From Candidatus Bathyarchaeota archaeon (GTDB taxonomy: Archaea > Thermoproteota > Bathyarchaeia > Bathyarchaeales > SOJC01), in NCBI GenBank assembly GCA_020341775.1, contig CP070835.1:1398462-1447411 (forward strand): DNA of 48,950 bases. The letters are read 5' to 3'. The position numbers were made by a program, and so were the translations under genes. Of this stretch, positions 1-48,950 are shown one piece after another. Position 1 is the stretch's first letter, and the number at the start of each line of letters is the position of its first letter. The notes under the pieces are model-generated. The model was not told the DNA's origin, searched no databases, and was given only the letters and a program-made list of their open reading frames with translations.

Positions 1-233
1 ATTATAGGTATGTCAATAGTGCGTTTTATAGCCTTTACAACACTATCCAAATGTGCCGTGGAGGTCGAAGTAGACCCACCAACCATAATTGCGGTTGTCT
101 TACATTTTTCTACTTGCTTGGCAAGTCGGGAAGCAAAGGCAGCGGTGACCTTCTCCGGATCAATCAATGTAAGATGGATGGCTCCTTGCTCTCTGATTCT
201 CCTAAGAAGGTACTTCTCTACAGCGCCAATCAC
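1..233 (-). CDS. Geranylgeranylglyceryl phosphate synthase, N-terminal part (cut by window edge)
   Basis: About 77 N-terminal residues are visible; the rest lies left of the window. They read as GGGP synthase, the enzyme that joins sn-glycerol-1-phosphate to geranylgeranyl diphosphate in archaeal ether-lipid synthesis. The family signatures HLTLIDPEK (about residues 20-28) and AIMVGGSTS (about 48-56) are present. The GTG at 233 is essentially the only possible start, because an in-frame TGA lies four codons upstream and doubles as the stop of the upstream elf1-like gene. A GAGGG at 240-244 serves as ribosome binding site. The 9-nt gap to the previous gene implies co-transcription. Confidence 0.85.
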   Translation of the reverse strand, partial: MIGAVEKYLLRRIREQGAIHLTLIDPEKVTAAFASRLAKQVEKCKTTAIMVGGSTSTSTAHLDSVVKAIKRTIDIPI

Positions 234-242
234 GTGAAACCC

Positions 243-506
243 TCAGTTTGCAGCAGTGGTCGCAGTTTTCGAAGCCTTTTTTTCATAGAACTTGTCGGCG
301 AACATGCAGTAAACATCGATCTCTTTATAAGAGCTTTTAATTGTCAACTCATCGATCAAACTGCAGTTGCCACACCTTACGGAGGCTCTTCCTTCACTTT
401 TGTGAATATCAACGCGGATAGCTTCTTTTCCGCAACGAGGACAGAGAAAAACTTGTGGCAAGCGCTTTTTAGGAATGCGTACGACTTTTCTCCTCCTTCG
501 CCCCAT
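243..506 (-). CDS. Elf1-like transcription elongation factor (zinc ribbon)
   Basis: An 87-residue protein with a very basic N-terminus ([17 protein letters not shown]) followed by a four-cysteine zinc ribbon (C22, C25, C45, C48). This is the layout of the archaeal/eukaryotic Elf1 elongation factor family, which contacts transcribing RNA polymerase. It starts the leftward pair with GGGP synthase. A GGAGG lies about 11 nt before the ATG, and a TATA-like element is present near 547-556. The family call rests on the basic tail and the ribbon spacing. Confidence 0.85.
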
Positions 507-546
507 AAAATCTCAAGCCTCCATCCGTAACCTCTACGCCACCTTC

Positions 547-556
547 CTTAAATACT
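547..556 (-). promoter_or_regulatory. TATA box upstream of the elf1-like gene
   Basis: On the minus strand this reads GTATTTAAGG, about 45 nt before the ATG at 506. That distance allows a start site near 525 and a short leader containing GGAGG. Confidence 0.45.
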
Positions 557-581
557 CTTACCTTAAGGACTTTGCCAATCC

Positions 582-1568
582 TTAGACAGTTTCTAGCTCC
601 TTCGGCATAACTAGATCCGCAATGTCTACACTATGTCCAAAAATCCGATACATCGAAGAGACTACAGTTAAGATGAGCGGCACAACCTCTGCTAATTGTT
701 TCTTAGCCTTTGACTCAATTTTCTGCAGCATTGTCTCCGCTTTTACCCTTTTAGCCTTCACTTCTTCCGCTAAAACAACATCATGCTTGAAAAACGACCG
801 CAAGGCAATCTCTTGAGCGTCAAAAACCATTGTGTGGAATTCTCCGATGTCATGTGAAACCTCTTGAGAAATCTGCATCTGCTCCATTTCCAGAGCTTTG
901 GTAGCAATCTCTACGGCTCTATCGCCTATACCTTCCACTAAACTTGCACACAAACGGTAGTCAAGACAGTCAATCGAGTGGAAGCCAAACTTCTCTCCTA
1001 GCCGGGGATTCTGAATCAAAGTCCGCAAAGTTCGCACCAGCAGAAAGTAGAACCTGTTTGCTTCAACATCACGGGCGATTACGTTTCTAGCTAGATGTAC
1101 GTCGCGTTCAAAAAGAGAGCGCAACGCATCGCGATGCATGCTAGAAGCTATGTTATATTCACGCCTCAGAATCTTCTCGGGAGAGGAGGCAGCTCCTAAC
1201 AAAGATTGTAAAACAACGCAGGCAAAATCCTCTTCAACAATCTCTAACCCAATTAGACGATTGGAAGTCTGTTTAACTATTGCCCTTTCCTCGGGCGAAA
1301 TCCGGTTTTTTGCCTCTACACGAATCTCATCATAGCCAAGCAGGTATTTACCAACGATCTCCCTACCTAAATGGGATGTTGGTTGAATCACAACGCTTAA
1401 GGACTTTCGTTCTGCATCATATTGGGGATCAAGACTCAGACGCCCATCGATGGACTCAGAAACTGCCAACATAGCCCCTTTATCAAGCCTTGCGCGTTCC
1501 GCCCATTGCTTAGGAAGGGAAACAAAAAAAGTGCCACTATTGGTCCGTTGAACCTTGCGAAGCTCCAC
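582..1568 (-). CDS. PhoU-like phosphate uptake regulator with N-terminal AbrB-type domain
   Basis: A 328-residue soluble protein. Residues 1-45 (VQRTNSGTFFVSLPKQWAE) look like the swapped-hairpin AbrB/SpoVT DNA-binding fold. The remainder is all-helical with two PhoU-type repeats (around 110-200 and 205-320), each with the acidic helices that bind metal in PhoU proteins. This AbrB-PhoU fusion is common in archaea and is thought to regulate phosphate transport. No phosphate transporter genes are visible here, so its target cannot be read from context. It has its own TATA box, and a GAGGG precedes the ATG. Confidence 0.82.
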   Translation of the reverse strand: MELRKVQRTNSGTFFVSLPKQWAERARLDKGAMLAVSESIDGRLSLDPQYDAERKSLSVVIQPTSHLGREIVGKYLLGYDEIRVEAKNRISPEERAIVKQTSNRLIGLEIVEEDFACVVLQSLLGAASSPEKILRREYNIASSMHRDALRSLFERDVHLARNVIARDVEANRFYFLLVRTLRTLIQNPRLGEKFGFHSIDCLDYRLCASLVEGIGDRAVEIATKALEMEQMQISQEVSHDIGEFHTMVFDAQEIALRSFFKHDVVLAEEVKAKRVKAETMLQKIESKAKKQLAEVVPLILTVVSSMYRIFGHSVDIADLVMPKELETV

Positions 1569-1608
1569 ATTATTCCCTCAAAGGTTCGTTGAAGGTCTGA
1601 ATAAGAGT

Positions 1609-1620
1609 GTGATATATAAA
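1609..1620 (-). promoter_or_regulatory. TATA box of the PhoU-like gene
   Basis: The minus strand reads TTTATATATCAC about 45 nt upstream of the ATG at 1568. This is a strong archaeal TATA element and implies a leader of roughly 20 nt. The divergent gene to the right is the PolD small subunit. Confidence 0.6.
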
Positions 1621-1730
1621 CATAGAGGGCAAAATTACAAGAAAAGGAGAAAAATATGAGAAATCATAACAAATATGATCTTCACAGTATTGGACGAAGA
1701 GGCGCCTTATATTTCCACCAAGCAACAGTT

Positions 1731-1740
1731 GGAGGTGATC
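1731..1740 (+). promoter_or_regulatory. Perfect Shine-Dalgarno sequence that decides the PolD small-subunit start
   Basis: GGAGGTGATC is a ten-base exact complement of the usual archaeal 16S rRNA 3' end. It sits 4-6 nt before an ATA (1742) and a CTG (1745) that are in frame with the gene. It is 43 nt from the first in-frame canonical-type codon (TTG at 1784), too far to serve it. Confidence 0.7.
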
Positions 1741-1744
1741 GATA

Positions 1745-3301
1745 CTGGCAGAGAATGAGAAGGTCAAACAAGCAATCTCCACTTTGCTAACCGCAGGCTA
1801 CCAGCTTGAAAAAGAAGCTTTCAGGCTCCTCAGCACCATATGCGAGACAGAAAATCCAATGAAACTTATCAAGGCAACTCTCGAGAAACTTGACAAAATC
1901 AAGGAAAAGCCGCTTTTTATAAGCGAAAATTTTCTAGAAGAAACTGCTAACGAAACTTTGCTAGTAGACAACGAGGTTAAACAGTTTTCGATTCCCTATC
2001 TGCCAGAAATTTCCAAGACCACAGGGAAACCAACAAAAATCTTTCGCTCACAAGCGAAGAACATTGAAACAGCGATAGAGGTAGTAGCGGATCCCACAAA
2101 TGACGTTTGTTCAACTGGCTCGATGGATGAGTATTTAAAATATTTTCAAGATAGATTTAAGCGAACACGGCGACTTTTACGACAGCGGATGGATTGTAGA
2201 AATGCAGCTTCAATTAAAGATGCATTTAGAATGCCTCCACGGTCAAGAATAAAAATACATTGTATGGTCGCGGAGAAGCGAGAAACAGAGAATGGAGTCT
2301 TTTTAGAAATTGAGGATATGGAAACCAAAGCTACAGCCCTCATCCCCAGAAATGCATCAAATCAACTTCTCGAGAAAACTAAAATGCTTCTACCCGACCA
2401 AGTTGTATGTTTAGGTCTGTTGAAAGGTAGAAAGAGCCTCTTGATCGTTAAAGAGCTATTCTTTCCAGACATACCGCAAAATCCACCCCATAAGACAAAA
2501 GAAGCTGTTAATGTGGCGCTGATCTCTGATCTTCATGTAGGAAGCAGAGAATTCATGAGAGAAGAATTCAATCGTTTTTTACTGTGGATTAATGGGAAAT
2601 ATGGAGATGCGAGGTTGAGAGAAGTTGCTAGCCTCGTCAAATACGTAATTATCGCCGGTGACATTGTCGATGGTGTCGGTGTTTATCCAAATCAGGTAAA
2701 GGAGCTGGTAGTGCAAGATATCTTTGGGCAGTATAAACTCGCATCGAAATTTGTTGAGCAAATTCCAGACTACATAGAGCTAATTATAGTGCCTGGAAAC
2801 CACGACGCGTCCCGAAGAGCGTTACCACAACCTGCTATTTCAAAAGATTACCTTGAGCCTCTATACGACGTTCGAAACATGTTATCGCTTGGTAATCCCG
2901 CAACTATAAGCATCCATGGAACTAGATTCCTGATCTACCATGGGCGAAGTCTAGATGACGTCTTAGCGATTGCACCAAATATGAATTTTCACTCGCCAGA
3001 GCGAGCCATGCGTCTGCTGTTGAAAGGTCGGCATCTAGCGCCTACCTACGGTCAGCGGACTCCTATTGCACCAGAAAAGCGAGATTTTCTAGTAATAGAA
3101 GAGGCTCCAGACATCTTTCATGCAGGCCACATTCATGTAATGAAGTACGGCTTCTACAGAAGAACGCTTATGGTTAACTCCGGTGCTTGGCAAAGGCAAA
3201 CTAGTTTTCAACGAAATCTAGGGTTGGAGCCTACTCCAGGGATTGTCCCTGTTGTCAACCTTCAAACCCTCTCCGTTTACCCTATAGACTTCAATTCTTA
3301 G
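1745..3301 (+). CDS. dp1: DNA polymerase D small subunit (DP1), probable CTG start
   Basis: This is the regulatory/proofreading subunit of the replicative D-family polymerase and the partner of the large DP2 subunit, which is not in this window. The C-terminal half is a calcineurin-like phosphoesterase with SDLHVGS, AGDIVDG, PGNHDASRRA and AGHIHV motifs, the Mre11-like 3'-5' exonuclease centre. An OB-fold region precedes it. The first TTG (1784) would begin at MLTAGYQL, cutting off the first helix of the DP1 N-terminal domain. A CTG at 1745 behind a perfect Shine-Dalgarno restores AENEKVKQAISTLL, giving 518 residues. The 3' end overlaps the convergent orc1/cdc6 gene by 11 nt. Confidence 0.9.
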   Translation: MAENEKVKQAISTLLTAGYQLEKEAFRLLSTICETENPMKLIKATLEKLDKIKEKPLFISENFLEETANETLLVDNEVKQFSIPYLPEISKTTGKPTKIFRSQAKNIETAIEVVADPTNDVCSTGSMDEYLKYFQDRFKRTRRLLRQRMDCRNAASIKDAFRMPPRSRIKIHCMVAEKRETENGVFLEIEDMETKATALIPRNASNQLLEKTKMLLPDQVVCLGLLKGRKSLLIVKELFFPDIPQNPPHKTKEAVNVALISDLHVGSREFMREEFNRFLLWINGKYGDARLREVASLVKYVIIAGDIVDGVGVYPNQVKELVVQDIFGQYKLASKFVEQIPDYIELIIVPGNHDASRRALPQPAISKDYLEPLYDVRNMLSLGNPATISIHGTRFLIYHGRSLDDVLAIAPNMNFHSPERAMRLLLKGRHLAPTYGQRTPIAPEKRDFLVIEEAPDIFHAGHIHVMKYGFYRRTLMVNSGAWQRQTSFQRNLGLEPTPGIVPVVNLQTLSVYPIDFNS

Positions 3302-4547
3302 TTTTACCAAGCTTAGCCTTCAAACATGTCGGTATGAAGCTGGTTACTTGCCCCAAGTGGCCATCGTTAGAATATACTTCGCTTAAGGGACTTCGCGGTA
3401 TCGCTAGGCTGATCTTTTTAGTGCGACCATAGCGGCCCCTACTAATTACTCTTGAGCTGAGTAGTCCTATTGAATCAAGCTCGCTTATGAGCCCACTCAC
3501 TCGCCTTTGAGTCAAGGGTGACACCCCGATTTCTTCACATACCTCAGAGTAGACCTCATATATGTCGCCTGTAATAGCAGAGTATATTTTGATCTTTCCT
3601 AAGAGGTATACACTGTAGAGAACGAATTTTGAATGAAGGGTTAAGTTGGCTAAAGCATCAATCACTCTATCATGCTCAATCCTTCTTTCTGCTTCTCTAA
3701 TGTGGTTCTCGGTTATCACTTTCGCGTTTTCCCTTTCAGCCACTTCTCCAGCAACGCGCAATAAGTCTAAAGCACGACGTGCATCACCATGCTCGGCAGC
3801 AGCCAAAGCGGCACATAAGCCCACGGCGCCTTTGAGCAACACGCCGCTGCATAAAGCTAGTTCTGCGCGTTCCCACAAAATGTCTTGAAGTTCCGAGGCG
3901 TTATAGGGCTTAAAAACTATTTCTTCTTCGCTCAACGTACTCAAAACACGGGGTTCCAGCAGCTCCTTAAAACGAAGATCGTTTGATATTCCGATAATTG
4001 AAACCTTGCTGTTACGGAGAGCCTCATTTATTCGGGTCAATTCATACAAGAGCACGTTTCCTCTGGATTTTATTAGCTCATCTAGCTCATCCAGCACAAC
4101 AACGAAGGACACTCTTTTGTCTTCCAGACCTTTCTTAAACCGGTCGAAAACTTCACCTGTAGCTAATCCCGTGAAAGGCACGATGATGTCTACAGCAGCG
4201 CATAAATTAGTGAAAATTCGATATTCTGTTCCTGCCAATCGACAATTTACATATACGGCTTTGACTGGGGCTCCAAACTCCTTTGCTTTTTGTACGAGTC
4301 TGTTTATCACGTATTTCATGACTGCGGTCTTTCCGGTTCCAGGTTTTCCATATATGAAAACGTTGGAACCTCGCTCTGTTTTCAATAGAGGAGCTACAAT
4401 CAGGCCTAAATGCCTTATCTGTTCTTCGCGATGAGGAAGTTTATGTGGAATATAATCGTGGCGAAGCACATCCCTATCTTTGAAAAATCGATTATTGTTT
4501 AGGAATTGATCAAAGACATCGTCTAGCGTATCTACTTCGCCATCCAT
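3291..4547 (-). CDS. cdc6: Orc1/Cdc6 replication initiator
   Basis: A 418-residue AAA+ initiator that recognises origins and loads the MCM helicase. Walker A is GKPGTGKT (residues 67-74) and Walker B is VVLDELDEL (150-158, acidic pair in DELD 153-156). Sensor 1 lies in IGISNDL and sensor 2 in HGDARRALDLLR. A C-terminal winged helix (about 320-395) would bind ORB DNA. The gene points away from a 760-bp AT-rich region with ORB-like elements, the nearest only about 40 nt before its ATG, so it could control its own expression. AAGGGAG precedes the ATG. Confidence 0.95.
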   Translation of the reverse strand: MDGEVDTLDDVFDQFLNNNRFFKDRDVLRHDYIPHKLPHREEQIRHLGLIVAPLLKTERGSNVFIYGKPGTGKTAVMKYVINRLVQKAKEFGAPVKAVYVNCRLAGTEYRIFTNLCAAVDIIVPFTGLATGEVFDRFKKGLEDKRVSFVVVLDELDELIKSRGNVLLYELTRINEALRNSKVSIIGISNDLRFKELLEPRVLSTLSEEEIVFKPYNASELQDILWERAELALCSGVLLKGAVGLCAALAAAEHGDARRALDLLRVAGEVAERENAKVITENHIREAERRIEHDRVIDALANLTLHSKFVLYSVYLLGKIKIYSAITGDIYEVYSEVCEEIGVSPLTQRRVSGLISELDSIGLLSSRVISRGRYGRTKKISLAIPRSPLSEVYSNDGHLGQVTSFIPTCLKAKLGKTKN

Positions 4548-4584
4548 ACCACAACAATCTCCCTTTCAGCAAATGCAATTGCAA

Positions 4585-4606
4585 GCCCCTGATTTCTACT
4601 GGAAAA
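4585..4606 (-). repeat. ORB-like element 1
   Basis: The minus strand reads TTTTCCAGTAGAAA then TCA then GGGGC: an ORB dyad with its G-run. It is about 40-60 nt upstream of the cdc6 ATG and so may also act as an autoregulatory site. Confidence 0.65.
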
Positions 4607-4722
4607 GATAAGCACTTTCCTACAAAAAATTAGAGATTTACTATAGAACTAGAAAAGAAAGCACACGGGGGATAACGGCTTTACAGTTATGTGAGAAAAT
4701 AGAAGAGAGATGATTTACTCCC

Positions 4723-4744
4723 ACCCCTGCATTTCTAGTAGAAA
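4723..4744 (-). repeat. ORB-like element 2
   Basis: The minus strand reads TTTCTACT then AGAAATGCAGGGGT. The final 14 bases align without gaps to those of elements 3 and 5. It bounds the AT-rich core on the left and faces outwards. Confidence 0.7.
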
Positions 4745-4930
4745 CTCTAAATAAAAGAAGTTATGTAACATTCATTTCTTTTTAAAAGAAATACACTCCA
4801 AAAGGTTTAGCCAATATTTCAGATTTAATTTTAGTGCTAAAATAATTTAGAGGAATTTTACCTTTTTTAAGAATCTGGTTCTTAATAGTCACTAATCCCA
4901 GGTTGTTCTATTTGTTTTTTAAGTTTTAAA
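4745..4930. other. Candidate duplex unwinding element
   Basis: Extremely AT-rich segment flanked by outward-facing ORB-like elements. It holds two perfect inverted repeats: a 19-nt palindrome at 4774-4792 (ATTTCTTTT, T, AAAAGAAAT) and TTAAGAA/TTCTTAA arms with a 5-nt loop at 4867-4885. This matches the known arrangement of ORB pairs around an AT-rich melting region, but function is inferred. Confidence 0.55.
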
Positions 4931-4952
4931 GTTGCAGTGGAAATGAAGGGGT
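4931..4952 (+). repeat. ORB-like element 3
   Basis: The plus strand reads GTTGCAGT then GGAAATGAAGGGGT, the strongest match on this strand. It is the only plus-strand copy and bounds the AT-rich core on the right. Confidence 0.75.
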
Positions 4953-5050
4953 TGGAGTATATCACCTATTCTAACAGGTTGCGAAGTATTGGTGAAGTTG
5001 ATCTTAAAGCGGAAATTTCTGGTACCCTTTTAAGTTTCTTTTTGCATTTT

Positions 5051-5070
5051 CAACCCCTTTTTCTGTGAAT
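5051..5070 (-). repeat. ORB-like element 4 (weaker)
   Basis: The minus strand reads ATTCACAG then AAAAAGGGGTTG. The dyad half and the GGGGTTG tail shared with element 3 are present, but the spacer is two bases shorter than in elements 2, 3 and 5. Confidence 0.5.
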
Positions 5071-5075
5071 AAGAG

Positions 5076-5097
5076 ACCCCTAGGTTTCCTTTGGAAA
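5076..5097 (-). repeat. ORB-like element 5
   Basis: The minus strand reads TTTCCAAA then GGAAACCTAGGGGT, a complete dyad plus G-run very close to the classical ORB. It lies 5 nt from element 4, so the two form a tandem pair. Confidence 0.75.
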
Positions 5098-5307
5098 AAG
5101 AGGATAAGCCTTAGGATTTTTCGCTCCCCTAAATTAAAGAGGTTGTGAAGGCTGTGAAATCAAAATATCTGCAGAAAAGGCTTCTTCTGTTTCTAGAGTG
5201 TAATTCTATCTGCAACCTTTTTCTTGTTTTGGTCGTAAAAGCTATAACGTGTGAGGTAAAATGTTTCAAAGCTTAGGTTATGGTGTTAGTAGTTGCCAGG
5301 AAAGAGA

Positions 5308-5715
5308 ATGCGGATAGAAGTTTCTGACGGAGATGGCAATCGATACACTATAACCTTTGAAGGCGAAGTGACCCGAGAGAAGGCCTTGCGTTTACTCGAC
5401 ATTGTTGAATTGCTTGGTTACACAGGCGATTCAAAGGGTTTAGAAGAGAACATCGCAGGGCTCTCAAAATTTTCCAAGACTAAAATTATTGTTGAGAAAC
5501 ATTTTTCTCTCAAGTGGTTTTCTTCTAGAGAGGTTCTTAAAATGTATGAACAAGAGTTTAATGAGCCAACTTCCATCAGCACGATATGTACATACTTATC
5601 AAGGCTAGTGAATCGTGGCTTCCTTGTAAAGCAAGGGAAACCTCACAATTTAAAGTACAGAAGAATCACAGAACTACCGAGACAAAATGAGTTCCAGTTT
5701 ATTAGAGATACATGA
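5308..5715 (+). CDS. Winged-helix DNA-binding protein, first gene of the NurA-HerA operon
   Basis: A 135-residue protein that I do not recognise as a named family. The N-terminus (MRIEVSDGDGNRYTITFEGE) looks like a small beta-hairpin. Residues about 55-120 look like a winged helix, with a recognition-type helix around SISTICTYLSRLVNRG and a wing at QGKPHNLKYRRIT. I chose the ATG at 5308, preceded by AGGAAAG, over an in-frame TTG at 5293. It follows the putative origin and precedes nurA and herA in the same direction, so it may regulate that operon or bind DNA as part of its machinery. Confidence 0.7.
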   Translation: MRIEVSDGDGNRYTITFEGEVTREKALRLLDIVELLGYTGDSKGLEENIAGLSKFSKTKIIVEKHFSLKWFSSREVLKMYEQEFNEPTSISTICTYLSRLVNRGFLVKQGKPHNLKYRRITELPRQNEFQFIRDT

Positions 5716-5733
5716 CGAGAGATAGATGTTGAA

Positions 5734-5754
5734 AAGAGATTTACGTAATCTCTT
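5734..5754 (+). other. Perfect inverted repeat between the winged-helix gene and nurA
   Basis: Arms AAGAGATT and AATCTCTT (8 bp, perfect) flank the pentamer TACGT, 37 nt before the nurA ATG. It could be an RNA hairpin that sets relative expression, an operator for the upstream winged-helix protein, or a processing site. Confidence 0.5.
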
Positions 5755-5790
5755 CAAGCTTGAACTCTAAGGAATGTGAGTGTCTAGTCG

Positions 5791-6777
5791 ATGGATAAAG
5801 AAGTTCAGAGAGATTTCACCAAAATGAAAGAAATTTTGAGAACCTATATTGATAAGGGACAAACAGCTGATTTCCTAGAAACCAGTGACGAACCGAAAAT
5901 TGCTATTAAACCAATACGAGCAAACATCACTCCCTTGAACAACATGCAACCTTGCGGTGGTCATTACTTGGCTGTTGATTGTTCAACTCGAACGTTGAAA
6001 AGAGCTAACAACTGGGGCATATACCTCCTACGAGTCTCTTATGCGGCTGTAGAAAAACGAGATGTAGACTGGGGCTTCAAGGAGAGAATTCGAACGATCA
6101 AGGGAGAACCCCATGTACGCCGCAAGGTTTTACAGGAAATGCGTCTCCAATTAGAAAGCGAAATGGCGCTAAGGCTAATTCGTAATACAGACAAAGATGA
6201 TTACATCCTCCTAGATGGCGCCAGCTATTTTGGAGGTGAAAGGAAGTTTGACGTCATGCTCTATGACACTTGCAAGAAGAGAGAAATAAGACTACTTGCG
6301 ATCAGCAAGCAGTCTCCCAGACTCCACGACGAGAAAGGGCGTGACCTCATCGCTGCGACTTATATGCTCGCGCCTCTTGGACGCTGGGTCTACCACCCCG
6401 TTAAGAAGGCTGATATTCATGAGCACCTGTATGGTGACGTCTCCATCATAAAACTATGCAAAGATAGTCCACGAGCCTTTCGATGTGACATAATGGACTA
6501 TTTAACTAGCCAAGATATGCCATCGCTGCTTTCCCCCCTCGCCGCCATATCGGAAGATCCTCGTTGCTTGGGCTATCCAGTCGTGTTATGGCTGGCACAT
6601 GAATTTTCAGGTGCCTCCGAGACAAAGCTTCTCGAATATCATGCTCAAGTTGAAGAAGAATTGGCAAATGCTGGGCTTCTGGATGTACTTCGCCAAGAAG
6701 AGTTTGCTTCCAGTTTTGCAGATGAACTTCATGGCGCAAAATATGCTTTTAATCTGGAATGGATCTACCGTGTCTAA
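5791..6777 (+). CDS. nurA: NurA-family 5'-3' nuclease
   Basis: A 328-residue protein with the NurA layout: AVDCSTRTLK near the N-terminus (D63, metal ligand), an acidic helix LESEMALRL (E124) and ILLDGASYFGG (D142), the RNase H-like metal centre of the family. NurA resects DNA ends together with the HerA pump during double-strand break repair. The immediately following gene is herA, overlapping by 8 nt, which strongly supports the call. The Mre11-Rad50 genes often found with this pair are absent here. Confidence 0.8.
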   Translation: MDKEVQRDFTKMKEILRTYIDKGQTADFLETSDEPKIAIKPIRANITPLNNMQPCGGHYLAVDCSTRTLKRANNWGIYLLRVSYAAVEKRDVDWGFKERIRTIKGEPHVRRKVLQEMRLQLESEMALRLIRNTDKDDYILLDGASYFGGERKFDVMLYDTCKKREIRLLAISKQSPRLHDEKGRDLIAATYMLAPLGRWVYHPVKKADIHEHLYGDVSIIKLCKDSPRAFRCDIMDYLTSQDMPSLLSPLAAISEDPRCLGYPVVLWLAHEFSGASETKLLEYHAQVEEELANAGLLDVLRQEEFASSFADELHGAKYAFNLEWIYRV

Positions 6778-8308
6778 TCATTTAGGATCCATTTGTGATG
6801 TAAAAGGGGACAAAATATCCTTTTTCATGAAGAAGGATGCAAACCTCTCCTTTGGGCAGATTGTTCGGGTCGACTCTGGAGGGCGCAGTTTCTATGCACG
6901 TGTGGTGAATGCACAGAGCAAATCTACGCTAGAGACTGGCGAGCAACTTCGCGAAGCAGAAGGGAAAGAAACCTTCGGGCCTTACTCTTGTTACAAGAAT
7001 ATTGAGGCTATTCTTTTTCTTGAAAAGAGAGCGGGAAAAGTCCGCTCCCCCACCTTCAACCCCAATTACATGGATAAAGTATTCCAAACAACGCAGGAAG
7101 ACTCCGCGGTGTTAAAGCTGGGCGGAGAGCTGCAAATTGGCAACTTCCGCTCCGGTGAGTCGATGCTTGGCAATGTTGGGATTGATAGCGACGCAATCCC
7201 GCGGATGTTAGGGATGTTTGGGATGACCGGCTCAGGAAAGACGAACACTGAACTGATAGTCAATGCTCAACTTATCGACCACAGCCCCCAAACTGCGGGG
7301 CTAATTTTTGATTTTGCGGGCCAATTGCTAGAGGGAAAGGAGTTGTTCAACGTCGGCTTGCGCGATCACCCGCTTTTCCATAGCAAAGTGTGTTTTTACA
7401 GCACAAAGGCCGGGAAAATGCGCGTGGGTCTTCGGACGCTTCGCCCTGAGAAACTGCGTAATCTCTTTTCTGACATCACTGATCCCCAATATCGCCTCGC
7501 TCAAAAAATATATGGGCAGCTTGGAGAAGAATGGATCGAAAAAGTCTGCGAAGTATGGGAACGCAATGGACCAGCAGGTGTCACTAAACTTGTGTCTGCA
7601 CACAAAGGAACAATCAACGCATTGATGCAGAAACTTACTCACCTAAACCCTGCGCTTTTCCCCCCCTCCCCATATAGCTTCATTGACGATGTTATCGAAA
7701 ACATAAGTCAAGGCGTTACCTGTCTTGTTGACATCTCCGGGATCACTGCTGAAGAGCAACATCGCATCGTGTGCTTAACGGCTTCAGGCGTTGCGAATCA
7801 TTACAAACGTGAGTGGGAAAGAAATTATGAAAGATGGCAGCTGCTGCCTACTTTGCTAATAACACTGGAAGAGGCTCACGAATTCCTTGACCCTGCGAGG
7901 GAGAGGACAATTTTTTCTTCTATTGCTCTAACGTATCGAAAATATCGGGTGGGACTGAACGCAGTGACACCTCGTCCTTCTCGAATTAACCCTGACGTAT
8001 TTGCGGAACTTTGGACCAAAGTCATAATGAAAACCGAGTTGAAAGCTGATAGAGACTATCTCACCAAGAACACACCTTACCTTGAATACAGTGACACTGA
8101 ATTGAAGATGCTTGACATAGGCGAAGCATTGTTGATCTCTGAGCCAAAAATACGATTTGCGGTTCCAGTAAAAGTGGTCCACTATGCAGATTACTTGAAA
8201 ACTCGGGAGAAAGTTGACTACCGTTTGCCGCCCTCTAAGACCTTCGAGGTGATGGGTAAAAAGTTGAAGCAGCTGCAAAATGCAGGCAAAAGTCTTGGAA
8301 ACAGCTAA
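6770..8308 (+). CDS. herA: HerA-family DNA translocase ATPase
   Basis: A hexameric bipolar DNA translocase that works with NurA in end resection. With the GTG start at 6770 (VSNHLGSICDVKG) the protein has 512 residues. It has an N-terminal HAS-type beta-barrel (about 1-90), Walker A GMTGSGKT (151-158), Walker B LLITLEEAHEFL and the C-terminal TPRPSRINPDV segment. The GTG overlaps the nurA stop by 8 nt, implying translational coupling; the longer open frame back to 6599 lies inside nurA and is rejected. Its stop overlaps the convergent next gene by 4 nt. Confidence 0.9.
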   Translation: MSNHLGSICDVKGDKISFFMKKDANLSFGQIVRVDSGGRSFYARVVNAQSKSTLETGEQLREAEGKETFGPYSCYKNIEAILFLEKRAGKVRSPTFNPNYMDKVFQTTQEDSAVLKLGGELQIGNFRSGESMLGNVGIDSDAIPRMLGMFGMTGSGKTNTELIVNAQLIDHSPQTAGLIFDFAGQLLEGKELFNVGLRDHPLFHSKVCFYSTKAGKMRVGLRTLRPEKLRNLFSDITDPQYRLAQKIYGQLGEEWIEKVCEVWERNGPAGVTKLVSAHKGTINALMQKLTHLNPALFPPSPYSFIDDVIENISQGVTCLVDISGITAEEQHRIVCLTASGVANHYKREWERNYERWQLLPTLLITLEEAHEFLDPARERTIFSSIALTYRKYRVGLNAVTPRPSRINPDVFAELWTKVIMKTELKADRDYLTKNTPYLEYSDTELKMLDIGEALLISEPKIRFAVPVKVVHYADYLKTREKVDYRLPPSKTFEVMGKKLKQLQNAGKSLGNS

Positions 8309-9006
8309 CTTTTATATCCTGCGCTCTTAAGAATTTTTCTCATCTCTTCTTTCAGACTGTACGTGAAAGGGATTTTGCTTGCACTGCGCTCTAGATAACC
8401 TCTTTCGTACAGTTTTTTCATCAGACGTGCAGTATGCTCTCGGCTGAGGTTTATTCGCTCCTTAATTTCTGGTCCGGTTCTTCCGTTTTCGCCTGTTAGC
8501 AATTCGAGAACTTTAAGTTCAGTTTCAGTTAATGGTGCCAAGGCTTCTTCACGTCTAATTGGAATGGGGGACCGAATTCTAACCTCGGTTTCTCTTGGAG
8601 GGCGACGCTGTTTCTCAATTTTGGCGAGTTTCTGTAGCAGTGAGTTTCTTGATGATTCTGCTTCGTTAAACCTCTTTTCTAGCGATTCGATTCGGGGCAG
8701 CACTTCTTTTGGATCAAAAGGAAACACCAACTTTTCTGCAAGTGCTCGTACCTCTTTCTGCTGGTTGTTTAATCTTTCATTTAGGAGCTCATCACGGCCA
8801 GAAAGAGTGCTGATCTTAGTTGCAGAAGCGAGAAGGCGATCTTCCTGCTTCTGGAGCTGTTTATTGAAACTCACAATTATGTCGTCGATAACGCATTTGG
8901 CCTCTTCATACTCTTTACGTGACTCGCGGATACGCTTGCTATACAGAAATGCAGTAAACAGAGTGAATACCGACAAAATACACGCGAAAATCACGGTCTC
9001 GACCAT
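8305..9006 (-). CDS. Membrane-anchored coiled-coil protein with C-terminal winged helix
   Basis: 233 residues in three parts. One N-terminal membrane segment (about 3-21) is followed by a long charged helix/coiled coil (about 25-135). After a basic proline-rich linker (PPRETEVRIRSPIPIRREE) comes a MarR/ArsR-like winged helix (about 157-225, LTETELKVLELL...GPEIKERINLSREHTARLM). The predicted topology puts the DNA-binding domain in the cytoplasm tethered to the membrane. Function unknown: a membrane-tethered regulator or a chromosome-tethering factor is possible. Its upstream region carries eight TGTGA half-sites, a possible autoregulatory array. Confidence 0.75.
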   Translation of the reverse strand: MVETVIFACILSVFTLFTAFLYSKRIRESRKEYEEAKCVIDDIIVSFNKQLQKQEDRLLASATKISTLSGRDELLNERLNNQQKEVRALAEKLVFPFDPKEVLPRIESLEKRFNEAESSRNSLLQKLAKIEKQRRPPRETEVRIRSPIPIRREEALAPLTETELKVLELLTGENGRTGPEIKERINLSREHTARLMKKLYERGYLERSASKIPFTYSLKEEMRKILKSAGYKS

Positions 9007-9018
9007 TCCAATACCCGC

Positions 9019-9034
9019 TGTGACCTCTCTGTGA
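9019..9034 (+). promoter_or_regulatory. Paired TGTGA half-sites in the leader of the coiled-coil winged-helix gene
   Basis: Two direct TGTGA copies start at 9019 and 9030, 11 nt apart. They lie 13-28 nt upstream of the ATG at 9006, inside the likely mRNA leader. Confidence 0.4.
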
Positions 9035-9055
9035 TCTCTCCCGACCTTTACGGCG

Positions 9056-9072
9056 TCACACTTGAAATCACA
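9056..9072 (-). promoter_or_regulatory. Paired TCACA half-sites near the predicted transcription start
   Basis: TCACA at 9056 and 9068, 12 nt apart. A TATA-like TTTATCTT on the minus strand near 9083-9090 would place the transcription start about here. Confidence 0.4.
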
Positions 9073-9107
9073 ATAAGATGAAGATAAACTTAAGGCTTAT
9101 GGTTATG

Positions 9108-9133
9108 TGTGAAATGTGACATCACAAATCACA
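9108..9133. promoter_or_regulatory. Four-half-site palindromic operator-like element
   Basis: TGTGA at 9108 and 9115 are followed by TCACA at 9122 and 9129. The four half-sites form a nested palindrome with a strict 7-nt step, centred on TGTGACATCACA. It lies about 100-130 nt upstream of the coiled-coil winged-helix gene. The symmetry suggests cooperative binding of two dimers, but the binding protein is unknown. Confidence 0.6.
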
Positions 9134-9249
9134 AAGGGGAAACAACTATGTTTCCTCTGAAGACGTCGTAAACGGCTCGAAAAGGAATCTTTTGCCACAA
9201 AAAGGCGTAATTTGGGCGCCTCTCTAGAGGCATCAGTGTGCTGCTAAAA

Positions 9250-9268
9250 TGTGACCTGTGATGTCACG
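9250..9268. promoter_or_regulatory. Three-half-site copy of the operator-like element
   Basis: TGTGA at 9250 and 9257 and TCACG at 9264, again on a 7-nt step. The palindrome overlaps the TGA stop (9264-9266) of the leftward unknown gene. Confidence 0.5.
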
Positions 9269-9794
9269 TATCGGATGTAATCCATGGATTCGAGAGGTCG
9301 TCAATCTGGGCTTCAAGCTCTTCGCGTAACACACGCAGTGCTTGAAACTGCTCTTTTGCTCCTTCTTTGTTGACCAAAAGATCTCTGTATGCTTCAGTGT
9401 ATGCCTTTAATTTGCTGGCGATTTCAATGTAGGTTATAAGATTTGCCTCTTCGAAGATGCCGAAATATCCCAAAAGAATGACTGTATATATTGATTGTAT
9501 GGTGTTCTTCTTCGCTTGTCTAAGCGTTCTGTTGAAAGCGCCTCGGCTTATTCTGGCCTTTGTTCGCCTTAATTTGGCTTTTTCCTCGTACTTTAGCCTT
9601 TTTGAGGCTAAATTCTCGGATAAAACGTCTATCAGTAGTGTTTCCAGCTGTATTTTTGTCAAATTGCTATTTCTTGCGAGTATTTTAACAATTGGGTCTT
9701 CCATTGAGTGTTTTATCCAATTTTGCACGTTTTTTCTGAAACTCAAGGTTTGCACCAATAGATCATGTGAATAGGATACAGTTTTGTATACCAA
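9264..9794 (-). CDS. Unknown helical protein, possibly DNA-binding
   Basis: 176 residues, predicted almost wholly helical, not recognised. Residues about 38-110 contain NSNLTKIQLETLLIDVL and ISRGAFNRTLRQAKKN, which resemble helix-turn-helix segments in a basic, Arg/Lys-rich stretch. A more hydrophobic helix follows (TIQSIYTVILLGYFG) and then an acidic helical tail. A shorter start at the ATG for MEDPIVKIL (9704) is possible. Codon use and the even composition support a real gene. Its position between two TGTGA clusters hints at shared control with the neighbour. Confidence 0.65.
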   Translation of the reverse strand: MVYKTVSYSHDLLVQTLSFRKNVQNWIKHSMEDPIVKILARNSNLTKIQLETLLIDVLSENLASKRLKYEEKAKLRRTKARISRGAFNRTLRQAKKNTIQSIYTVILLGYFGIFEEANLITYIEIASKLKAYTEAYRDLLVNKEGAKEQFQALRVLREELEAQIDDLSNPWITSDT

Positions 9795-10111
9795 CTAACT
9801 GTGGTCTATTATTTAAAACTGATTGGCTCTTAAAATGTTGGCAAAAGTAAACGTTTTCACCTTCGGAAAGAATGAATAGAGATGCGAATAGCCTTATCTG
9901 GTAGACGTGAGAGTGAACCAATTGAATTCCTCAGTTAATCATTGATTCCACATACGCTGCAAAATCGTGTGTAGATATGCGCTCAGGATCTAATGCTTAG
10001 CCATAGCTCATCAGGTCTTTCAGAGTATCCTGTGAACTGGCAGCTATGCGTGGTCTGATGTTGCATCACACAAGCATCACAGACGTGATATACTGTGTGA
10101 TCTTTGTGACA
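9795..10111. other. 317-bp intergenic region without a visible gene
   Basis: No coding frame, tRNA or convincing C/D-box RNA was found. It contains the upstream region of the leftward unknown gene and, at its right end, a cluster of TGTGA/TCACA half-sites. Confidence 0.6.
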
Positions 10112-10116
10112 TCACA
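10066..10116. promoter_or_regulatory. Cluster of TGTGA/TCACA half-sites downstream of the nitrilase gene
   Basis: TCACA at 10066 and 10077, CGTGA at 10084, TGTGA at 10096 and 10105, and TCACA at 10112; the last two form TGTGACATCACA. An isolated TGTGA also lies at 10031. The palindrome overlaps the stop codon of the nitrilase gene, as another copy overlaps the stop at 9264. Confidence 0.5.
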
Positions 10117-10945
10117 GTTTTTCTGAGAGTTTTCTTAATGACGCGAATAGTTCTGGTCTCAAGTCTCGAAGCGTAGGGACGAAAGCTTCAATGGGTCTTA
10201 TGTCGCTATAATCTACAGTTCCGAAGGAAATGTCTTCTTCATCATATTTTGACTGAGTAATAATGTGACCGTTGGGGCCTATGAGTCGGCTTCCACCCCA
10301 AAACTGTAGACCATTTTCTATGCCAACAAGGTTTACATATGCTAGAAAACATGTGTTTTCTATTGCCCTTGAGGCTGTGAGGATTTCAAAGAAATTTTTT
10401 CTAACTGCAGGTGAAGCTGAAATGCAAATAATAAATTTTGCTCCTTGGAGGCGAAGGATACGTGCCATTTCGGGGAAAAAGACGTCGTAACAGATAGTAA
10501 TCCCCAAAGCTCCGAGATTTGTCTCGAAGATAGGTACTTCATATCCGAGTCTAAAATACCGTTTTTCTTCGAAGACACTATGAGTTGGCAGGTGCATTTT
10601 CCTGTACTTGCCAACGTAGCCTTCGGGGCCTATTAAGACGGCCGTGTTGTGAAGAATTCCTTCTCCTTTCTCGCTTCTCTCGGGCATGCCGAATATTATG
10701 TAAAGGTCTTCTTTATCAGCGAGTTCTGCGATTTTCTCAGTGGAAGGTCCTGGAATCTCTTCTGCAAGCTCGTAGGTTAGGTCTCGAACCGTGTAACCCG
10801 TCAGCGACATTTCTGGGAAGATGATTATATCGGCTTTTTGCTTCTTAGCTTGTTTCACGTGCTTCACGATTTTGTTTATGTTATGTTTCTTATTGCCTAT
10901 CTTGCAGGGGAATTGCGATAAGGATACCTTGAATTTTTTCTTCAT
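10112..10945 (-). CDS. Carbon-nitrogen hydrolase (nitrilase superfamily), possible ammonia supplier to NadE
   Basis: 277 residues with the Glu-Lys-Cys triad of the nitrilase superfamily: E45 in IIFPEMSLTG, K116 in YRKMHLP and C152 in ICYDVFFPEM. The FPE, RK-HLP and ICYD contexts fit amidases and glutamine amidohydrolase domains. The gene follows nadE in the same direction with a 12-nt gap. In bacteria and eukaryotes this domain is fused to NAD synthetase and releases ammonia from glutamine, so a two-protein glutamine-dependent system is plausible. Another amide substrate cannot be excluded. Confidence 0.85.
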   Translation of the reverse strand: MKKKFKVSLSQFPCKIGNKKHNINKIVKHVKQAKKQKADIIIFPEMSLTGYTVRDLTYELAEEIPGPSTEKIAELADKEDLYIIFGMPERSEKGEGILHNTAVLIGPEGYVGKYRKMHLPTHSVFEEKRYFRLGYEVPIFETNLGALGITICYDVFFPEMARILRLQGAKFIICISASPAVRKNFFEILTASRAIENTCFLAYVNLVGIENGLQFWGGSRLIGPNGHIITQSKYDEEDISFGTVDYSDIRPIEAFVPTLRDLRPELFASLRKLSEKL

Positions 10946-10957
10946 AGAGTTTTACCT

Positions 10958-11806
10958 TTATTCAATCTCTATTGTGCGGGCGAATCTGAAATCAGCATTT
11001 ATCGTACGGTATTCGAGTTTAGTCGTAAGTGGCATTTTTCTTTTATGTTCTGACTGTAACCACCGTTTTTTGATCGACATAATGGTTTTTACGGGGAGAT
11101 TGAGTTGTTTTGCTATTTCTCTAGTAGGCATGAAGTGCTCTAAGCCGTAGAGAATCAAGTCGAGCTTTTCATATCTTAAGCCAATTTCCTTTTCTGCTGT
11201 TTGATTTGGCCAAAGAGCTGGGGTTGATGGTTTTTTAATAATTACGGATGGTATGCCTAAATGTGACGCAAGCTGGCGAACTTGGGTTTTGTAAAGATCC
11301 ATTAATGGAGCAATGTCAGCAGCTGCATCCCCCCATTTTGTGTAGTAGCCTATCATTGTTTCACTCTTGTCGCTACTCCCTACTACGATGAGGTTTTCGT
11401 GGTTAGCGTAGTAGTACCATATGAGCATACGGGCTCGGGCTTTCAAGTTGCCTCGGCATAATTTGGCTTTTCGGTCATAATCGGGGATTGCGCTGTATAA
11501 TGCGTCTAAGACGTTGGTGAGGTCAATCTGCTTCAGATTGAATTCGAACTTATCCTCCAGCAGTTTTACGAGCTCAAAATCAGCAGTCTCAAAGGTCTCC
11601 TGTTCAGGCATGTGCAGAGCAAGAACCTTTTTTCCTCCCAAGGCAATTGTGACGAGAGCAGCTGCTGTGGCGCTGTCAACGCCCCCGGATAGACCTAAGA
11701 CCACGCCTTTCGCATGGGCTTTGTCTACATAGTCCTTAATGAAGCGTGTGATTCTGTGTTGTATGGATTCTGAGTCGATTTTAAGCAAGTCTTTAGTTAA
11801 TTTCAA
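10958..11806 (-). CDS. nadE: NAD+ synthetase
   Basis: Converts nicotinic acid adenine dinucleotide to NAD+ with ATP and ammonia. The N-type ATP pyrophosphatase loop SGGVDS lies at residues 40-45. The downstream motifs GSSDKSE and TKWGDAAADIAP are the substrate-binding and dimer regions of the family. The 282-residue length matches ammonia-dependent archaeal NadE without a fused glutaminase domain. The C-terminal TREIAKQLNLP...SEHKRKMP segment is typical of archaeal NadE. It is the first gene of a leftward pair with the nitrilase-family gene. Confidence 0.92.
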   Translation of the reverse strand: MKLTKDLLKIDSESIQHRITRFIKDYVDKAHAKGVVLGLSGGVDSATAAALVTIALGGKKVLALHMPEQETFETADFELVKLLEDKFEFNLKQIDLTNVLDALYSAIPDYDRKAKLCRGNLKARARMLIWYYYANHENLIVVGSSDKSETMIGYYTKWGDAAADIAPLMDLYKTQVRQLASHLGIPSVIIKKPSTPALWPNQTAEKEIGLRYEKLDLILYGLEHFMPTREIAKQLNLPVKTIMSIKKRWLQSEHKRKMPLTTKLEYRTINADFRFARTIEIE

Positions 11807-11974
11807 GGTTGGATTACCTGCATACTTTCTGGTGTTGCTCCTTTTATCTTTAAGCGATTAATCATGTATAGTTGACGTTGGCAAGCGGTATTGTTCTATG
11901 GGGGGGGGTGATATCATCCTAGTGGGAAAAGGGAAAATGCTTTTAGTTTTGATACTTTCTTTTGTTTTGTCTAT

Positions 11975-12088
11975 GCCGGGGTGGCAGAGTGGTATTGCGC
12001 CGGCCTCGAGTTCCAACGTTACGCGCAACGGGTTAGATAGCCGGTGGGTCTTTGACCCTCAGGGGTTCAAATCCTCTCCCCGGCGCCA
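11975..12088 (+). tRNA. tRNA-Ser (anticodon CGA) with intron, CCA encoded
   Basis: Acceptor stem GCCGGGG pairs with CCCCGGC (12078-12084). The D stem is GCA/TGC, the anticodon stem CCGGC (12000-12004) pairs with GCCGG (12040-12044), and the anticodon CGA is at 12007-12009. A long class II variable arm (GGGTC-TTT-GACCC) and a T arm AGGGG/CCTCT with loop TTCAAAT follow. Discriminator G73 and the long variable arm identify a serine tRNA. CCA is encoded at 12086-12088. A 28-nt intron interrupts the anticodon loop after position 37. Confidence 0.92.
12011..12038 (+). other. tRNA-Ser intron (position 37/38)
   Basis: A 28-nt insert between G37 and A38. A relaxed bulge-helix-bulge can be drawn: 5' bulge AG^T, central helix CTCG with TTAG (one mismatch), 3' bulge AT^A, and an intron stem TCC/GGG. 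These cuts give exactly this interval. Confidence 0.75.
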
Positions 12089-12092
12089 AACC

Positions 12093-12098
12093 TTTTTT
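12093..12098 (+). terminator. Oligo-T terminator after tRNA-Ser
   Basis: A run of six T begins 5 nt after the encoded CCA, the usual archaeal tRNA termination signal. Confidence 0.45.
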
Positions 12099-12122
12099 AT
12101 TGAAGATTTGCTACCGTAGACT

Positions 12123-12641
12123 ATGTTTTCCGCCAAGGAAACGGCTCTTATAGCATCTATGTCTTCGGTGTATGCAGGTTATTCCTTTCTTTCAAGCAAC
12201 ACCATTGGTGGCTTGACTCATGGTGTTGACACTTTTTTCCTTAGATCATTACTCTTTGTGGTGCTTTCATTCACGGGTGTACGAGCTGGCTCTGCGTCGC
12301 TCATGGGATTAGTTTCAGGCACCATCATAGAATTTACAACACCATCACCCATCCACTTTTACATCTTTCCAAGCGTCGTTAGTTATGGCGTTACGTATGA
12401 CATTTTCACTTGGAAACGTAGATCAATGCGCCTCCCAGGCTCTGCCACTGTCCTACTTGCCACGCTTCTAAGCAGCACTATCATGGCTGTAATAGCGTTG
12501 GCTGTCTTTACACTTGCTGGCTTTTTTCCGCCCGAAATACTGCCGATAATGTGGTTCTTCGGGATTATGAGGGACGCATTGGTCGGAGTTGCTGGCGCTT
12601 TTGCTGGAATTAAAATTGCCAACGCTTTACTTGACATTTAA
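12123..12641 (+). CDS. Polytopic membrane protein, possible ECF-type transporter S component
   Basis: 172 hydrophobic residues with about five membrane helices. Small-residue-rich segments (GSASLMGLVSGTIIEF, GVAGAFAGIKIANALL) and the short loops resemble the S components of energy-coupling-factor vitamin transporters. No ATPase or T component is nearby, so the transport role and any substrate are unsupported by context. The start ATG lies 34 nt after the tRNA gene. Confidence 0.6.
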   Translation: MFSAKETALIASMSSVYAGYSFLSSNTIGGLTHGVDTFFLRSLLFVVLSFTGVRAGSASLMGLVSGTIIEFTTPSPIHFYIFPSVVSYGVTYDIFTWKRRSMRLPGSATVLLATLLSSTIMAVIALAVFTLAGFFPPEILPIMWFFGIMRDALVGVAGAFAGIKIANALLDI

Positions 12642-12705
12642 GGAATGCTTATAAGAAGTATGCCTTCTTAGCATCAGATAATACGCTTCTGGAGAGCCAT
12701 CAAAC

Positions 12706-13866
12706 TTGCACAACGCGTCTGAGCACTCACCAAATCGGCTTTCGGTCGCAACAGTAATAATCATCTCCATCATAGTAGTGGCTGGCGTCTTCGGAAATAT
12801 TTACACATACCGAATATTCTCCAACACCGTACAAAACCTAGAACATAAAGTCAGCACTCTTCAAACTCAGATCTCTGCTTTGAACAGTGCTTTGGGAAAT
12901 TACAGTCAGGCTAGTATTGGAAATGTTTCGCTTTCTGAGCTTTATGAAAACACTAAGGATTCAGTCGTCTTGGTTCGGGGGCAGGGAGAGCATGGAGAGG
13001 TGGCTGGCTCAGGATTTGTCTATAACTATTCAAGCGGTACGCACTCCCGCGTAGTTATAATTACGAATTATCATGTTGTTCAGGGCACACAAAGCCGCTC
13101 AATTACTCTTAGAAATGGCCACGCATATGCTGCCCAAATTCTTGGGGTGGATGCCTATTCAGACCTTGCCGTTCTTTCAGCTGATCACGCTCCTGCTAAC
13201 GAATTCAAACCGCTTCCTATCATTAGCTCATCAACACTTGAGGTTGGCGACTTTGTCATCGCATTGGGCAATCCTTACGAGTTGATTGGCTCTGTAACAA
13301 CTGGTATTGTCAGCCAACTTGGAAGAGCGATCCCGGAGGAGTTAGCCGGTGGATATTCGATTGCTAACGTAATCCAGATCAGTGCGCCTCTCAACCCAGG
13401 CAACTCTGGGGGCCCTTTGTTTAACTCTAAAGGGCAGGTTGTGGGCATCACATTTGCTATAATCGCAAATTCAACAGGAGTGGGCTTTGCGATACCATCT
13501 GACACGGTTCTCCGTGAGATAGCGTGGCTCGTGGCAGGTGATTCATACCCTCACTCATGGATAGGAGTAGCTGGCACTGATATGACCTATGAGCTCGCCA
13601 AAGAAATCGGCTCTAATGTGACCTACGGCTTTTTAGTGATGGCTGTAGAAGCACCCAGTCCAGCTCATAATGCAGGCCTTGAGGTTGACGATGTAATCAT
13701 CGCAATAAACGATACTCAGGTAATTAGTGGCGACGACGTGTCCAACTACCTTGAAGCCCACACTTCACCCGGACAGATTATTAGAATTACTGTGGAAAGG
13801 CAATATCCTGTGCGAACCGTAACACGCGATTTGGTGCTTGGAATTCGGCCTCCTCCGCCAAACTGA
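12706..13866 (+). CDS. Membrane-anchored HtrA/DegP-like serine protease with PDZ domain
   Basis: 386 residues. One N-terminal membrane helix (about 14-34) and a short coiled coil (40-65) tether a trypsin-fold protease outside the cell. The catalytic triad is H123 (TNYHVV), D153 (YSDLAVL) and S234 (PGNSGGP). A C-terminal PDZ domain (about 285-380, SPAHNAGLEVDDVIIAINDT) would bind misfolded termini. Likely role is protein quality control at the cell surface. The TTG start at 12706 follows GGAGAG at a normal distance; no ATG gives the membrane anchor. Confidence 0.9.
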   Translation: MHNASEHSPNRLSVATVIIISIIVVAGVFGNIYTYRIFSNTVQNLEHKVSTLQTQISALNSALGNYSQASIGNVSLSELYENTKDSVVLVRGQGEHGEVAGSGFVYNYSSGTHSRVVIITNYHVVQGTQSRSITLRNGHAYAAQILGVDAYSDLAVLSADHAPANEFKPLPIISSSTLEVGDFVIALGNPYELIGSVTTGIVSQLGRAIPEELAGGYSIANVIQISAPLNPGNSGGPLFNSKGQVVGITFAIIANSTGVGFAIPSDTVLREIAWLVAGDSYPHSWIGVAGTDMTYELAKEIGSNVTYGFLVMAVEAPSPAHNAGLEVDDVIIAINDTQVISGDDVSNYLEAHTSPGQIIRITVERQYPVRTVTRDLVLGIRPPPPN

Positions 13867-14015
13867 TGAGTCGAAGACAATCATTTATTTCGAAACTACG
13901 CGTCTTATCAATAACCTCTCATACGACAACGGCGAATTCGCAGGCAAAAAAACTTGGTAGGCTTTGCTGGCTCAGCAAACAACGCTGCGGCGGGTGCGCT
14001 ATAGCGCCAGCAACC

Positions 14016-14600
14016 TCAACAGCGTCTCTTTCCCAGAGGTTTTCGCTTTAATTTAGTGTCACAGACGCTGCAATGATTCGTTTTGTAATCTGCTGGGTAT
14101 CTGCGATGACAAGCGGGACAATAGAGGATCCATTGGAAGCGGTAGCGTATGCCGAGGGTCGTCAGCGATGCAAACTTGATGCCTAACTGATTCGCAACAT
14201 TTTGTATGGAAAAATCGTCTGTGACTATTTGAGGTTTGTATCCGGTATCTCTTAGCTCCAAAGCTAACGACAAAACCTGTCTATCTGCCACTGAAAGAAA
14301 ACGTAAATCACCAACGGCCTTTGATGACGACCTAATCTTCTGAACGTAATCCTCTCGAGGAACCTTGATTTTCAACCTTCCACTTTCAACGGCCGCGATG
14401 AAACGGGTCCACGCTAAAGAATTTGGGACAAGCTCGTTTCTGACTTCAGGAACGGAATACTGTGGGTCATGAATTAAAAGGGGTTCGAATCCCGCTATGA
14501 AAGCTGAGGTATCTAAAACGACGATTTTCCGCCTTTCAGTCTCTGTCAACATTGCCTTCCCTTTGCGCGCGCGCCTACGTTTTTGAATGTCATCCCACAT
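14016..14600 (-). CDS. nob1: Nob1-like rRNA maturation endonuclease (PIN domain plus zinc ribbon)
   Basis: The endonuclease that cuts the 3' end of precursor 16S rRNA. The PIN domain carries VVLDTSAF (D30), an early acidic residue (E52), SVADRQVLSLA (D106) and VTDDF (D128/D129). It is followed by the four-cysteine ribbon CPAC...CSVC (C161, C164, C177, C180), the Nob1 hallmark. The first 16 residues are basic and may not be translated; an internal ATG at 14552 (MLTETERRK) gives a more typical 178-residue protein. Confidence 0.85.
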   Translation of the reverse strand: MWDDIQKRRRARKGKAMLTETERRKIVVLDTSAFIAGFEPLLIHDPQYSVPEVRNELVPNSLAWTRFIAAVESGRLKIKVPREDYVQKIRSSSKAVGDLRFLSVADRQVLSLALELRDTGYKPQIVTDDFSIQNVANQLGIKFASLTTLGIRYRFQWILYCPACHRRYPADYKTNHCSVCDTKLKRKPLGKRRC

Positions 14601-14687
14601 CGCTTCTGAAAACTTTTTGAGGCTAACCTTAATCTATTTATTTCAGTTGTTAAACATTGCTGTGTGTTGTTCAGGTGCTGAGATGGA

Positions 14688-15083
14688 ATGAGCAAACCTT
14701 CTGATGTTGGAAGTCTACGCGTCGGTGGATACGTAATTGTTGATGGCGAACCCAGCCGCGTGTCAAGTCTCACAAAATCTAAACCAGGCAAACACGGAGC
14801 TGCCAAAGCAAGAGTTGTTGCCATAGGCGTCTTTGATGGCAGCAAGAAAACCTTTGTTAAGCCTGTAGATGCCCAGATAGAAGTACCCCTCATTGAAAAA
14901 AGAACCGGTCAAGTTCTGGCTTTGCTGCCTAACACAGTTCAGCTTATGGACTTGGAGAATTATGAAGTTTTTGAGGCGGCTCATCCAGATGATGAAGAAT
15001 TAAAAGAGAAGTTAGCGTCTGGTGTCGAAGTTGAATATTGGCGTATCTTGGGAAGAACCAAGATAATGCGAACTAAGGGTTAA
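14688..15083 (+). CDS. eif5a: Translation factor aIF5A
   Basis: 131 residues with an SH3-like N-terminal domain and an OB-fold C-terminal domain. The hypusination loop is SKPGKHGAAK with the modified lysine at K35. aIF5A relieves ribosome stalling and is active only after hypusine formation. The modifying enzyme, deoxyhypusine synthase, is the next gene, 40 nt downstream on the same strand. Confidence 0.95.
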   Translation: MSKPSDVGSLRVGGYVIVDGEPSRVSSLTKSKPGKHGAAKARVVAIGVFDGSKKTFVKPVDAQIEVPLIEKRTGQVLALLPNTVQLMDLENYEVFEAAHPDDEELKEKLASGVEVEYWRILGRTKIMRTKG

Positions 15084-15123
15084 TCACAACCTCGAGAATC
15101 TGTTTTTGTCTTTCTAAAGAGGG

Positions 15124-16056
15124 GTGAAATGGTTGGAGAATGTAAAGCAGATACGACTCAAACCAGGAATCACAGTGGCCCAGCTAGTGAAGGAGATGAG
15201 CTCTTGTGGCGTATTAGGCGCAGGCAAAATAGGGAAAGCAGCAAGCCTTGTAACGGACATGTTCAAAGATCCGAACTGCACTGTTTTCCTCACGTTGGCG
15301 GGTGCACTTGTTCCTGGCGGCTTGAGAAACATCATAACTCAACTTGTCGAGAGACGATACATTGACGTTATTGTCACGACTGGTGCGAACATGGTTCATG
15401 ATATTCTCGAGGCTTTAGGCTACCCACACAAGATTGGAACCTTCAGCGCAGAGAACGACCAACTTAAACAGAAGAATCTTGGGAGAATCGGTGATATCTA
15501 CATAGAGCACAAAGCCTTCAAAGAACTCGAGAAATGGCTTCACACTTTACTCGAAAACGTTTCAAAACATAGGCTTCAACACATTTCTCCCTCTGACCTT
15601 CTCTTCGAAATTGGTAGAAGAATAAATGACGAAAGCTCCATATTAGCAGCAGCTGCTAGAAACAACGTTCCGATAATCTGTCCAGGACTGCCAGACTCTG
15701 TAGCAGGTTTTCAGCTATGGGCTTATGGACAAGACAAAGCATTGGTACTTGATTCACTTGGCGACACATCCAAGCTTATGGACGAGGTGTATGAGGCTCA
15801 GAAATCTGGTATTTTGATTCTAGGCGGTGGATGGCCAAAACATTTTGCGCTGTTTGCCAACACCTTCCGAGAAGGCGTGGATTTGGCAGTTCAGATCACC
15901 ATGGACAGACCTGAACCGGGCGGCTTAAGCGGCGCATCTTTGGAAGAGGCCGTAAGTTGGAACAAAGTGAAATCTGAAGAAAACGTCGTTACCGTTACTT
16001 GTGACGCAACGATTGCATTTCCACTTATTGTAGCTGCAGTTTTAGATGGAGTTTAA
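15124..16056 (+). CDS. dys: Deoxyhypusine synthase
   Basis: Transfers the aminobutyl group of spermidine to the aIF5A lysine, using NAD+. The catalytic lysine lies in GGGWPKHF (K239). Other family segments visible are TTGANMVHD, CPGLPDSVAGFQ and MDRPEPGGLSGASLEEAVSW. At 310 residues it is full length. The start is GTG 15124 or TTG 15133; GAGGGG at 15119-15124 overlaps the first and is better spaced for the second. The 3' end overlaps a convergent small membrane gene by 4 nt. Confidence 0.95.
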   Translation: MKWLENVKQIRLKPGITVAQLVKEMSSCGVLGAGKIGKAASLVTDMFKDPNCTVFLTLAGALVPGGLRNIITQLVERRYIDVIVTTGANMVHDILEALGYPHKIGTFSAENDQLKQKNLGRIGDIYIEHKAFKELEKWLHTLLENVSKHRLQHISPSDLLFEIGRRINDESSILAAAARNNVPIICPGLPDSVAGFQLWAYGQDKALVLDSLGDTSKLMDEVYEAQKSGILILGGGWPKHFALFANTFREGVDLAVQITMDRPEPGGLSGASLEEAVSWNKVKSEENVVTVTCDATIAFPLIVAAVLDGV

Positions 16057-16373
16057 CTTTCCCACCAGTTCCAATTCGCCTTATCAAAAGCGAGGTACAA
16101 CAAAGCAAGGGTTATACCCCACACAAATGCAATGACGGCGAAGCTTAACGGAGCATCGAGTTGATCAAGAGTGACCCACGCCGTGATTCCGAAGACTCCG
16201 ATCAATATGAAGACGAAAACAAAGAAGTATATGGCGCTTCTAACAGTCAATACAGCCACTCTCCTAAGCATCGTATCTAAAGACGTATCTATTGTTAAGA
16301 TTTTCCATCGGTTATGAATCGAAAAGGTGACGCGACAATCAGGTTCGTCGATACTTGAACCAGTTTTATTCAA
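16053..16373 (-). CDS. Small two-helix membrane protein
   Basis: 106 residues, not recognised. A polar N-terminus of about 38 residues is followed by two membrane helices (about 40-66 and 73-95) and a short polar, Trp-rich tail. Its ATG overlaps the stop of the upstream Hsp20-like gene by 8 nt, so the two are translationally coupled. A role in membrane stress with Hsp20 is only a guess from context. Confidence 0.6.
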   Translation of the reverse strand: MNKTGSSIDEPDCRVTFSIHNRWKILTIDTSLDTMLRRVAVLTVRSAIYFFVFVFILIGVFGITAWVTLDQLDAPLSFAVIAFVWGITLALLYLAFDKANWNWWES

Positions 16374-16809
16374 CCTTGATTTCGTAACCCTTCTTTCTCG
16401 GCAACCGAACTTCGAGAATTCCCTTCTTCACCTTCTCCTTCTTCTTGTCCATGTCCACTGGAACTGGAATGCGGACTTTGCAGCTGAAAGTGTAAAACTC
16501 GCCGCTCTGGTGGATTATCCCCAAATCGTTACAGCAGATTCTGCGCTTAATTTTCGCTTTTATTTCGAGGGTCCCTTTATCTAAAAGTTCCACTTTCACT
16601 GACTCGGGATCAGAGAAGGGTAAGTCTGCAGTAACCACAACTTCGTCGTGTGTGATGTCCACGTTGCATAAGGGTTCTATAGTGTTTGTGTTAATGTTCC
16701 AACTCGGTTGTTTGGAAACCATGAGCTCTTCCACCCATGACTCCATCTCGTCAATATACTCGCCAATTAAGTCAAAAACTGACCGTCTTCTTCTAGAGAC
16801 TGACATCAT
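16366..16809 (-). CDS. hsp20: Hsp20/alpha-crystallin family small heat-shock protein
   Basis: 147 residues: a basic/helical N-terminal arm, then an alpha-crystallin beta-sandwich (about 48-140) with VDITHDEVVVTADLPF and the C-terminal strand KKGILEVRLPRKKG. In place of the GVL motif it has GIL. Such proteins are ATP-independent holdases that form large oligomers. It overlaps the downstream two-helix membrane gene. Confidence 0.88.
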   Translation of the reverse strand: MMSVSRRRRSVFDLIGEYIDEMESWVEELMVSKQPSWNINTNTIEPLCNVDITHDEVVVTADLPFSDPESVKVELLDKGTLEIKAKIKRRICCNDLGIIHQSGEFYTFSCKVRIPVPVDMDKKKEKVKKGILEVRLPRKKGYEIKVE

Positions 16810-16815
16810 AACTCC

Positions 16816-17559
16816 CTACACATAGAGTGGCAAGTCATACTCTTGCTCTTTATTCATCTTTGTCAACTCTCGCTGAGTGCGCTTCATCACATCTTTCGCT
16901 CTTAACCTGATTTCCTCTCCTTTCTCAAAAAGTTTTGAAGTGTCCACCTTTATGCCTGTGATGTTAGCAAACTGTTTCAACGCAGCTGCCGCAGCTTCTG
17001 GGTCTGGATAGTTGTAAAATGATTGGGCGAGGAGCGCAATTGCAGGGATACTGCGCTCAGCGGAGTATCGCATGATTAATGCTTGCGGTCCTACCATGAA
17101 GCCTTCCTTTAGCACGTTGACCTGTTCTCGATTTAACAGTTTAATCATGTCAAGAGTCGATCCTGTCCCAAATACTTTGGGCTCTTCAATCTCTTGACGA
17201 TTCTGCACAGGTATCCCGCCAATCGGAATGAGAGTCTTAACGCTTTTTAACTTCACCCATTCGACGAAGCTTCGCATAAGACGCTGAACTCCCACTGCAG
17301 GAATTGCAGTTTCAGCGATAGTAACGAGTAGATTATTGTTGCCCAATATCCGCATGGGTGCTCGTGGCAAACCGTCACGCAACACGACAATCGGTGGCAG
17401 CAAGTCCGAGTCAACGTAGGCCAGTTCGTCTAAATTGAGTTCAGATATGACGTGTGACGAGGCTAGAACACCTACAAGCCCAACGTCTGGAAATCCACAG
17501 AGCATTGTGGCTCCAGAGGGAATTGACTTGTTTTCCACGAAATTAATGGGAGTTGCCAA
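16816..17559 (-). CDS. PAC2-family protein (proteasome assembly chaperone fold), copy 1
   Basis: 247 residues with the PAC2 fold: an early GFPDVGLVGVLASSHVI segment, PIGGIPVQNR, and ALIMRYSAERSIPAIALL near the end of the core, then a charged helical tail. Archaeal PAC2 proteins are related to proteasome assembly chaperones but their task is not settled. It lies 6 nt upstream of hsp20 in the same direction, which fits a protein-folding theme. A second, divergent paralogue is at 41759-42526. Confidence 0.85.
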   Translation of the reverse strand: MATPINFVENKSIPSGATMLCGFPDVGLVGVLASSHVISELNLDELAYVDSDLLPPIVVLRDGLPRAPMRILGNNNLLVTIAETAIPAVGVQRLMRSFVEWVKLKSVKTLIPIGGIPVQNRQEIEEPKVFGTGSTLDMIKLLNREQVNVLKEGFMVGPQALIMRYSAERSIPAIALLAQSFYNYPDPEAAAAALKQFANITGIKVDTSKLFEKGEEIRLRAKDVMKRTQRELTKMNKEQEYDLPLYV

Positions 17560-17623
17560 AGAATTTTTTCCCTCACACCTCTAATCTTTGGGCCTGGCAA
17601 AAAAGATTACGGTAGACCAAATG

Positions 17624-17632
17624 CTATTTAAG
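17624..17632 (+). promoter_or_regulatory. TATA box of the SRP54 gene
   Basis: CTATTTAAG; transcription would start near 17650-17655, downstream of the ATG at 17641. This argues for the TTG/GTG start at 17665-17668. Confidence 0.5.
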
Positions 17633-17664
17633 CACGCTAAATGATTAGAGTTGAAGTGAATGCA

Positions 17665-18999
17665 TTGGTGCTAGAACGTCTCGGCTCATCTATCTACAGC
17701 GCCTTAAAGAAGGTTTTTAAAGCTGCTGTTGTGGACGAGGCGCTAATAAAAGAACTTGTCCGCGACATTCAACGGGCACTTCTGCAAGCTGATGTGAATG
17801 TACGACTCGTTCTCAACATATCAAAACGGATTGGAGATAGAGCTCTAAAAGAACAACTTCCCCCAGGAATATCTCGAAAGGAACATGTCGTGAAGGTAGT
17901 TTATGAAGAGATTACTCGTTTTCTTGGAGAAAAACCTGTTCCCCTGAAAGTTGAACCAGGCAGACGCCGCATTATTATGCTTGTTGGCATTCAAGGCTCT
18001 GGAAAAACTACAGCTTCAGCCAAACTTGCCAGATACCTGCAAAAGCGAGGTCTAACCCCCGCCCTGATAGGTGTAGACACCTTCAGACCTGGAGCATTGG
18101 ACCAACTTAGCCAGCTCGCCAGCCGCATCAACGTGCCTGTCTATGGCGATCCAACATCGAAAAACGCAGTTGACATTGCGCGAAAAGGCTTGAAGGAATT
18201 TCAGAATCGAGACATTGTGTTGATTGACACAGCAGGACGGCATAAGGAAGAGAAAAACCTTATCGCTGAGATGAAGCAACTGGAGAAAGCCCTCAGACCA
18301 GATGAGGTGATGCTTGTTATCGATGGAACTATTGGACAACAAGCTGAAGCCCAAGCTAAGGCTTTCCACGAGGCCACTCCTATAGGGTCCATCTTGGTGG
18401 CCAAACTGGATGGCTCTGCCCGCGGCGGAGGAGCTCTATCCGCAGTCGCAGCCATAGGTTCTCCAATCAAATTCATCAGCACTGGCGAAAAAATTGGCGA
18501 CATCGAAGCATTTGTCCCCTCTCGATTTGTCGGCCGTTTGCTTGGTATGGGTGACCTGCAAAGCCTGATAGAAAGAGTTCGTGAAGCTGAAGTCAGAATT
18601 CCAGAGAAAAAAGCTAAGCAAATACTCAGCGGCAAATTCACTTTAACGGATATGTATGAGCAGTTTGAGGCAATGAAGGGAATGGGCCCTTTCAAACGTA
18701 TTCTGCAAATGTTACCCGGCATGTCCTACAACATTCCCGACGAGGCAATTGATTTGGCTCAAGACCGGCTGCAAAAGTGGCGTGTAATGATCCAATCAAT
18801 GACTCCAAAGGAAAGAGGAAACCCAAAAATTTTCTCATCCTCTCGCATACGCCGAGTAGCCAAGGGTTCAGGCACTTCAGAGAAAGAGGTCAAGGAGCTT
18901 CTGCAGCAATACAACATGATGAAGCGAATGATGAAACAACTGCGCCGCAAGGGCCTTCCCTTCATGACGGGAAAGAAACTTCCCAAAGGCTTCAGGTAG
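17665..18999 (+). CDS. srp54: Signal recognition particle GTPase SRP54
   Basis: The SRP core protein that binds signal peptides and 7S RNA and docks to FtsY. It has an N domain (helical, with DIQRALLQADVNV), the GTPase P-loop GIQGSGKTT, DTAGRHKEE and TKLDGSA-type AKLDGSARGGG, and a methionine-rich M domain with the RRVAKGSGTSEKEV RNA-binding motif. Family members begin M(V)LExLGSS, so I place the start at TTG 17665 (MVLERLGSS; GTG 17668 is equivalent). The upstream ATG at 17641 precedes the likely transcription start. It heads a seven-gene run. Confidence 0.93.
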   Translation: MVLERLGSSIYSALKKVFKAAVVDEALIKELVRDIQRALLQADVNVRLVLNISKRIGDRALKEQLPPGISRKEHVVKVVYEEITRFLGEKPVPLKVEPGRRRIIMLVGIQGSGKTTASAKLARYLQKRGLTPALIGVDTFRPGALDQLSQLASRINVPVYGDPTSKNAVDIARKGLKEFQNRDIVLIDTAGRHKEEKNLIAEMKQLEKALRPDEVMLVIDGTIGQQAEAQAKAFHEATPIGSILVAKLDGSARGGGALSAVAAIGSPIKFISTGEKIGDIEAFVPSRFVGRLLGMGDLQSLIERVREAEVRIPEKKAKQILSGKFTLTDMYEQFEAMKGMGPFKRILQMLPGMSYNIPDEAIDLAQDRLQKWRVMIQSMTPKERGNPKIFSSSRIRRVAKGSGTSEKEVKELLQQYNMMKRMMKQLRRKGLPFMTGKKLPKGFR

Positions 19000-19011
19000 G
19001 CCACAAAACTT

Positions 19012-20343
19012 ATGGAAATTCTCGAAAAGGCCCAGCGAATGCTAACCGAGCACTCTCTCTGCAACCACTGCCTTGGCAGGCAGTTTGCTTTTCTCGGACA
19101 CAATATAGAAAACAAGAGCCGCGGCATAGCAATCAAACTCTTGCTCACAATGAAAGGACATCACCTTCTCCTCACCAGAAAAGCAGCTGGCGTTGATTTG
19201 TTGAGGATTGTTGCCTCCCATGGCGATTTCGCTATGGCTCGAAAAATCTTGAAGCGCTTTAAAAGACGTGCAAAAGCACAGAAGACATGTTTCCTGTGTG
19301 AAGGACATTTCGAGCAAACCGGCGCCCTTGCAGAGGCGGCTACTGAAAAGGTGGCGAAATACGAGTTCACCACTTTTTTAGTTGGCATAGAGATACCACT
19401 CGGAGCAGCAGAACGCGAAGACGAGTTCAAAGCCCAATTCAATGTTGGCTACGGCGAAAGCATGCGCAGCCAATTCAGCCGCGACATCGGGAAACAATTC
19501 AGTGAAATGACTCAGAAAGAGGTAAGCTACCGAAAACCTGATATCGTTGTACTAGTGAACCCGTTTGCCAATCGTATAAAAACACAGATAAACCCTCTCT
19601 ATGTGGCCGGACGGTACAGAAAACTCGTTCGTGGCATTCCTCAATCACGGTGGCTGTGCAGAGAATGTAATGGAAAAGGCTGTAAAAGGTGCAATGGAAC
19701 AGGCAAAAAATATCAAGAATCAGTTGAAGAACTCATCGGCATTCCGATGCTGAAAACAACACAAGGCAAAGAAATGGCATTTCACGGGGCTGGAAGAGAA
19801 GATGTGGACGCTCGAATGCTAGGTTCTGGGCGTCCCTTCGTTTTGGAAGTCAAGAAACCTGCAAAACGGTCGATAGATTTGCAGAAACTCGAGAAAAAAA
19901 TCAATGAAAGTGCAGATGGAAAGATCAAAGTGCACAAGCTCCGCTTTGGCGATAAGGATGTTGTTAGACGCTGCAAGAAATCAGAGGCTGCTCAAAAACT
20001 GTATCGTGTTGACATAGAGTTTTCACGCGTCGTTTCCGACGAAGAGCTGAAGAGAATAGAGAGGCTGCTGTGCAATGCGACGGTTCATCAACAAACACCT
20101 CAACGGATTCTTCACCGTCGTGCCGACCTAACACGAGAAAAGCACATATATATGGCAAAAGTAAAGAGGTTGTCAAGCAGGCGTGCAAGAATGGAAGTCA
20201 GTTGTCAAGGAGGCCTTTACATAAAAGAGCTGATCACTGGAGATAAGGGGCGCACGAAACCCAGTGTGGCGAGCATCCTCGACTCGGAAGCCTCGCCTCT
20301 ACAACTTGATGTTCTAAAGGTGGTTGCAGGAGAAGAAAAATGA
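19012..20343 (+). CDS. pus10: tRNA pseudouridine synthase Pus10
   Basis: Makes pseudouridine 54 and/or 55 in the T loop of archaeal tRNAs. The N-terminal part has a zinc site from CNHC (17-20) and CFLC (93-96) and a THUMP-like region. The C-terminal catalytic domain contains GREDVDARMLG (261-271) with the catalytic aspartate. A further Cys/Gly-rich loop, CRECNGKGCKRCNGTGKKY (216-234), is inserted ahead of it. At 443 residues it is full length. It lies 12 nt after srp54 and overlaps rpl21e by 4 nt. Confidence 0.92.
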   Translation: MEILEKAQRMLTEHSLCNHCLGRQFAFLGHNIENKSRGIAIKLLLTMKGHHLLLTRKAAGVDLLRIVASHGDFAMARKILKRFKRRAKAQKTCFLCEGHFEQTGALAEAATEKVAKYEFTTFLVGIEIPLGAAEREDEFKAQFNVGYGESMRSQFSRDIGKQFSEMTQKEVSYRKPDIVVLVNPFANRIKTQINPLYVAGRYRKLVRGIPQSRWLCRECNGKGCKRCNGTGKKYQESVEELIGIPMLKTTQGKEMAFHGAGREDVDARMLGSGRPFVLEVKKPAKRSIDLQKLEKKINESADGKIKVHKLRFGDKDVVRRCKKSEAAQKLYRVDIEFSRVVSDEELKRIERLLCNATVHQQTPQRILHRRADLTREKHIYMAKVKRLSSRRARMEVSCQGGLYIKELITGDKGRTKPSVASILDSEASPLQLDVLKVVAGEEK

Positions 20344-20630
20344 GTTCTAAAGGATTCCGCCGCAGAACACGTTCACTGCTTAAAAGAAAAGCGAGAGAGA
20401 GGGGCAAAACGGGCCTAAGTAAGATTCTGAGGGAATACAAACCCGGCGACCAAGTAGTCATCAAGTTAGACCCAAGTGTTCACAAAGGCATGCCTCATAG
20501 ACGGTTTCACGGCAAAGTCGGCACAATAGAAGCCGAAAGAGGAAAATCGTATGTGGTGAACATCAACCAAGGCAAATCAATTAAAGAAATCGTCGTTAGA
20601 CCGGAACATCTTGAACCCTTTAATACATGA
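20340..20630 (+). CDS. rpl21e: Ribosomal protein L21e
   Basis: 96 residues, basic, SH3-like barrel. The N-terminal KGFRRRTRSLL and the core GDQVVIKLDPSVHKGMPHRRFHG are typical of L21e. It starts in an ATGA overlap with pus10. Confidence 0.95.
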   Translation: MSSKGFRRRTRSLLKRKARERGKTGLSKILREYKPGDQVVIKLDPSVHKGMPHRRFHGKVGTIEAERGKSYVVNINQGKSIKEIVVRPEHLEPFNT

Positions 20631-20646
20631 ATCTGGAGTTGTAGGG

Positions 20647-20985
20647 ATGCCTAGAAAAGCGCTCAAAGAGAAGATTCTGACGGTGCCTGAAGTTAAACAA
20701 ATCTTGGAAGGTCTTGGAGAGGAGAACTTGGACCAGTTTCAACGTCGAGCTTTGGATTATGCAGCTAAGTTTAGCAAAGTAGAGGTAGAATCCGCTAAAG
20801 AACTTGTAAAAGGACTAATCGAAAAGTTTGAACTCGAAGAGGAGGAAGCGGTGCAGATAGTTAACTGCATGCCGGAAAGCATAGAGGAAATTCGTGTTTT
20901 TCTGGCTGGTGGCCGAAGAATCGTGCAAACGCAGAAATTGTTGCAAGTCCTAAAATTTTTGAATCAACATCAGAAAAAGGAATAA
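20647..20985 (+). CDS. rpoF: RNA polymerase subunit F (Rpb4-like)
   Basis: 112 residues from the ATG at 20647 (MPRKALKEK), chosen because a GGAG lies 8 nt upstream and because it avoids overlap with rpl21e. An N-terminal Rpb7-contact strand (ILTVPEVKQILEG) is followed by an HRDC-like helical domain (LDYAAKFSKV...VNCMPESIEEIRVFL). RpoF pairs with RpoE in the polymerase stalk. Confidence 0.9.
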   Translation: MPRKALKEKILTVPEVKQILEGLGEENLDQFQRRALDYAAKFSKVEVESAKELVKGLIEKFELEEEEAVQIVNCMPESIEEIRVFLAGGRRIVQTQKLLQVLKFLNQHQKKE

Positions 20986-21042
20986 TAACGCTCAAGACAT
21001 AATAACATGGCATTTTAATTTCAAGAGGGGTGAGACGAAGGC

Positions 21043-21603
21043 ATGGAGAAAAGATATGAAGAGCACGCTTATATACTGGACTTTCTGCCTCATGGTCGGG
21101 CAGGCACGCTACGTGCGCCTGGGTATCGAGCTGGAGCAGTTGTCCAAGTAGTTGGTGAGAATTTTTTCACTCTCTTAGAAGCAATAGTGAAAGAAGGTCT
21201 TATTCTCAAGCCCCACGACCGAGTCTATGTTGGAAAAAAGGAAAGAAAAGAAATCACCTACATCGTTGGACGTGTTGGTTTTGAAGAATTGACTGCAAAC
21301 GCTAAGATGGAACTGCCCGTAGCAATTGAAAAAATTGTTTTCACCCGTGAACGCTGGTTTGTCAACTTCTTTAACACCGCTCAAGCTATTACACCACGCA
21401 TGCATGCTATGGAGCTGATCCCTGGCATCGGCAAGAAGTACATGTGGCAAATAATCAATGAACGCGAACTTCGACCCTTTCAAAGCCTAAAAAACTTGCA
21501 GGACCGCACTAGCATACCGGATCCAGCCAAACTCATAGCCAAGCGTATTATTGAAGAGCTATCTGAAGAAAGCAAATACAGACTTTTTACGCGGGCCCCC
21601 TAG
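21043..21603 (+). CDS. DUF655 family predicted RNA-binding protein
   Basis: 186 residues. An N-terminal OB-like barrel (YILDFLPHGRAG...RVYVGKKERKEITYIVGRVG) is followed by a helix-hairpin-helix segment (LIPGIGKKYMWQIINERE). This is the DUF655 layout, found in archaea beside rpl21e, rpoF and ksgA exactly as here. A role in rRNA/ribosome maturation is inferred from this neighbourhood. GGGGTGAG about 9 nt upstream supports the ATG. Confidence 0.88.
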   Translation: MEKRYEEHAYILDFLPHGRAGTLRAPGYRAGAVVQVVGENFFTLLEAIVKEGLILKPHDRVYVGKKERKEITYIVGRVGFEELTANAKMELPVAIEKIVFTRERWFVNFFNTAQAITPRMHAMELIPGIGKKYMWQIINERELRPFQSLKNLQDRTSIPDPAKLIAKRIIEELSEESKYRLFTRAP

Positions 21604-21613
21604 TGAAATCATC

Positions 21614-22429
21614 ATGAGCCTTCGCCAGAAAGTCAAACGTCTTATGCGCATCCATGAAGTTTCCCCAAGAAAACGAATGGGGCAGAACTTCATGATTGAC
21701 CAAGATGTTCTACAGCTCATGCTGTCCCATGCAGCTATAACGCCTTCGGATATGGTTCTGGAAATTGGCGCAGGATTTGGTTTTCTGACACACTTACTCG
21801 CTCAAAAATCAAAGACGGTGGTTGCTGTTGAAGCAGACACTCGCTTGATGCAAGTGTTGCACAGAGAGCTTGGCCATCTGGGTAATGTGGACCTTATAGG
21901 AGGAGACATTCTCGAAGTTCCTCTGCCTACGTTCAACAAAGTGGTCTCGAATCCGCCCTTTTCCATCTCGGCGCCACTGCTTTTCTGGCTTCTTGACAAA
22001 GCTTTTGACTGTGCTGTTCTAACATTGCAGAAAGAATTTGCTAGACGACTTGACGCTGGAATTGGAAGCAAGGACTACAGCCGTCTAACTGTTTCTACAT
22101 ATTACCGCGCCAGAATAGAGCTGCTAGATGAGGTTCCCAAAGAGGCTTTCTATCCCCAGCCAGATGTAGACGCCACAATTGTACGGCTGAAGCCCAGAGG
22201 TGCACCTCCTTTTTACGTGAAAGATGAGAAAATCTTTAACGCGGTCCTGCGCGCCCTGTTTACACAGCGCAACAAGAAGTTTCGCAACGCCCTTCAATCG
22301 CTTTCACACAAAAACGAGTTTAAATATAAGGCACTTTCGAAAAAAACTGAAAATCTTTGTCTCCATCAAAAGCGAGTCCGCAACTTCGCGCCCGAGGACT
22401 TTGGTGCTGTAGCCAATGCGCTATCCTAA
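21614..22429 (+). CDS. ksgA: 16S rRNA dimethyladenosine transferase KsgA/Dim1
   Basis: Dimethylates two adjacent adenosines in the 3' hairpin of 16S rRNA. SAM-binding VLEIGAGFGFLT, acidic VAVEADTRL and catalytic NPPFSISAPLLF are visible, and a C-terminal helical domain follows. I start at ATG 21614 (MSLRQKVKRL) because the longer frame to 21551 lies within the preceding gene; the result (271 residues) is a normal length. The 3' end overlaps the next gene by 14 nt. Confidence 0.93.
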   Translation: MSLRQKVKRLMRIHEVSPRKRMGQNFMIDQDVLQLMLSHAAITPSDMVLEIGAGFGFLTHLLAQKSKTVVAVEADTRLMQVLHRELGHLGNVDLIGGDILEVPLPTFNKVVSNPPFSISAPLLFWLLDKAFDCAVLTLQKEFARRLDAGIGSKDYSRLTVSTYYRARIELLDEVPKEAFYPQPDVDATIVRLKPRGAPPFYVKDEKIFNAVLRALFTQRNKKFRNALQSLSHKNEFKYKALSKKTENLCLHQKRVRNFAPEDFGAVANALS

Positions 22430-23057
22430 GAAGATCTTCTTTGGAAAATCGGCGTTCGTGATTTTTAGAGATGTGTATGAACCAGCAGAGGACACTTTTC
22501 TGCTCGCTGAAAACTTGTCTGTGAACCAAGGCGAAACGGTTTTGGACATGGGAACGGGCTGTGGAATTTTGGCCATTTTGGCTGCCGAAAACGCTGGAAG
22601 CGTAGTAGCAGTAGACATTAATCCACATGCAGTAATTTGTGCCAAAACAAATATAGCCCGTAATGGGGTTGCAGGAAAAATCAGAGTACACCGAGGAGAC
22701 CTTTTCGAGAGCATACTTCCAGATGAGAAATTTGACATAATCCTCTTTAATCCCCCCTATTTACCTGTAGAAGCCGATGAAAAGGATACTTGGATTGAGA
22801 ACGCTTGGGCGGGGGGTCGAACAGGTCGAAAAGTTATTGATCGATTCATCGACACCGCTTCAAAGTACTTGGCGAAGTCAGGGCGTATCCTTTTTCTACA
22901 ATCAAGCCTTTCGAACGTGGAAGAGACCATGAAACGATTCTCAAAACACAATTTGCACGCGAAAAAAATTTGTGAGAAGAAATTAGCCTTTGAAAAGATT
23001 GTGCTGATTGAAGCAAAACGAAGTCAGGGCAGAAGCTGCGCGCACGCTAATCGCTAG
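22416..23057 (+). CDS. HemK2/Mtq2-like protein glutamine methyltransferase
   Basis: 213 residues, class I SAM methyltransferase: VLDMGTGCGILAI (43-55), AVDINPHAV and NPPYLP (112-117), the glutamine-methylating motif. An N-terminal DVYEPAEDTFLL matches archaeal/eukaryotic Mtq2 (HemK2), which methylates the GGQ glutamine of release factor aRF1. It overlaps ksgA by 14 nt and ends the rightward run. Confidence 0.88.
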   Translation: MRYPKKIFFGKSAFVIFRDVYEPAEDTFLLAENLSVNQGETVLDMGTGCGILAILAAENAGSVVAVDINPHAVICAKTNIARNGVAGKIRVHRGDLFESILPDEKFDIILFNPPYLPVEADEKDTWIENAWAGGRTGRKVIDRFIDTASKYLAKSGRILFLQSSLSNVEETMKRFSKHNLHAKKICEKKLAFEKIVLIEAKRSQGRSCAHANR

Positions 23058-23132
23058 CGATTGTGTAGCCATGAAATGGAGTTAAAACCATGCATGCACT
23101 TTCTAACTAACGCCAAAGTGGAGTAGACTCCG

Positions 23133-23279
23133 CTAGCTTCTCCTTTTTTCGTAGCGTTCAGCGCATTTGACACAGCAAAATACATGCTCCTTTCCAGCTA
23201 TAGCTCTTGTACATACCGCGAATTCGCATATATCACCTGGGATTTCCATGCTGCAATGTTCACATTTTATTATTTTCAT
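23133..23279 (-). CDS. 48-residue Cys-rich zinc-ribbon-like protein coupled to iscU
   Basis: A small gene in the iron-sulfur operon. It has seven cysteines: C6, C9, C18, C23, C35, C36 and C39 (CEHC near the start, FCCVKC near the end), a pattern like a treble-clef/TRASH zinc or metal-binding module. Its ATG overlaps the iscU stop as ATGA, so translation is coupled. Ending KRRS is strongly basic. Possible jobs are metal or cluster handling for IscU; not recognised as a named family. Confidence 0.75.
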   Translation of the reverse strand: MKIIKCEHCSMEIPGDICEFAVCTRAIAGKEHVFCCVKCAERYEKRRS

Positions 23280-23659
23280 CGTTTTTGCCCTCCCTCCTGC
23301 CTTTTCCGATAGTCGTTTACAGCTTCATGTAGGGCATCGGCAGCCAAGTTTGAACAGTGCATCTTCACGGGTGGAAGACCACCTAAACTGTCCGCTACGT
23401 CTTTTCGAGTGATTTTCAAAGCATCTTCTAATGTTTTGCCTTTGGCAAGCTCGGTTATCATGCTGCTTGTTGCGACTGCAGCGCCGCAGCCAAAGGTCTT
23501 AAATTTAATGTCTCTTATGCGGTTGTCCTTGACTTTGATATATATAGTCATCATGTCTCCACAGACAGGATTCCCAACTGTGCCTACACCATCGGGATTT
23601 GGGATTTCCCCCACGTTTCGAGGATTTCTGAAATGTTCCATAACTTTTTCGCTATACAT
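23276..23659 (-). CDS. iscU: IscU-type iron-sulfur cluster scaffold
   Basis: 127 residues with the scaffold ligands C33 (NPVCGD, with D35), C58 (TFGCGAA) and C102 (KMHCSNL). It assembles Fe-S clusters with sulfur from a cysteine desulfurase. The start MYSEKVMEHFRNPRNVG is family-typical. It overlaps the upstream iscS-like gene by 8 nt and the downstream Cys-rich gene by 4 nt. Confidence 0.95.
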   Translation of the reverse strand: MYSEKVMEHFRNPRNVGEIPNPDGVGTVGNPVCGDMMTIYIKVKDNRIRDIKFKTFGCGAAVATSSMITELAKGKTLEDALKITRKDVADSLGGLPPVKMHCSNLAADALHEAVNDYRKRQEGGQKR

Positions 23660-24833
23660 TTTCCCTCAACTCACTTGGTGTTAATGGTGACATAGCACGC
23701 AGTCTCTTAACTATATTGGGTAGCAGATTCACCACGTAATCTACATCATCATCAGTATTCTGTCTTCCAAGAGTGAACAACAACGATCCGTGGGCCTCCT
23801 CATGCTTCAATCCAATAGCACGCAGCACATGAGAGGGTTCTAAGGTCTTGGCCGTGCATGCGGACCCTGAGGACGCTGCCACACCCACTATGTCAAGGTT
23901 TAGAAGCATCGACTCTCCTTCAATGAAACTAAATCGTAGCGCCACGTTATTAGGCAACCGCTCAGTTTGATGACCATTCAGAAAAGAGTGGGGAATGTTT
24001 TCCAGAATCCCCACAATAAACCTGTCTCGCAACCTGCTCAGCCTTCTGCTTTCCGCCTTCATTTCAGCACGCGCCAATTCAGCGGCTCTACCCATACCAA
24101 CGATGTTTGGCAAGTTCTCGGTGCCAGATCGCATGCCTGACTCTTGGCCACCTCCAACGATGAGTGGCTCAAGACGTGTTCCCCTCTTTATGTAAAGTGC
24201 GCCTACTCCTTTCGGTCCATACATATCATTCGAAGACAGCGTTAACAAATCAACGTCATCCTTCTTCACGTCAATTTCAAGTTGCCCCATCGCGGCAGTT
24301 GCGTCTACATGCAAATAAGCCTTGCTGTCATGTACAACTTCACTTATTTCCTTTATAGGTTCGATGGTGCCGATTTCTCCATTTGCATACATTACCGAAA
24401 CCAAAATTGTCTCATCAGTCAACTCTTTCTCTAATGCGTCTAACTCAACTTTGCCATATTCGTCAACGGGCAAAAAAGACACTTTGAACCCCTCTTTCAT
24501 GAGGAGTTTGCAGACATTTGTCACCGACATGTGTTCTATGCCCGTTGTTATGATGTGTTTTCCACGCTTTTCATTTCTAGCTGCCACACCGCGGATGGCC
24601 CAGTTGTTGCTCTCTGTGGCACACGAGGTGAAGAAAACCTCTTCACTTCGTTCTGCGTGTATGAGATCAGCAATTTGTGCTCTGGCACGCTTCAGTCCTT
24701 TTCTCGTTTCCCGGGCAAAAGAATGCAATGAAGAGGGATTGCCATAAAACCCCCTAAAATAGGGTGTCATTGCCCTTAAGACCCGCCGATCAACGGGTCT
24801 TCCTGCAGTATGATCCATGTATACCTTTCTCAT
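23652..24833 (-). CDS. IscS/NifS-like protein with Asp in place of the PLP lysine
   Basis: 393 residues, clearly an IscS-like fold-type I protein: MDHTAGRPVD, FTSCATESNNWAI, TTGIEHMSVTN, HVDATAAMG and the active-site loop SSGSACTAK are visible. In the motif normally S-x-H-K-x-Y-G-P-K-G it reads SSNDMYGPKG (200-209), so the Schiff-base lysine is Asp203 (codon at 24225-24227) and the His is Asn. Cysteine desulfurase activity with PLP is therefore doubtful. An Asp at this position is reported in Archaeoglobus fulgidus IscS, as I recall. The loop cysteine is kept. Neighbours: tusA 14 nt upstream, iscU overlapping. Confidence 0.9.
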   Translation of the reverse strand: MRKVYMDHTAGRPVDRRVLRAMTPYFRGFYGNPSSLHSFARETRKGLKRARAQIADLIHAERSEEVFFTSCATESNNWAIRGVAARNEKRGKHIITTGIEHMSVTNVCKLLMKEGFKVSFLPVDEYGKVELDALEKELTDETILVSVMYANGEIGTIEPIKEISEVVHDSKAYLHVDATAAMGQLEIDVKKDDVDLLTLSSNDMYGPKGVGALYIKRGTRLEPLIVGGGQESGMRSGTENLPNIVGMGRAAELARAEMKAESRRLSRLRDRFIVGILENIPHSFLNGHQTERLPNNVALRFSFIEGESMLLNLDIVGVAASSGSACTAKTLEPSHVLRAIGLKHEEAHGSLLFTLGRQNTDDDVDYVVNLLPNIVKRLRAMSPLTPSELRENV

Positions 24834-24847
24834 TGTTTAAATGACCC

Positions 24848-25087
24848 TCATCCTTTCTCAATCAAGAAATACAACTCACCGTCTTCTCGTTTCTTTTCCA
24901 AGATTTTATGACCTAACCTTGAAGCCAAGCTTTGGATATCCCTCTCTGCAGCTGGATCATCTGCCCACACTTCAAGAGTTTCGCCTGTTTTCATCTTGTC
25001 TAATTCTAACCGTACCCTGTAAACAGGCTCTGGACAGAAGAGCCCTAAACAATCCAATGTTTTATCAGCTTTCACATCCTTGGTCAT
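24848..25087 (-). CDS. tusA: TusA/SirA-family sulfur carrier
   Basis: 79 residues with the CPxP motif at 18-21 in LDCLGLFCPEPVYRVRLEL (C18 carries persulfide; C13 is a second cysteine). TusA-like proteins pass sulfane sulfur between enzymes. First gene of the TusA/IscS-like/IscU/Cys-rich operon. A TATA-like AAGTATACT lies about 65 nt upstream (25151-25159), and GGGGTT precedes the ATG. Confidence 0.9.
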   Translation of the reverse strand: MTKDVKADKTLDCLGLFCPEPVYRVRLELDKMKTGETLEVWADDPAAERDIQSLASRLGHKILEKKREDGELYFLIEKG

Positions 25088-25184
25088 GGTAACCCCAAAC
25101 TTCTCTGCCTAGGAATCAGAAAAGGTTTACGATCGAACGAAGACGAACAGTATACTTCCTCAAAGCAGTCTCACATCTAAACAA

Positions 25185-25742
25185 CTATCTAGTTTCTATC
25201 TCCATCGCAACACCATGTTTTACTAGAACTTTAGAATTTTCAAAAGGCAGAGTCGCAACGTCTTCAACCAGAAAAGGTCCATAAACTTTTAAGTCTGCAC
25301 CGACAATCGCTGGAACATCCTGAGTGAACCTTAGCAACACTCTCTTTGCAGATGTGGCTATTTCTTCAACCCTCGAAACTTTTCCTCGTGAAGCGTCCTT
25401 GAAGAAAGCATGAAATCTCTCAAAAGCCGGTCTGAGTTCACCCAACATTTTTTCCTCCTCCAAAGTCATCAGTCCCCTATCCAAAGATTCGAGAGAACCT
25501 GCACAGCCAACCAGTTTTTCCAAGCGCAACATAAAGAGCTCCCTCAACAGTTGCTTCACATTCAACAACTCCTGCGCAATTAACTTAGCCTTTACTGACT
25601 TCTTATCCAACATCCGCCCTTCCCTGCGAATTCGGCCGATATATTCTGCCAGTTTCTCAAAGAAGTCCTTAGAAAGCCTCTGCAGCTCTAGATTTTCTCC
25701 TTCTCTTAACCAAGCAGTGTAAAGCGTATCATACATGACCAT
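25185..25742 (-). CDS. GINS complex subunit (Gins51/Sld5-like)
   Basis: 185 residues, mostly helical A domain first, with a C-terminal B domain containing VPAIVGADLKVYGPF and EDVATLPFENSKVLVKHGVA, the archaeal GINS signature. GINS links MCM helicase and the GAN/RecJ-like factor in the CMG complex. It overlaps priS by 14 nt, the usual archaeal primase-GINS pairing. Confidence 0.88.
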   Translation of the reverse strand: MVMYDTLYTAWLREGENLELQRLSKDFFEKLAEYIGRIRREGRMLDKKSVKAKLIAQELLNVKQLLRELFMLRLEKLVGCAGSLESLDRGLMTLEEEKMLGELRPAFERFHAFFKDASRGKVSRVEEIATSAKRVLLRFTQDVPAIVGADLKVYGPFLVEDVATLPFENSKVLVKHGVAMEIETR

Positions 25743-26955
25743 TCACCACCTGCGCTACGCCCTTACAGACCAAAAACAGAGCAGCTGCAGTAGGCAACTC
25801 CGCCCCCAAGGCTCTCTTAAATGGTCCATACTGCGTTTCTCCGATTCGAAACTCCGGCGCCTCGACGATGTCGACAACTACTTGACCTTCCTTAAAAACC
25901 ACGCCTTTCTTTAAAGGATCGAACCCCTCAAAACCGCTCAAAGACACTTCCACCTTCATAAAACCCGTCTTTCCATGGAGACTTCCCGGTAAACGAATCA
26001 ACCGGTTGACATCTGTCGTGACAACCGTGTCGATTTTCGCTGATTGTTGATGCACAATTAGTTGAATAATCCTTTTCCAAGTTTCGGAACCAATTTCCTT
26101 TATGCCAAGCCATCCTTTATCACTTAAATGACTCAGTAGTTCCTTTCTGTTGTCATCGAAGTATCGGGCCTTGCCTCTCTTCAAGCCAGCAGCCTCGAGT
26201 TCTTCAAGGGTCACCCTTGATAGAATTAGATGCAGGCCTTTGGCGATGCGACCTCTCCAAGACGGCATTTCAGTTCTAGCAACTACTCTATTCCCTTCCG
26301 TCAGCTTGTGAAACTCCGTTTCGAAGCCCAAACCTATGATGTGGTCCACAATTTCTTTACGCGCCATAGAATCTAGCGAAAGAACAGTCTTGCTCTCAAC
26401 ATGAACATGGTAGCCACGATTTCCACTGAAATATGCCTTGATTTCGCTCTCTGAAAAGCCAAAGTCCTGCATCAGCATGTCGACGAGTTTGATCGTCTCT
26501 GCCTTTGCAAATTCCAAGCAGGTATCGCACATCCAAGCTTTGGAGTTAAATTTCTCCTTACCACATTTAGGGCATCTCTCAGGAGGAGGACCTTTGCCCT
26601 CGAAATTACAGTTGTTGCAAGCCCAACTATCGTGGATTTTGCCACACGGCGTAGGAATGTGATCTGCGTCAATGTCAAAGACCAAGTCAGCTCCCAACCA
26701 ATCTTTCTTACTCATGTCTGCTTCAGGGTGCTCATAAAAAGCGCTGGAGTAGTAGGCATCTGATGGCGCGACTACGGATAGAGATCTGTTTAACGCTTCT
26801 TCAGTTTCAAACCCTTTGTGTCGAAACATAGAGGTCTTATCAAACGCTAAGAAGCCGAATTCTCGATTCTTCAGATGAGAAGGTGCTTCGATTTGTGTGC
26901 CTCGTAAACACATTTTATAGTATTCAGCGAATTTGTGCTTAGCGTAGTTTCTCAA
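25729..26955 (-). CDS. priS: DNA primase catalytic small subunit PriS
   Basis: 408 residues. The catalytic triad motif FDIDAD holds D94 and D96, and YFSGNRGYHVHVES (about 175-188) is the nucleotide-binding SGxRGxH motif. Between them lies a cysteine-rich insert: C104, C113, C116, C128, C131, C143 and C146, enough for two zinc sites where one zinc knuckle is usual. PriS makes RNA primers with PriL, not present here. Operon with GINS. Confidence 0.93.
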   Translation of the reverse strand: MRNYAKHKFAEYYKMCLRGTQIEAPSHLKNREFGFLAFDKTSMFRHKGFETEEALNRSLSVVAPSDAYYSSAFYEHPEADMSKKDWLGADLVFDIDADHIPTPCGKIHDSWACNNCNFEGKGPPPERCPKCGKEKFNSKAWMCDTCLEFAKAETIKLVDMLMQDFGFSESEIKAYFSGNRGYHVHVESKTVLSLDSMARKEIVDHIIGLGFETEFHKLTEGNRVVARTEMPSWRGRIAKGLHLILSRVTLEELEAAGLKRGKARYFDDNRKELLSHLSDKGWLGIKEIGSETWKRIIQLIVHQQSAKIDTVVTTDVNRLIRLPGSLHGKTGFMKVEVSLSGFEGFDPLKKGVVFKEGQVVVDIVEAPEFRIGETQYGPFKRALGAELPTAAALFLVCKGVAQVVNGHV

Positions 26956-27091
26956 AGACTTCCCCTAGTAGCCCTTAGCCCCTTAACAATAAACAAGCCT
27001 ACAACTTAAGGATAATCTGCAAATGCGTAACAGAGTTAATGAGGTGTCCGCGCTGTTGTGGATGTTGCACTCATAGTGCGTACAGGGCTAT

Positions 27092-28570
27092 TCATAAATT
27101 AGCTTTGTAAAGCAAAATACCATCGTCTTCATCTACAAGTACGTATACATCTGCATTGGGCACAATGAAGTCGAAGAAGATCAGCTTGGCAGCTGAAGCG
27201 TAAATCGGTTCTGAATTAAAATCCACAAGTACATAATTCACGCCTTGTGTATTTAAATCTCGCAGCATTTGTTTTCCAATCTGCTCATAAGCTTCTCCCC
27301 AGCTTGGGGGGGGTATTGTATAGGCATCTGGCCGATTTGAAAGATGCGGGAAAATATTGCTTTGAGTAAGCACTGAGCCGTTCTGTGGAATGTTCGAAAT
27401 CATGTCATGAATAATGGCATTGTGGCGTTCGCTTATGCTAGCAATCTCAAACTTCAAAAAACTCAATGAAAGGAGAACAATAAGCAGAATGAGTGCAACT
27501 GAGATGGCGATCTTGATCAACTTCTGAACAGGAAGACTGGGATAGCGTTTTCTTCGTATCCATCCGATACCCTGTATGAAACTAATGAAAATGAATGGCA
27601 CCACAAAAGCAGGGTAATGTCCCTCCAAGCTATAATATAAAGGGTAGGAAGAAAACAAGCTTATTAGAAGATATGGAATTGCAGGCGTCATTGCTTTTAC
27701 ACTGAAAATAGGTAGAAACAAGACTGGGAGCAAAAGCATTATTAAGTATATTAATTTGGATGCTCCATCGAACATCAAAGACGCTAAAGCTCCCGTTGGG
27801 TTTAAGAAAATTCTAAATGGGACTGCGGCAGAGCTGGTTGCTCCGAGGAGTTTCCATTCATTCCATAGAGAAGGACTGCCAGTCCAACCGAAAAGCACCC
27901 TCATATTCTGGGCTAAGAAAAAGTATGGAATACATGTAACCACTATTACAGCGGAGGCTAAGAACCCGTTTCTTCTCTTTGGTGTGTGATACAACATGCC
28001 ATACACAGCTATGAATGCAATCACAGGCACTGAAGCTTCGTGAGTCATTAGTCCTAGTGGAACAACCAATCCAAGCTTCCAGAAATCAGCCTTTATTAAG
28101 TAATAAGCGATGAAAAGAAAAAGGGTCACTGCAAATGGTTCAGGAGAAAATCCAGAAAGCGTAACACCTTGCAATGGTGGATAAAGCAGATAGAAAATTC
28201 CCAGCATTGTAGCTGTCTTTTCATTGTTTAAGAGAAAATTAGAAGTTTCGTAGGCAGGGATTGCTCCAATGGCGACCACAAATGTGCTTATTACCAATAG
28301 AGTTTCTGGGGTTTGGAAAATAGCATACAGAGGGAGAACAACTAGAATGGCTGGGCTAAAGTGTGCCCCCAAAAAACACCCGGTTCTCGTGTAGAAGGGC
28401 TCTGAGGTATAATACAAGAATCGTCCATTGAGAGTGTTCCAGAAAGCTTGATTGAAGATTCCAAGATCCCATGTAAATATTCTGAAAGACTTGTAAAACA
28501 CAATCTCTATTGCTGAGAAAGCGACAGTATACACGAAGATGGCAATCAGAATATAGAGTCTATATCCCAA
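27092..28570 (-). CDS. DUF2079 polytopic membrane protein
   Basis: 492 residues with about ten membrane helices. The N-terminal ITWDLGIFNQAFWNTL-like segment (FTWDLGIFNQAFWNTLNG) and the loop HFSPAILVVLPLYAIF are typical of DUF2079, a GT-C-like family. The C-terminal 110 residues are soluble (SNIFPHLSNRPDAYTIPPP). GT-C folds often transfer sugars from lipid-linked donors, which fits the adjacent glycosyltransferases, but no reaction is known. About 45 nt follow the GT4 gene upstream. Confidence 0.85.
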   Translation of the reverse strand: MGYRLYILIAIFVYTVAFSAIEIVFYKSFRIFTWDLGIFNQAFWNTLNGRFLYYTSEPFYTRTGCFLGAHFSPAILVVLPLYAIFQTPETLLVISTFVVAIGAIPAYETSNFLLNNEKTATMLGIFYLLYPPLQGVTLSGFSPEPFAVTLFLFIAYYLIKADFWKLGLVVPLGLMTHEASVPVIAFIAVYGMLYHTPKRRNGFLASAVIVVTCIPYFFLAQNMRVLFGWTGSPSLWNEWKLLGATSSAAVPFRIFLNPTGALASLMFDGASKLIYLIMLLLPVLFLPIFSVKAMTPAIPYLLISLFSSYPLYYSLEGHYPAFVVPFIFISFIQGIGWIRRKRYPSLPVQKLIKIAISVALILLIVLLSLSFLKFEIASISERHNAIIHDMISNIPQNGSVLTQSNIFPHLSNRPDAYTIPPPSWGEAYEQIGKQMLRDLNTQGVNYVLVDFNSEPIYASAAKLIFFDFIVPNADVYVLVDEDDGILLYKANL

Positions 28571-28614
28571 TCTTAGTTGGAGATTCTGGAGTTGCTCCTT
28601 AATTTGTCTGATAA

Positions 28615-29664
28615 TCAGCGGGGAGAAAGGGATGCAACCTCCTTCAGCATGGATAGAAATTTCGGGAAAACGTGAACCACATCATATTTCCTTGTTGCTT
28701 CTCTTACTTGTTTGCTCAAATTCGCATACTCTTCAGTTCTTCTCAGCCACATTTCGCCTAACTCACGAATATTCTGGGCGAAGTCTTGGATTGAGGTTGC
28801 ATAAAGAATTGGCAAGTTGAGTCCTTGGATAGCGCTAGTGGGGAAGGCAATGATGGGGATTTTACACGCAGCAGCTTCAAGCAAAGCCAATGGGAAAACG
28901 TCTATTTTGCTTGTATACACTAACACATGAACCTTTGAGTATAAGTTGATAAGCGCTTGAACATCAGTTATAAATCCCAAGTTCTTCACGTTCCTTGTGC
29001 TATGCAAATCCGGTCCAATGGCATAGAATTTCATATCCATGCCCTCGAGAAGATTGGCAATTCTGGTAAACATTGAAAAGCCTTTTTCCCTTCTTCCTGT
29101 GAAGAGAACTGAAAATTTGGTGTTTTTCTCGCGTACGGGTTTGAACTCGGATGTATCGATCCAATTTGAAATGTAATAAGTTCGTCTTCCGTAATTTAGC
29201 ACTCCTAGAGCTTTTTGGTTGATAACGTGTACTGCGTCAAAGCCATTAAGCGCGCTCCTTTGAAATTTCTTGAAAAATTTGCTTGAGACAAACCGCAAAA
29301 GCCCAAACTCTTGAATGAAGTTGCCGTGGTTCATAGCTTTTATTTCATCATGTTGAAGCTCATTTAAAAAAACGAAAGCGTGAATTGCGCCTATTCGAGG
29401 GAACCTTCCTATGAATAAGTTGTGAACCAATGGCGCATAGATGAAATATGCGACATCAACATCTTGAATCCTGTGAACGAAATTCTCATGGTATTCTACT
29501 CCTTGAAGTACTTTGTCGAGATTAATCGATCTGCTATTAAACGGCAAGCTATAGATGACTGGGTGGTGTCCTCTTTTCAACAGTTGGTGTGCGATATCGA
29601 TCAAGAATCGCTCACCACCTCCATTGAAGGTAAGGCTATAGTGGTGGCATAGAGCGATATTCAT
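28615..29664 (-). CDS. GT4-type glycosyltransferase
   Basis: 349 residues, GT-B fold. N-terminal Rossmann domain with FNGGGERFLIDIAHQLLKRGH, C-terminal nucleotide-sugar domain with FSVLFTGRREKGF, DVQALINLYSKV and FPLALLEAAACKIPIIAF (the retaining GT4 glutamate region). Likely adds a sugar to a surface glycan or lipid carrier; donor and acceptor cannot be read. A TATA box precedes it, and DUF2079 follows. Confidence 0.87.
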   Translation of the reverse strand: MNIALCHHYSLTFNGGGERFLIDIAHQLLKRGHHPVIYSLPFNSRSINLDKVLQGVEYHENFVHRIQDVDVAYFIYAPLVHNLFIGRFPRIGAIHAFVFLNELQHDEIKAMNHGNFIQEFGLLRFVSSKFFKKFQRSALNGFDAVHVINQKALGVLNYGRRTYYISNWIDTSEFKPVREKNTKFSVLFTGRREKGFSMFTRIANLLEGMDMKFYAIGPDLHSTRNVKNLGFITDVQALINLYSKVHVLVYTSKIDVFPLALLEAAACKIPIIAFPTSAIQGLNLPILYATSIQDFAQNIRELGEMWLRRTEEYANLSKQVREATRKYDVVHVFPKFLSMLKEVASLSPR

Positions 29665-29703
29665 TGAATTTCCTCATGGGAGTTACAATATGTGGAAACT
29701 TTT

Positions 29704-29716
29704 GGCTTTATAAAAC
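29704..29716 (-). promoter_or_regulatory. TATA box of the GT4 gene
   Basis: The minus strand reads GTTTTATAAAGCC about 45 nt upstream of the ATG at 29664. Confidence 0.55.
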
Positions 29717-29797
29717 CTCTCTCCACAAGACGATTCATCCCCATTAAATGACTTTTACATCATTCTCCAGTGAAATGGTGTTTGCATGCTCGCTAAC

Positions 29798-30928
29798 TCA
29801 ATCAGGCTGGGTCAAGTATTCCGGAGCAATTTTTCCGCGTACTACATTCCAGAAAGCCCTGGTGCCAACGATGATTAAGGGATAGGAAATAATCCAGAAT
29901 ATCGAAAACAATTGACCATAGAAATCGTGAAATATTCCTACATCTCCATTGTCAATGGCAATTGTGAATATTGTCACGATTCTTAGAATATTGATGAAAT
30001 AAGTGACAACGGCGCCGATTATGAAATATGCTGCCTTTTGTTTGGGTGGTATCGCACTTTTTTTTAGAAACAGCGCAATTGTCACTGCATAAATTAGAAG
30101 GCTTTCGACACCTGCGCATGGCCAGGCAATACCGAATGTTGCGCTGTTTCCATCTGCATCAGTTACACTTAAGGTTGTCAAGGAGCCAAATGTAGGGTGA
30201 CTTTCTATGGATCTCATACTTGTGCTAAATCCAAACAGATTCAGAACATTTGCTGCAAGCGTGGCTGTAGGGTGGACTAGAATCTGAAATGGCGTGAATC
30301 TGCCAAATGGAAAGATGTTGTTGATGGTGTAAATTGCGCCAACTACAACTAGGAATGAAGTTGAAATGAAGTAGTTTTTTAGACCCGCGCCGCCTTCTTT
30401 TAAGAAGGTTAAAAAAACAAAAAAAACAGCGAAAATTAGATATTCCAATGAAAGAGGCATCAATTCCGCCCATTCTGTGTGAACGCCTTGTTGCCTCATT
30501 GTGTCTATTATTAGTTGATTCAATCCGAAATAATTGGCGACGACTACATACATAATGGGGAGAGAGAGGGCTAGAGTGAATATAAGAACTCTCACGCCTC
30601 TAAGTTGTCGAGTTTCTATATGAAGCTCTTCCCAGTTCAGAATCGTTTCTAGTGTACCGAGCCACAAAAAGAAAACCAAATAGATCCTTCTTTCCCATGA
30701 GCCTGTCCAGGTCGGTTCGAATGAACTTGGATGAATATAATAGAGAAGAGCAAATGATACCGCGAATGATAAGAAAATGGCCAAGGCCATTACTTGATAA
30801 ATGTTTCTCTTGACCGCTTGGACAAGGGCTCGTATGTGTGTTTCTATTGCGTTTTGCACATCTTTCCGCCAGCAATCCTTGTTCTCAAAAGATATTTCGC
30901 ACTCAACCTTTTTAAAAAATGCTTTCAC
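29798..30928 (-). CDS. Archaeosortase/exosortase family transpeptidase
   Basis: 376 residues with about eight membrane helices and the exosortase catalytic triad: C271 in AWPCAGVESLLIY, R316 in INILRIVTIF and H334 in GIFHDFYGQLFSIFWI. These enzymes cut a C-terminal sorting signal from secreted proteins and are thought to attach them to lipid. An extra soluble N-terminus of about 40 residues is present. No protein in this window shows a sorting-type C-terminus, so its substrates are elsewhere. Confidence 0.88.
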   Translation of the reverse strand: MKAFFKKVECEISFENKDCWRKDVQNAIETHIRALVQAVKRNIYQVMALAIFLSFAVSFALLYYIHPSSFEPTWTGSWERRIYLVFFLWLGTLETILNWEELHIETRQLRGVRVLIFTLALSLPIMYVVVANYFGLNQLIIDTMRQQGVHTEWAELMPLSLEYLIFAVFFVFLTFLKEGGAGLKNYFISTSFLVVVGAIYTINNIFPFGRFTPFQILVHPTATLAANVLNLFGFSTSMRSIESHPTFGSLTTLSVTDADGNSATFGIAWPCAGVESLLIYAVTIALFLKKSAIPPKQKAAYFIIGAVVTYFINILRIVTIFTIAIDNGDVGIFHDFYGQLFSIFWIISYPLIIVGTRAFWNVVRGKIAPEYLTQPD

Positions 30929-30978
30929 GTTTCCTTCTTGGAACTAATTAAATTTGAAGGTCGGCGCCTTATATACGC

Positions 30979-31764
30979 TTATCCAACAAGCTTCGCTTTC
31001 ATTATGTAAGACAAGAACGCCTGGAATTCAGTCCGCGTCAGTTTCGATTTTCCCTTCTTTCTATTCTCAAAGGTTATGGGTATTTCTTTGACTTTAAACC
31101 CCCGAGTCCACGCTTGTTTGACAGTTTCGATCTGTATCTCATAGGTTTGACTGTGAAGGAACCCAATAACATTTTCTACATAGTTTTTTGAATAGCACCG
31201 AAACCCACTGGTGCAATCATGAATTCTCATGCCAACCATTGTAGAGGCCACGAAGTTGGCGATTCGACTAATTAGCAATCGTATGATGTGCCATCCGATA
31301 ATTCTGCTGCCTTTTGTATATCTGCTTCCAATAACAAGATCGTAGCCCTTTTTTGCAGTTGCTAGAAGCTTTCGTATTGTGTGGGGGTCATGTGAATAGT
31401 CAGCATCCATAGTTATGATATAATCAGGCGAGTTTTCTAAGGATAGGATTAATTTGAATCCATCTGTTATAGCTGTTCCTAACCCAAGCTTTGCAGGTCT
31501 GGTGAAAACTAGGATGTTGTCAAATTCTTCCTGAAGGCTTTCCACAATGCTTGCTGTTCCATCATGACTAGAATCATCGATTACGACGATCAAAGAATCA
31601 GTCTTCAAGCTTTTGATTTTCCTTACTAGACTGTCTATGTTGTCTGCTTCACAGTACGTAGGGAGCATAATCGCAACCGATGGTTTCCTTAGCTTGTGCT
31701 CCACTGAGGATGATGTACATGAACCACGTCCCACAACATTCGAGGGTAACACTATTTGGTTCAT
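30979..31764 (-). CDS. Dolichol-phosphate mannose synthase-like glycosyltransferase (GT2)
   Basis: 261 residues, GT-A fold. IMLPTYCEADNI, VIDDSSHDGTA, the metal-binding TMDADYSHDP, GSRYTKGS and TSGFRCYSK are all as in DPM1-type enzymes, which load a sugar onto a polyprenyl phosphate. No C-terminal membrane helices follow, so it is a soluble/peripheral type. Upstream of the archaeosortase gene by 50 nt, same strand. Confidence 0.9.
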   Translation of the reverse strand: MNQIVLPSNVVGRGSCTSSSVEHKLRKPSVAIMLPTYCEADNIDSLVRKIKSLKTDSLIVVIDDSSHDGTASIVESLQEEFDNILVFTRPAKLGLGTAITDGFKLILSLENSPDYIITMDADYSHDPHTIRKLLATAKKGYDLVIGSRYTKGSRIIGWHIIRLLISRIANFVASTMVGMRIHDCTSGFRCYSKNYVENVIGFLHSQTYEIQIETVKQAWTRGFKVKEIPITFENRKKGKSKLTRTEFQAFLSYIMKAKLVG

Positions 31765-31823
31765 TTTTCCACCAGATTTTGCGAAGCGAATTTTCAGATT
31801 AGATCTCTATAACGTTAAGTCTT

Positions 31824-31833
31824 GTTATATAAG
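31824..31833 (-). promoter_or_regulatory. TATA box of the DPM1-like gene
   Basis: The minus strand reads CTTATATAAC about 60 nt before the ATG at 31764. Confidence 0.5.
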
Positions 31834-32036
31834 TTTGTTTATAATAGTTGCGCATGTACATTAGCGTGAGCGGAATATTTTGGGTAGACTTCGCTTACCT
31901 AGATTCCACATCACGTATCCACGCGATAGAATCGCGGAGCCACTAAGCAGACCTGTGAACGCTAACCGCGTTTTCGTAGGCATTGATTGGGTGTCTAGTT
32001 CCTTTGTGCAGACAAATACGCGCGCGCGTAATTGCG

Positions 32037-32384
32037 TCACGTATACTCTCTGAACGTGTAGCTGCACTTCGTACATCTGAAAAACTGCGTCGAAGATTCA
32101 TCGCTACCTCGCGTCTGCACCTGCCACGCGAAAGCTAAGTTGTTTCCACACTTCGGGCACATGATTCTCACTGTAGGCAAAGTTCGTAGCTTCTGCTCCT
32201 CCTTCCCGATGACGGCAATAGACTCTTCAAAGGTCTTAGACTCTTTCACAACACGAGGAACAGCAATCTTCTCCTTGCCCTCTGCTTTCTTCTCAAAGCC
32301 ACACTTGGGGCAAACCCAAACTACATTCTTCCCTTGCTGCTTCATAGCGACGAGTCTCTTGCCACACTTGGGACAGAATTCCAA
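32037..32384 (-). CDS. tfs: Transcription factor S (TFIIS-like cleavage factor)
   Basis: 115 residues with two zinc ribbons: C4/C7/C25/C28 at the N-terminus and C76/C79/C104/C107 at the C-terminus. The catalytic D95-E96 pair lies in QTRGSDESSTQFFRC; it reaches into RNA polymerase and triggers transcript cleavage to rescue arrested complexes. Full-length for archaeal TFS. Confidence 0.95.
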   Translation of the reverse strand: MEFCPKCGKRLVAMKQQGKNVVWVCPKCGFEKKAEGKEKIAVPRVVKESKTFEESIAVIGKEEQKLRTLPTVRIMCPKCGNNLAFAWQVQTRGSDESSTQFFRCTKCSYTFREYT

Positions 32385-32458
32385 GGCCTTTCACCACACG
32401 CTTTTTCCCCTCGCCTTCGACTCTTAAAAATCTTTTCTAATTTCAATACAGATTGTAG

Positions 32459-33055
32459 TTACTCCTGAAGTGGACTAGTCAGTCCGGACGCAATGAGATG
32501 TGCGACTCGCAAAGCCTCGGGGACATTGCTGCGCGTAGCAGTCTGCCTCACGATTTTTTCTGCTACATCTATTTCAACGCCAGTCACCTGCATGAAAATC
32601 GCCTCTTCACCAGACCTTGGGAAGACTTTCACAATCCTAGCTGCGTTCCTAATGGCTTTCCACCTTTTTTCAGCACATGGCAGATTTTCTAAGGCTTTCC
32701 TGATATCTTTAAAATCGGGCTGCTTCCGTGTAACTGCAATGACCGGCAGGCTTGTTATTTCAAGAAGCTTATCTGTGTCAACAACGTTGAAGCCTGCAAA
32801 AGTCACACCGTCCAACATGATCACTCTCAACTGCCCATAATGCGGTGAACAAGTTATCATGTCAGCAATCTTCTCAGTGGCGTCCAGACCATCAATTTCA
32901 ATGCGAGTCCGCATGACCCCGTCTAGCCAGTGTCCTCCTCTGAATACAACTCCTATGACATCACACAATCCTCGTGTACGTGGAATGAAAAAGCCGTCGT
33001 CAACTCCAACAACTCTAATTTCCGATTTTACAGAATCGATTTTTCTAGCTTTCAA
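32459..33055 (-). CDS. DUF99 family protein
   Basis: 198 residues with an endonuclease V-like core: VVGVDDGFFIP near the start, a central VIMLDGVTFAGFNVVD, and PVIAVTRKQPD. DUF99 is widespread in archaea with a proposed relation to endonuclease V, but no confirmed activity. Divergent from the RNase III-like gene; the two share a short upstream region (33056-33138). Confidence 0.85.
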   Translation of the reverse strand: MKARKIDSVKSEIRVVGVDDGFFIPRTRGLCDVIGVVFRGGHWLDGVMRTRIEIDGLDATEKIADMITCSPHYGQLRVIMLDGVTFAGFNVVDTDKLLEITSLPVIAVTRKQPDFKDIRKALENLPCAEKRWKAIRNAARIVKVFPRSGEEAIFMQVTGVEIDVAEKIVRQTATRSNVPEALRVAHLIASGLTSPLQE

Positions 33056-33138
33056 TTGAACGCCTCTAATTTTCTGTGATAATAAAGAGGATAAGAATTA
33101 TTATACGTAAGAAGCTTCAAAAGAATTTTGTGAGAAGA

Positions 33139-33549
33139 ATGTCGGGTGTGCCAAAACAGGTTCGTGCAGGCAAACGGTTCAACTTCGCACCTACGCACAA
33201 AACCGTGGAGGATGTTCTCAAAGATCATGATCTTGCAGCTCTTGGCGACGCTTACACAAATCTAGTCTACTCACTTTACCTTTCTATAAGAATCGGAAAG
33301 CCTACTGGGGCAAAAGCTAGTGGCCAACTGCTCTCTAAAGCTTTGAAGCAAGCTGGACTTAGAGTTCGTGTCTCTCCCAGAAGCGACCGTCACCGTCAAG
33401 CCGACGCTGCAGAAGCGTTGCTTGCTTATGCTTGGCTACAGGGACACACAACGATTATGGAAAGCGTGCGGACATTGTCTACCTGTGAGCGAGTTGTGGA
33501 TGCTTTCAGTTCGCTTCTTGTGGAAGCAAAGAAGAGACTCGGTTTATAG
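33139..33549 (+). CDS. Archaeal RNase III-like family protein
   Basis: 136 residues from ATG 33139 (MSGVPKQVRAGKRF). The helical core KDHDLAALGDAYTNLVYSLYLS and the second acidic patch DAAEALLAYAWLQG resemble the RNase III catalytic domain, as in the short archaeal proteins with no dsRNA-binding domain. A GTG at 33076 would leave only 20 nt between two divergent starts, so it was not chosen. The 3' end overlaps rpoL by 6 nt. Confidence 0.75.
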   Translation: MSGVPKQVRAGKRFNFAPTHKTVEDVLKDHDLAALGDAYTNLVYSLYLSIRIGKPTGAKASGQLLSKALKQAGLRVRVSPRSDRHRQADAAEALLAYAWLQGHTTIMESVRTLSTCERVVDAFSSLLVEAKKRLGL

Positions 33550-33849
33550 TGTTGCCTGGTCCTTGTATACTTTCAAAGCGTTATCAAACGCTGCTCTAAA
33601 TGATTTGGTGTCCTTCTGAACTTTGGCGACTGCCTTTCGAAGTACAGTTTCTGGCTTGCTCTTATTCTTTGTGCGAAGATAAATGACTGGATTTGCAGTG
33701 AGCGGATGTGGAATACTGTACCCTGCCAAATCAACTTTTTTATCTTTTAAAAGTGCTTTCTGAACGACATTGCAGAAGGTATGTCCTTCGTTTTCAATCT
33801 CTATCTTAAGCTCATTTTCTTTTCTGTTCAGAATTTTCACGTTCATCAA
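33544..33849 (-). CDS. rpoL: RNA polymerase subunit L (Rpb11-like)
   Basis: 101 residues with the Rpb11 core: IENEGHTFCNVVQKALLKDKKVDLAGYSIPHPL and an amphipathic C-terminal helix. RpoL pairs with RpoD in the polymerase assembly platform. It follows csl4 by 15 nt. Confidence 0.93.
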   Translation of the reverse strand: MMNVKILNRKENELKIEIENEGHTFCNVVQKALLKDKKVDLAGYSIPHPLTANPVIYLRTKNKSKPETVLRKAVAKVQKDTKSFRAAFDNALKVYKDQATL

Positions 33850-33864
33850 AGTGCCTCCTTCTTT

Positions 33865-34446
33865 CTAAACGCACGCTTTGCCATATTCTATGGCAATTTG
33901 GCGCTTCTCCAAGTTTCCGCAGTTGGGGCAGGACACCTTATAACGTTTTTGCTGCAGCACATGTCCACATTGCGAGCAGAGGGCGTATAAAACTCCAAGG
34001 TTTTTATCGGCTGTTGAGAGATGGAAGATTCGGTTTTTTTCACTTATAACTTTTGCACGTACAATGTCTCCTGGCTTGCATGCGTCATGGATAGAATCCA
34101 CATAAGATCTGCTGACATCTGAAATGTAGAGTAGCCCTGAAAAAACGCCTGATAGTTGTTCTTTTCCTATCTCAAATATGCGAATAACGGCAGTCTTGTT
34201 TTGAAGATTTAACACTTGGCCTGTAACAATACTTCCAACCTTTGGCACTCGGGCGCCATGAACCAATGGAAAAATTGATACGGTCTTGTTCTGGAGATCT
34301 AGGAGCGTGCGTCCGCTGATTTTAGCATAGATTCTTCCTTGCTCGACATATGTGCCGTTGCCTGAGGTGAATTCTTCAATTACGCCTAAGGGAGCTCCGG
34401 GGACAACGAATTGTCCACTCTGTCGTTTGGAACGAGTTTTTGGCAT
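33865..34446 (-). CDS. csl4: Exosome RNA-binding subunit Csl4
   Basis: 193 residues from ATG 34446 (MPKTRSKRQSGQFVVPG), chosen because AGGAAA lies 7 nt upstream and family members start this way; ATGs at 34452 and 34476 remain possible. It contains an N-terminal barrel (FVVPGAPLGVIEEF), an S1 domain (GSIVTGQVL...GDIVRAKVISEKN) and a C-terminal zinc ribbon CSQC...CPNC (C157, C160, C173, C176). Csl4 caps the RNA-degrading archaeal exosome. Confidence 0.92.
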   Translation of the reverse strand: MPKTRSKRQSGQFVVPGAPLGVIEEFTSGNGTYVEQGRIYAKISGRTLLDLQNKTVSIFPLVHGARVPKVGSIVTGQVLNLQNKTAVIRIFEIGKEQLSGVFSGLLYISDVSRSYVDSIHDACKPGDIVRAKVISEKNRIFHLSTADKNLGVLYALCSQCGHVLQQKRYKVSCPNCGNLEKRQIAIEYGKACV

Positions 34447-34512
34447 CTTCATCTTTCCTATGTTTCGTAAATTCAACGATTGGTGGCTACCTCGGTAGAG
34501 GGAGCTAGGATG

Positions 34513-35301
34513 TCAATTATCTTTTTCCCTTGCACCTTCGAATAAACCTTTTGATTTGGGGAAGCTCGTAGCTGGCTCTTTGTTTCGCGTTCGGGAAACA
34601 GGCTTTGAGGGTGTTTTCTCAGGCTGCAAGTGGGCTTCAATAACGTATAGATCCACAAGAACCTTATGTTTCCTCTTCCTGTGAAAATCGAACATGTATG
34701 GAACGTGAATTGGCAGGGTGTAGAGGGCTTTGATTTGACCACCATGCCCTTCTATAAGCCCTTTTAGGAAAGGTGAGGGCGCGTTGGGAATGAGCGCGAT
34801 GCTTGTTGCTCTCGACTTTGCAGCAGGCTTTGTGGCTTTTCGGATGCTTTTGTGCAATGAGTAGATTCGTCTACCTATCCTCATGGCTGTTTCTAGGAAT
34901 TTTCGATCAGCTCTTCGTTTCTGAACTCCAAATGGAGGATTTTGCAGAACAGTATCAAAAGATCCGCGAATAGTGGAGACATCAGCTGTGATCCATTGGG
35001 TTTGCCTTTTGACGCCTAGTTTTTCAGCATTCTTCAAAGCAGTTTTTGTAGCTATTTTGTCAACGTCTACGCCAATGACTTCTTTTGCGCCCAAGAGGGC
35101 GCTGCCTATGGCCAGCCTCCCTGTTCCGCAGCCGAGGTCAGCTACGGCTTTGCCAATTAGATCGTCGTAGGTATATGCAGCCATGTGAAGCAGCTGGGCT
35201 GCAACTGCTGGGGGTATCGTGTATTGCTCCAGATAGGCTTTGGGACAAGGGTGTTGCCCGATTTTTGACAATGCAATTTCTAGATCTAGCTTTCGAACCA
35301 T
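34513..35301 (-). CDS. METTL5-like N6-adenine RNA methyltransferase with basic C-terminal tail
   Basis: 262 residues from MVRKLDLEI (35301); ATGs at 35313 and 35325 are alternatives. The order LEQYTIPPAVAAQLL, VADLGCGTGRLAIG, VDVDKIA and the catalytic LQNPPFGVQ is that of METTL5, which methylates a small-subunit rRNA adenosine. About 55 extra residues follow (after VDLYVIEAHL), rich in Pro, Lys, Arg and Ser and probably disordered. It overlaps dph2 by 16 nt. Confidence 0.87.
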   Translation of the reverse strand: MVRKLDLEIALSKIGQHPCPKAYLEQYTIPPAVAAQLLHMAAYTYDDLIGKAVADLGCGTGRLAIGSALLGAKEVIGVDVDKIATKTALKNAEKLGVKRQTQWITADVSTIRGSFDTVLQNPPFGVQKRRADRKFLETAMRIGRRIYSLHKSIRKATKPAAKSRATSIALIPNAPSPFLKGLIEGHGGQIKALYTLPIHVPYMFDFHRKRKHKVLVDLYVIEAHLQPEKTPSKPVSRTRNKEPATSFPKSKGLFEGAREKDN

Positions 35302-36296
35302 CCTGTTCTGCATAGTTCTTCCCATTTTGTCTTGCCTAAGGCGACTAGCATCTCTGTTACTGTAACTAACGGTTTCCGGAATCTTCTACCATCATCTAAG
35401 GATAGCCGAGGGCATGCCGTATTTATGAAGGCTTCAATCGTTGGAAACTGCATGAGAGCCTCTGGTGTTATTTCCCTCAGAGCTAGGAGGACTGCCTTCT
35501 TGCCGGCATTTTCCACCAGTGCTTTCATTTCTAATGCTTTAGCGAATTTTTTCTGTCCGGGTTTCAGCCCTATTAGTATTCCGATGCTTTCAGATTTTGT
35601 AGCTTCCTGAATGTTTGCCCATCGTTTCTTTAGAATTGCAGCGCGTGCATTGCCGCCTATCGAAAAAGCCTTGTTCTGATAAGGATCAGCTACTATTATG
35701 GGCTTTGCAGTAGCTAGAGCTAAGCCTAAAGCGTGGAATTTGCCACCGCCTATAAAAAAGAAGGCGTCTACTTCTTTGGAAACTGCCTTTGCGTTGCTAT
35801 AGTTGCAACCAAGGATTTGTCCTGCGTACTTTGTCTTTCCAGCGTCTCCAATTACGACAGTTTTGCCTGCTGCTAGAAGAAGATTTTTTACGTCATCCAG
35901 TTTGTCCACATGTTGAACGGTTGTAACCAAGCCTATTTTTGTCCACTGGGCGAGGTGAAGAAGCCCCCTCCTCACTGCAACGTCTACGTTTTTCTTTTCC
36001 TTTGCTTCGATGTAAAGCGTGGGAGGTACAGCTTGATCTAGCATTTCACTATGGCCGTAGTGGACGAGTAGGTCTGCTCCTAGGCTTTCTGCCTCAGCTA
36101 TAGCTAGATCACAAGCACCATAACATGGATCTGCAGAAATTATGGCCAAGGCGCCAGCCTTTTCAACCGTGCTGGCTAATTTCTGAGCGTGAGGTTTTAA
36201 GCCATCAGGAACTTGGATGAAAACGAGTTTGGCGTTCCTGATTTGAACTTCTCTCTTTAGCCGGCTCTTTTCAAGATTAAACACTGACGATACCAT
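35286..36296 (-). CDS. dph2: Diphthamide synthase Dph2-like (radical SAM-type [4Fe-4S] enzyme)
   Basis: 336 residues. It transfers an aminocarboxypropyl group from SAM to the conserved histidine of elongation factor 2. Three cysteines sit at the cluster-binding positions: C58 or C62 in DPCYGACD, C164 in LGCNYSNA and C295 in TACPRLS. Other signatures are FIQVPDGLKPHAQ and VHYGHSEM. First of a leftward dph2-METTL5-csl4-rpoL run. Confidence 0.93.
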   Translation of the reverse strand: MVSSVFNLEKSRLKREVQIRNAKLVFIQVPDGLKPHAQKLASTVEKAGALAIISADPCYGACDLAIAEAESLGADLLVHYGHSEMLDQAVPPTLYIEAKEKKNVDVAVRRGLLHLAQWTKIGLVTTVQHVDKLDDVKNLLLAAGKTVVIGDAGKTKYAGQILGCNYSNAKAVSKEVDAFFFIGGGKFHALGLALATAKPIIVADPYQNKAFSIGGNARAAILKKRWANIQEATKSESIGILIGLKPGQKKFAKALEMKALVENAGKKAVLLALREITPEALMQFPTIEAFINTACPRLSLDDGRRFRKPLVTVTEMLVALGKTKWEELCRTGWFES

Positions 36297-36348
36297 CTGG
36301 CAAATCTCGGAATTGTTTTGCGGAGGGTTCTAGGCTGCAGGTTCCATT

Positions 36349-38775
36349 CTAATTGCTTGAAGCTTTGTTTCTAATTTTCGCTTGGTCTTTTCCTTGGCTT
36401 TGAAGCGCTTGTTCCAACAGAATTTTCTGCTCGACACTAGCAACCAGCTGTCTCGTCCGTACGAGAGCGTCGTTATTGACGGAGATGCTGTCAATGCCAC
36501 AGCGAACTAGGAATTCGGCGAAATCCGGGAGATTTGAGGGGCCTTCACCACAGATTGAAACTGTTACTCCATTTCGATGAGCTACCCTGATTAAATGTGA
36601 AATTATGCGTTTGATCGCTGGGTCGCGTTCGTCGAAGTAGCCCATTTTTCCAAGTCTCTCAGAGTCGCGATCTATCATCAAAATACCCTGGGTCATGTCG
36701 TTTGAGCCTATGGAAAAGCCATCACAGAGTTTCGAAAACTTGTCAGCCATTATTGCGATGGAGGGAGTTTCTGCCATGAACCAAATCTGAAAGTCTCTAG
36801 AGCTCTCTAATCCTTCTTCTTTCATGATTTGAAGGCATTTCTTAGCTTCCCATAAGGTTCTTATTACCGGGAGCATGATCCAAACATTCCCAAGCCTCCA
36901 CTCTTCCCGGCATTTCCGAATTGCTTGGCACTCTAGCCTAAAGGCTTTTTCATACCACTTGCTAATGTAGCGACTTGCCCCTCGCCAACCGAGCATTGGA
37001 TTGACTTCTTCAATTTCATATTTCTCTCCGCCTTTCAAGTCTCGATACTCATTCGTTTTGAAGTCACTAAACCTGACTACAATCGGTCTGGGGTGAATTG
37101 CACGTGCAACTTTCGCTACTCCTTCCGCTAGCTTGTCTACAAAGTTCTCTCCTTCGCCCTTTTCCAGTAGATAGAGTGGATGTTCTCCGATGTAGCTGGC
37201 GAGGATGAATTCGATGCGCATAAGGCCTATCCCGTCAAAAGGTAGATGCGCGTAATCGTCAATTTTTTCTGGGACTCCGAGATTCATAAGAATCTTAGTA
37301 GCCGTCACTGGTGTCGACTGGAGGGTCGAAAATGAACCTTTCAACGCTTCTGACGGCGCTCCCTTTTCTTTAAGACCCTCTGCTATGCCTTCATAAACTA
37401 CGCCATTCATAGCGTCCACTGTATATGCCTGCCCTGTTTCCATCGCCTTTGTCGCTGTCTCCGCGCCTACAATGCATGGGATGCCTAACTCTCGACTAAC
37501 AATTGCTGCATGTGCTGTTACTCCTCCCTTATCCGTCACTATAGCGCTGGCCAGTTTCATGAAAGGCACAAAATCTGGGTTTGTCATGGTTGTAACAAGA
37601 ACATCTCCTTTTGTGACTAGTTTAGAAGCATCTTCTGGCGTAAAAACGATTTTTGCCACGCCAAATCCTATGTCTCTCCTGCCTGCCGCGATGCCTTTAA
37701 TTACAACTTTCATGTCTGAGAGCTGTTTAGGAGTTGTGGTTTCTTTCGTCTCTTCTGTTTTCTCTTTGACGCTCCACACAGTTTCCGGTCTTGATTGTAC
37801 AATGAAAACACTTTCTGGGAACTTTAAGTCGCGATCTATTGCCCATTCTACATCTTGAGGTTTGCCATAATGTTTGTGAATCTTTTTGCCCAATTCCACC
37901 AGCTTGTGGAGTTCATCATCTTCAAGACACGGCTTTTCCTGTCTGTCCAACTCTACTTTTACGCGTTCTGTTTTTCCACTTTTTGGATTACGAAGATACT
38001 CAACTGTCTTTCTGACTATTTTCCGGCCGATTATTTCGTTCGTTTCCTTGTCTACAACGAAATGATCAGGAGTCTCTGCACCAGAAACGACCGCTTCTCC
38101 TAGTCCCCAAATGCCTTCGATTATTATCTGGCTTGGTTCTCCTGTCACCGGGTTAATTGTGAACATGACGCCTGCTGAGCGTGCATCCACCATCTTTTGA
38201 ACGCCCACACTTATCAGAACATCTTCATGACTGAAGCCCTTTTTGGCTCGATAGAAGATTGCCCGTGGAGTGAACAGGCTTGACCAACATTTAATCGTCT
38301 TCCCAACAAGTTCGTCAGGACCCTGAACATTGAGGTAAGTTTCCTGTTGTCCTGCAAACGAAGCATCTGGTAAATCTTCAGCTGTGGCGCTTGAACGAAC
38401 AGCAACAAAAACGTCCCTAGAGTTTGTTCTCCTGTTCAGTTCATCGTAAGCCTTCCTTATTGCACTCTCTATCTCTTGAGGCATTTTTGCAGATTCGATG
38501 AGCTTCCTAACTTTGTTGGAGGCTTCGTTATATTGTCTCGGGTCATCAGTGTTAATAACAATCTCTTTGATTGTTTTATAGATCTTTTGGGCTATTCCTG
38601 TTTGAATTATAAACTCCTTGTATGCCTGCGCTGTTATAGAAAAGCCAGGCGGAATTGGAATTCCTATCTGTATCATTTCTCCTAAGTTCGCATTTTTGCC
38701 TCCAACTATAGGAATATCCTCTTTTGACAGCTCGTCAAACCATAATACACGTTTCTCTTCTTCAGGGGCACCCAC
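36349..38775 (-). CDS. ppsA: Phosphoenolpyruvate synthase
   Basis: 808 residues. It makes PEP from pyruvate and ATP (gluconeogenic entry). An ATP-grasp domain starts at VGGKNANLGEM. The swivelling phosphohistidine domain has GGVTAHAAIVSRELG (about residue 424). The C-terminal PEP-binding barrel has SIGSNDMTQGIL (about 690) and SICGEGPS. The start is GTG, 1 nt after the L10e stop, with GGAGAT inside the L10e end as ribosome binding site, so the two genes are probably translationally linked. Confidence 0.95.
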   Translation of the reverse strand: MGAPEEEKRVLWFDELSKEDIPIVGGKNANLGEMIQIGIPIPPGFSITAQAYKEFIIQTGIAQKIYKTIKEIVINTDDPRQYNEASNKVRKLIESAKMPQEIESAIRKAYDELNRRTNSRDVFVAVRSSATAEDLPDASFAGQQETYLNVQGPDELVGKTIKCWSSLFTPRAIFYRAKKGFSHEDVLISVGVQKMVDARSAGVMFTINPVTGEPSQIIIEGIWGLGEAVVSGAETPDHFVVDKETNEIIGRKIVRKTVEYLRNPKSGKTERVKVELDRQEKPCLEDDELHKLVELGKKIHKHYGKPQDVEWAIDRDLKFPESVFIVQSRPETVWSVKEKTEETKETTTPKQLSDMKVVIKGIAAGRRDIGFGVAKIVFTPEDASKLVTKGDVLVTTMTNPDFVPFMKLASAIVTDKGGVTAHAAIVSRELGIPCIVGAETATKAMETGQAYTVDAMNGVVYEGIAEGLKEKGAPSEALKGSFSTLQSTPVTATKILMNLGVPEKIDDYAHLPFDGIGLMRIEFILASYIGEHPLYLLEKGEGENFVDKLAEGVAKVARAIHPRPIVVRFSDFKTNEYRDLKGGEKYEIEEVNPMLGWRGASRYISKWYEKAFRLECQAIRKCREEWRLGNVWIMLPVIRTLWEAKKCLQIMKEEGLESSRDFQIWFMAETPSIAIMADKFSKLCDGFSIGSNDMTQGILMIDRDSERLGKMGYFDERDPAIKRIISHLIRVAHRNGVTVSICGEGPSNLPDFAEFLVRCGIDSISVNNDALVRTRQLVASVEQKILLEQALQSQGKDQAKIRNKASSN

Positions 38776-38776
38776 T

Positions 38777-39277
38777 TTATGAATCTCCAGTTTTTTGAAT
38801 TTCTATTCGGCAAGGCATAGGAAGCTTTGCCCGCCCCAGCTCTAGAGCTTGTTTTGCGATTTCAGTGGAATCTTCGTTTACCCCTATGGATATTATAGGC
38901 TGGTTAGTTTTCACGCGTGCTGCTTTTCCTATTGGTTTACCAAAAGCGTGCCGCATACCATCCTGTAATCTGTCTGCATGAGCACCAAAGATCATTTTGT
39001 TTTCTCGAAGGATTGCATGAGGATAAGGAATGATTCGCAAGTTGTAGTTGTTTCCAAGTTTCTCTGATAAGAGGCGATTTGAAGCGATTCTTGCTGCTTC
39101 TAGGGCATTGTGGCGAATTTGTCCTTTTTCTCGAGTGATTAATTTCGCTTCTATTGGGAATTCTTCTCTAGAGTTTCCCATTGTGAATTTAGTGATTTTC
39201 GAAGGTGGTGTACTTCTTACATACTCTTTCCTTGTGTAAGGTTGACCTTTTATTTCTCGATAATTTTTTGCTTTCAC
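38777..39277 (-). CDS. rpl10e: Ribosomal protein L10e (L16 family)
   Basis: 166 residues, large-subunit protein near the peptidyl transferase centre. The core KNYREIKGQPYTRKEY, RIIPYPHAILRENK, FGAHADRLQDGMRHAFGKP and the C-terminal ALELGRAKLPMPCRIEI are typical. Preceded by a TATA box; followed 1 nt later by ppsA. Confidence 0.95.
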   Translation of the reverse strand: MKAKNYREIKGQPYTRKEYVRSTPPSKITKFTMGNSREEFPIEAKLITREKGQIRHNALEAARIASNRLLSEKLGNNYNLRIIPYPHAILRENKMIFGAHADRLQDGMRHAFGKPIGKAARVKTNQPIISIGVNEDSTEIAKQALELGRAKLPMPCRIEIQKTGDS

Positions 39278-39309
39278 AGTCTTTTCCCTTCTGCATAGCG
39301 ATTTCGCCG

Positions 39310-39319
39310 ATATTTAAAG
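39310..39319 (-). promoter_or_regulatory. TATA box of rpl10e-ppsA
   Basis: The minus strand reads GCTTTAAATA about 33-42 nt upstream of the ATG at 39277, implying a short leader. Confidence 0.5.
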
Positions 39320-39384
39320 CGTTTGTTGAAGGTGTGCTTTGGCTGTTATGAATTGTGAATTCGAATTCTTAAGGCAGATTTTAC

Positions 39385-39906
39385 TTACTGGATCGCTAAA
39401 GCTGGGTTTCGCCATTTTTCTGCTAACTCTTCGTAGTTTGGGAATGCCTTCTTTAGAATGGGTATATACATCTGCTTTTCTTCATCTGTGAGATATTGAA
39501 ATTGGTAGGGACCTGTGTAGGGCGATGGTTCTCCTACGCGGGTAATGAATTCGATATGCATGAATGGGTCACCACGTTTTATGGTGATGGCGCCTCGATC
39601 GTTGCTGAGGTTTACGATTTCCAAAGCTAAGCGTCCTATGAATCCGCTGTGAACCTTTGCGGCGTTGAGAAAACTTAGTCCCATGCGGCCATATTTACTT
39701 TTGGCTGTCAAGTGAGCGACAAGATCTGGCGGAGTGAAAACTATTTCGTGGCTGATGATATTCTGATGTTCTAGGTAGTTGAGGGTTGTTTCTTCTTTGA
39801 CTGTGAGGACGTAACTATCACCGTCGAGGAGTTGGTAATCATAGGGGTATATTATGCGGTAAAGTTCTATCAAGTTGAGGAGTTTGTCTTTGGCAAGGAT
39901 GCACAT
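39385..39906 (-). CDS. dcd: dCTP deaminase/dUTPase family protein
   Basis: 173 residues from ATG 39906 (MCILAKDKLLNLIE). The trimeric dUTPase-fold motifs are AKSKYGRMGL (about 68-77) and KVHSGFIGRLALEIVN (about 83-98, with the catalytic glutamate of dCTP deaminases in LALE). It would deaminate dCTP and/or hydrolyse dUTP to keep uracil out of DNA. The 32 residues gained from an upstream ATG (40002) do not match the family and lie across a good TATA box, so they are rejected. The C-terminus (FPNYEELAEKWRN) is helical. Confidence 0.85.
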   Translation of the reverse strand: MCILAKDKLLNLIELYRIIYPYDYQLLDGDSYVLTVKEETTLNYLEHQNIISHEIVFTPPDLVAHLTAKSKYGRMGLSFLNAAKVHSGFIGRLALEIVNLSNDRGAITIKRGDPFMHIEFITRVGEPSPYTGPYQFQYLTDEEKQMYIPILKKAFPNYEELAEKWRNPALAIQ

Positions 39907-39936
39907 GTTTATGGAGTCTCCAATTTCGGCTAGTAG

Positions 39937-39950
39937 CTTTATTATATACC
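39937..39950 (-). promoter_or_regulatory. TATA box of the dcd-like gene
   Basis: The minus strand reads GGTATATAATAAAG. Transcription would start near 39919, only about 13 nt before the ATG at 39906, which fixes the start choice. Confidence 0.6.
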
Positions 39951-40292
39951 GTGATTGAAAAAGATTATTGAGAGCTCTGTTAGGCGCATGAGAAGTACAC
40001 AAGAATCGGCCTTAATCCCAATCTTATGCGCGCGTCGGCATTCATCATCTTTTTAGTAGCCACTTGTAGTCTAAAACCTCGCAATTAGAATGTTGGATGC
40101 AGGTTTACACAGTTGAAGGGACTTATGGCTTGGAGGTCTTTTTTCTACTCTGGATCGCTGTAATATTGCTCTTTTCGTTGATTCTTGAGGGGGATTTCAG
40201 ATGCTTTGGTTACTGCTGTGTGCCTGCATTAAATGTTTATATTGCTGGTTTTTGTTTTACCTAAACGCAACAAGCACGCCCGTGCACAAGAA

Positions 40293-40577
40293 ATGAACAT
40301 ACCAAAAATAATAAACACGTACTGTCCAAAATGTAAAACTCATACAGAGCATTCTGTGAGCATCCTCAAAATGGGGAAACGTCGCGCTTTGGCCGTCGGC
40401 GCCCGTCGCCACGAAAGAGAAAAGAGAGGCTACGGCGGTCAAGGCTGGCCTCTTCAAAAAAAATTCGCCAAGACCACCAAGAAACAAACTCTTAAGCTTA
40501 AGTGTAAGCAGTGTAGCTACACCATCCAAAAGCAGGGCATTCGTCTCAGGAAGCTAACCATAGGAGGTAAGACCTGA
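40293..40577 (+). CDS. rpl44e: Ribosomal protein L44e
   Basis: 94 residues from ATG 40293 (MNIPKIINTYCPKCKTHTEH), the normal family start. Zinc ligands are C11, C14, C71 and C74. A longer GTG/ATG frame back to 40233 adds a hydrophobic stretch not seen in L44e. First gene of a tight five-gene operon. Confidence 0.95.
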   Translation: MNIPKIINTYCPKCKTHTEHSVSILKMGKRRALAVGARRHEREKRGYGGQGWPLQKKFAKTTKKQTLKLKCKQCSYTIQKQGIRLRKLTIGGKT

Positions 40578-40580
40578 ACC

Positions 40581-40781
40581 ATGAGTGCAGATTGGGAAAC
40601 ACTCATCCCTAAGCCTAAATCGTATTTTCTCCGCGTACGTTGCCCTGACTGCGGTAACGAACAGTTGATTTTTAGCCATCCCACTAACACTGTTAAATGT
40701 AATATATGTCAAACCGTCCTCGCCACCCAAACTGGAGGAAAAGCAAGAATCCGCGGCGAGGTCATCGCCAAGTTGGAATGA
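40581..40781 (+). CDS. rps27e: Ribosomal protein S27e
   Basis: 66 residues with a four-cysteine ribbon (C21, C24, C40, C43) and the family ending GGKARIRGEVIAKLE. It starts 3 nt after rpl44e. Confidence 0.95.
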   Translation: MSADWETLIPKPKSYFLRVRCPDCGNEQLIFSHPTNTVKCNICQTVLATQTGGKARIRGEVIAKLE

Positions 40782-40794
40782 GGCCAAGATAGCT

Positions 40795-41592
40795 ATGTCA
40801 ACCCTCCAAAAGCCAGAATGGCCCGAAAAACGCGAACTTGTCTTGGCCACCGTCAAGAATGTTACTGACTACGGCGCATATGTTATCCTCGAGGAATACG
40901 GAAACAAAGAGGGTCTCCTCCACCGAAGCGAAATCAGCACGAGTTGGATACGCAACATCCGCAACCATGTCCGTGAAGGCCAGAAGCTTGTTCTCAAGGT
41001 TCTCCGTGTAGATCCAGAAAAAAAACATATAGATCTCTCTCGCAAGCGTGTTACCAAGCGTGAGCGCATAGACAAAATTTACACGTTCAAACATGAACGA
41101 AAAGTCGAAACTCTTCTCCGCATTGCAGCTGAGAAACTTCGGATGTCTTTTGAGGAAATCATGGAAAAAGCCGCTGCTCCGATGGAGGAGTCTTTTGGCG
41201 ATACCTATACAGCTCTTGAAGAAGCAAGCCGGCAAGGACCTGAAATTCTAACAAAACTCGGCTTGCCTAAAGACGTTGCTCAGGCCATAGCTGAACTGGC
41301 CCAAGAGAAGATCAGACCGCAACTAGTCGAAATTAAGGGGGTCCTTGAACTCACGAGCACTGAGCCAGACGGTGTCAATTTGATTAAAGCAGCTCTTGAA
41401 AAGGCGCAAAACTCGTCGGCTTCTAAAGCAACTAGGATCCAAGTATGCACTATCGCTGCTCCAAAATACCTGCTGAAAGTTGAAGCTGAAAATTACAAAC
41501 AGGCCGAAGCTGTGATTCAGAAGGCTGTAGAATCTGCAATCAAGAGAATCACAAAAACTGGCGGAGAAGGTAGCTTTAAAAGGGAAAAATAA
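40795..41592 (+). CDS. eif2a: Translation initiation factor aIF2 alpha subunit
   Basis: 265 residues. S1 domain (ELVLATVKNVTDYGAYVILEEY, GLLHRSEIS), a helical middle domain and an alpha-beta C-terminal domain (APKYLLKVEAENYKQAEAVI) that binds aIF2-gamma. Part of the ternary complex bringing Met-tRNAi to the ribosome. Its TAA overlaps the nop10 ATG by one base. Confidence 0.95.
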   Translation: MSTLQKPEWPEKRELVLATVKNVTDYGAYVILEEYGNKEGLLHRSEISTSWIRNIRNHVREGQKLVLKVLRVDPEKKHIDLSRKRVTKRERIDKIYTFKHERKVETLLRIAAEKLRMSFEEIMEKAAAPMEESFGDTYTALEEASRQGPEILTKLGLPKDVAQAIAELAQEKIRPQLVEIKGVLELTSTEPDGVNLIKAALEKAQNSSASKATRIQVCTIAAPKYLLKVEAENYKQAEAVIQKAVESAIKRITKTGGEGSFKREK

Positions 41593-41762
41593 TGGGTTGG
41601 CTCCTCCGGAAATGCGAGAAATGCCATCTATATACCCTCAACCATGGGACCTGCCCGCACTGCGGCGGCAGAGTTCACATTCCTCACCCTGCAAAGTTCT
41701 CCCCCAACGACAAGTATGCTAAGCACCGTATACTTCTGAAAAATGAAGGAAAGGAAACATGA
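41592..41762 (+). CDS. nop10: H/ACA RNP protein Nop10
   Basis: 56 residues, easily missed because of size. N-terminal zinc ribbon with C8, C11, C21 and C24 (LRKCEKCHLYTLN...TCPHCGGR), then the extended HIPHPAKFSPNDKYAKHR that wraps Cbf5. Part of the box H/ACA pseudouridylation complex. Its start overlaps the aIF2-alpha stop (TAATG) and its stop overlaps the next start (ATGA). Confidence 0.95.
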   Translation: MGWLLRKCEKCHLYTLNHGTCPHCGGRVHIPHPAKFSPNDKYAKHRILLKNEGKET

Positions 41763-42526
41763 AAACAGCGATCAAGGAAAAAATCCGGATTGAACCGAAA
41801 CAGCCTCTCCTCATCGAGGGCCTTCCCGGTTTAGGAATGGTCGGTCGAATCGCCACGCGCTATCTAATGAAAAAATTAAAAGCCGAAAAATTTGCCTATC
41901 TTTACTCTCCACATTTTCCATATTATGTGATCGTAAATAAGAAAGGCAACGCTCGCCTTCTTCGCGGAGAATTCTCTTATTGGAGAAACTCTCAAGGCAA
42001 CGACTTGGTTTTCTTCACAGGCGACAGTCAAGCTCAGACTATTGAGGGACAATACGAGATTGCCGAGACAATTCTAGATTTTGCAAAAAAAAGCAATGTG
42101 CGAGCAATAATTACGCTGGGCGGTTATCGCAAGGAAGCTGGAGAAATGCCTGAAGTTGTTGCAACCGCCACAGACACTGAAATGCTAGCAAAGGCTCTCA
42201 AAGCTGACGCAGCTACTAGTCCTCCTGGGAATCCTATAGTAGGAACAGCTGGTTTGCTTGTCGGAATGGCGAAATTCAAAGGGATTCCAGCCCTTTGCCT
42301 GTTGGGAGAGACCCGAGGCTACCTTCCAGATCCTAAGGCCGCAAAAAGCCTTCTTATGGTTCTTCAAAAAATGCTAAACATCACAGTCGACTTAGAAGAC
42401 TTGGACAAGGAAATTAGGAAGTCCGACAAGATTCTAGAGAAAATGCGGCAAATCGAGGCGCGAAGAGAGACTTACTCAAAGAAAATGCGCAAAGGCGACG
42501 AAGGCAAAACAACGTACATCAGCTGA
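41759..42526 (+). CDS. PAC2-family protein, copy 2
   Basis: 255 residues: LLIEGLPGLGMVGRIATRYL, ITLGGYRKE and GLLVGMAKFKGIPALCLLGETRGYLPDPKAA identify the PAC2 proteasome-assembly-chaperone-like family. The charged helical tail (about 215-255) is longer than in copy 1. It is the regular last gene of the L44e-S27e-aIF2a-Nop10 operon in many archaea. Confidence 0.9.
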   Translation: MKTAIKEKIRIEPKQPLLIEGLPGLGMVGRIATRYLMKKLKAEKFAYLYSPHFPYYVIVNKKGNARLLRGEFSYWRNSQGNDLVFFTGDSQAQTIEGQYEIAETILDFAKKSNVRAIITLGGYRKEAGEMPEVVATATDTEMLAKALKADAATSPPGNPIVGTAGLLVGMAKFKGIPALCLLGETRGYLPDPKAAKSLLMVLQKMLNITVDLEDLDKEIRKSDKILEKMRQIEARRETYSKKMRKGDEGKTTYIS

Positions 42527-42719
42527 AAGTTTGCATGCATGCCAGCGGAACCTTGTCTACGAGCTTAAAATAATGGAGCGCTTGGGCTTTGAACGCCAAT
42601 TAACCTCTTTAACTATACAGCTGCCGAAAGCGCTGAAATGCATAAGGTTTTAACTGGTTGACTGAGTGTAGTTAAGATCTACTCATCAGCACTCTCCACT
42701 GTTCGATGGTGAAGATCTA

Positions 42720-44300
42720 TTGACCAAGGCTAGAAGTCCACAAACCCATGTAGCAAGAGGCGCCACCTTCACATTTGTTCAAGGCATTCTGAGTGCGGGG
42801 CTTGGAGTATTATATGTTTGGGCACTCCTACACAGTAAAGAATTCACAGGAAGAGTTTTGTTCACTCAAACAGAATTCGGTTTCTATACCATGCTTAGTT
42901 TCATCCTAACTTTGACCTCGAATATCGGGCTTCTCGCTCTTCGGTCGGCTTCTGTGAGATACATAGCAACTTACCTCGCCCAAGGAAAAGAAGAAAAAGC
43001 TCGGTCAGTGGTCACCCGCGTCCTCCAGGTCTCTGCCGTTGCATCGATAACGATTATGGCGGTGCTATTTATCTTGGCTGGAAGGATTTCAAACATTTTT
43101 GCCAGCTCCATTCTGATTTTCCAGCTTCTTTCTATATCTTCTGCTTTTCAGATATTCTATTTTCAAATGCAAGGTTTCTTGCAAGGTGTGCAAAAGATAC
43201 GTGAGCTTGCGTTAGTAAACATTCTATACACGGCAGTTCAATACTTGCTTGCGATTTTTCTGGTTTATGCAGGATTTGGAGTCCTTGGAATTGTGATAAG
43301 TTGGGTATTTGCTCTTAGCATCTCGCTGCTGATAACCCTCTTATTGACTTTGCGTAGTATTCCTCCATCAATCCATTCCCACGAGTTTAAACCGTTGTTG
43401 ACGTTTTCTCTGCCGATTTACGGAGCTGGACTGCTAACCTTTGTAGTAAATTGGGTAGATCAGATCTTGGTTCTTCCTTTCGAAGGCACAGACGCCCTTG
43501 GAGTATACAGCATCGCTGTCAGAGCTTCCGTAGTCCCGAACCTCGTCTCCGTGGCCATAATCATGGCGCTCTTTCCAAAACTCTCCGAGCTACACTCATC
43601 TTTAGGGGTAAACGGCCTGAGGGATTCATTCAAGACTTCAACGAGGTATTCTGCCTTCATCGGTTTTCCTGTATCGCTGATGGTCGCTACTTTAGCGTAT
43701 CCAATAATAGTTCTCTTCGCAACCGTGAGTTACGTAGACGCCGTCATCCCATTAGCGGTCATGTGTATAGCTTCTCTTCCTTCAACCTTGGGATCTGCAA
43801 TAAATCCAACTTTTTTAACATTGAAAAGAACCAAAGTAGCATCTTTAATCACGGCAGTTTCTATTGTTCTGCAGACAATTCTCTCATTCGTGTCTTTAGC
43901 ATATCTCAACTTAGGTCTAGTTGGAGTAGCGCTATCACGGCTTTTTGCTGCGTGCGGAAGCTTTTTTCTTGGCGCACACCTACTGCGGTCAAGCTTGAAA
44001 GTCGAATTCGATAGAAAGGCCATATGGAAATCCGCGACAAGTTCCATAATGATGGTACTCTCGTTGTTTGCCCTAGAATTCTTAAGAATGCTTCTCGAAC
44101 CCAATTCCTACCAGTTCCTTGTTCTACGAATACGTCAACTTCCCATTTATTTTGTAATAGCCGCTATGGTTTATCTTCTTTCGCTGATTACATTAAGAGC
44201 ATTGGAACAGCGAGATATTGCACTACTCCGAGACTATCTCCCAACAAAATTCAGATGCATTGCCAATCTACTCGCTCGCGTCGCAAGAATCAAAGAGTGA
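42720..44300 (+). CDS. Polysaccharide flippase (Wzx/MurJ-MATE type)
   Basis: 526 residues with about 14 membrane helices (VARGATFTFVQGILSAGLGV at the start, FSLPIYGAGLLTFVVNWVDQILV in the middle). It likely flips lipid-linked glycans across the membrane. A TTG start is used. It opens a rightward surface-polysaccharide group with an acyltransferase, a GT2 and a phosphodiesterase. Confidence 0.87.
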   Translation: MTKARSPQTHVARGATFTFVQGILSAGLGVLYVWALLHSKEFTGRVLFTQTEFGFYTMLSFILTLTSNIGLLALRSASVRYIATYLAQGKEEKARSVVTRVLQVSAVASITIMAVLFILAGRISNIFASSILIFQLLSISSAFQIFYFQMQGFLQGVQKIRELALVNILYTAVQYLLAIFLVYAGFGVLGIVISWVFALSISLLITLLLTLRSIPPSIHSHEFKPLLTFSLPIYGAGLLTFVVNWVDQILVLPFEGTDALGVYSIAVRASVVPNLVSVAIIMALFPKLSELHSSLGVNGLRDSFKTSTRYSAFIGFPVSLMVATLAYPIIVLFATVSYVDAVIPLAVMCIASLPSTLGSAINPTFLTLKRTKVASLITAVSIVLQTILSFVSLAYLNLGLVGVALSRLFAACGSFFLGAHLLRSSLKVEFDRKAIWKSATSSIMMVLSLFALEFLRMLLEPNSYQFLVLRIRQLPIYFVIAAMVYLLSLITLRALEQRDIALLRDYLPTKFRCIANLLARVARIKE

Positions 44301-44437
44301 CAAGTCAAACAGCGAACGTGCAAGTCTTGGCCTTGCACGAGAACTTAAGGACGTAGAAGACTTAAAGAGTGGAAGGAAAAATATACTATGATTTAAGTTG
44401 AAAATGACCCGCCTAAACAGCTTTGGAGAACTCACAA

Positions 44438-45070
44438 TTGAAACCCAGTTTTGTAATAATTGAGAATAACGCTTTAATTGAAGCGGGGGCCATTCTCCAA
44501 AACTTTGTTGTGATAGGGAAAGATGGTTCGCAGAAAGCGAAGCGAAGGACCCGCATTGGAGAAGGAACGAGGGTTTTAACGGGCGCAATAGTCTATAACG
44601 GATGCGATATCGGAAGACACTGCCTAATAGCGGATGGTGCGAGCGTTCGGGAAAATTGCACAGTTGGAGACCATACAGTCATAGGGCGACATGTCTGCAT
44701 CGAAAATAACACACGTATTGGCTCACATGTTCTAATTGAAACACAGACACACGTCACTGGCAACATGATCATAGAGGACTACGTGTTCTTAGGAGGCAAT
44801 GTCACTACAACAAATGATAGACTGATGGGGCATCCGATTAAGTTCAGGACGAGATTAAGGGAGAAAATAAAACTCGTTGGGCCCATCATAAAAAGAGGGG
44901 CACGAATCGGCTCCGCATCATGCATTTTGCCGGGCGTCACTGTCGGGGAAGAGGCTGTTGTAGGTGCTGGGGCTGTAGTCACAAAGGATGTTCCACCATT
45001 CACAGTTGTTGTTGGAGTTCCAGCAAGAGAGGTCAAGAAGGTTGAAGAATATGAATTGCTGCAGATATAA
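44438..45070 (+). CDS. Hexapeptide-repeat acyltransferase (sugar N-acetyltransferase type)
   Basis: About 210 residues of left-handed beta-helix with imperfect [IV]-G-x4 hexapeptides (IGEGTRVLTG, CDIGRHCLIA, CTVGDHTVIG, TRIGSHVLIE). FLGGNVTTTND and GVPAREVKK match UDP-amino-sugar N-acetyltransferases of the WbpD/WlbB kind. I prefer the TTG at 44438, with GGAG 9 nt upstream, over the TTG at 44423. A TATA-like AAATATACT lies at 44379-44387. Confidence 0.83.
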   Translation: MKPSFVIIENNALIEAGAILQNFVVIGKDGSQKAKRRTRIGEGTRVLTGAIVYNGCDIGRHCLIADGASVRENCTVGDHTVIGRHVCIENNTRIGSHVLIETQTHVTGNMIIEDYVFLGGNVTTTNDRLMGHPIKFRTRLREKIKLVGPIIKRGARIGSASCILPGVTVGEEAVVGAGAVVTKDVPPFTVVVGVPAREVKKVEEYELLQI

Positions 45071-45090
45071 CTGAGAGGGCAAAAAGAACT

Positions 45091-45759
45091 GTGGACTTCA
45101 CCATAAGTGGGGCAATGCCCATCCACAATGAAGAAGCCTTCCTACCATACACACTTGCAACTCTGGTTGACGCGGGACTTAACGAGCTTGTAGTGGTTTT
45201 AGATAGATGCTCTGATAAAAGCGAGGCAATCATCGATAAATTCGCGCTAAAAGCAAACTATCCAATTCGAAAGTTTGTAGTTGAAAAACGAAAATGGAAA
45301 CATCGCACAGCTGAAGTATTTAACATTGCCATTAAGAACACTGAAAGCGAAGTTATTTACCCTCTAGGCGGTGATTGCATGTACGATACTAGAATCTTCG
45401 AGATAGATTGGAGACCAATAGATTTTGCTACCTTCTCTTTAATTGACTATGACCTTCTGGGGGATCAATGGCGAAAGATTCGAGCAAACATAATTAATGT
45501 TTATCGAAAGATTGTGCAATTGGGCTACACCAGGATGACTAGAAAACCGCTTTTCCACCAAGTTCAAGGATTCAAGCGACAAGTCTTCAAGTCAGTTGGA
45601 ATACATGACGTCTACCATGAAGACACAGTTTTCACAAGAGAAGCGAATCGAAAAGGATTCAGATACCGTTTCTTCCCACAGTTCACTTCGGTTCATTTAG
45701 GTGGAACTCAAGACTTGATGGATGCTGTGCTACCTTTCGATTCTGCAAAAAAGAGCTAA
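45091..45759 (+). CDS. Family 2 glycosyltransferase (short)
   Basis: 222 residues, GT-A fold. SGAMPIHNEEAFLPYTLATL and VVVLDRCSDKSEAII form the nucleotide-sugar site, YPLGGDCMYD stands where a DxD-like motif is expected, and YHEDTVFTREANRKGFRYRFF is the acceptor/base region. GTG start; 20 nt after the acyltransferase. Confidence 0.8.
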   Translation: MDFTISGAMPIHNEEAFLPYTLATLVDAGLNELVVVLDRCSDKSEAIIDKFALKANYPIRKFVVEKRKWKHRTAEVFNIAIKNTESEVIYPLGGDCMYDTRIFEIDWRPIDFATFSLIDYDLLGDQWRKIRANIINVYRKIVQLGYTRMTRKPLFHQVQGFKRQVFKSVGIHDVYHEDTVFTREANRKGFRYRFFPQFTSVHLGGTQDLMDAVLPFDSAKKS

Positions 45760-45774
45760 GGTGGCTAAAGTCGA

Positions 45775-47253
45775 ATGAAGGTAGCCGTGATTGGGTTAGA
45801 TGGCATGAGTTGGGCTCTTCTGGCAAAGTTCTTTGAACATGATGCAATGCCTTTTCTCAACAATCTCCTGCAAAACGCTATCACGGGAGTTTTAGAATCA
45901 ACCATCCCTCCCATGACGGCTCCCGCATGGACAAGCATCGCCACGGGAGTTAACCCGGGAAAGCACGGCATATTTGACTTTGTTGTCCTGAAACACAACC
46001 GAATTGCCTCGTCACTTGACGTTCACTATCCACGGATTCATGAAATGGTCGCCTTAAAAGGAAAGAAAAGCATTTGCATAAACCAACCACTCACCTATCC
46101 CATAACCAAGTTGGAAGGAGCTACTGTAATCTCCGATTGGCTTTCCCCTAAACTGGCATACTATCCCAAAGACCTAGAAAAACACTATTCATTAAGATGC
46201 TTTGCACCAAAACGAAGTTTTCCTTCATCTCTCTCAGCAATGCAACGAAACTTGCAGGTTAAGAAAAACGCAGTAATCACGCTTATGAACCGAATCGATT
46301 GGAACTTATTCTGGATAATTTGCGGTGAGACTGATTTCATCTTCCACAAATATTGGATCGAGGCCATGTCTGGAAAGCGGCGAATCGTAGACATTCTGAA
46401 TCTTATCGATGCAATCATCAACGAGGCGCGTGAGATTGCGGATGCTGTTTTCATAGTCTCGGACCACGGCTTTAAGCGATATGAATCCACAGTTAACATT
46501 AACTCGTTCCTCAGAAGGGCGGGGCTAGTACGGGAGAGCTCGAGAAGAAAGGTGACAGAACTTCACGACTTCCTGCCTGGAGACACCCAAGGAATAAGAG
46601 AAGTTAAACTTCCCTCGAGATTCCATAGATGGATTCAAGACAAGCCTCTCTTGAAATCTACCGTCAAACGCATATACAAATTTTTTTCGAGAAGAGACTT
46701 AACAGCAGAATGCCCTTATCCCGACCCTGAACTCTCTGACGCTTATATGCCATCGCACTCGTCCTTCGGTGTATTTCTAAATAACAAAGACCTCGCCAAA
46801 CGTATTTTAGACGAAATGCGGGATCTTGAATATCTCGACACAGTCTGGAAAAGAGATGAAGTATATCAGGGCCCTCACGTTGACCTTGCTCCTCACATAA
46901 TATTCAAACCAAAATTTGATGCGGGGTACATCCCTGCCGGAACCCGAATGACTCCATCAATAATATCACGGGGAGCTGTTTTTGATCACCACCCGGCTGG
47001 GATAGTGGCGATATACGCTAACCACCTAACCCCAAAAAATCTGGGGATCAAGAAAACATTTGACATTACACCCACCATCTTGCGGATGCTGGGACTACCT
47101 CGACCCATCGATTCTGATGGCCACCCTATACCCGAGATTGCCTCTCATTATAACACAAAATCTCATAAGAGCTTTGATTATTCTCAAAAATGGGCACTAT
47201 TTCAAAAAATAAATCTCTTCAAAAAAAACCTCGTGAAAAAAGTCGAGGAGTAA
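45775..47253 (+). CDS. Type I phosphodiesterase / nucleotide pyrophosphatase-like protein
   Basis: 492 residues, alkaline phosphatase superfamily. Metal and catalytic residues: D9 (IGLDGMSW), nucleophile T48 (PPMTAPAWTSIATG), D187 and H191 (ETDFIFHKYW), D230-H231 (SDHGF), and a late HH in FDHHPAGIV. PGKHGIFDF is typical. In a polysaccharide locus it may act on a phosphodiester-linked glycan or lipid intermediate; substrate unknown. Confidence 0.87.
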   Translation: MKVAVIGLDGMSWALLAKFFEHDAMPFLNNLLQNAITGVLESTIPPMTAPAWTSIATGVNPGKHGIFDFVVLKHNRIASSLDVHYPRIHEMVALKGKKSICINQPLTYPITKLEGATVISDWLSPKLAYYPKDLEKHYSLRCFAPKRSFPSSLSAMQRNLQVKKNAVITLMNRIDWNLFWIICGETDFIFHKYWIEAMSGKRRIVDILNLIDAIINEAREIADAVFIVSDHGFKRYESTVNINSFLRRAGLVRESSRRKVTELHDFLPGDTQGIREVKLPSRFHRWIQDKPLLKSTVKRIYKFFSRRDLTAECPYPDPELSDAYMPSHSSFGVFLNNKDLAKRILDEMRDLEYLDTVWKRDEVYQGPHVDLAPHIIFKPKFDAGYIPAGTRMTPSIISRGAVFDHHPAGIVAIYANHLTPKNLGIKKTFDITPTILRMLGLPRPIDSDGHPIPEIASHYNTKSHKSFDYSQKWALFQKINLFKKNLVKKVEE

Positions 47254-47317
47254 CCGTAGCTATAAAATGAGAGAGCTAATCTGCGCACCATTAGCGGAAG
47301 TGCTTCATTCTCCGATT

Positions 47318-48253
47318 TCACATAACAGACTCGTAGAGGTCTAGGAGTCTTCTCAGAATGGGATCTGGTGCGTGATGCGTGGTAAGATAGGCATACTGAT
47401 CTCGCCATAGTCTATCCATCGATTTTCCGATGACAGTAGCAATTTTCTCCGCAGTGTTTACGTCTTTCAATGGAAAATCTTTGTACTCGGGAAAGGCAGA
47501 TGACACATGCGCGATCACTGGTCGACCGCATGCGATTGCCTCCAACGCAACCATCCCTAGAGAGCCCAATTTGAAGCGGTCTATGACCACGTCATGACTC
47601 CAAAAGTAATCGGGTAAACCTCCGTGAAGGGCTTTTGGAAGCACAGTCAGTTTTAAACCTTGCGACGCAGCTAAGGTCAACGTTTTGTTAAAGTCTCGGC
47701 CGTGCTCGATAATACCAACATCTACTGCTTCTTTTATTCTACTTAGCGCTTGAATCGCTACATCCGTGCCTTTGACACGCCAGTCAGAGTCACTGGCAAT
47801 CAACACGCGCGTCTTTTCTTGTTTAGGCAGAAATGGTTTTGGATAGAACAGCGTAGGGTCTACTGGATTTGGTAGATACTCTGCGTCTTCTCTGAAGTTT
47901 TTAGCCTGACTTAAGATGTCCGGCGTGCTTACGACAATTTTGTCACAGTTCATCAAATTATGTCGGACTAATCGCCCCCATGCAAAGTGATTTAAACTTG
48001 TTCTCAAATCGCTGCCATGTGCGTGGCCAATTATTGGGTGCTTTCCAAATTTCAATGCTATATAGCAGTCTTGAAGTAGATAGTTGACGTGATATATGTC
48101 ACCTTTAGCTTTGTAAATTCTATAAGCTATTCCAAAAGTTTTGCTCCAGAGGCTTCGCGTCCTCTTTAAGTGATATCGTTCTATGCGATTAGGTAAATAT
48201 TTGAGTAAGGTTTCCCCTACGAACGCGCAATCATTGACCATCAGGAGCCTCAT
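47318..48253 (-). CDS. GT4-type glycosyltransferase, second locus
   Basis: 311 residues from ATG 48253 (MRLLMVNDCAFVGETLL), with AGGG 6 nt upstream; the longer frame to 48301 adds 16 residues. GT-B fold: GDIYHVNYLLQD, IIGHAHGSDLR, VLIASDSDWRVKGTDVAIQAL and LGSLGMVALEAIACGRPVIAH (the GT4 E-x7-E region). Convergent with the phosphodiesterase gene. Confidence 0.85.
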   Translation of the reverse strand: MRLLMVNDCAFVGETLLKYLPNRIERYHLKRTRSLWSKTFGIAYRIYKAKGDIYHVNYLLQDCYIALKFGKHPIIGHAHGSDLRTSLNHFAWGRLVRHNLMNCDKIVVSTPDILSQAKNFREDAEYLPNPVDPTLFYPKPFLPKQEKTRVLIASDSDWRVKGTDVAIQALSRIKEAVDVGIIEHGRDFNKTLTLAASQGLKLTVLPKALHGGLPDYFWSHDVVIDRFKLGSLGMVALEAIACGRPVIAHVSSAFPEYKDFPLKDVNTAEKIATVIGKSMDRLWRDQYAYLTTHHAPDPILRRLLDLYESVM

Positions 48254-48326
48254 AGTAACCCTGCACACCAACCTTCCTGTAGGAAATGGAGGGATTACCA
48301 CTCTCTAGAAGCAGAGCCACGTTTTT

Positions 48327-48950
48327 TCACGTCTGCTCCTCCTTCAATTCGATCTTTCTCTTCTCGTTTGACCTGAGAAGAACATCAACAAAGGGAGATT
48401 GGTACGTTTCATTCAATAATTGGGCATTGGGAATCACACAATGTCCCGTTATTGCTCCGGGATAAAATACTGGTCGTGGATGTTTCCTGCCTGAATCTTC
48501 TTCGTTTGTTTTGAAAAAATTGACTACTTCCTCTTCCATGAGGTCGAATTTTCTACAGATTCGATGGATTTCTTGGAACCAAGCAATCATCAACCCAAAG
48601 TAAGACGTGTTGAGGAGTTTCATGAACTCGGATTCCAAGGGTGAGTGGCACAGGTATGTTTTAAACCCGAGAGAATGATAGTAATCTTCCGCCATCTTCC
48701 CAAATTCTGCTTTCACAGGCCCAATGAACTTGGTGTAGGCGAAATACGCCCATTTGAACCCATCGGCTTTTCTTCCACGCACTGGGCTGTGACAGATTGG
48801 CTTCTTGGTCATACTATAAATCTCATTTGTGGTGAAAGGACGAACTGTGCTTTCTATAATTGTTAACGTTGGGTCGAACTTGTTGATGTAATCGGTAGCT
48901 GTCTTCACAAAATCCGAGCTGTAAGGAAAGCAGATATGCAAAACATCAAA
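48327..48950 (-). CDS. UDP-sugar dehydrogenase-like protein, C-terminal part (cut by window edge)
   Basis: The frame stays open to the right edge (FDVLHICFPYS), so the N-terminal Rossmann domain is partly outside. Visible parts match the NAD-dependent UDP-glucose/UDP-ManNAc dehydrogenase family: IIESTVRP, CHSPVRGRKADG, LESEFMKLLNTSYFG, and ITGHCVIPN in place of the usual GGHCIP motif with its catalytic cysteine. The C-terminal domain after the cysteine is short, so it may be a reduced or divergent member. It would supply a uronic acid donor. Confidence 0.75.
   Translation of the reverse strand, partial: FDVLHICFPYSSDFVKTATDYINKFDPTLTIIESTVRPFTTNEIYSMTKKPICHSPVRGRKADGFKWAYFAYTKFIGPVKAEFGKMAEDYYHSLGFKTYLCHSPLESEFMKLLNTSYFGLMIAWFQEIHRICRKFDLMEEEVVNFFKTNEEDSGRKHPRPVFYPGAITGHCVIPNAQLLNETYQSPFVDVLLRSNEKRKIELKEEQT

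Follow-up and report, generated by a model that had tools for sequence, protein, structure and literature searches.

What binds the clustered, regularly stepped TGTGA/TCACA half-sites that lie near a probable replication origin of a Candidatus Bathyarchaeota archaeon, and what might they be for? Our window, meaning the whole stretch of DNA that was analysed, comprises 48,950 bases (1,398,462-1,447,411) within a single-contig 1.92 Mb genome. Around the half-sites, its genes run in the order PolD small subunit, Orc1/Cdc6, a gap of 745 bp that holds ORB-like boxes, p5293, NurA, HerA and a winged-helix (wHTH) gene, and beyond the latter (8305-9006, minus strand) lie a small helical gene, a nitrilase and an NAD synthase. 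The linkage of the PolD small subunit and cdc6 was previously known (PMC2643942), and the order from the PolD small subunit to NAD synthase is kept through much of the class. We computed directly the array, its conservation, its exclusivity to the locus, its co-occurrence with the wHTH gene and the sites away from the promoter. Our main reading, which we hold at a probability of about 0.5, is that the wHTH protein would bind the array, and that the bound array would both autoregulate the wHTH gene and tether or partition origin-proximal DNA.

A phased array of half-sites near the probable origin

The features of the locus, by position in the window, are the following.

4548..5292, no strand: probable oriC, with ORB-like boxes at about 4585, 4724, 4932 and 5077; context, outside the array
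5293..5715, plus strand: p5293, a small wHTH protein with a weak CopY/MecI-like match, between oriC and NurA/HerA; disfavoured as binder
8305..9006, minus strand: gene of the likely binder, with an N-terminal hydrophobic helix, a coiled coil, a MarR/MecI-like winged helix and an invariant REH motif
9019..9072, no strand: Site group C, half-sites at 9068, 9056 (toward the wHTH gene), 9030 and 9019, spaced by about 11-12 nt
9086..9102, minus strand: conserved CCATAAnCTTTAAGTTT block of near-invariant alignment columns, the probable TATA/BRE element of the wHTH gene (a putative function)
9108..9133, no strand: Site B, a nested palindrome of four half-sites with a 7-nt step, upstream of the wHTH promoter
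9250..9268, no strand: Site A, three half-sites at 7-nt steps over the small-gene stop codon; CGTGACATCACAGGTCACA on the minus strand
9264..9746, minus strand: small all-helical gene, conserved, adjoining the array
10031..10116, no strand: Cluster D, six half-sites with the core TGTGA-N2-TCACA-N4-TCACA on the minus strand, over the nitrilase stop codon

The initial annotation, made from the letters of this stretch, had described two clusters with about 18 half-sites. Both clusters are real, and all the coordinates given for them were confirmed. Ten exact TGTGA/TCACA half-sites fall within 9019-9261 (at 9019, 9030, 9056, 9068, 9108, 9115, 9122, 9129, 9250 and 9257) and six within 10031-10116 (at 10031, 10066, 10077, 10096, 10105 and 10112), so that 16 are exact, and a total of about 18 is reached by admitting near matches, TCACG at 9264 among them. 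Site B reads TGTGA-AA-TGTGA-CA-TCACA-AA-TCACA with steps of exactly 7 nt, as expected of the four-part palindrome that had been claimed. Site A, described as a three-half-site copy, does have the 7-nt step (TGTGA-CC-TGTGA-TG-TCACG), although its third half-site is imperfect. The two stop codons said to be overlapped, at 9264-9266 and 10112-10114, indeed fall inside sites. Site group C has the TATA-like block on one side and the wHTH start on the other, and the 10/11-nt spacing of its distal pair recurs in relatives.

Could such a cluster arise by chance or from base composition? The half-sites are just 5 nt long, and the background, one half-site per ~390 bp, is higher than the once per 500 bp previously assumed. 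Nevertheless, no other 250-bp stretch of the window has more than 4 half-sites, versus 10 in 9019-9261, and the five pairs with a 7-nt step that the window contains all belong to the array, whereas no other 5-mer pair has more than three. Simulated 400 times with a second-order Markov model, the whole window never exceeded 7 half-sites per 250 bp, 2 step-7 pairs or a chain of 2; the observed values are 10 per 250 bp, 5 pairs and a chain of 4. The array is moreover conserved across families, and we consider the chance reading refuted, with a probability close to nil.

The array is conserved across Bathyarchaeia and exclusive to one locus

Relatives were fetched with a wHTH profile, the named ones being mostly Candidatus Bathyarchaeota MAGs. 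Over 78 named bathyarchaeal loci, whose counts are not independent because the loci are related, the half-site density between the small gene and the wHTH gene is 25.1/kb versus 2.04/kb elsewhere, and 264 pairs lie 7 nt apart, while no other spacing up to 30 accounts for more than 66. The second commonest spacing is 14 nt (66 pairs), twice 7, and direct spacings of 10 and 11 nt rank next among the short ones. In family-level relatives, the region between the two genes contains three conserved blocks, A, B and C, of which block A appears as GTGAYRTCACANNTCACA at the small-gene stop in most relatives and block B as TGTGANNTGTGAYGTCACA upstream of the TATA-like block. The arrangement of Cluster D at the nitrilase stop is also found in four other relatives of family f1 (L040, L042, L043 and L045). 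An aminotransferase gene is convergent with the nitrilase in L040 and L043, the two of these with genes listed, and has been lost from the window.

The initial annotation had named two outcomes that would speak against its finding, a motif spread over the genome and an array missing from relatives that keep the flanking genes. We observed neither: the array is kept together with its flanking genes, and the motif is not genome-wide. Pattern searches of whole genomes recovered the exact 12-mer TGTGAYRTCACA at 63 sites in 46 of 61 genomes, as opposed to 6 for a reversed control pattern. Every one of the 63 falls no further than about 2 kb from the small gene (positions compared by eye with the small-gene coordinates). 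With one mismatch allowed, GTGAYGTCACANNTCACA occurs in 132 of 201 genomes, one to four times in each, almost always at the locus. The window's own genome carries TGTGANNTCACA at three places, two of them at the array. This exclusivity, the class-wide conservation and the neighbouring replication origin had all been missed in the initial annotation.

The probable origin (4548-5292) is a separate element about 4 kb from the array. Its ORBs are conserved in nearly every relative whose locus includes cdc6, and about three boxes, similarly arranged, recur in most of them. As with parS, specific sites are concentrated near an origin, the locus-exclusive palindrome lying ~4 kb from the ORBs, though not in every lineage. 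Since the array is present in the f17, f20 and f14 loci, while cdc6 and the ORBs are absent from the fetched locus, closeness to oriC appears to be usual and not obligatory.

Several side observations concern the neighbouring genes. The small gene probably starts with TTG at 9744-9746, judging from comparison with relatives (L040); it is conserved through the class and adjoins the array wherever the array occurs. A Foldseek search with its product returned no significant PDB structural match. Between the small gene and the nitrilase (9747-10111), relatives have the convergent aminotransferase gene, which is absent from the window's genome and some others. The second small winged-helix protein, p5293, is kept between oriC and the array across the phylum, including several genomes that lack the wHTH gene.

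Sites co-occur with the gene of a putative membrane-anchored winged-helix protein

The winged helix of the 8305-9006 product had been put forward as the binder to test, a choice that the co-occurrence of gene and sites backs. We split 27 class-level genomes that have the small gene by the presence of the wHTH gene, setting aside G167, whose contig ends there. GTGAYRTCAC was found within the 3.4-kb locus in all 16 genomes with the wHTH gene versus 1 of 10 without it (Fisher p = 3e-6, with related genomes treated as independent). In the lone exception, G192, a run of N stands in the locus beside an HTH-CBS gene, where its f16 relative G196 has the wHTH gene; we rejected it as a counter-example, the run falling where that gene would be expected. 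On a concatenated tree, the wHTH-less families occupy about three places (f10/f18/f22/f23, f19 and f21), with the wHTH-bearing f24 nested among the first group at moderate support; this amounts to about three losses.

The site-less genomes that were examined keep the small gene and cdc6, and most also keep p5293 and PolD. Because genomes with the small gene and cdc6 and without the wHTH gene have no sites, the wHTH protein is the likely binder, and we consider it quite probable, from sequence comparison, that the array is its target. The co-occurrence is a correlation that points away from Cdc6, p5293 and the small protein, and the disappearance of the sites where the gene is missing may in part reflect deletion of the promoter region along with it. 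Binding by one of these three is unlikely in our estimation: each is a conserved neighbour, and the sites stay beside the small gene even when the wHTH gene is elsewhere, yet the wHTH-less genomes retain the small gene and cdc6, and mostly p5293, without the sites, which led us to reject the small protein. The ORBs of Orc1/Cdc6 were rejected as an explanation as well, being a different motif in a different gap; with the ORB consensus TTCCAGTGGAAAC..AAGGGG, no window ORB match fell within the array.

The protein itself shows a suggestive architecture. Hydropathy rises above 1.6 in one N-terminal hydrophobic segment in 37 of the 38 orthologues; L072, which does not show it, begins at a shortened start choice. 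Some other relatives are without the segment. The AlphaFold model comprises a long helix, a coiled coil and the wHTH domain (mean pLDDT 81.6), with an overall arrangement that is uncertain given a pTM of 0.34. The protein matches Pfam MarR (2.6e-6), its fold matches MarR-type winged-helix structures at E of about 2e-4 (Foldseek), and its profile matches MecI weakly. The recognition region, REHTARLMKKLYExGYLER, is near-invariant among the orthologues. From hydropathy and the predicted helix, we consider the protein probably membrane-anchored.

Sites persist away from the wHTH promoter

A hypF gene stands between the small gene and the wHTH gene in four genomes, namely G164 (f11), G182 (f17), G198 (f14) and G165 (f12). 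These loci retain a site at the small-gene stop, which there faces the 3' end of hypF. The hypF gene itself holds a second palindrome, some 193-195 codons before it ends. That palindrome sits in a poorly conserved, variable linker and is read in codon phase 1 (Asp-Ile-Thr) in f11, f14 and f17 and in phase 0 (Val-Ile-Ser) in f12; it was not found in the hypF of the wHTH-less f21 (G178). Given the shifted phases, the variable linker and this absence, the DNA, and not the protein, appears to be conserved there. The 500 bp upstream of the wHTH gene in G164 and G182, where the gene is 2.5-3 kb away, contained no array. At loci L071, L075, L256 and L257, a GTGAYRTCAC palindrome is conserved within the hypF coding sequence in differing codon phases, and the hypF of a wHTH-less genome (L261) is without it.

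These sites bear on a purely autoregulatory operator, in which the wHTH protein would act on its own promoter only and distant sites would help through DNA looping. Conserved sites flank the TATA-like block on both sides, the densest conserved part straddles the wHTH promoter, exclusivity to one locus suits a regulator with a single target, and the domain is MarR/MecI-like. Against this stand the sites kept at the small-gene 3' end and in hypF with the wHTH gene 2.5-3 kb off, the position of Cluster D between convergent genes in relatives, and the hydrophobic N-terminal anchor. A pure promoter operator seems too narrow, since sites also lie between convergent genes and, in shifted phase, inside hypF; we give this reading appreciable weight while leaning against it. 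Even as a mere autoregulatory operator, the array would be an unusually conserved and locus-exclusive one.

In our main reading, the basic site would be the 12-bp palindrome with its two half-sites 7 nt apart, and extra half-sites at 7-nt steps would bring several protein subunits side by side. The wHTH protein would bind this array, which spans the small-gene end and the wHTH promoter and 5' leader. As the array covers that promoter and leader, the protein very probably autoregulates, a role in which we are moderately confident. Its further role might be to keep DNA near the origin at the membrane or to partition it there, by analogy with bacterial parS or the archaeal SegB/AspA centromere. 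The most likely further role is tethering or partition, because the sites occur in a single place, about 4 kb from oriC, and are retained between convergent genes and within a coding sequence, and because the protein has an N-terminal hydrophobic helix; we place an additional structural role of this kind somewhat short of even odds. The earlier proposal of an operator or nucleoprotein assembly site thus named the right class, and said too little about locus exclusivity, off-promoter sites and the putative membrane anchor.

Comparison with known DNA-binding and partition systems

By analogy, the array would work most like SegB/AspA sites or omega/parS heptads, and on the features tested it is a member of none of these systems. 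SegB of the Sulfolobales has palindromic sites upstream of its own gene cassette, proposed as a centromere analogue or regulator (PMC5120986). The likeness is that of an archaeal system with palindromic sites upstream of the candidate binder's own gene. SegB is a ribbon-helix-helix protein that recognises TCTAGASTCTAGA at dozens of chromosomal sites and works with the ParA-like SegA (PMC12284271), whereas here the candidate is a wHTH protein, the palindrome differs, there is one locus and no ParA gene was seen adjoining. No dedicated ParA-type ATPase was found among the genes seen in the locus, and AAA_31 matches occur elsewhere in the window's genome.

AspA of plasmid pNOB8 (AspA-ParBA) is an archaeal winged-helix centromere-binding protein of which, according to the same paper (PMC5120986), multiple copies assemble along DNA. 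It shares the fold and the domain of life with our candidate; however, it is plasmid-borne, in an operon with parB and parA, and has another site, and the account of it there describes no hydrophobic anchor.

The omega protein (ParB) of pSM19035, also ribbon-helix-helix, binds 7-10 contiguous WATCACW heptads over promoters, which serve as partition sites (PMC9499535). Its sites resemble ours in the 7-bp repeats, the ATCAC core and the promoter overlap, but the present array consists of short clusters of 3-4 half-sites plus sites spaced by 10-12 nt. A ribbon-helix-helix protein encoded elsewhere might bind the array in the manner of omega, as the 7-bp direct step and shared ATCAC core (PMC9499535) would allow. 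Yet inverted half-sites are 7 nt apart here, while abutting inverted WATCACW heptads would put them at 9 (from the consensus), and the presence of sites tracks the wHTH gene. We regard such a binder as very improbable.

Among regulators, the MarR/MecI-like comparison finds palindromic sites at the wHTH gene's own promoter, a putative operator by sequence. The BlaI/MecI/CopY group resembles our system in its short palindrome with a 2-nt centre and in the weak wHTH-profile match to MecI. Its members are repressors of other genes with a core that differs from the TGTGA array, and to our knowledge they have no coiled coil or anchor. For CopY-type repressors, the bound sequence is TACANNTGTA (PMC7253601). 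As this short palindrome likewise has two nucleotides at its centre, it is plausible, by analogy, that a winged helix could sit on TGTGA-N2-TCACA. The archaeal ORB elements of Orc1/Cdc6 share the gene neighbourhood with the array and differ from it in motif and intergenic gap.

CRP-type sites, of the form TGTGA-N6-TCACA, have the same half-site letters as the array. We rejected a CRP/FNR operator, having found 0 TGTGA-N6-TCACA pairs among the near sites of the 78 loci.

Ammonia-oxidising archaea and the wider phylum

Across the phylum, the wHTH profile picks up further relatives, which are shorter. In amoA-bearing genomes, a wHTH relative lies beside the small-gene homologue, p5293, cdc6 and the PolD small subunit, and TGTGA/GTGAT half-sites are enriched around it, for example 9-12 versus 1-2 per 660 bp, which is suggestive of a diverged array in these archaea. 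Their half-site spacing differs from the bathyarchaeal one. A step-9 pattern gave 52 matches in 28 genomes, only about 11 of them at the wHTH gene, and as the pattern is not locus-exclusive, the extension to ammonia oxidisers is tentative. As some ammonia oxidisers are in cultivation, the related neighbourhood would open the question to testing. In three Nitrosopumilaceae-like genomes, no convincing ParA/SegA gene was found, AAA_31 giving mainly one partial match in a frame of ~375 aa.

Chromosome positioning and segregation in most archaea outside the Sulfolobales have been called enigmatic (PMC12284271; see also PMC7617429). Should the wHTH protein bind the array, the two would form a concrete pair of protein and DNA site beside an origin. 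Literature searches on bathyarchaeal origins and Cdc6, and on membrane-anchored winged-helix proteins, yielded nothing on the array. That the locus represents an undescribed system of the Thermoproteota, an origin-proximal tether of DNA to the membrane or a centromere, conserved in Bathyarchaeia and shared, though diverged, by ammonia-oxidising archaea, is a speculative proposal that we judge rather doubtful.

Two minor observations complete the analysis. In three amoA-bearing loci (L280, L284 and L285), TGTGAT words are repeated where the small-gene coding sequence nears its 3' end and also over its stop codon, and apparently amount to repeated Val-Ile (GTG ATN) codons. An Rfam search for structured RNA returned only a tRNA match; at 11975-12085, a 111-nt Rfam tRNA match, with none by ARAGORN, is possibly an intron-containing tRNA gene.
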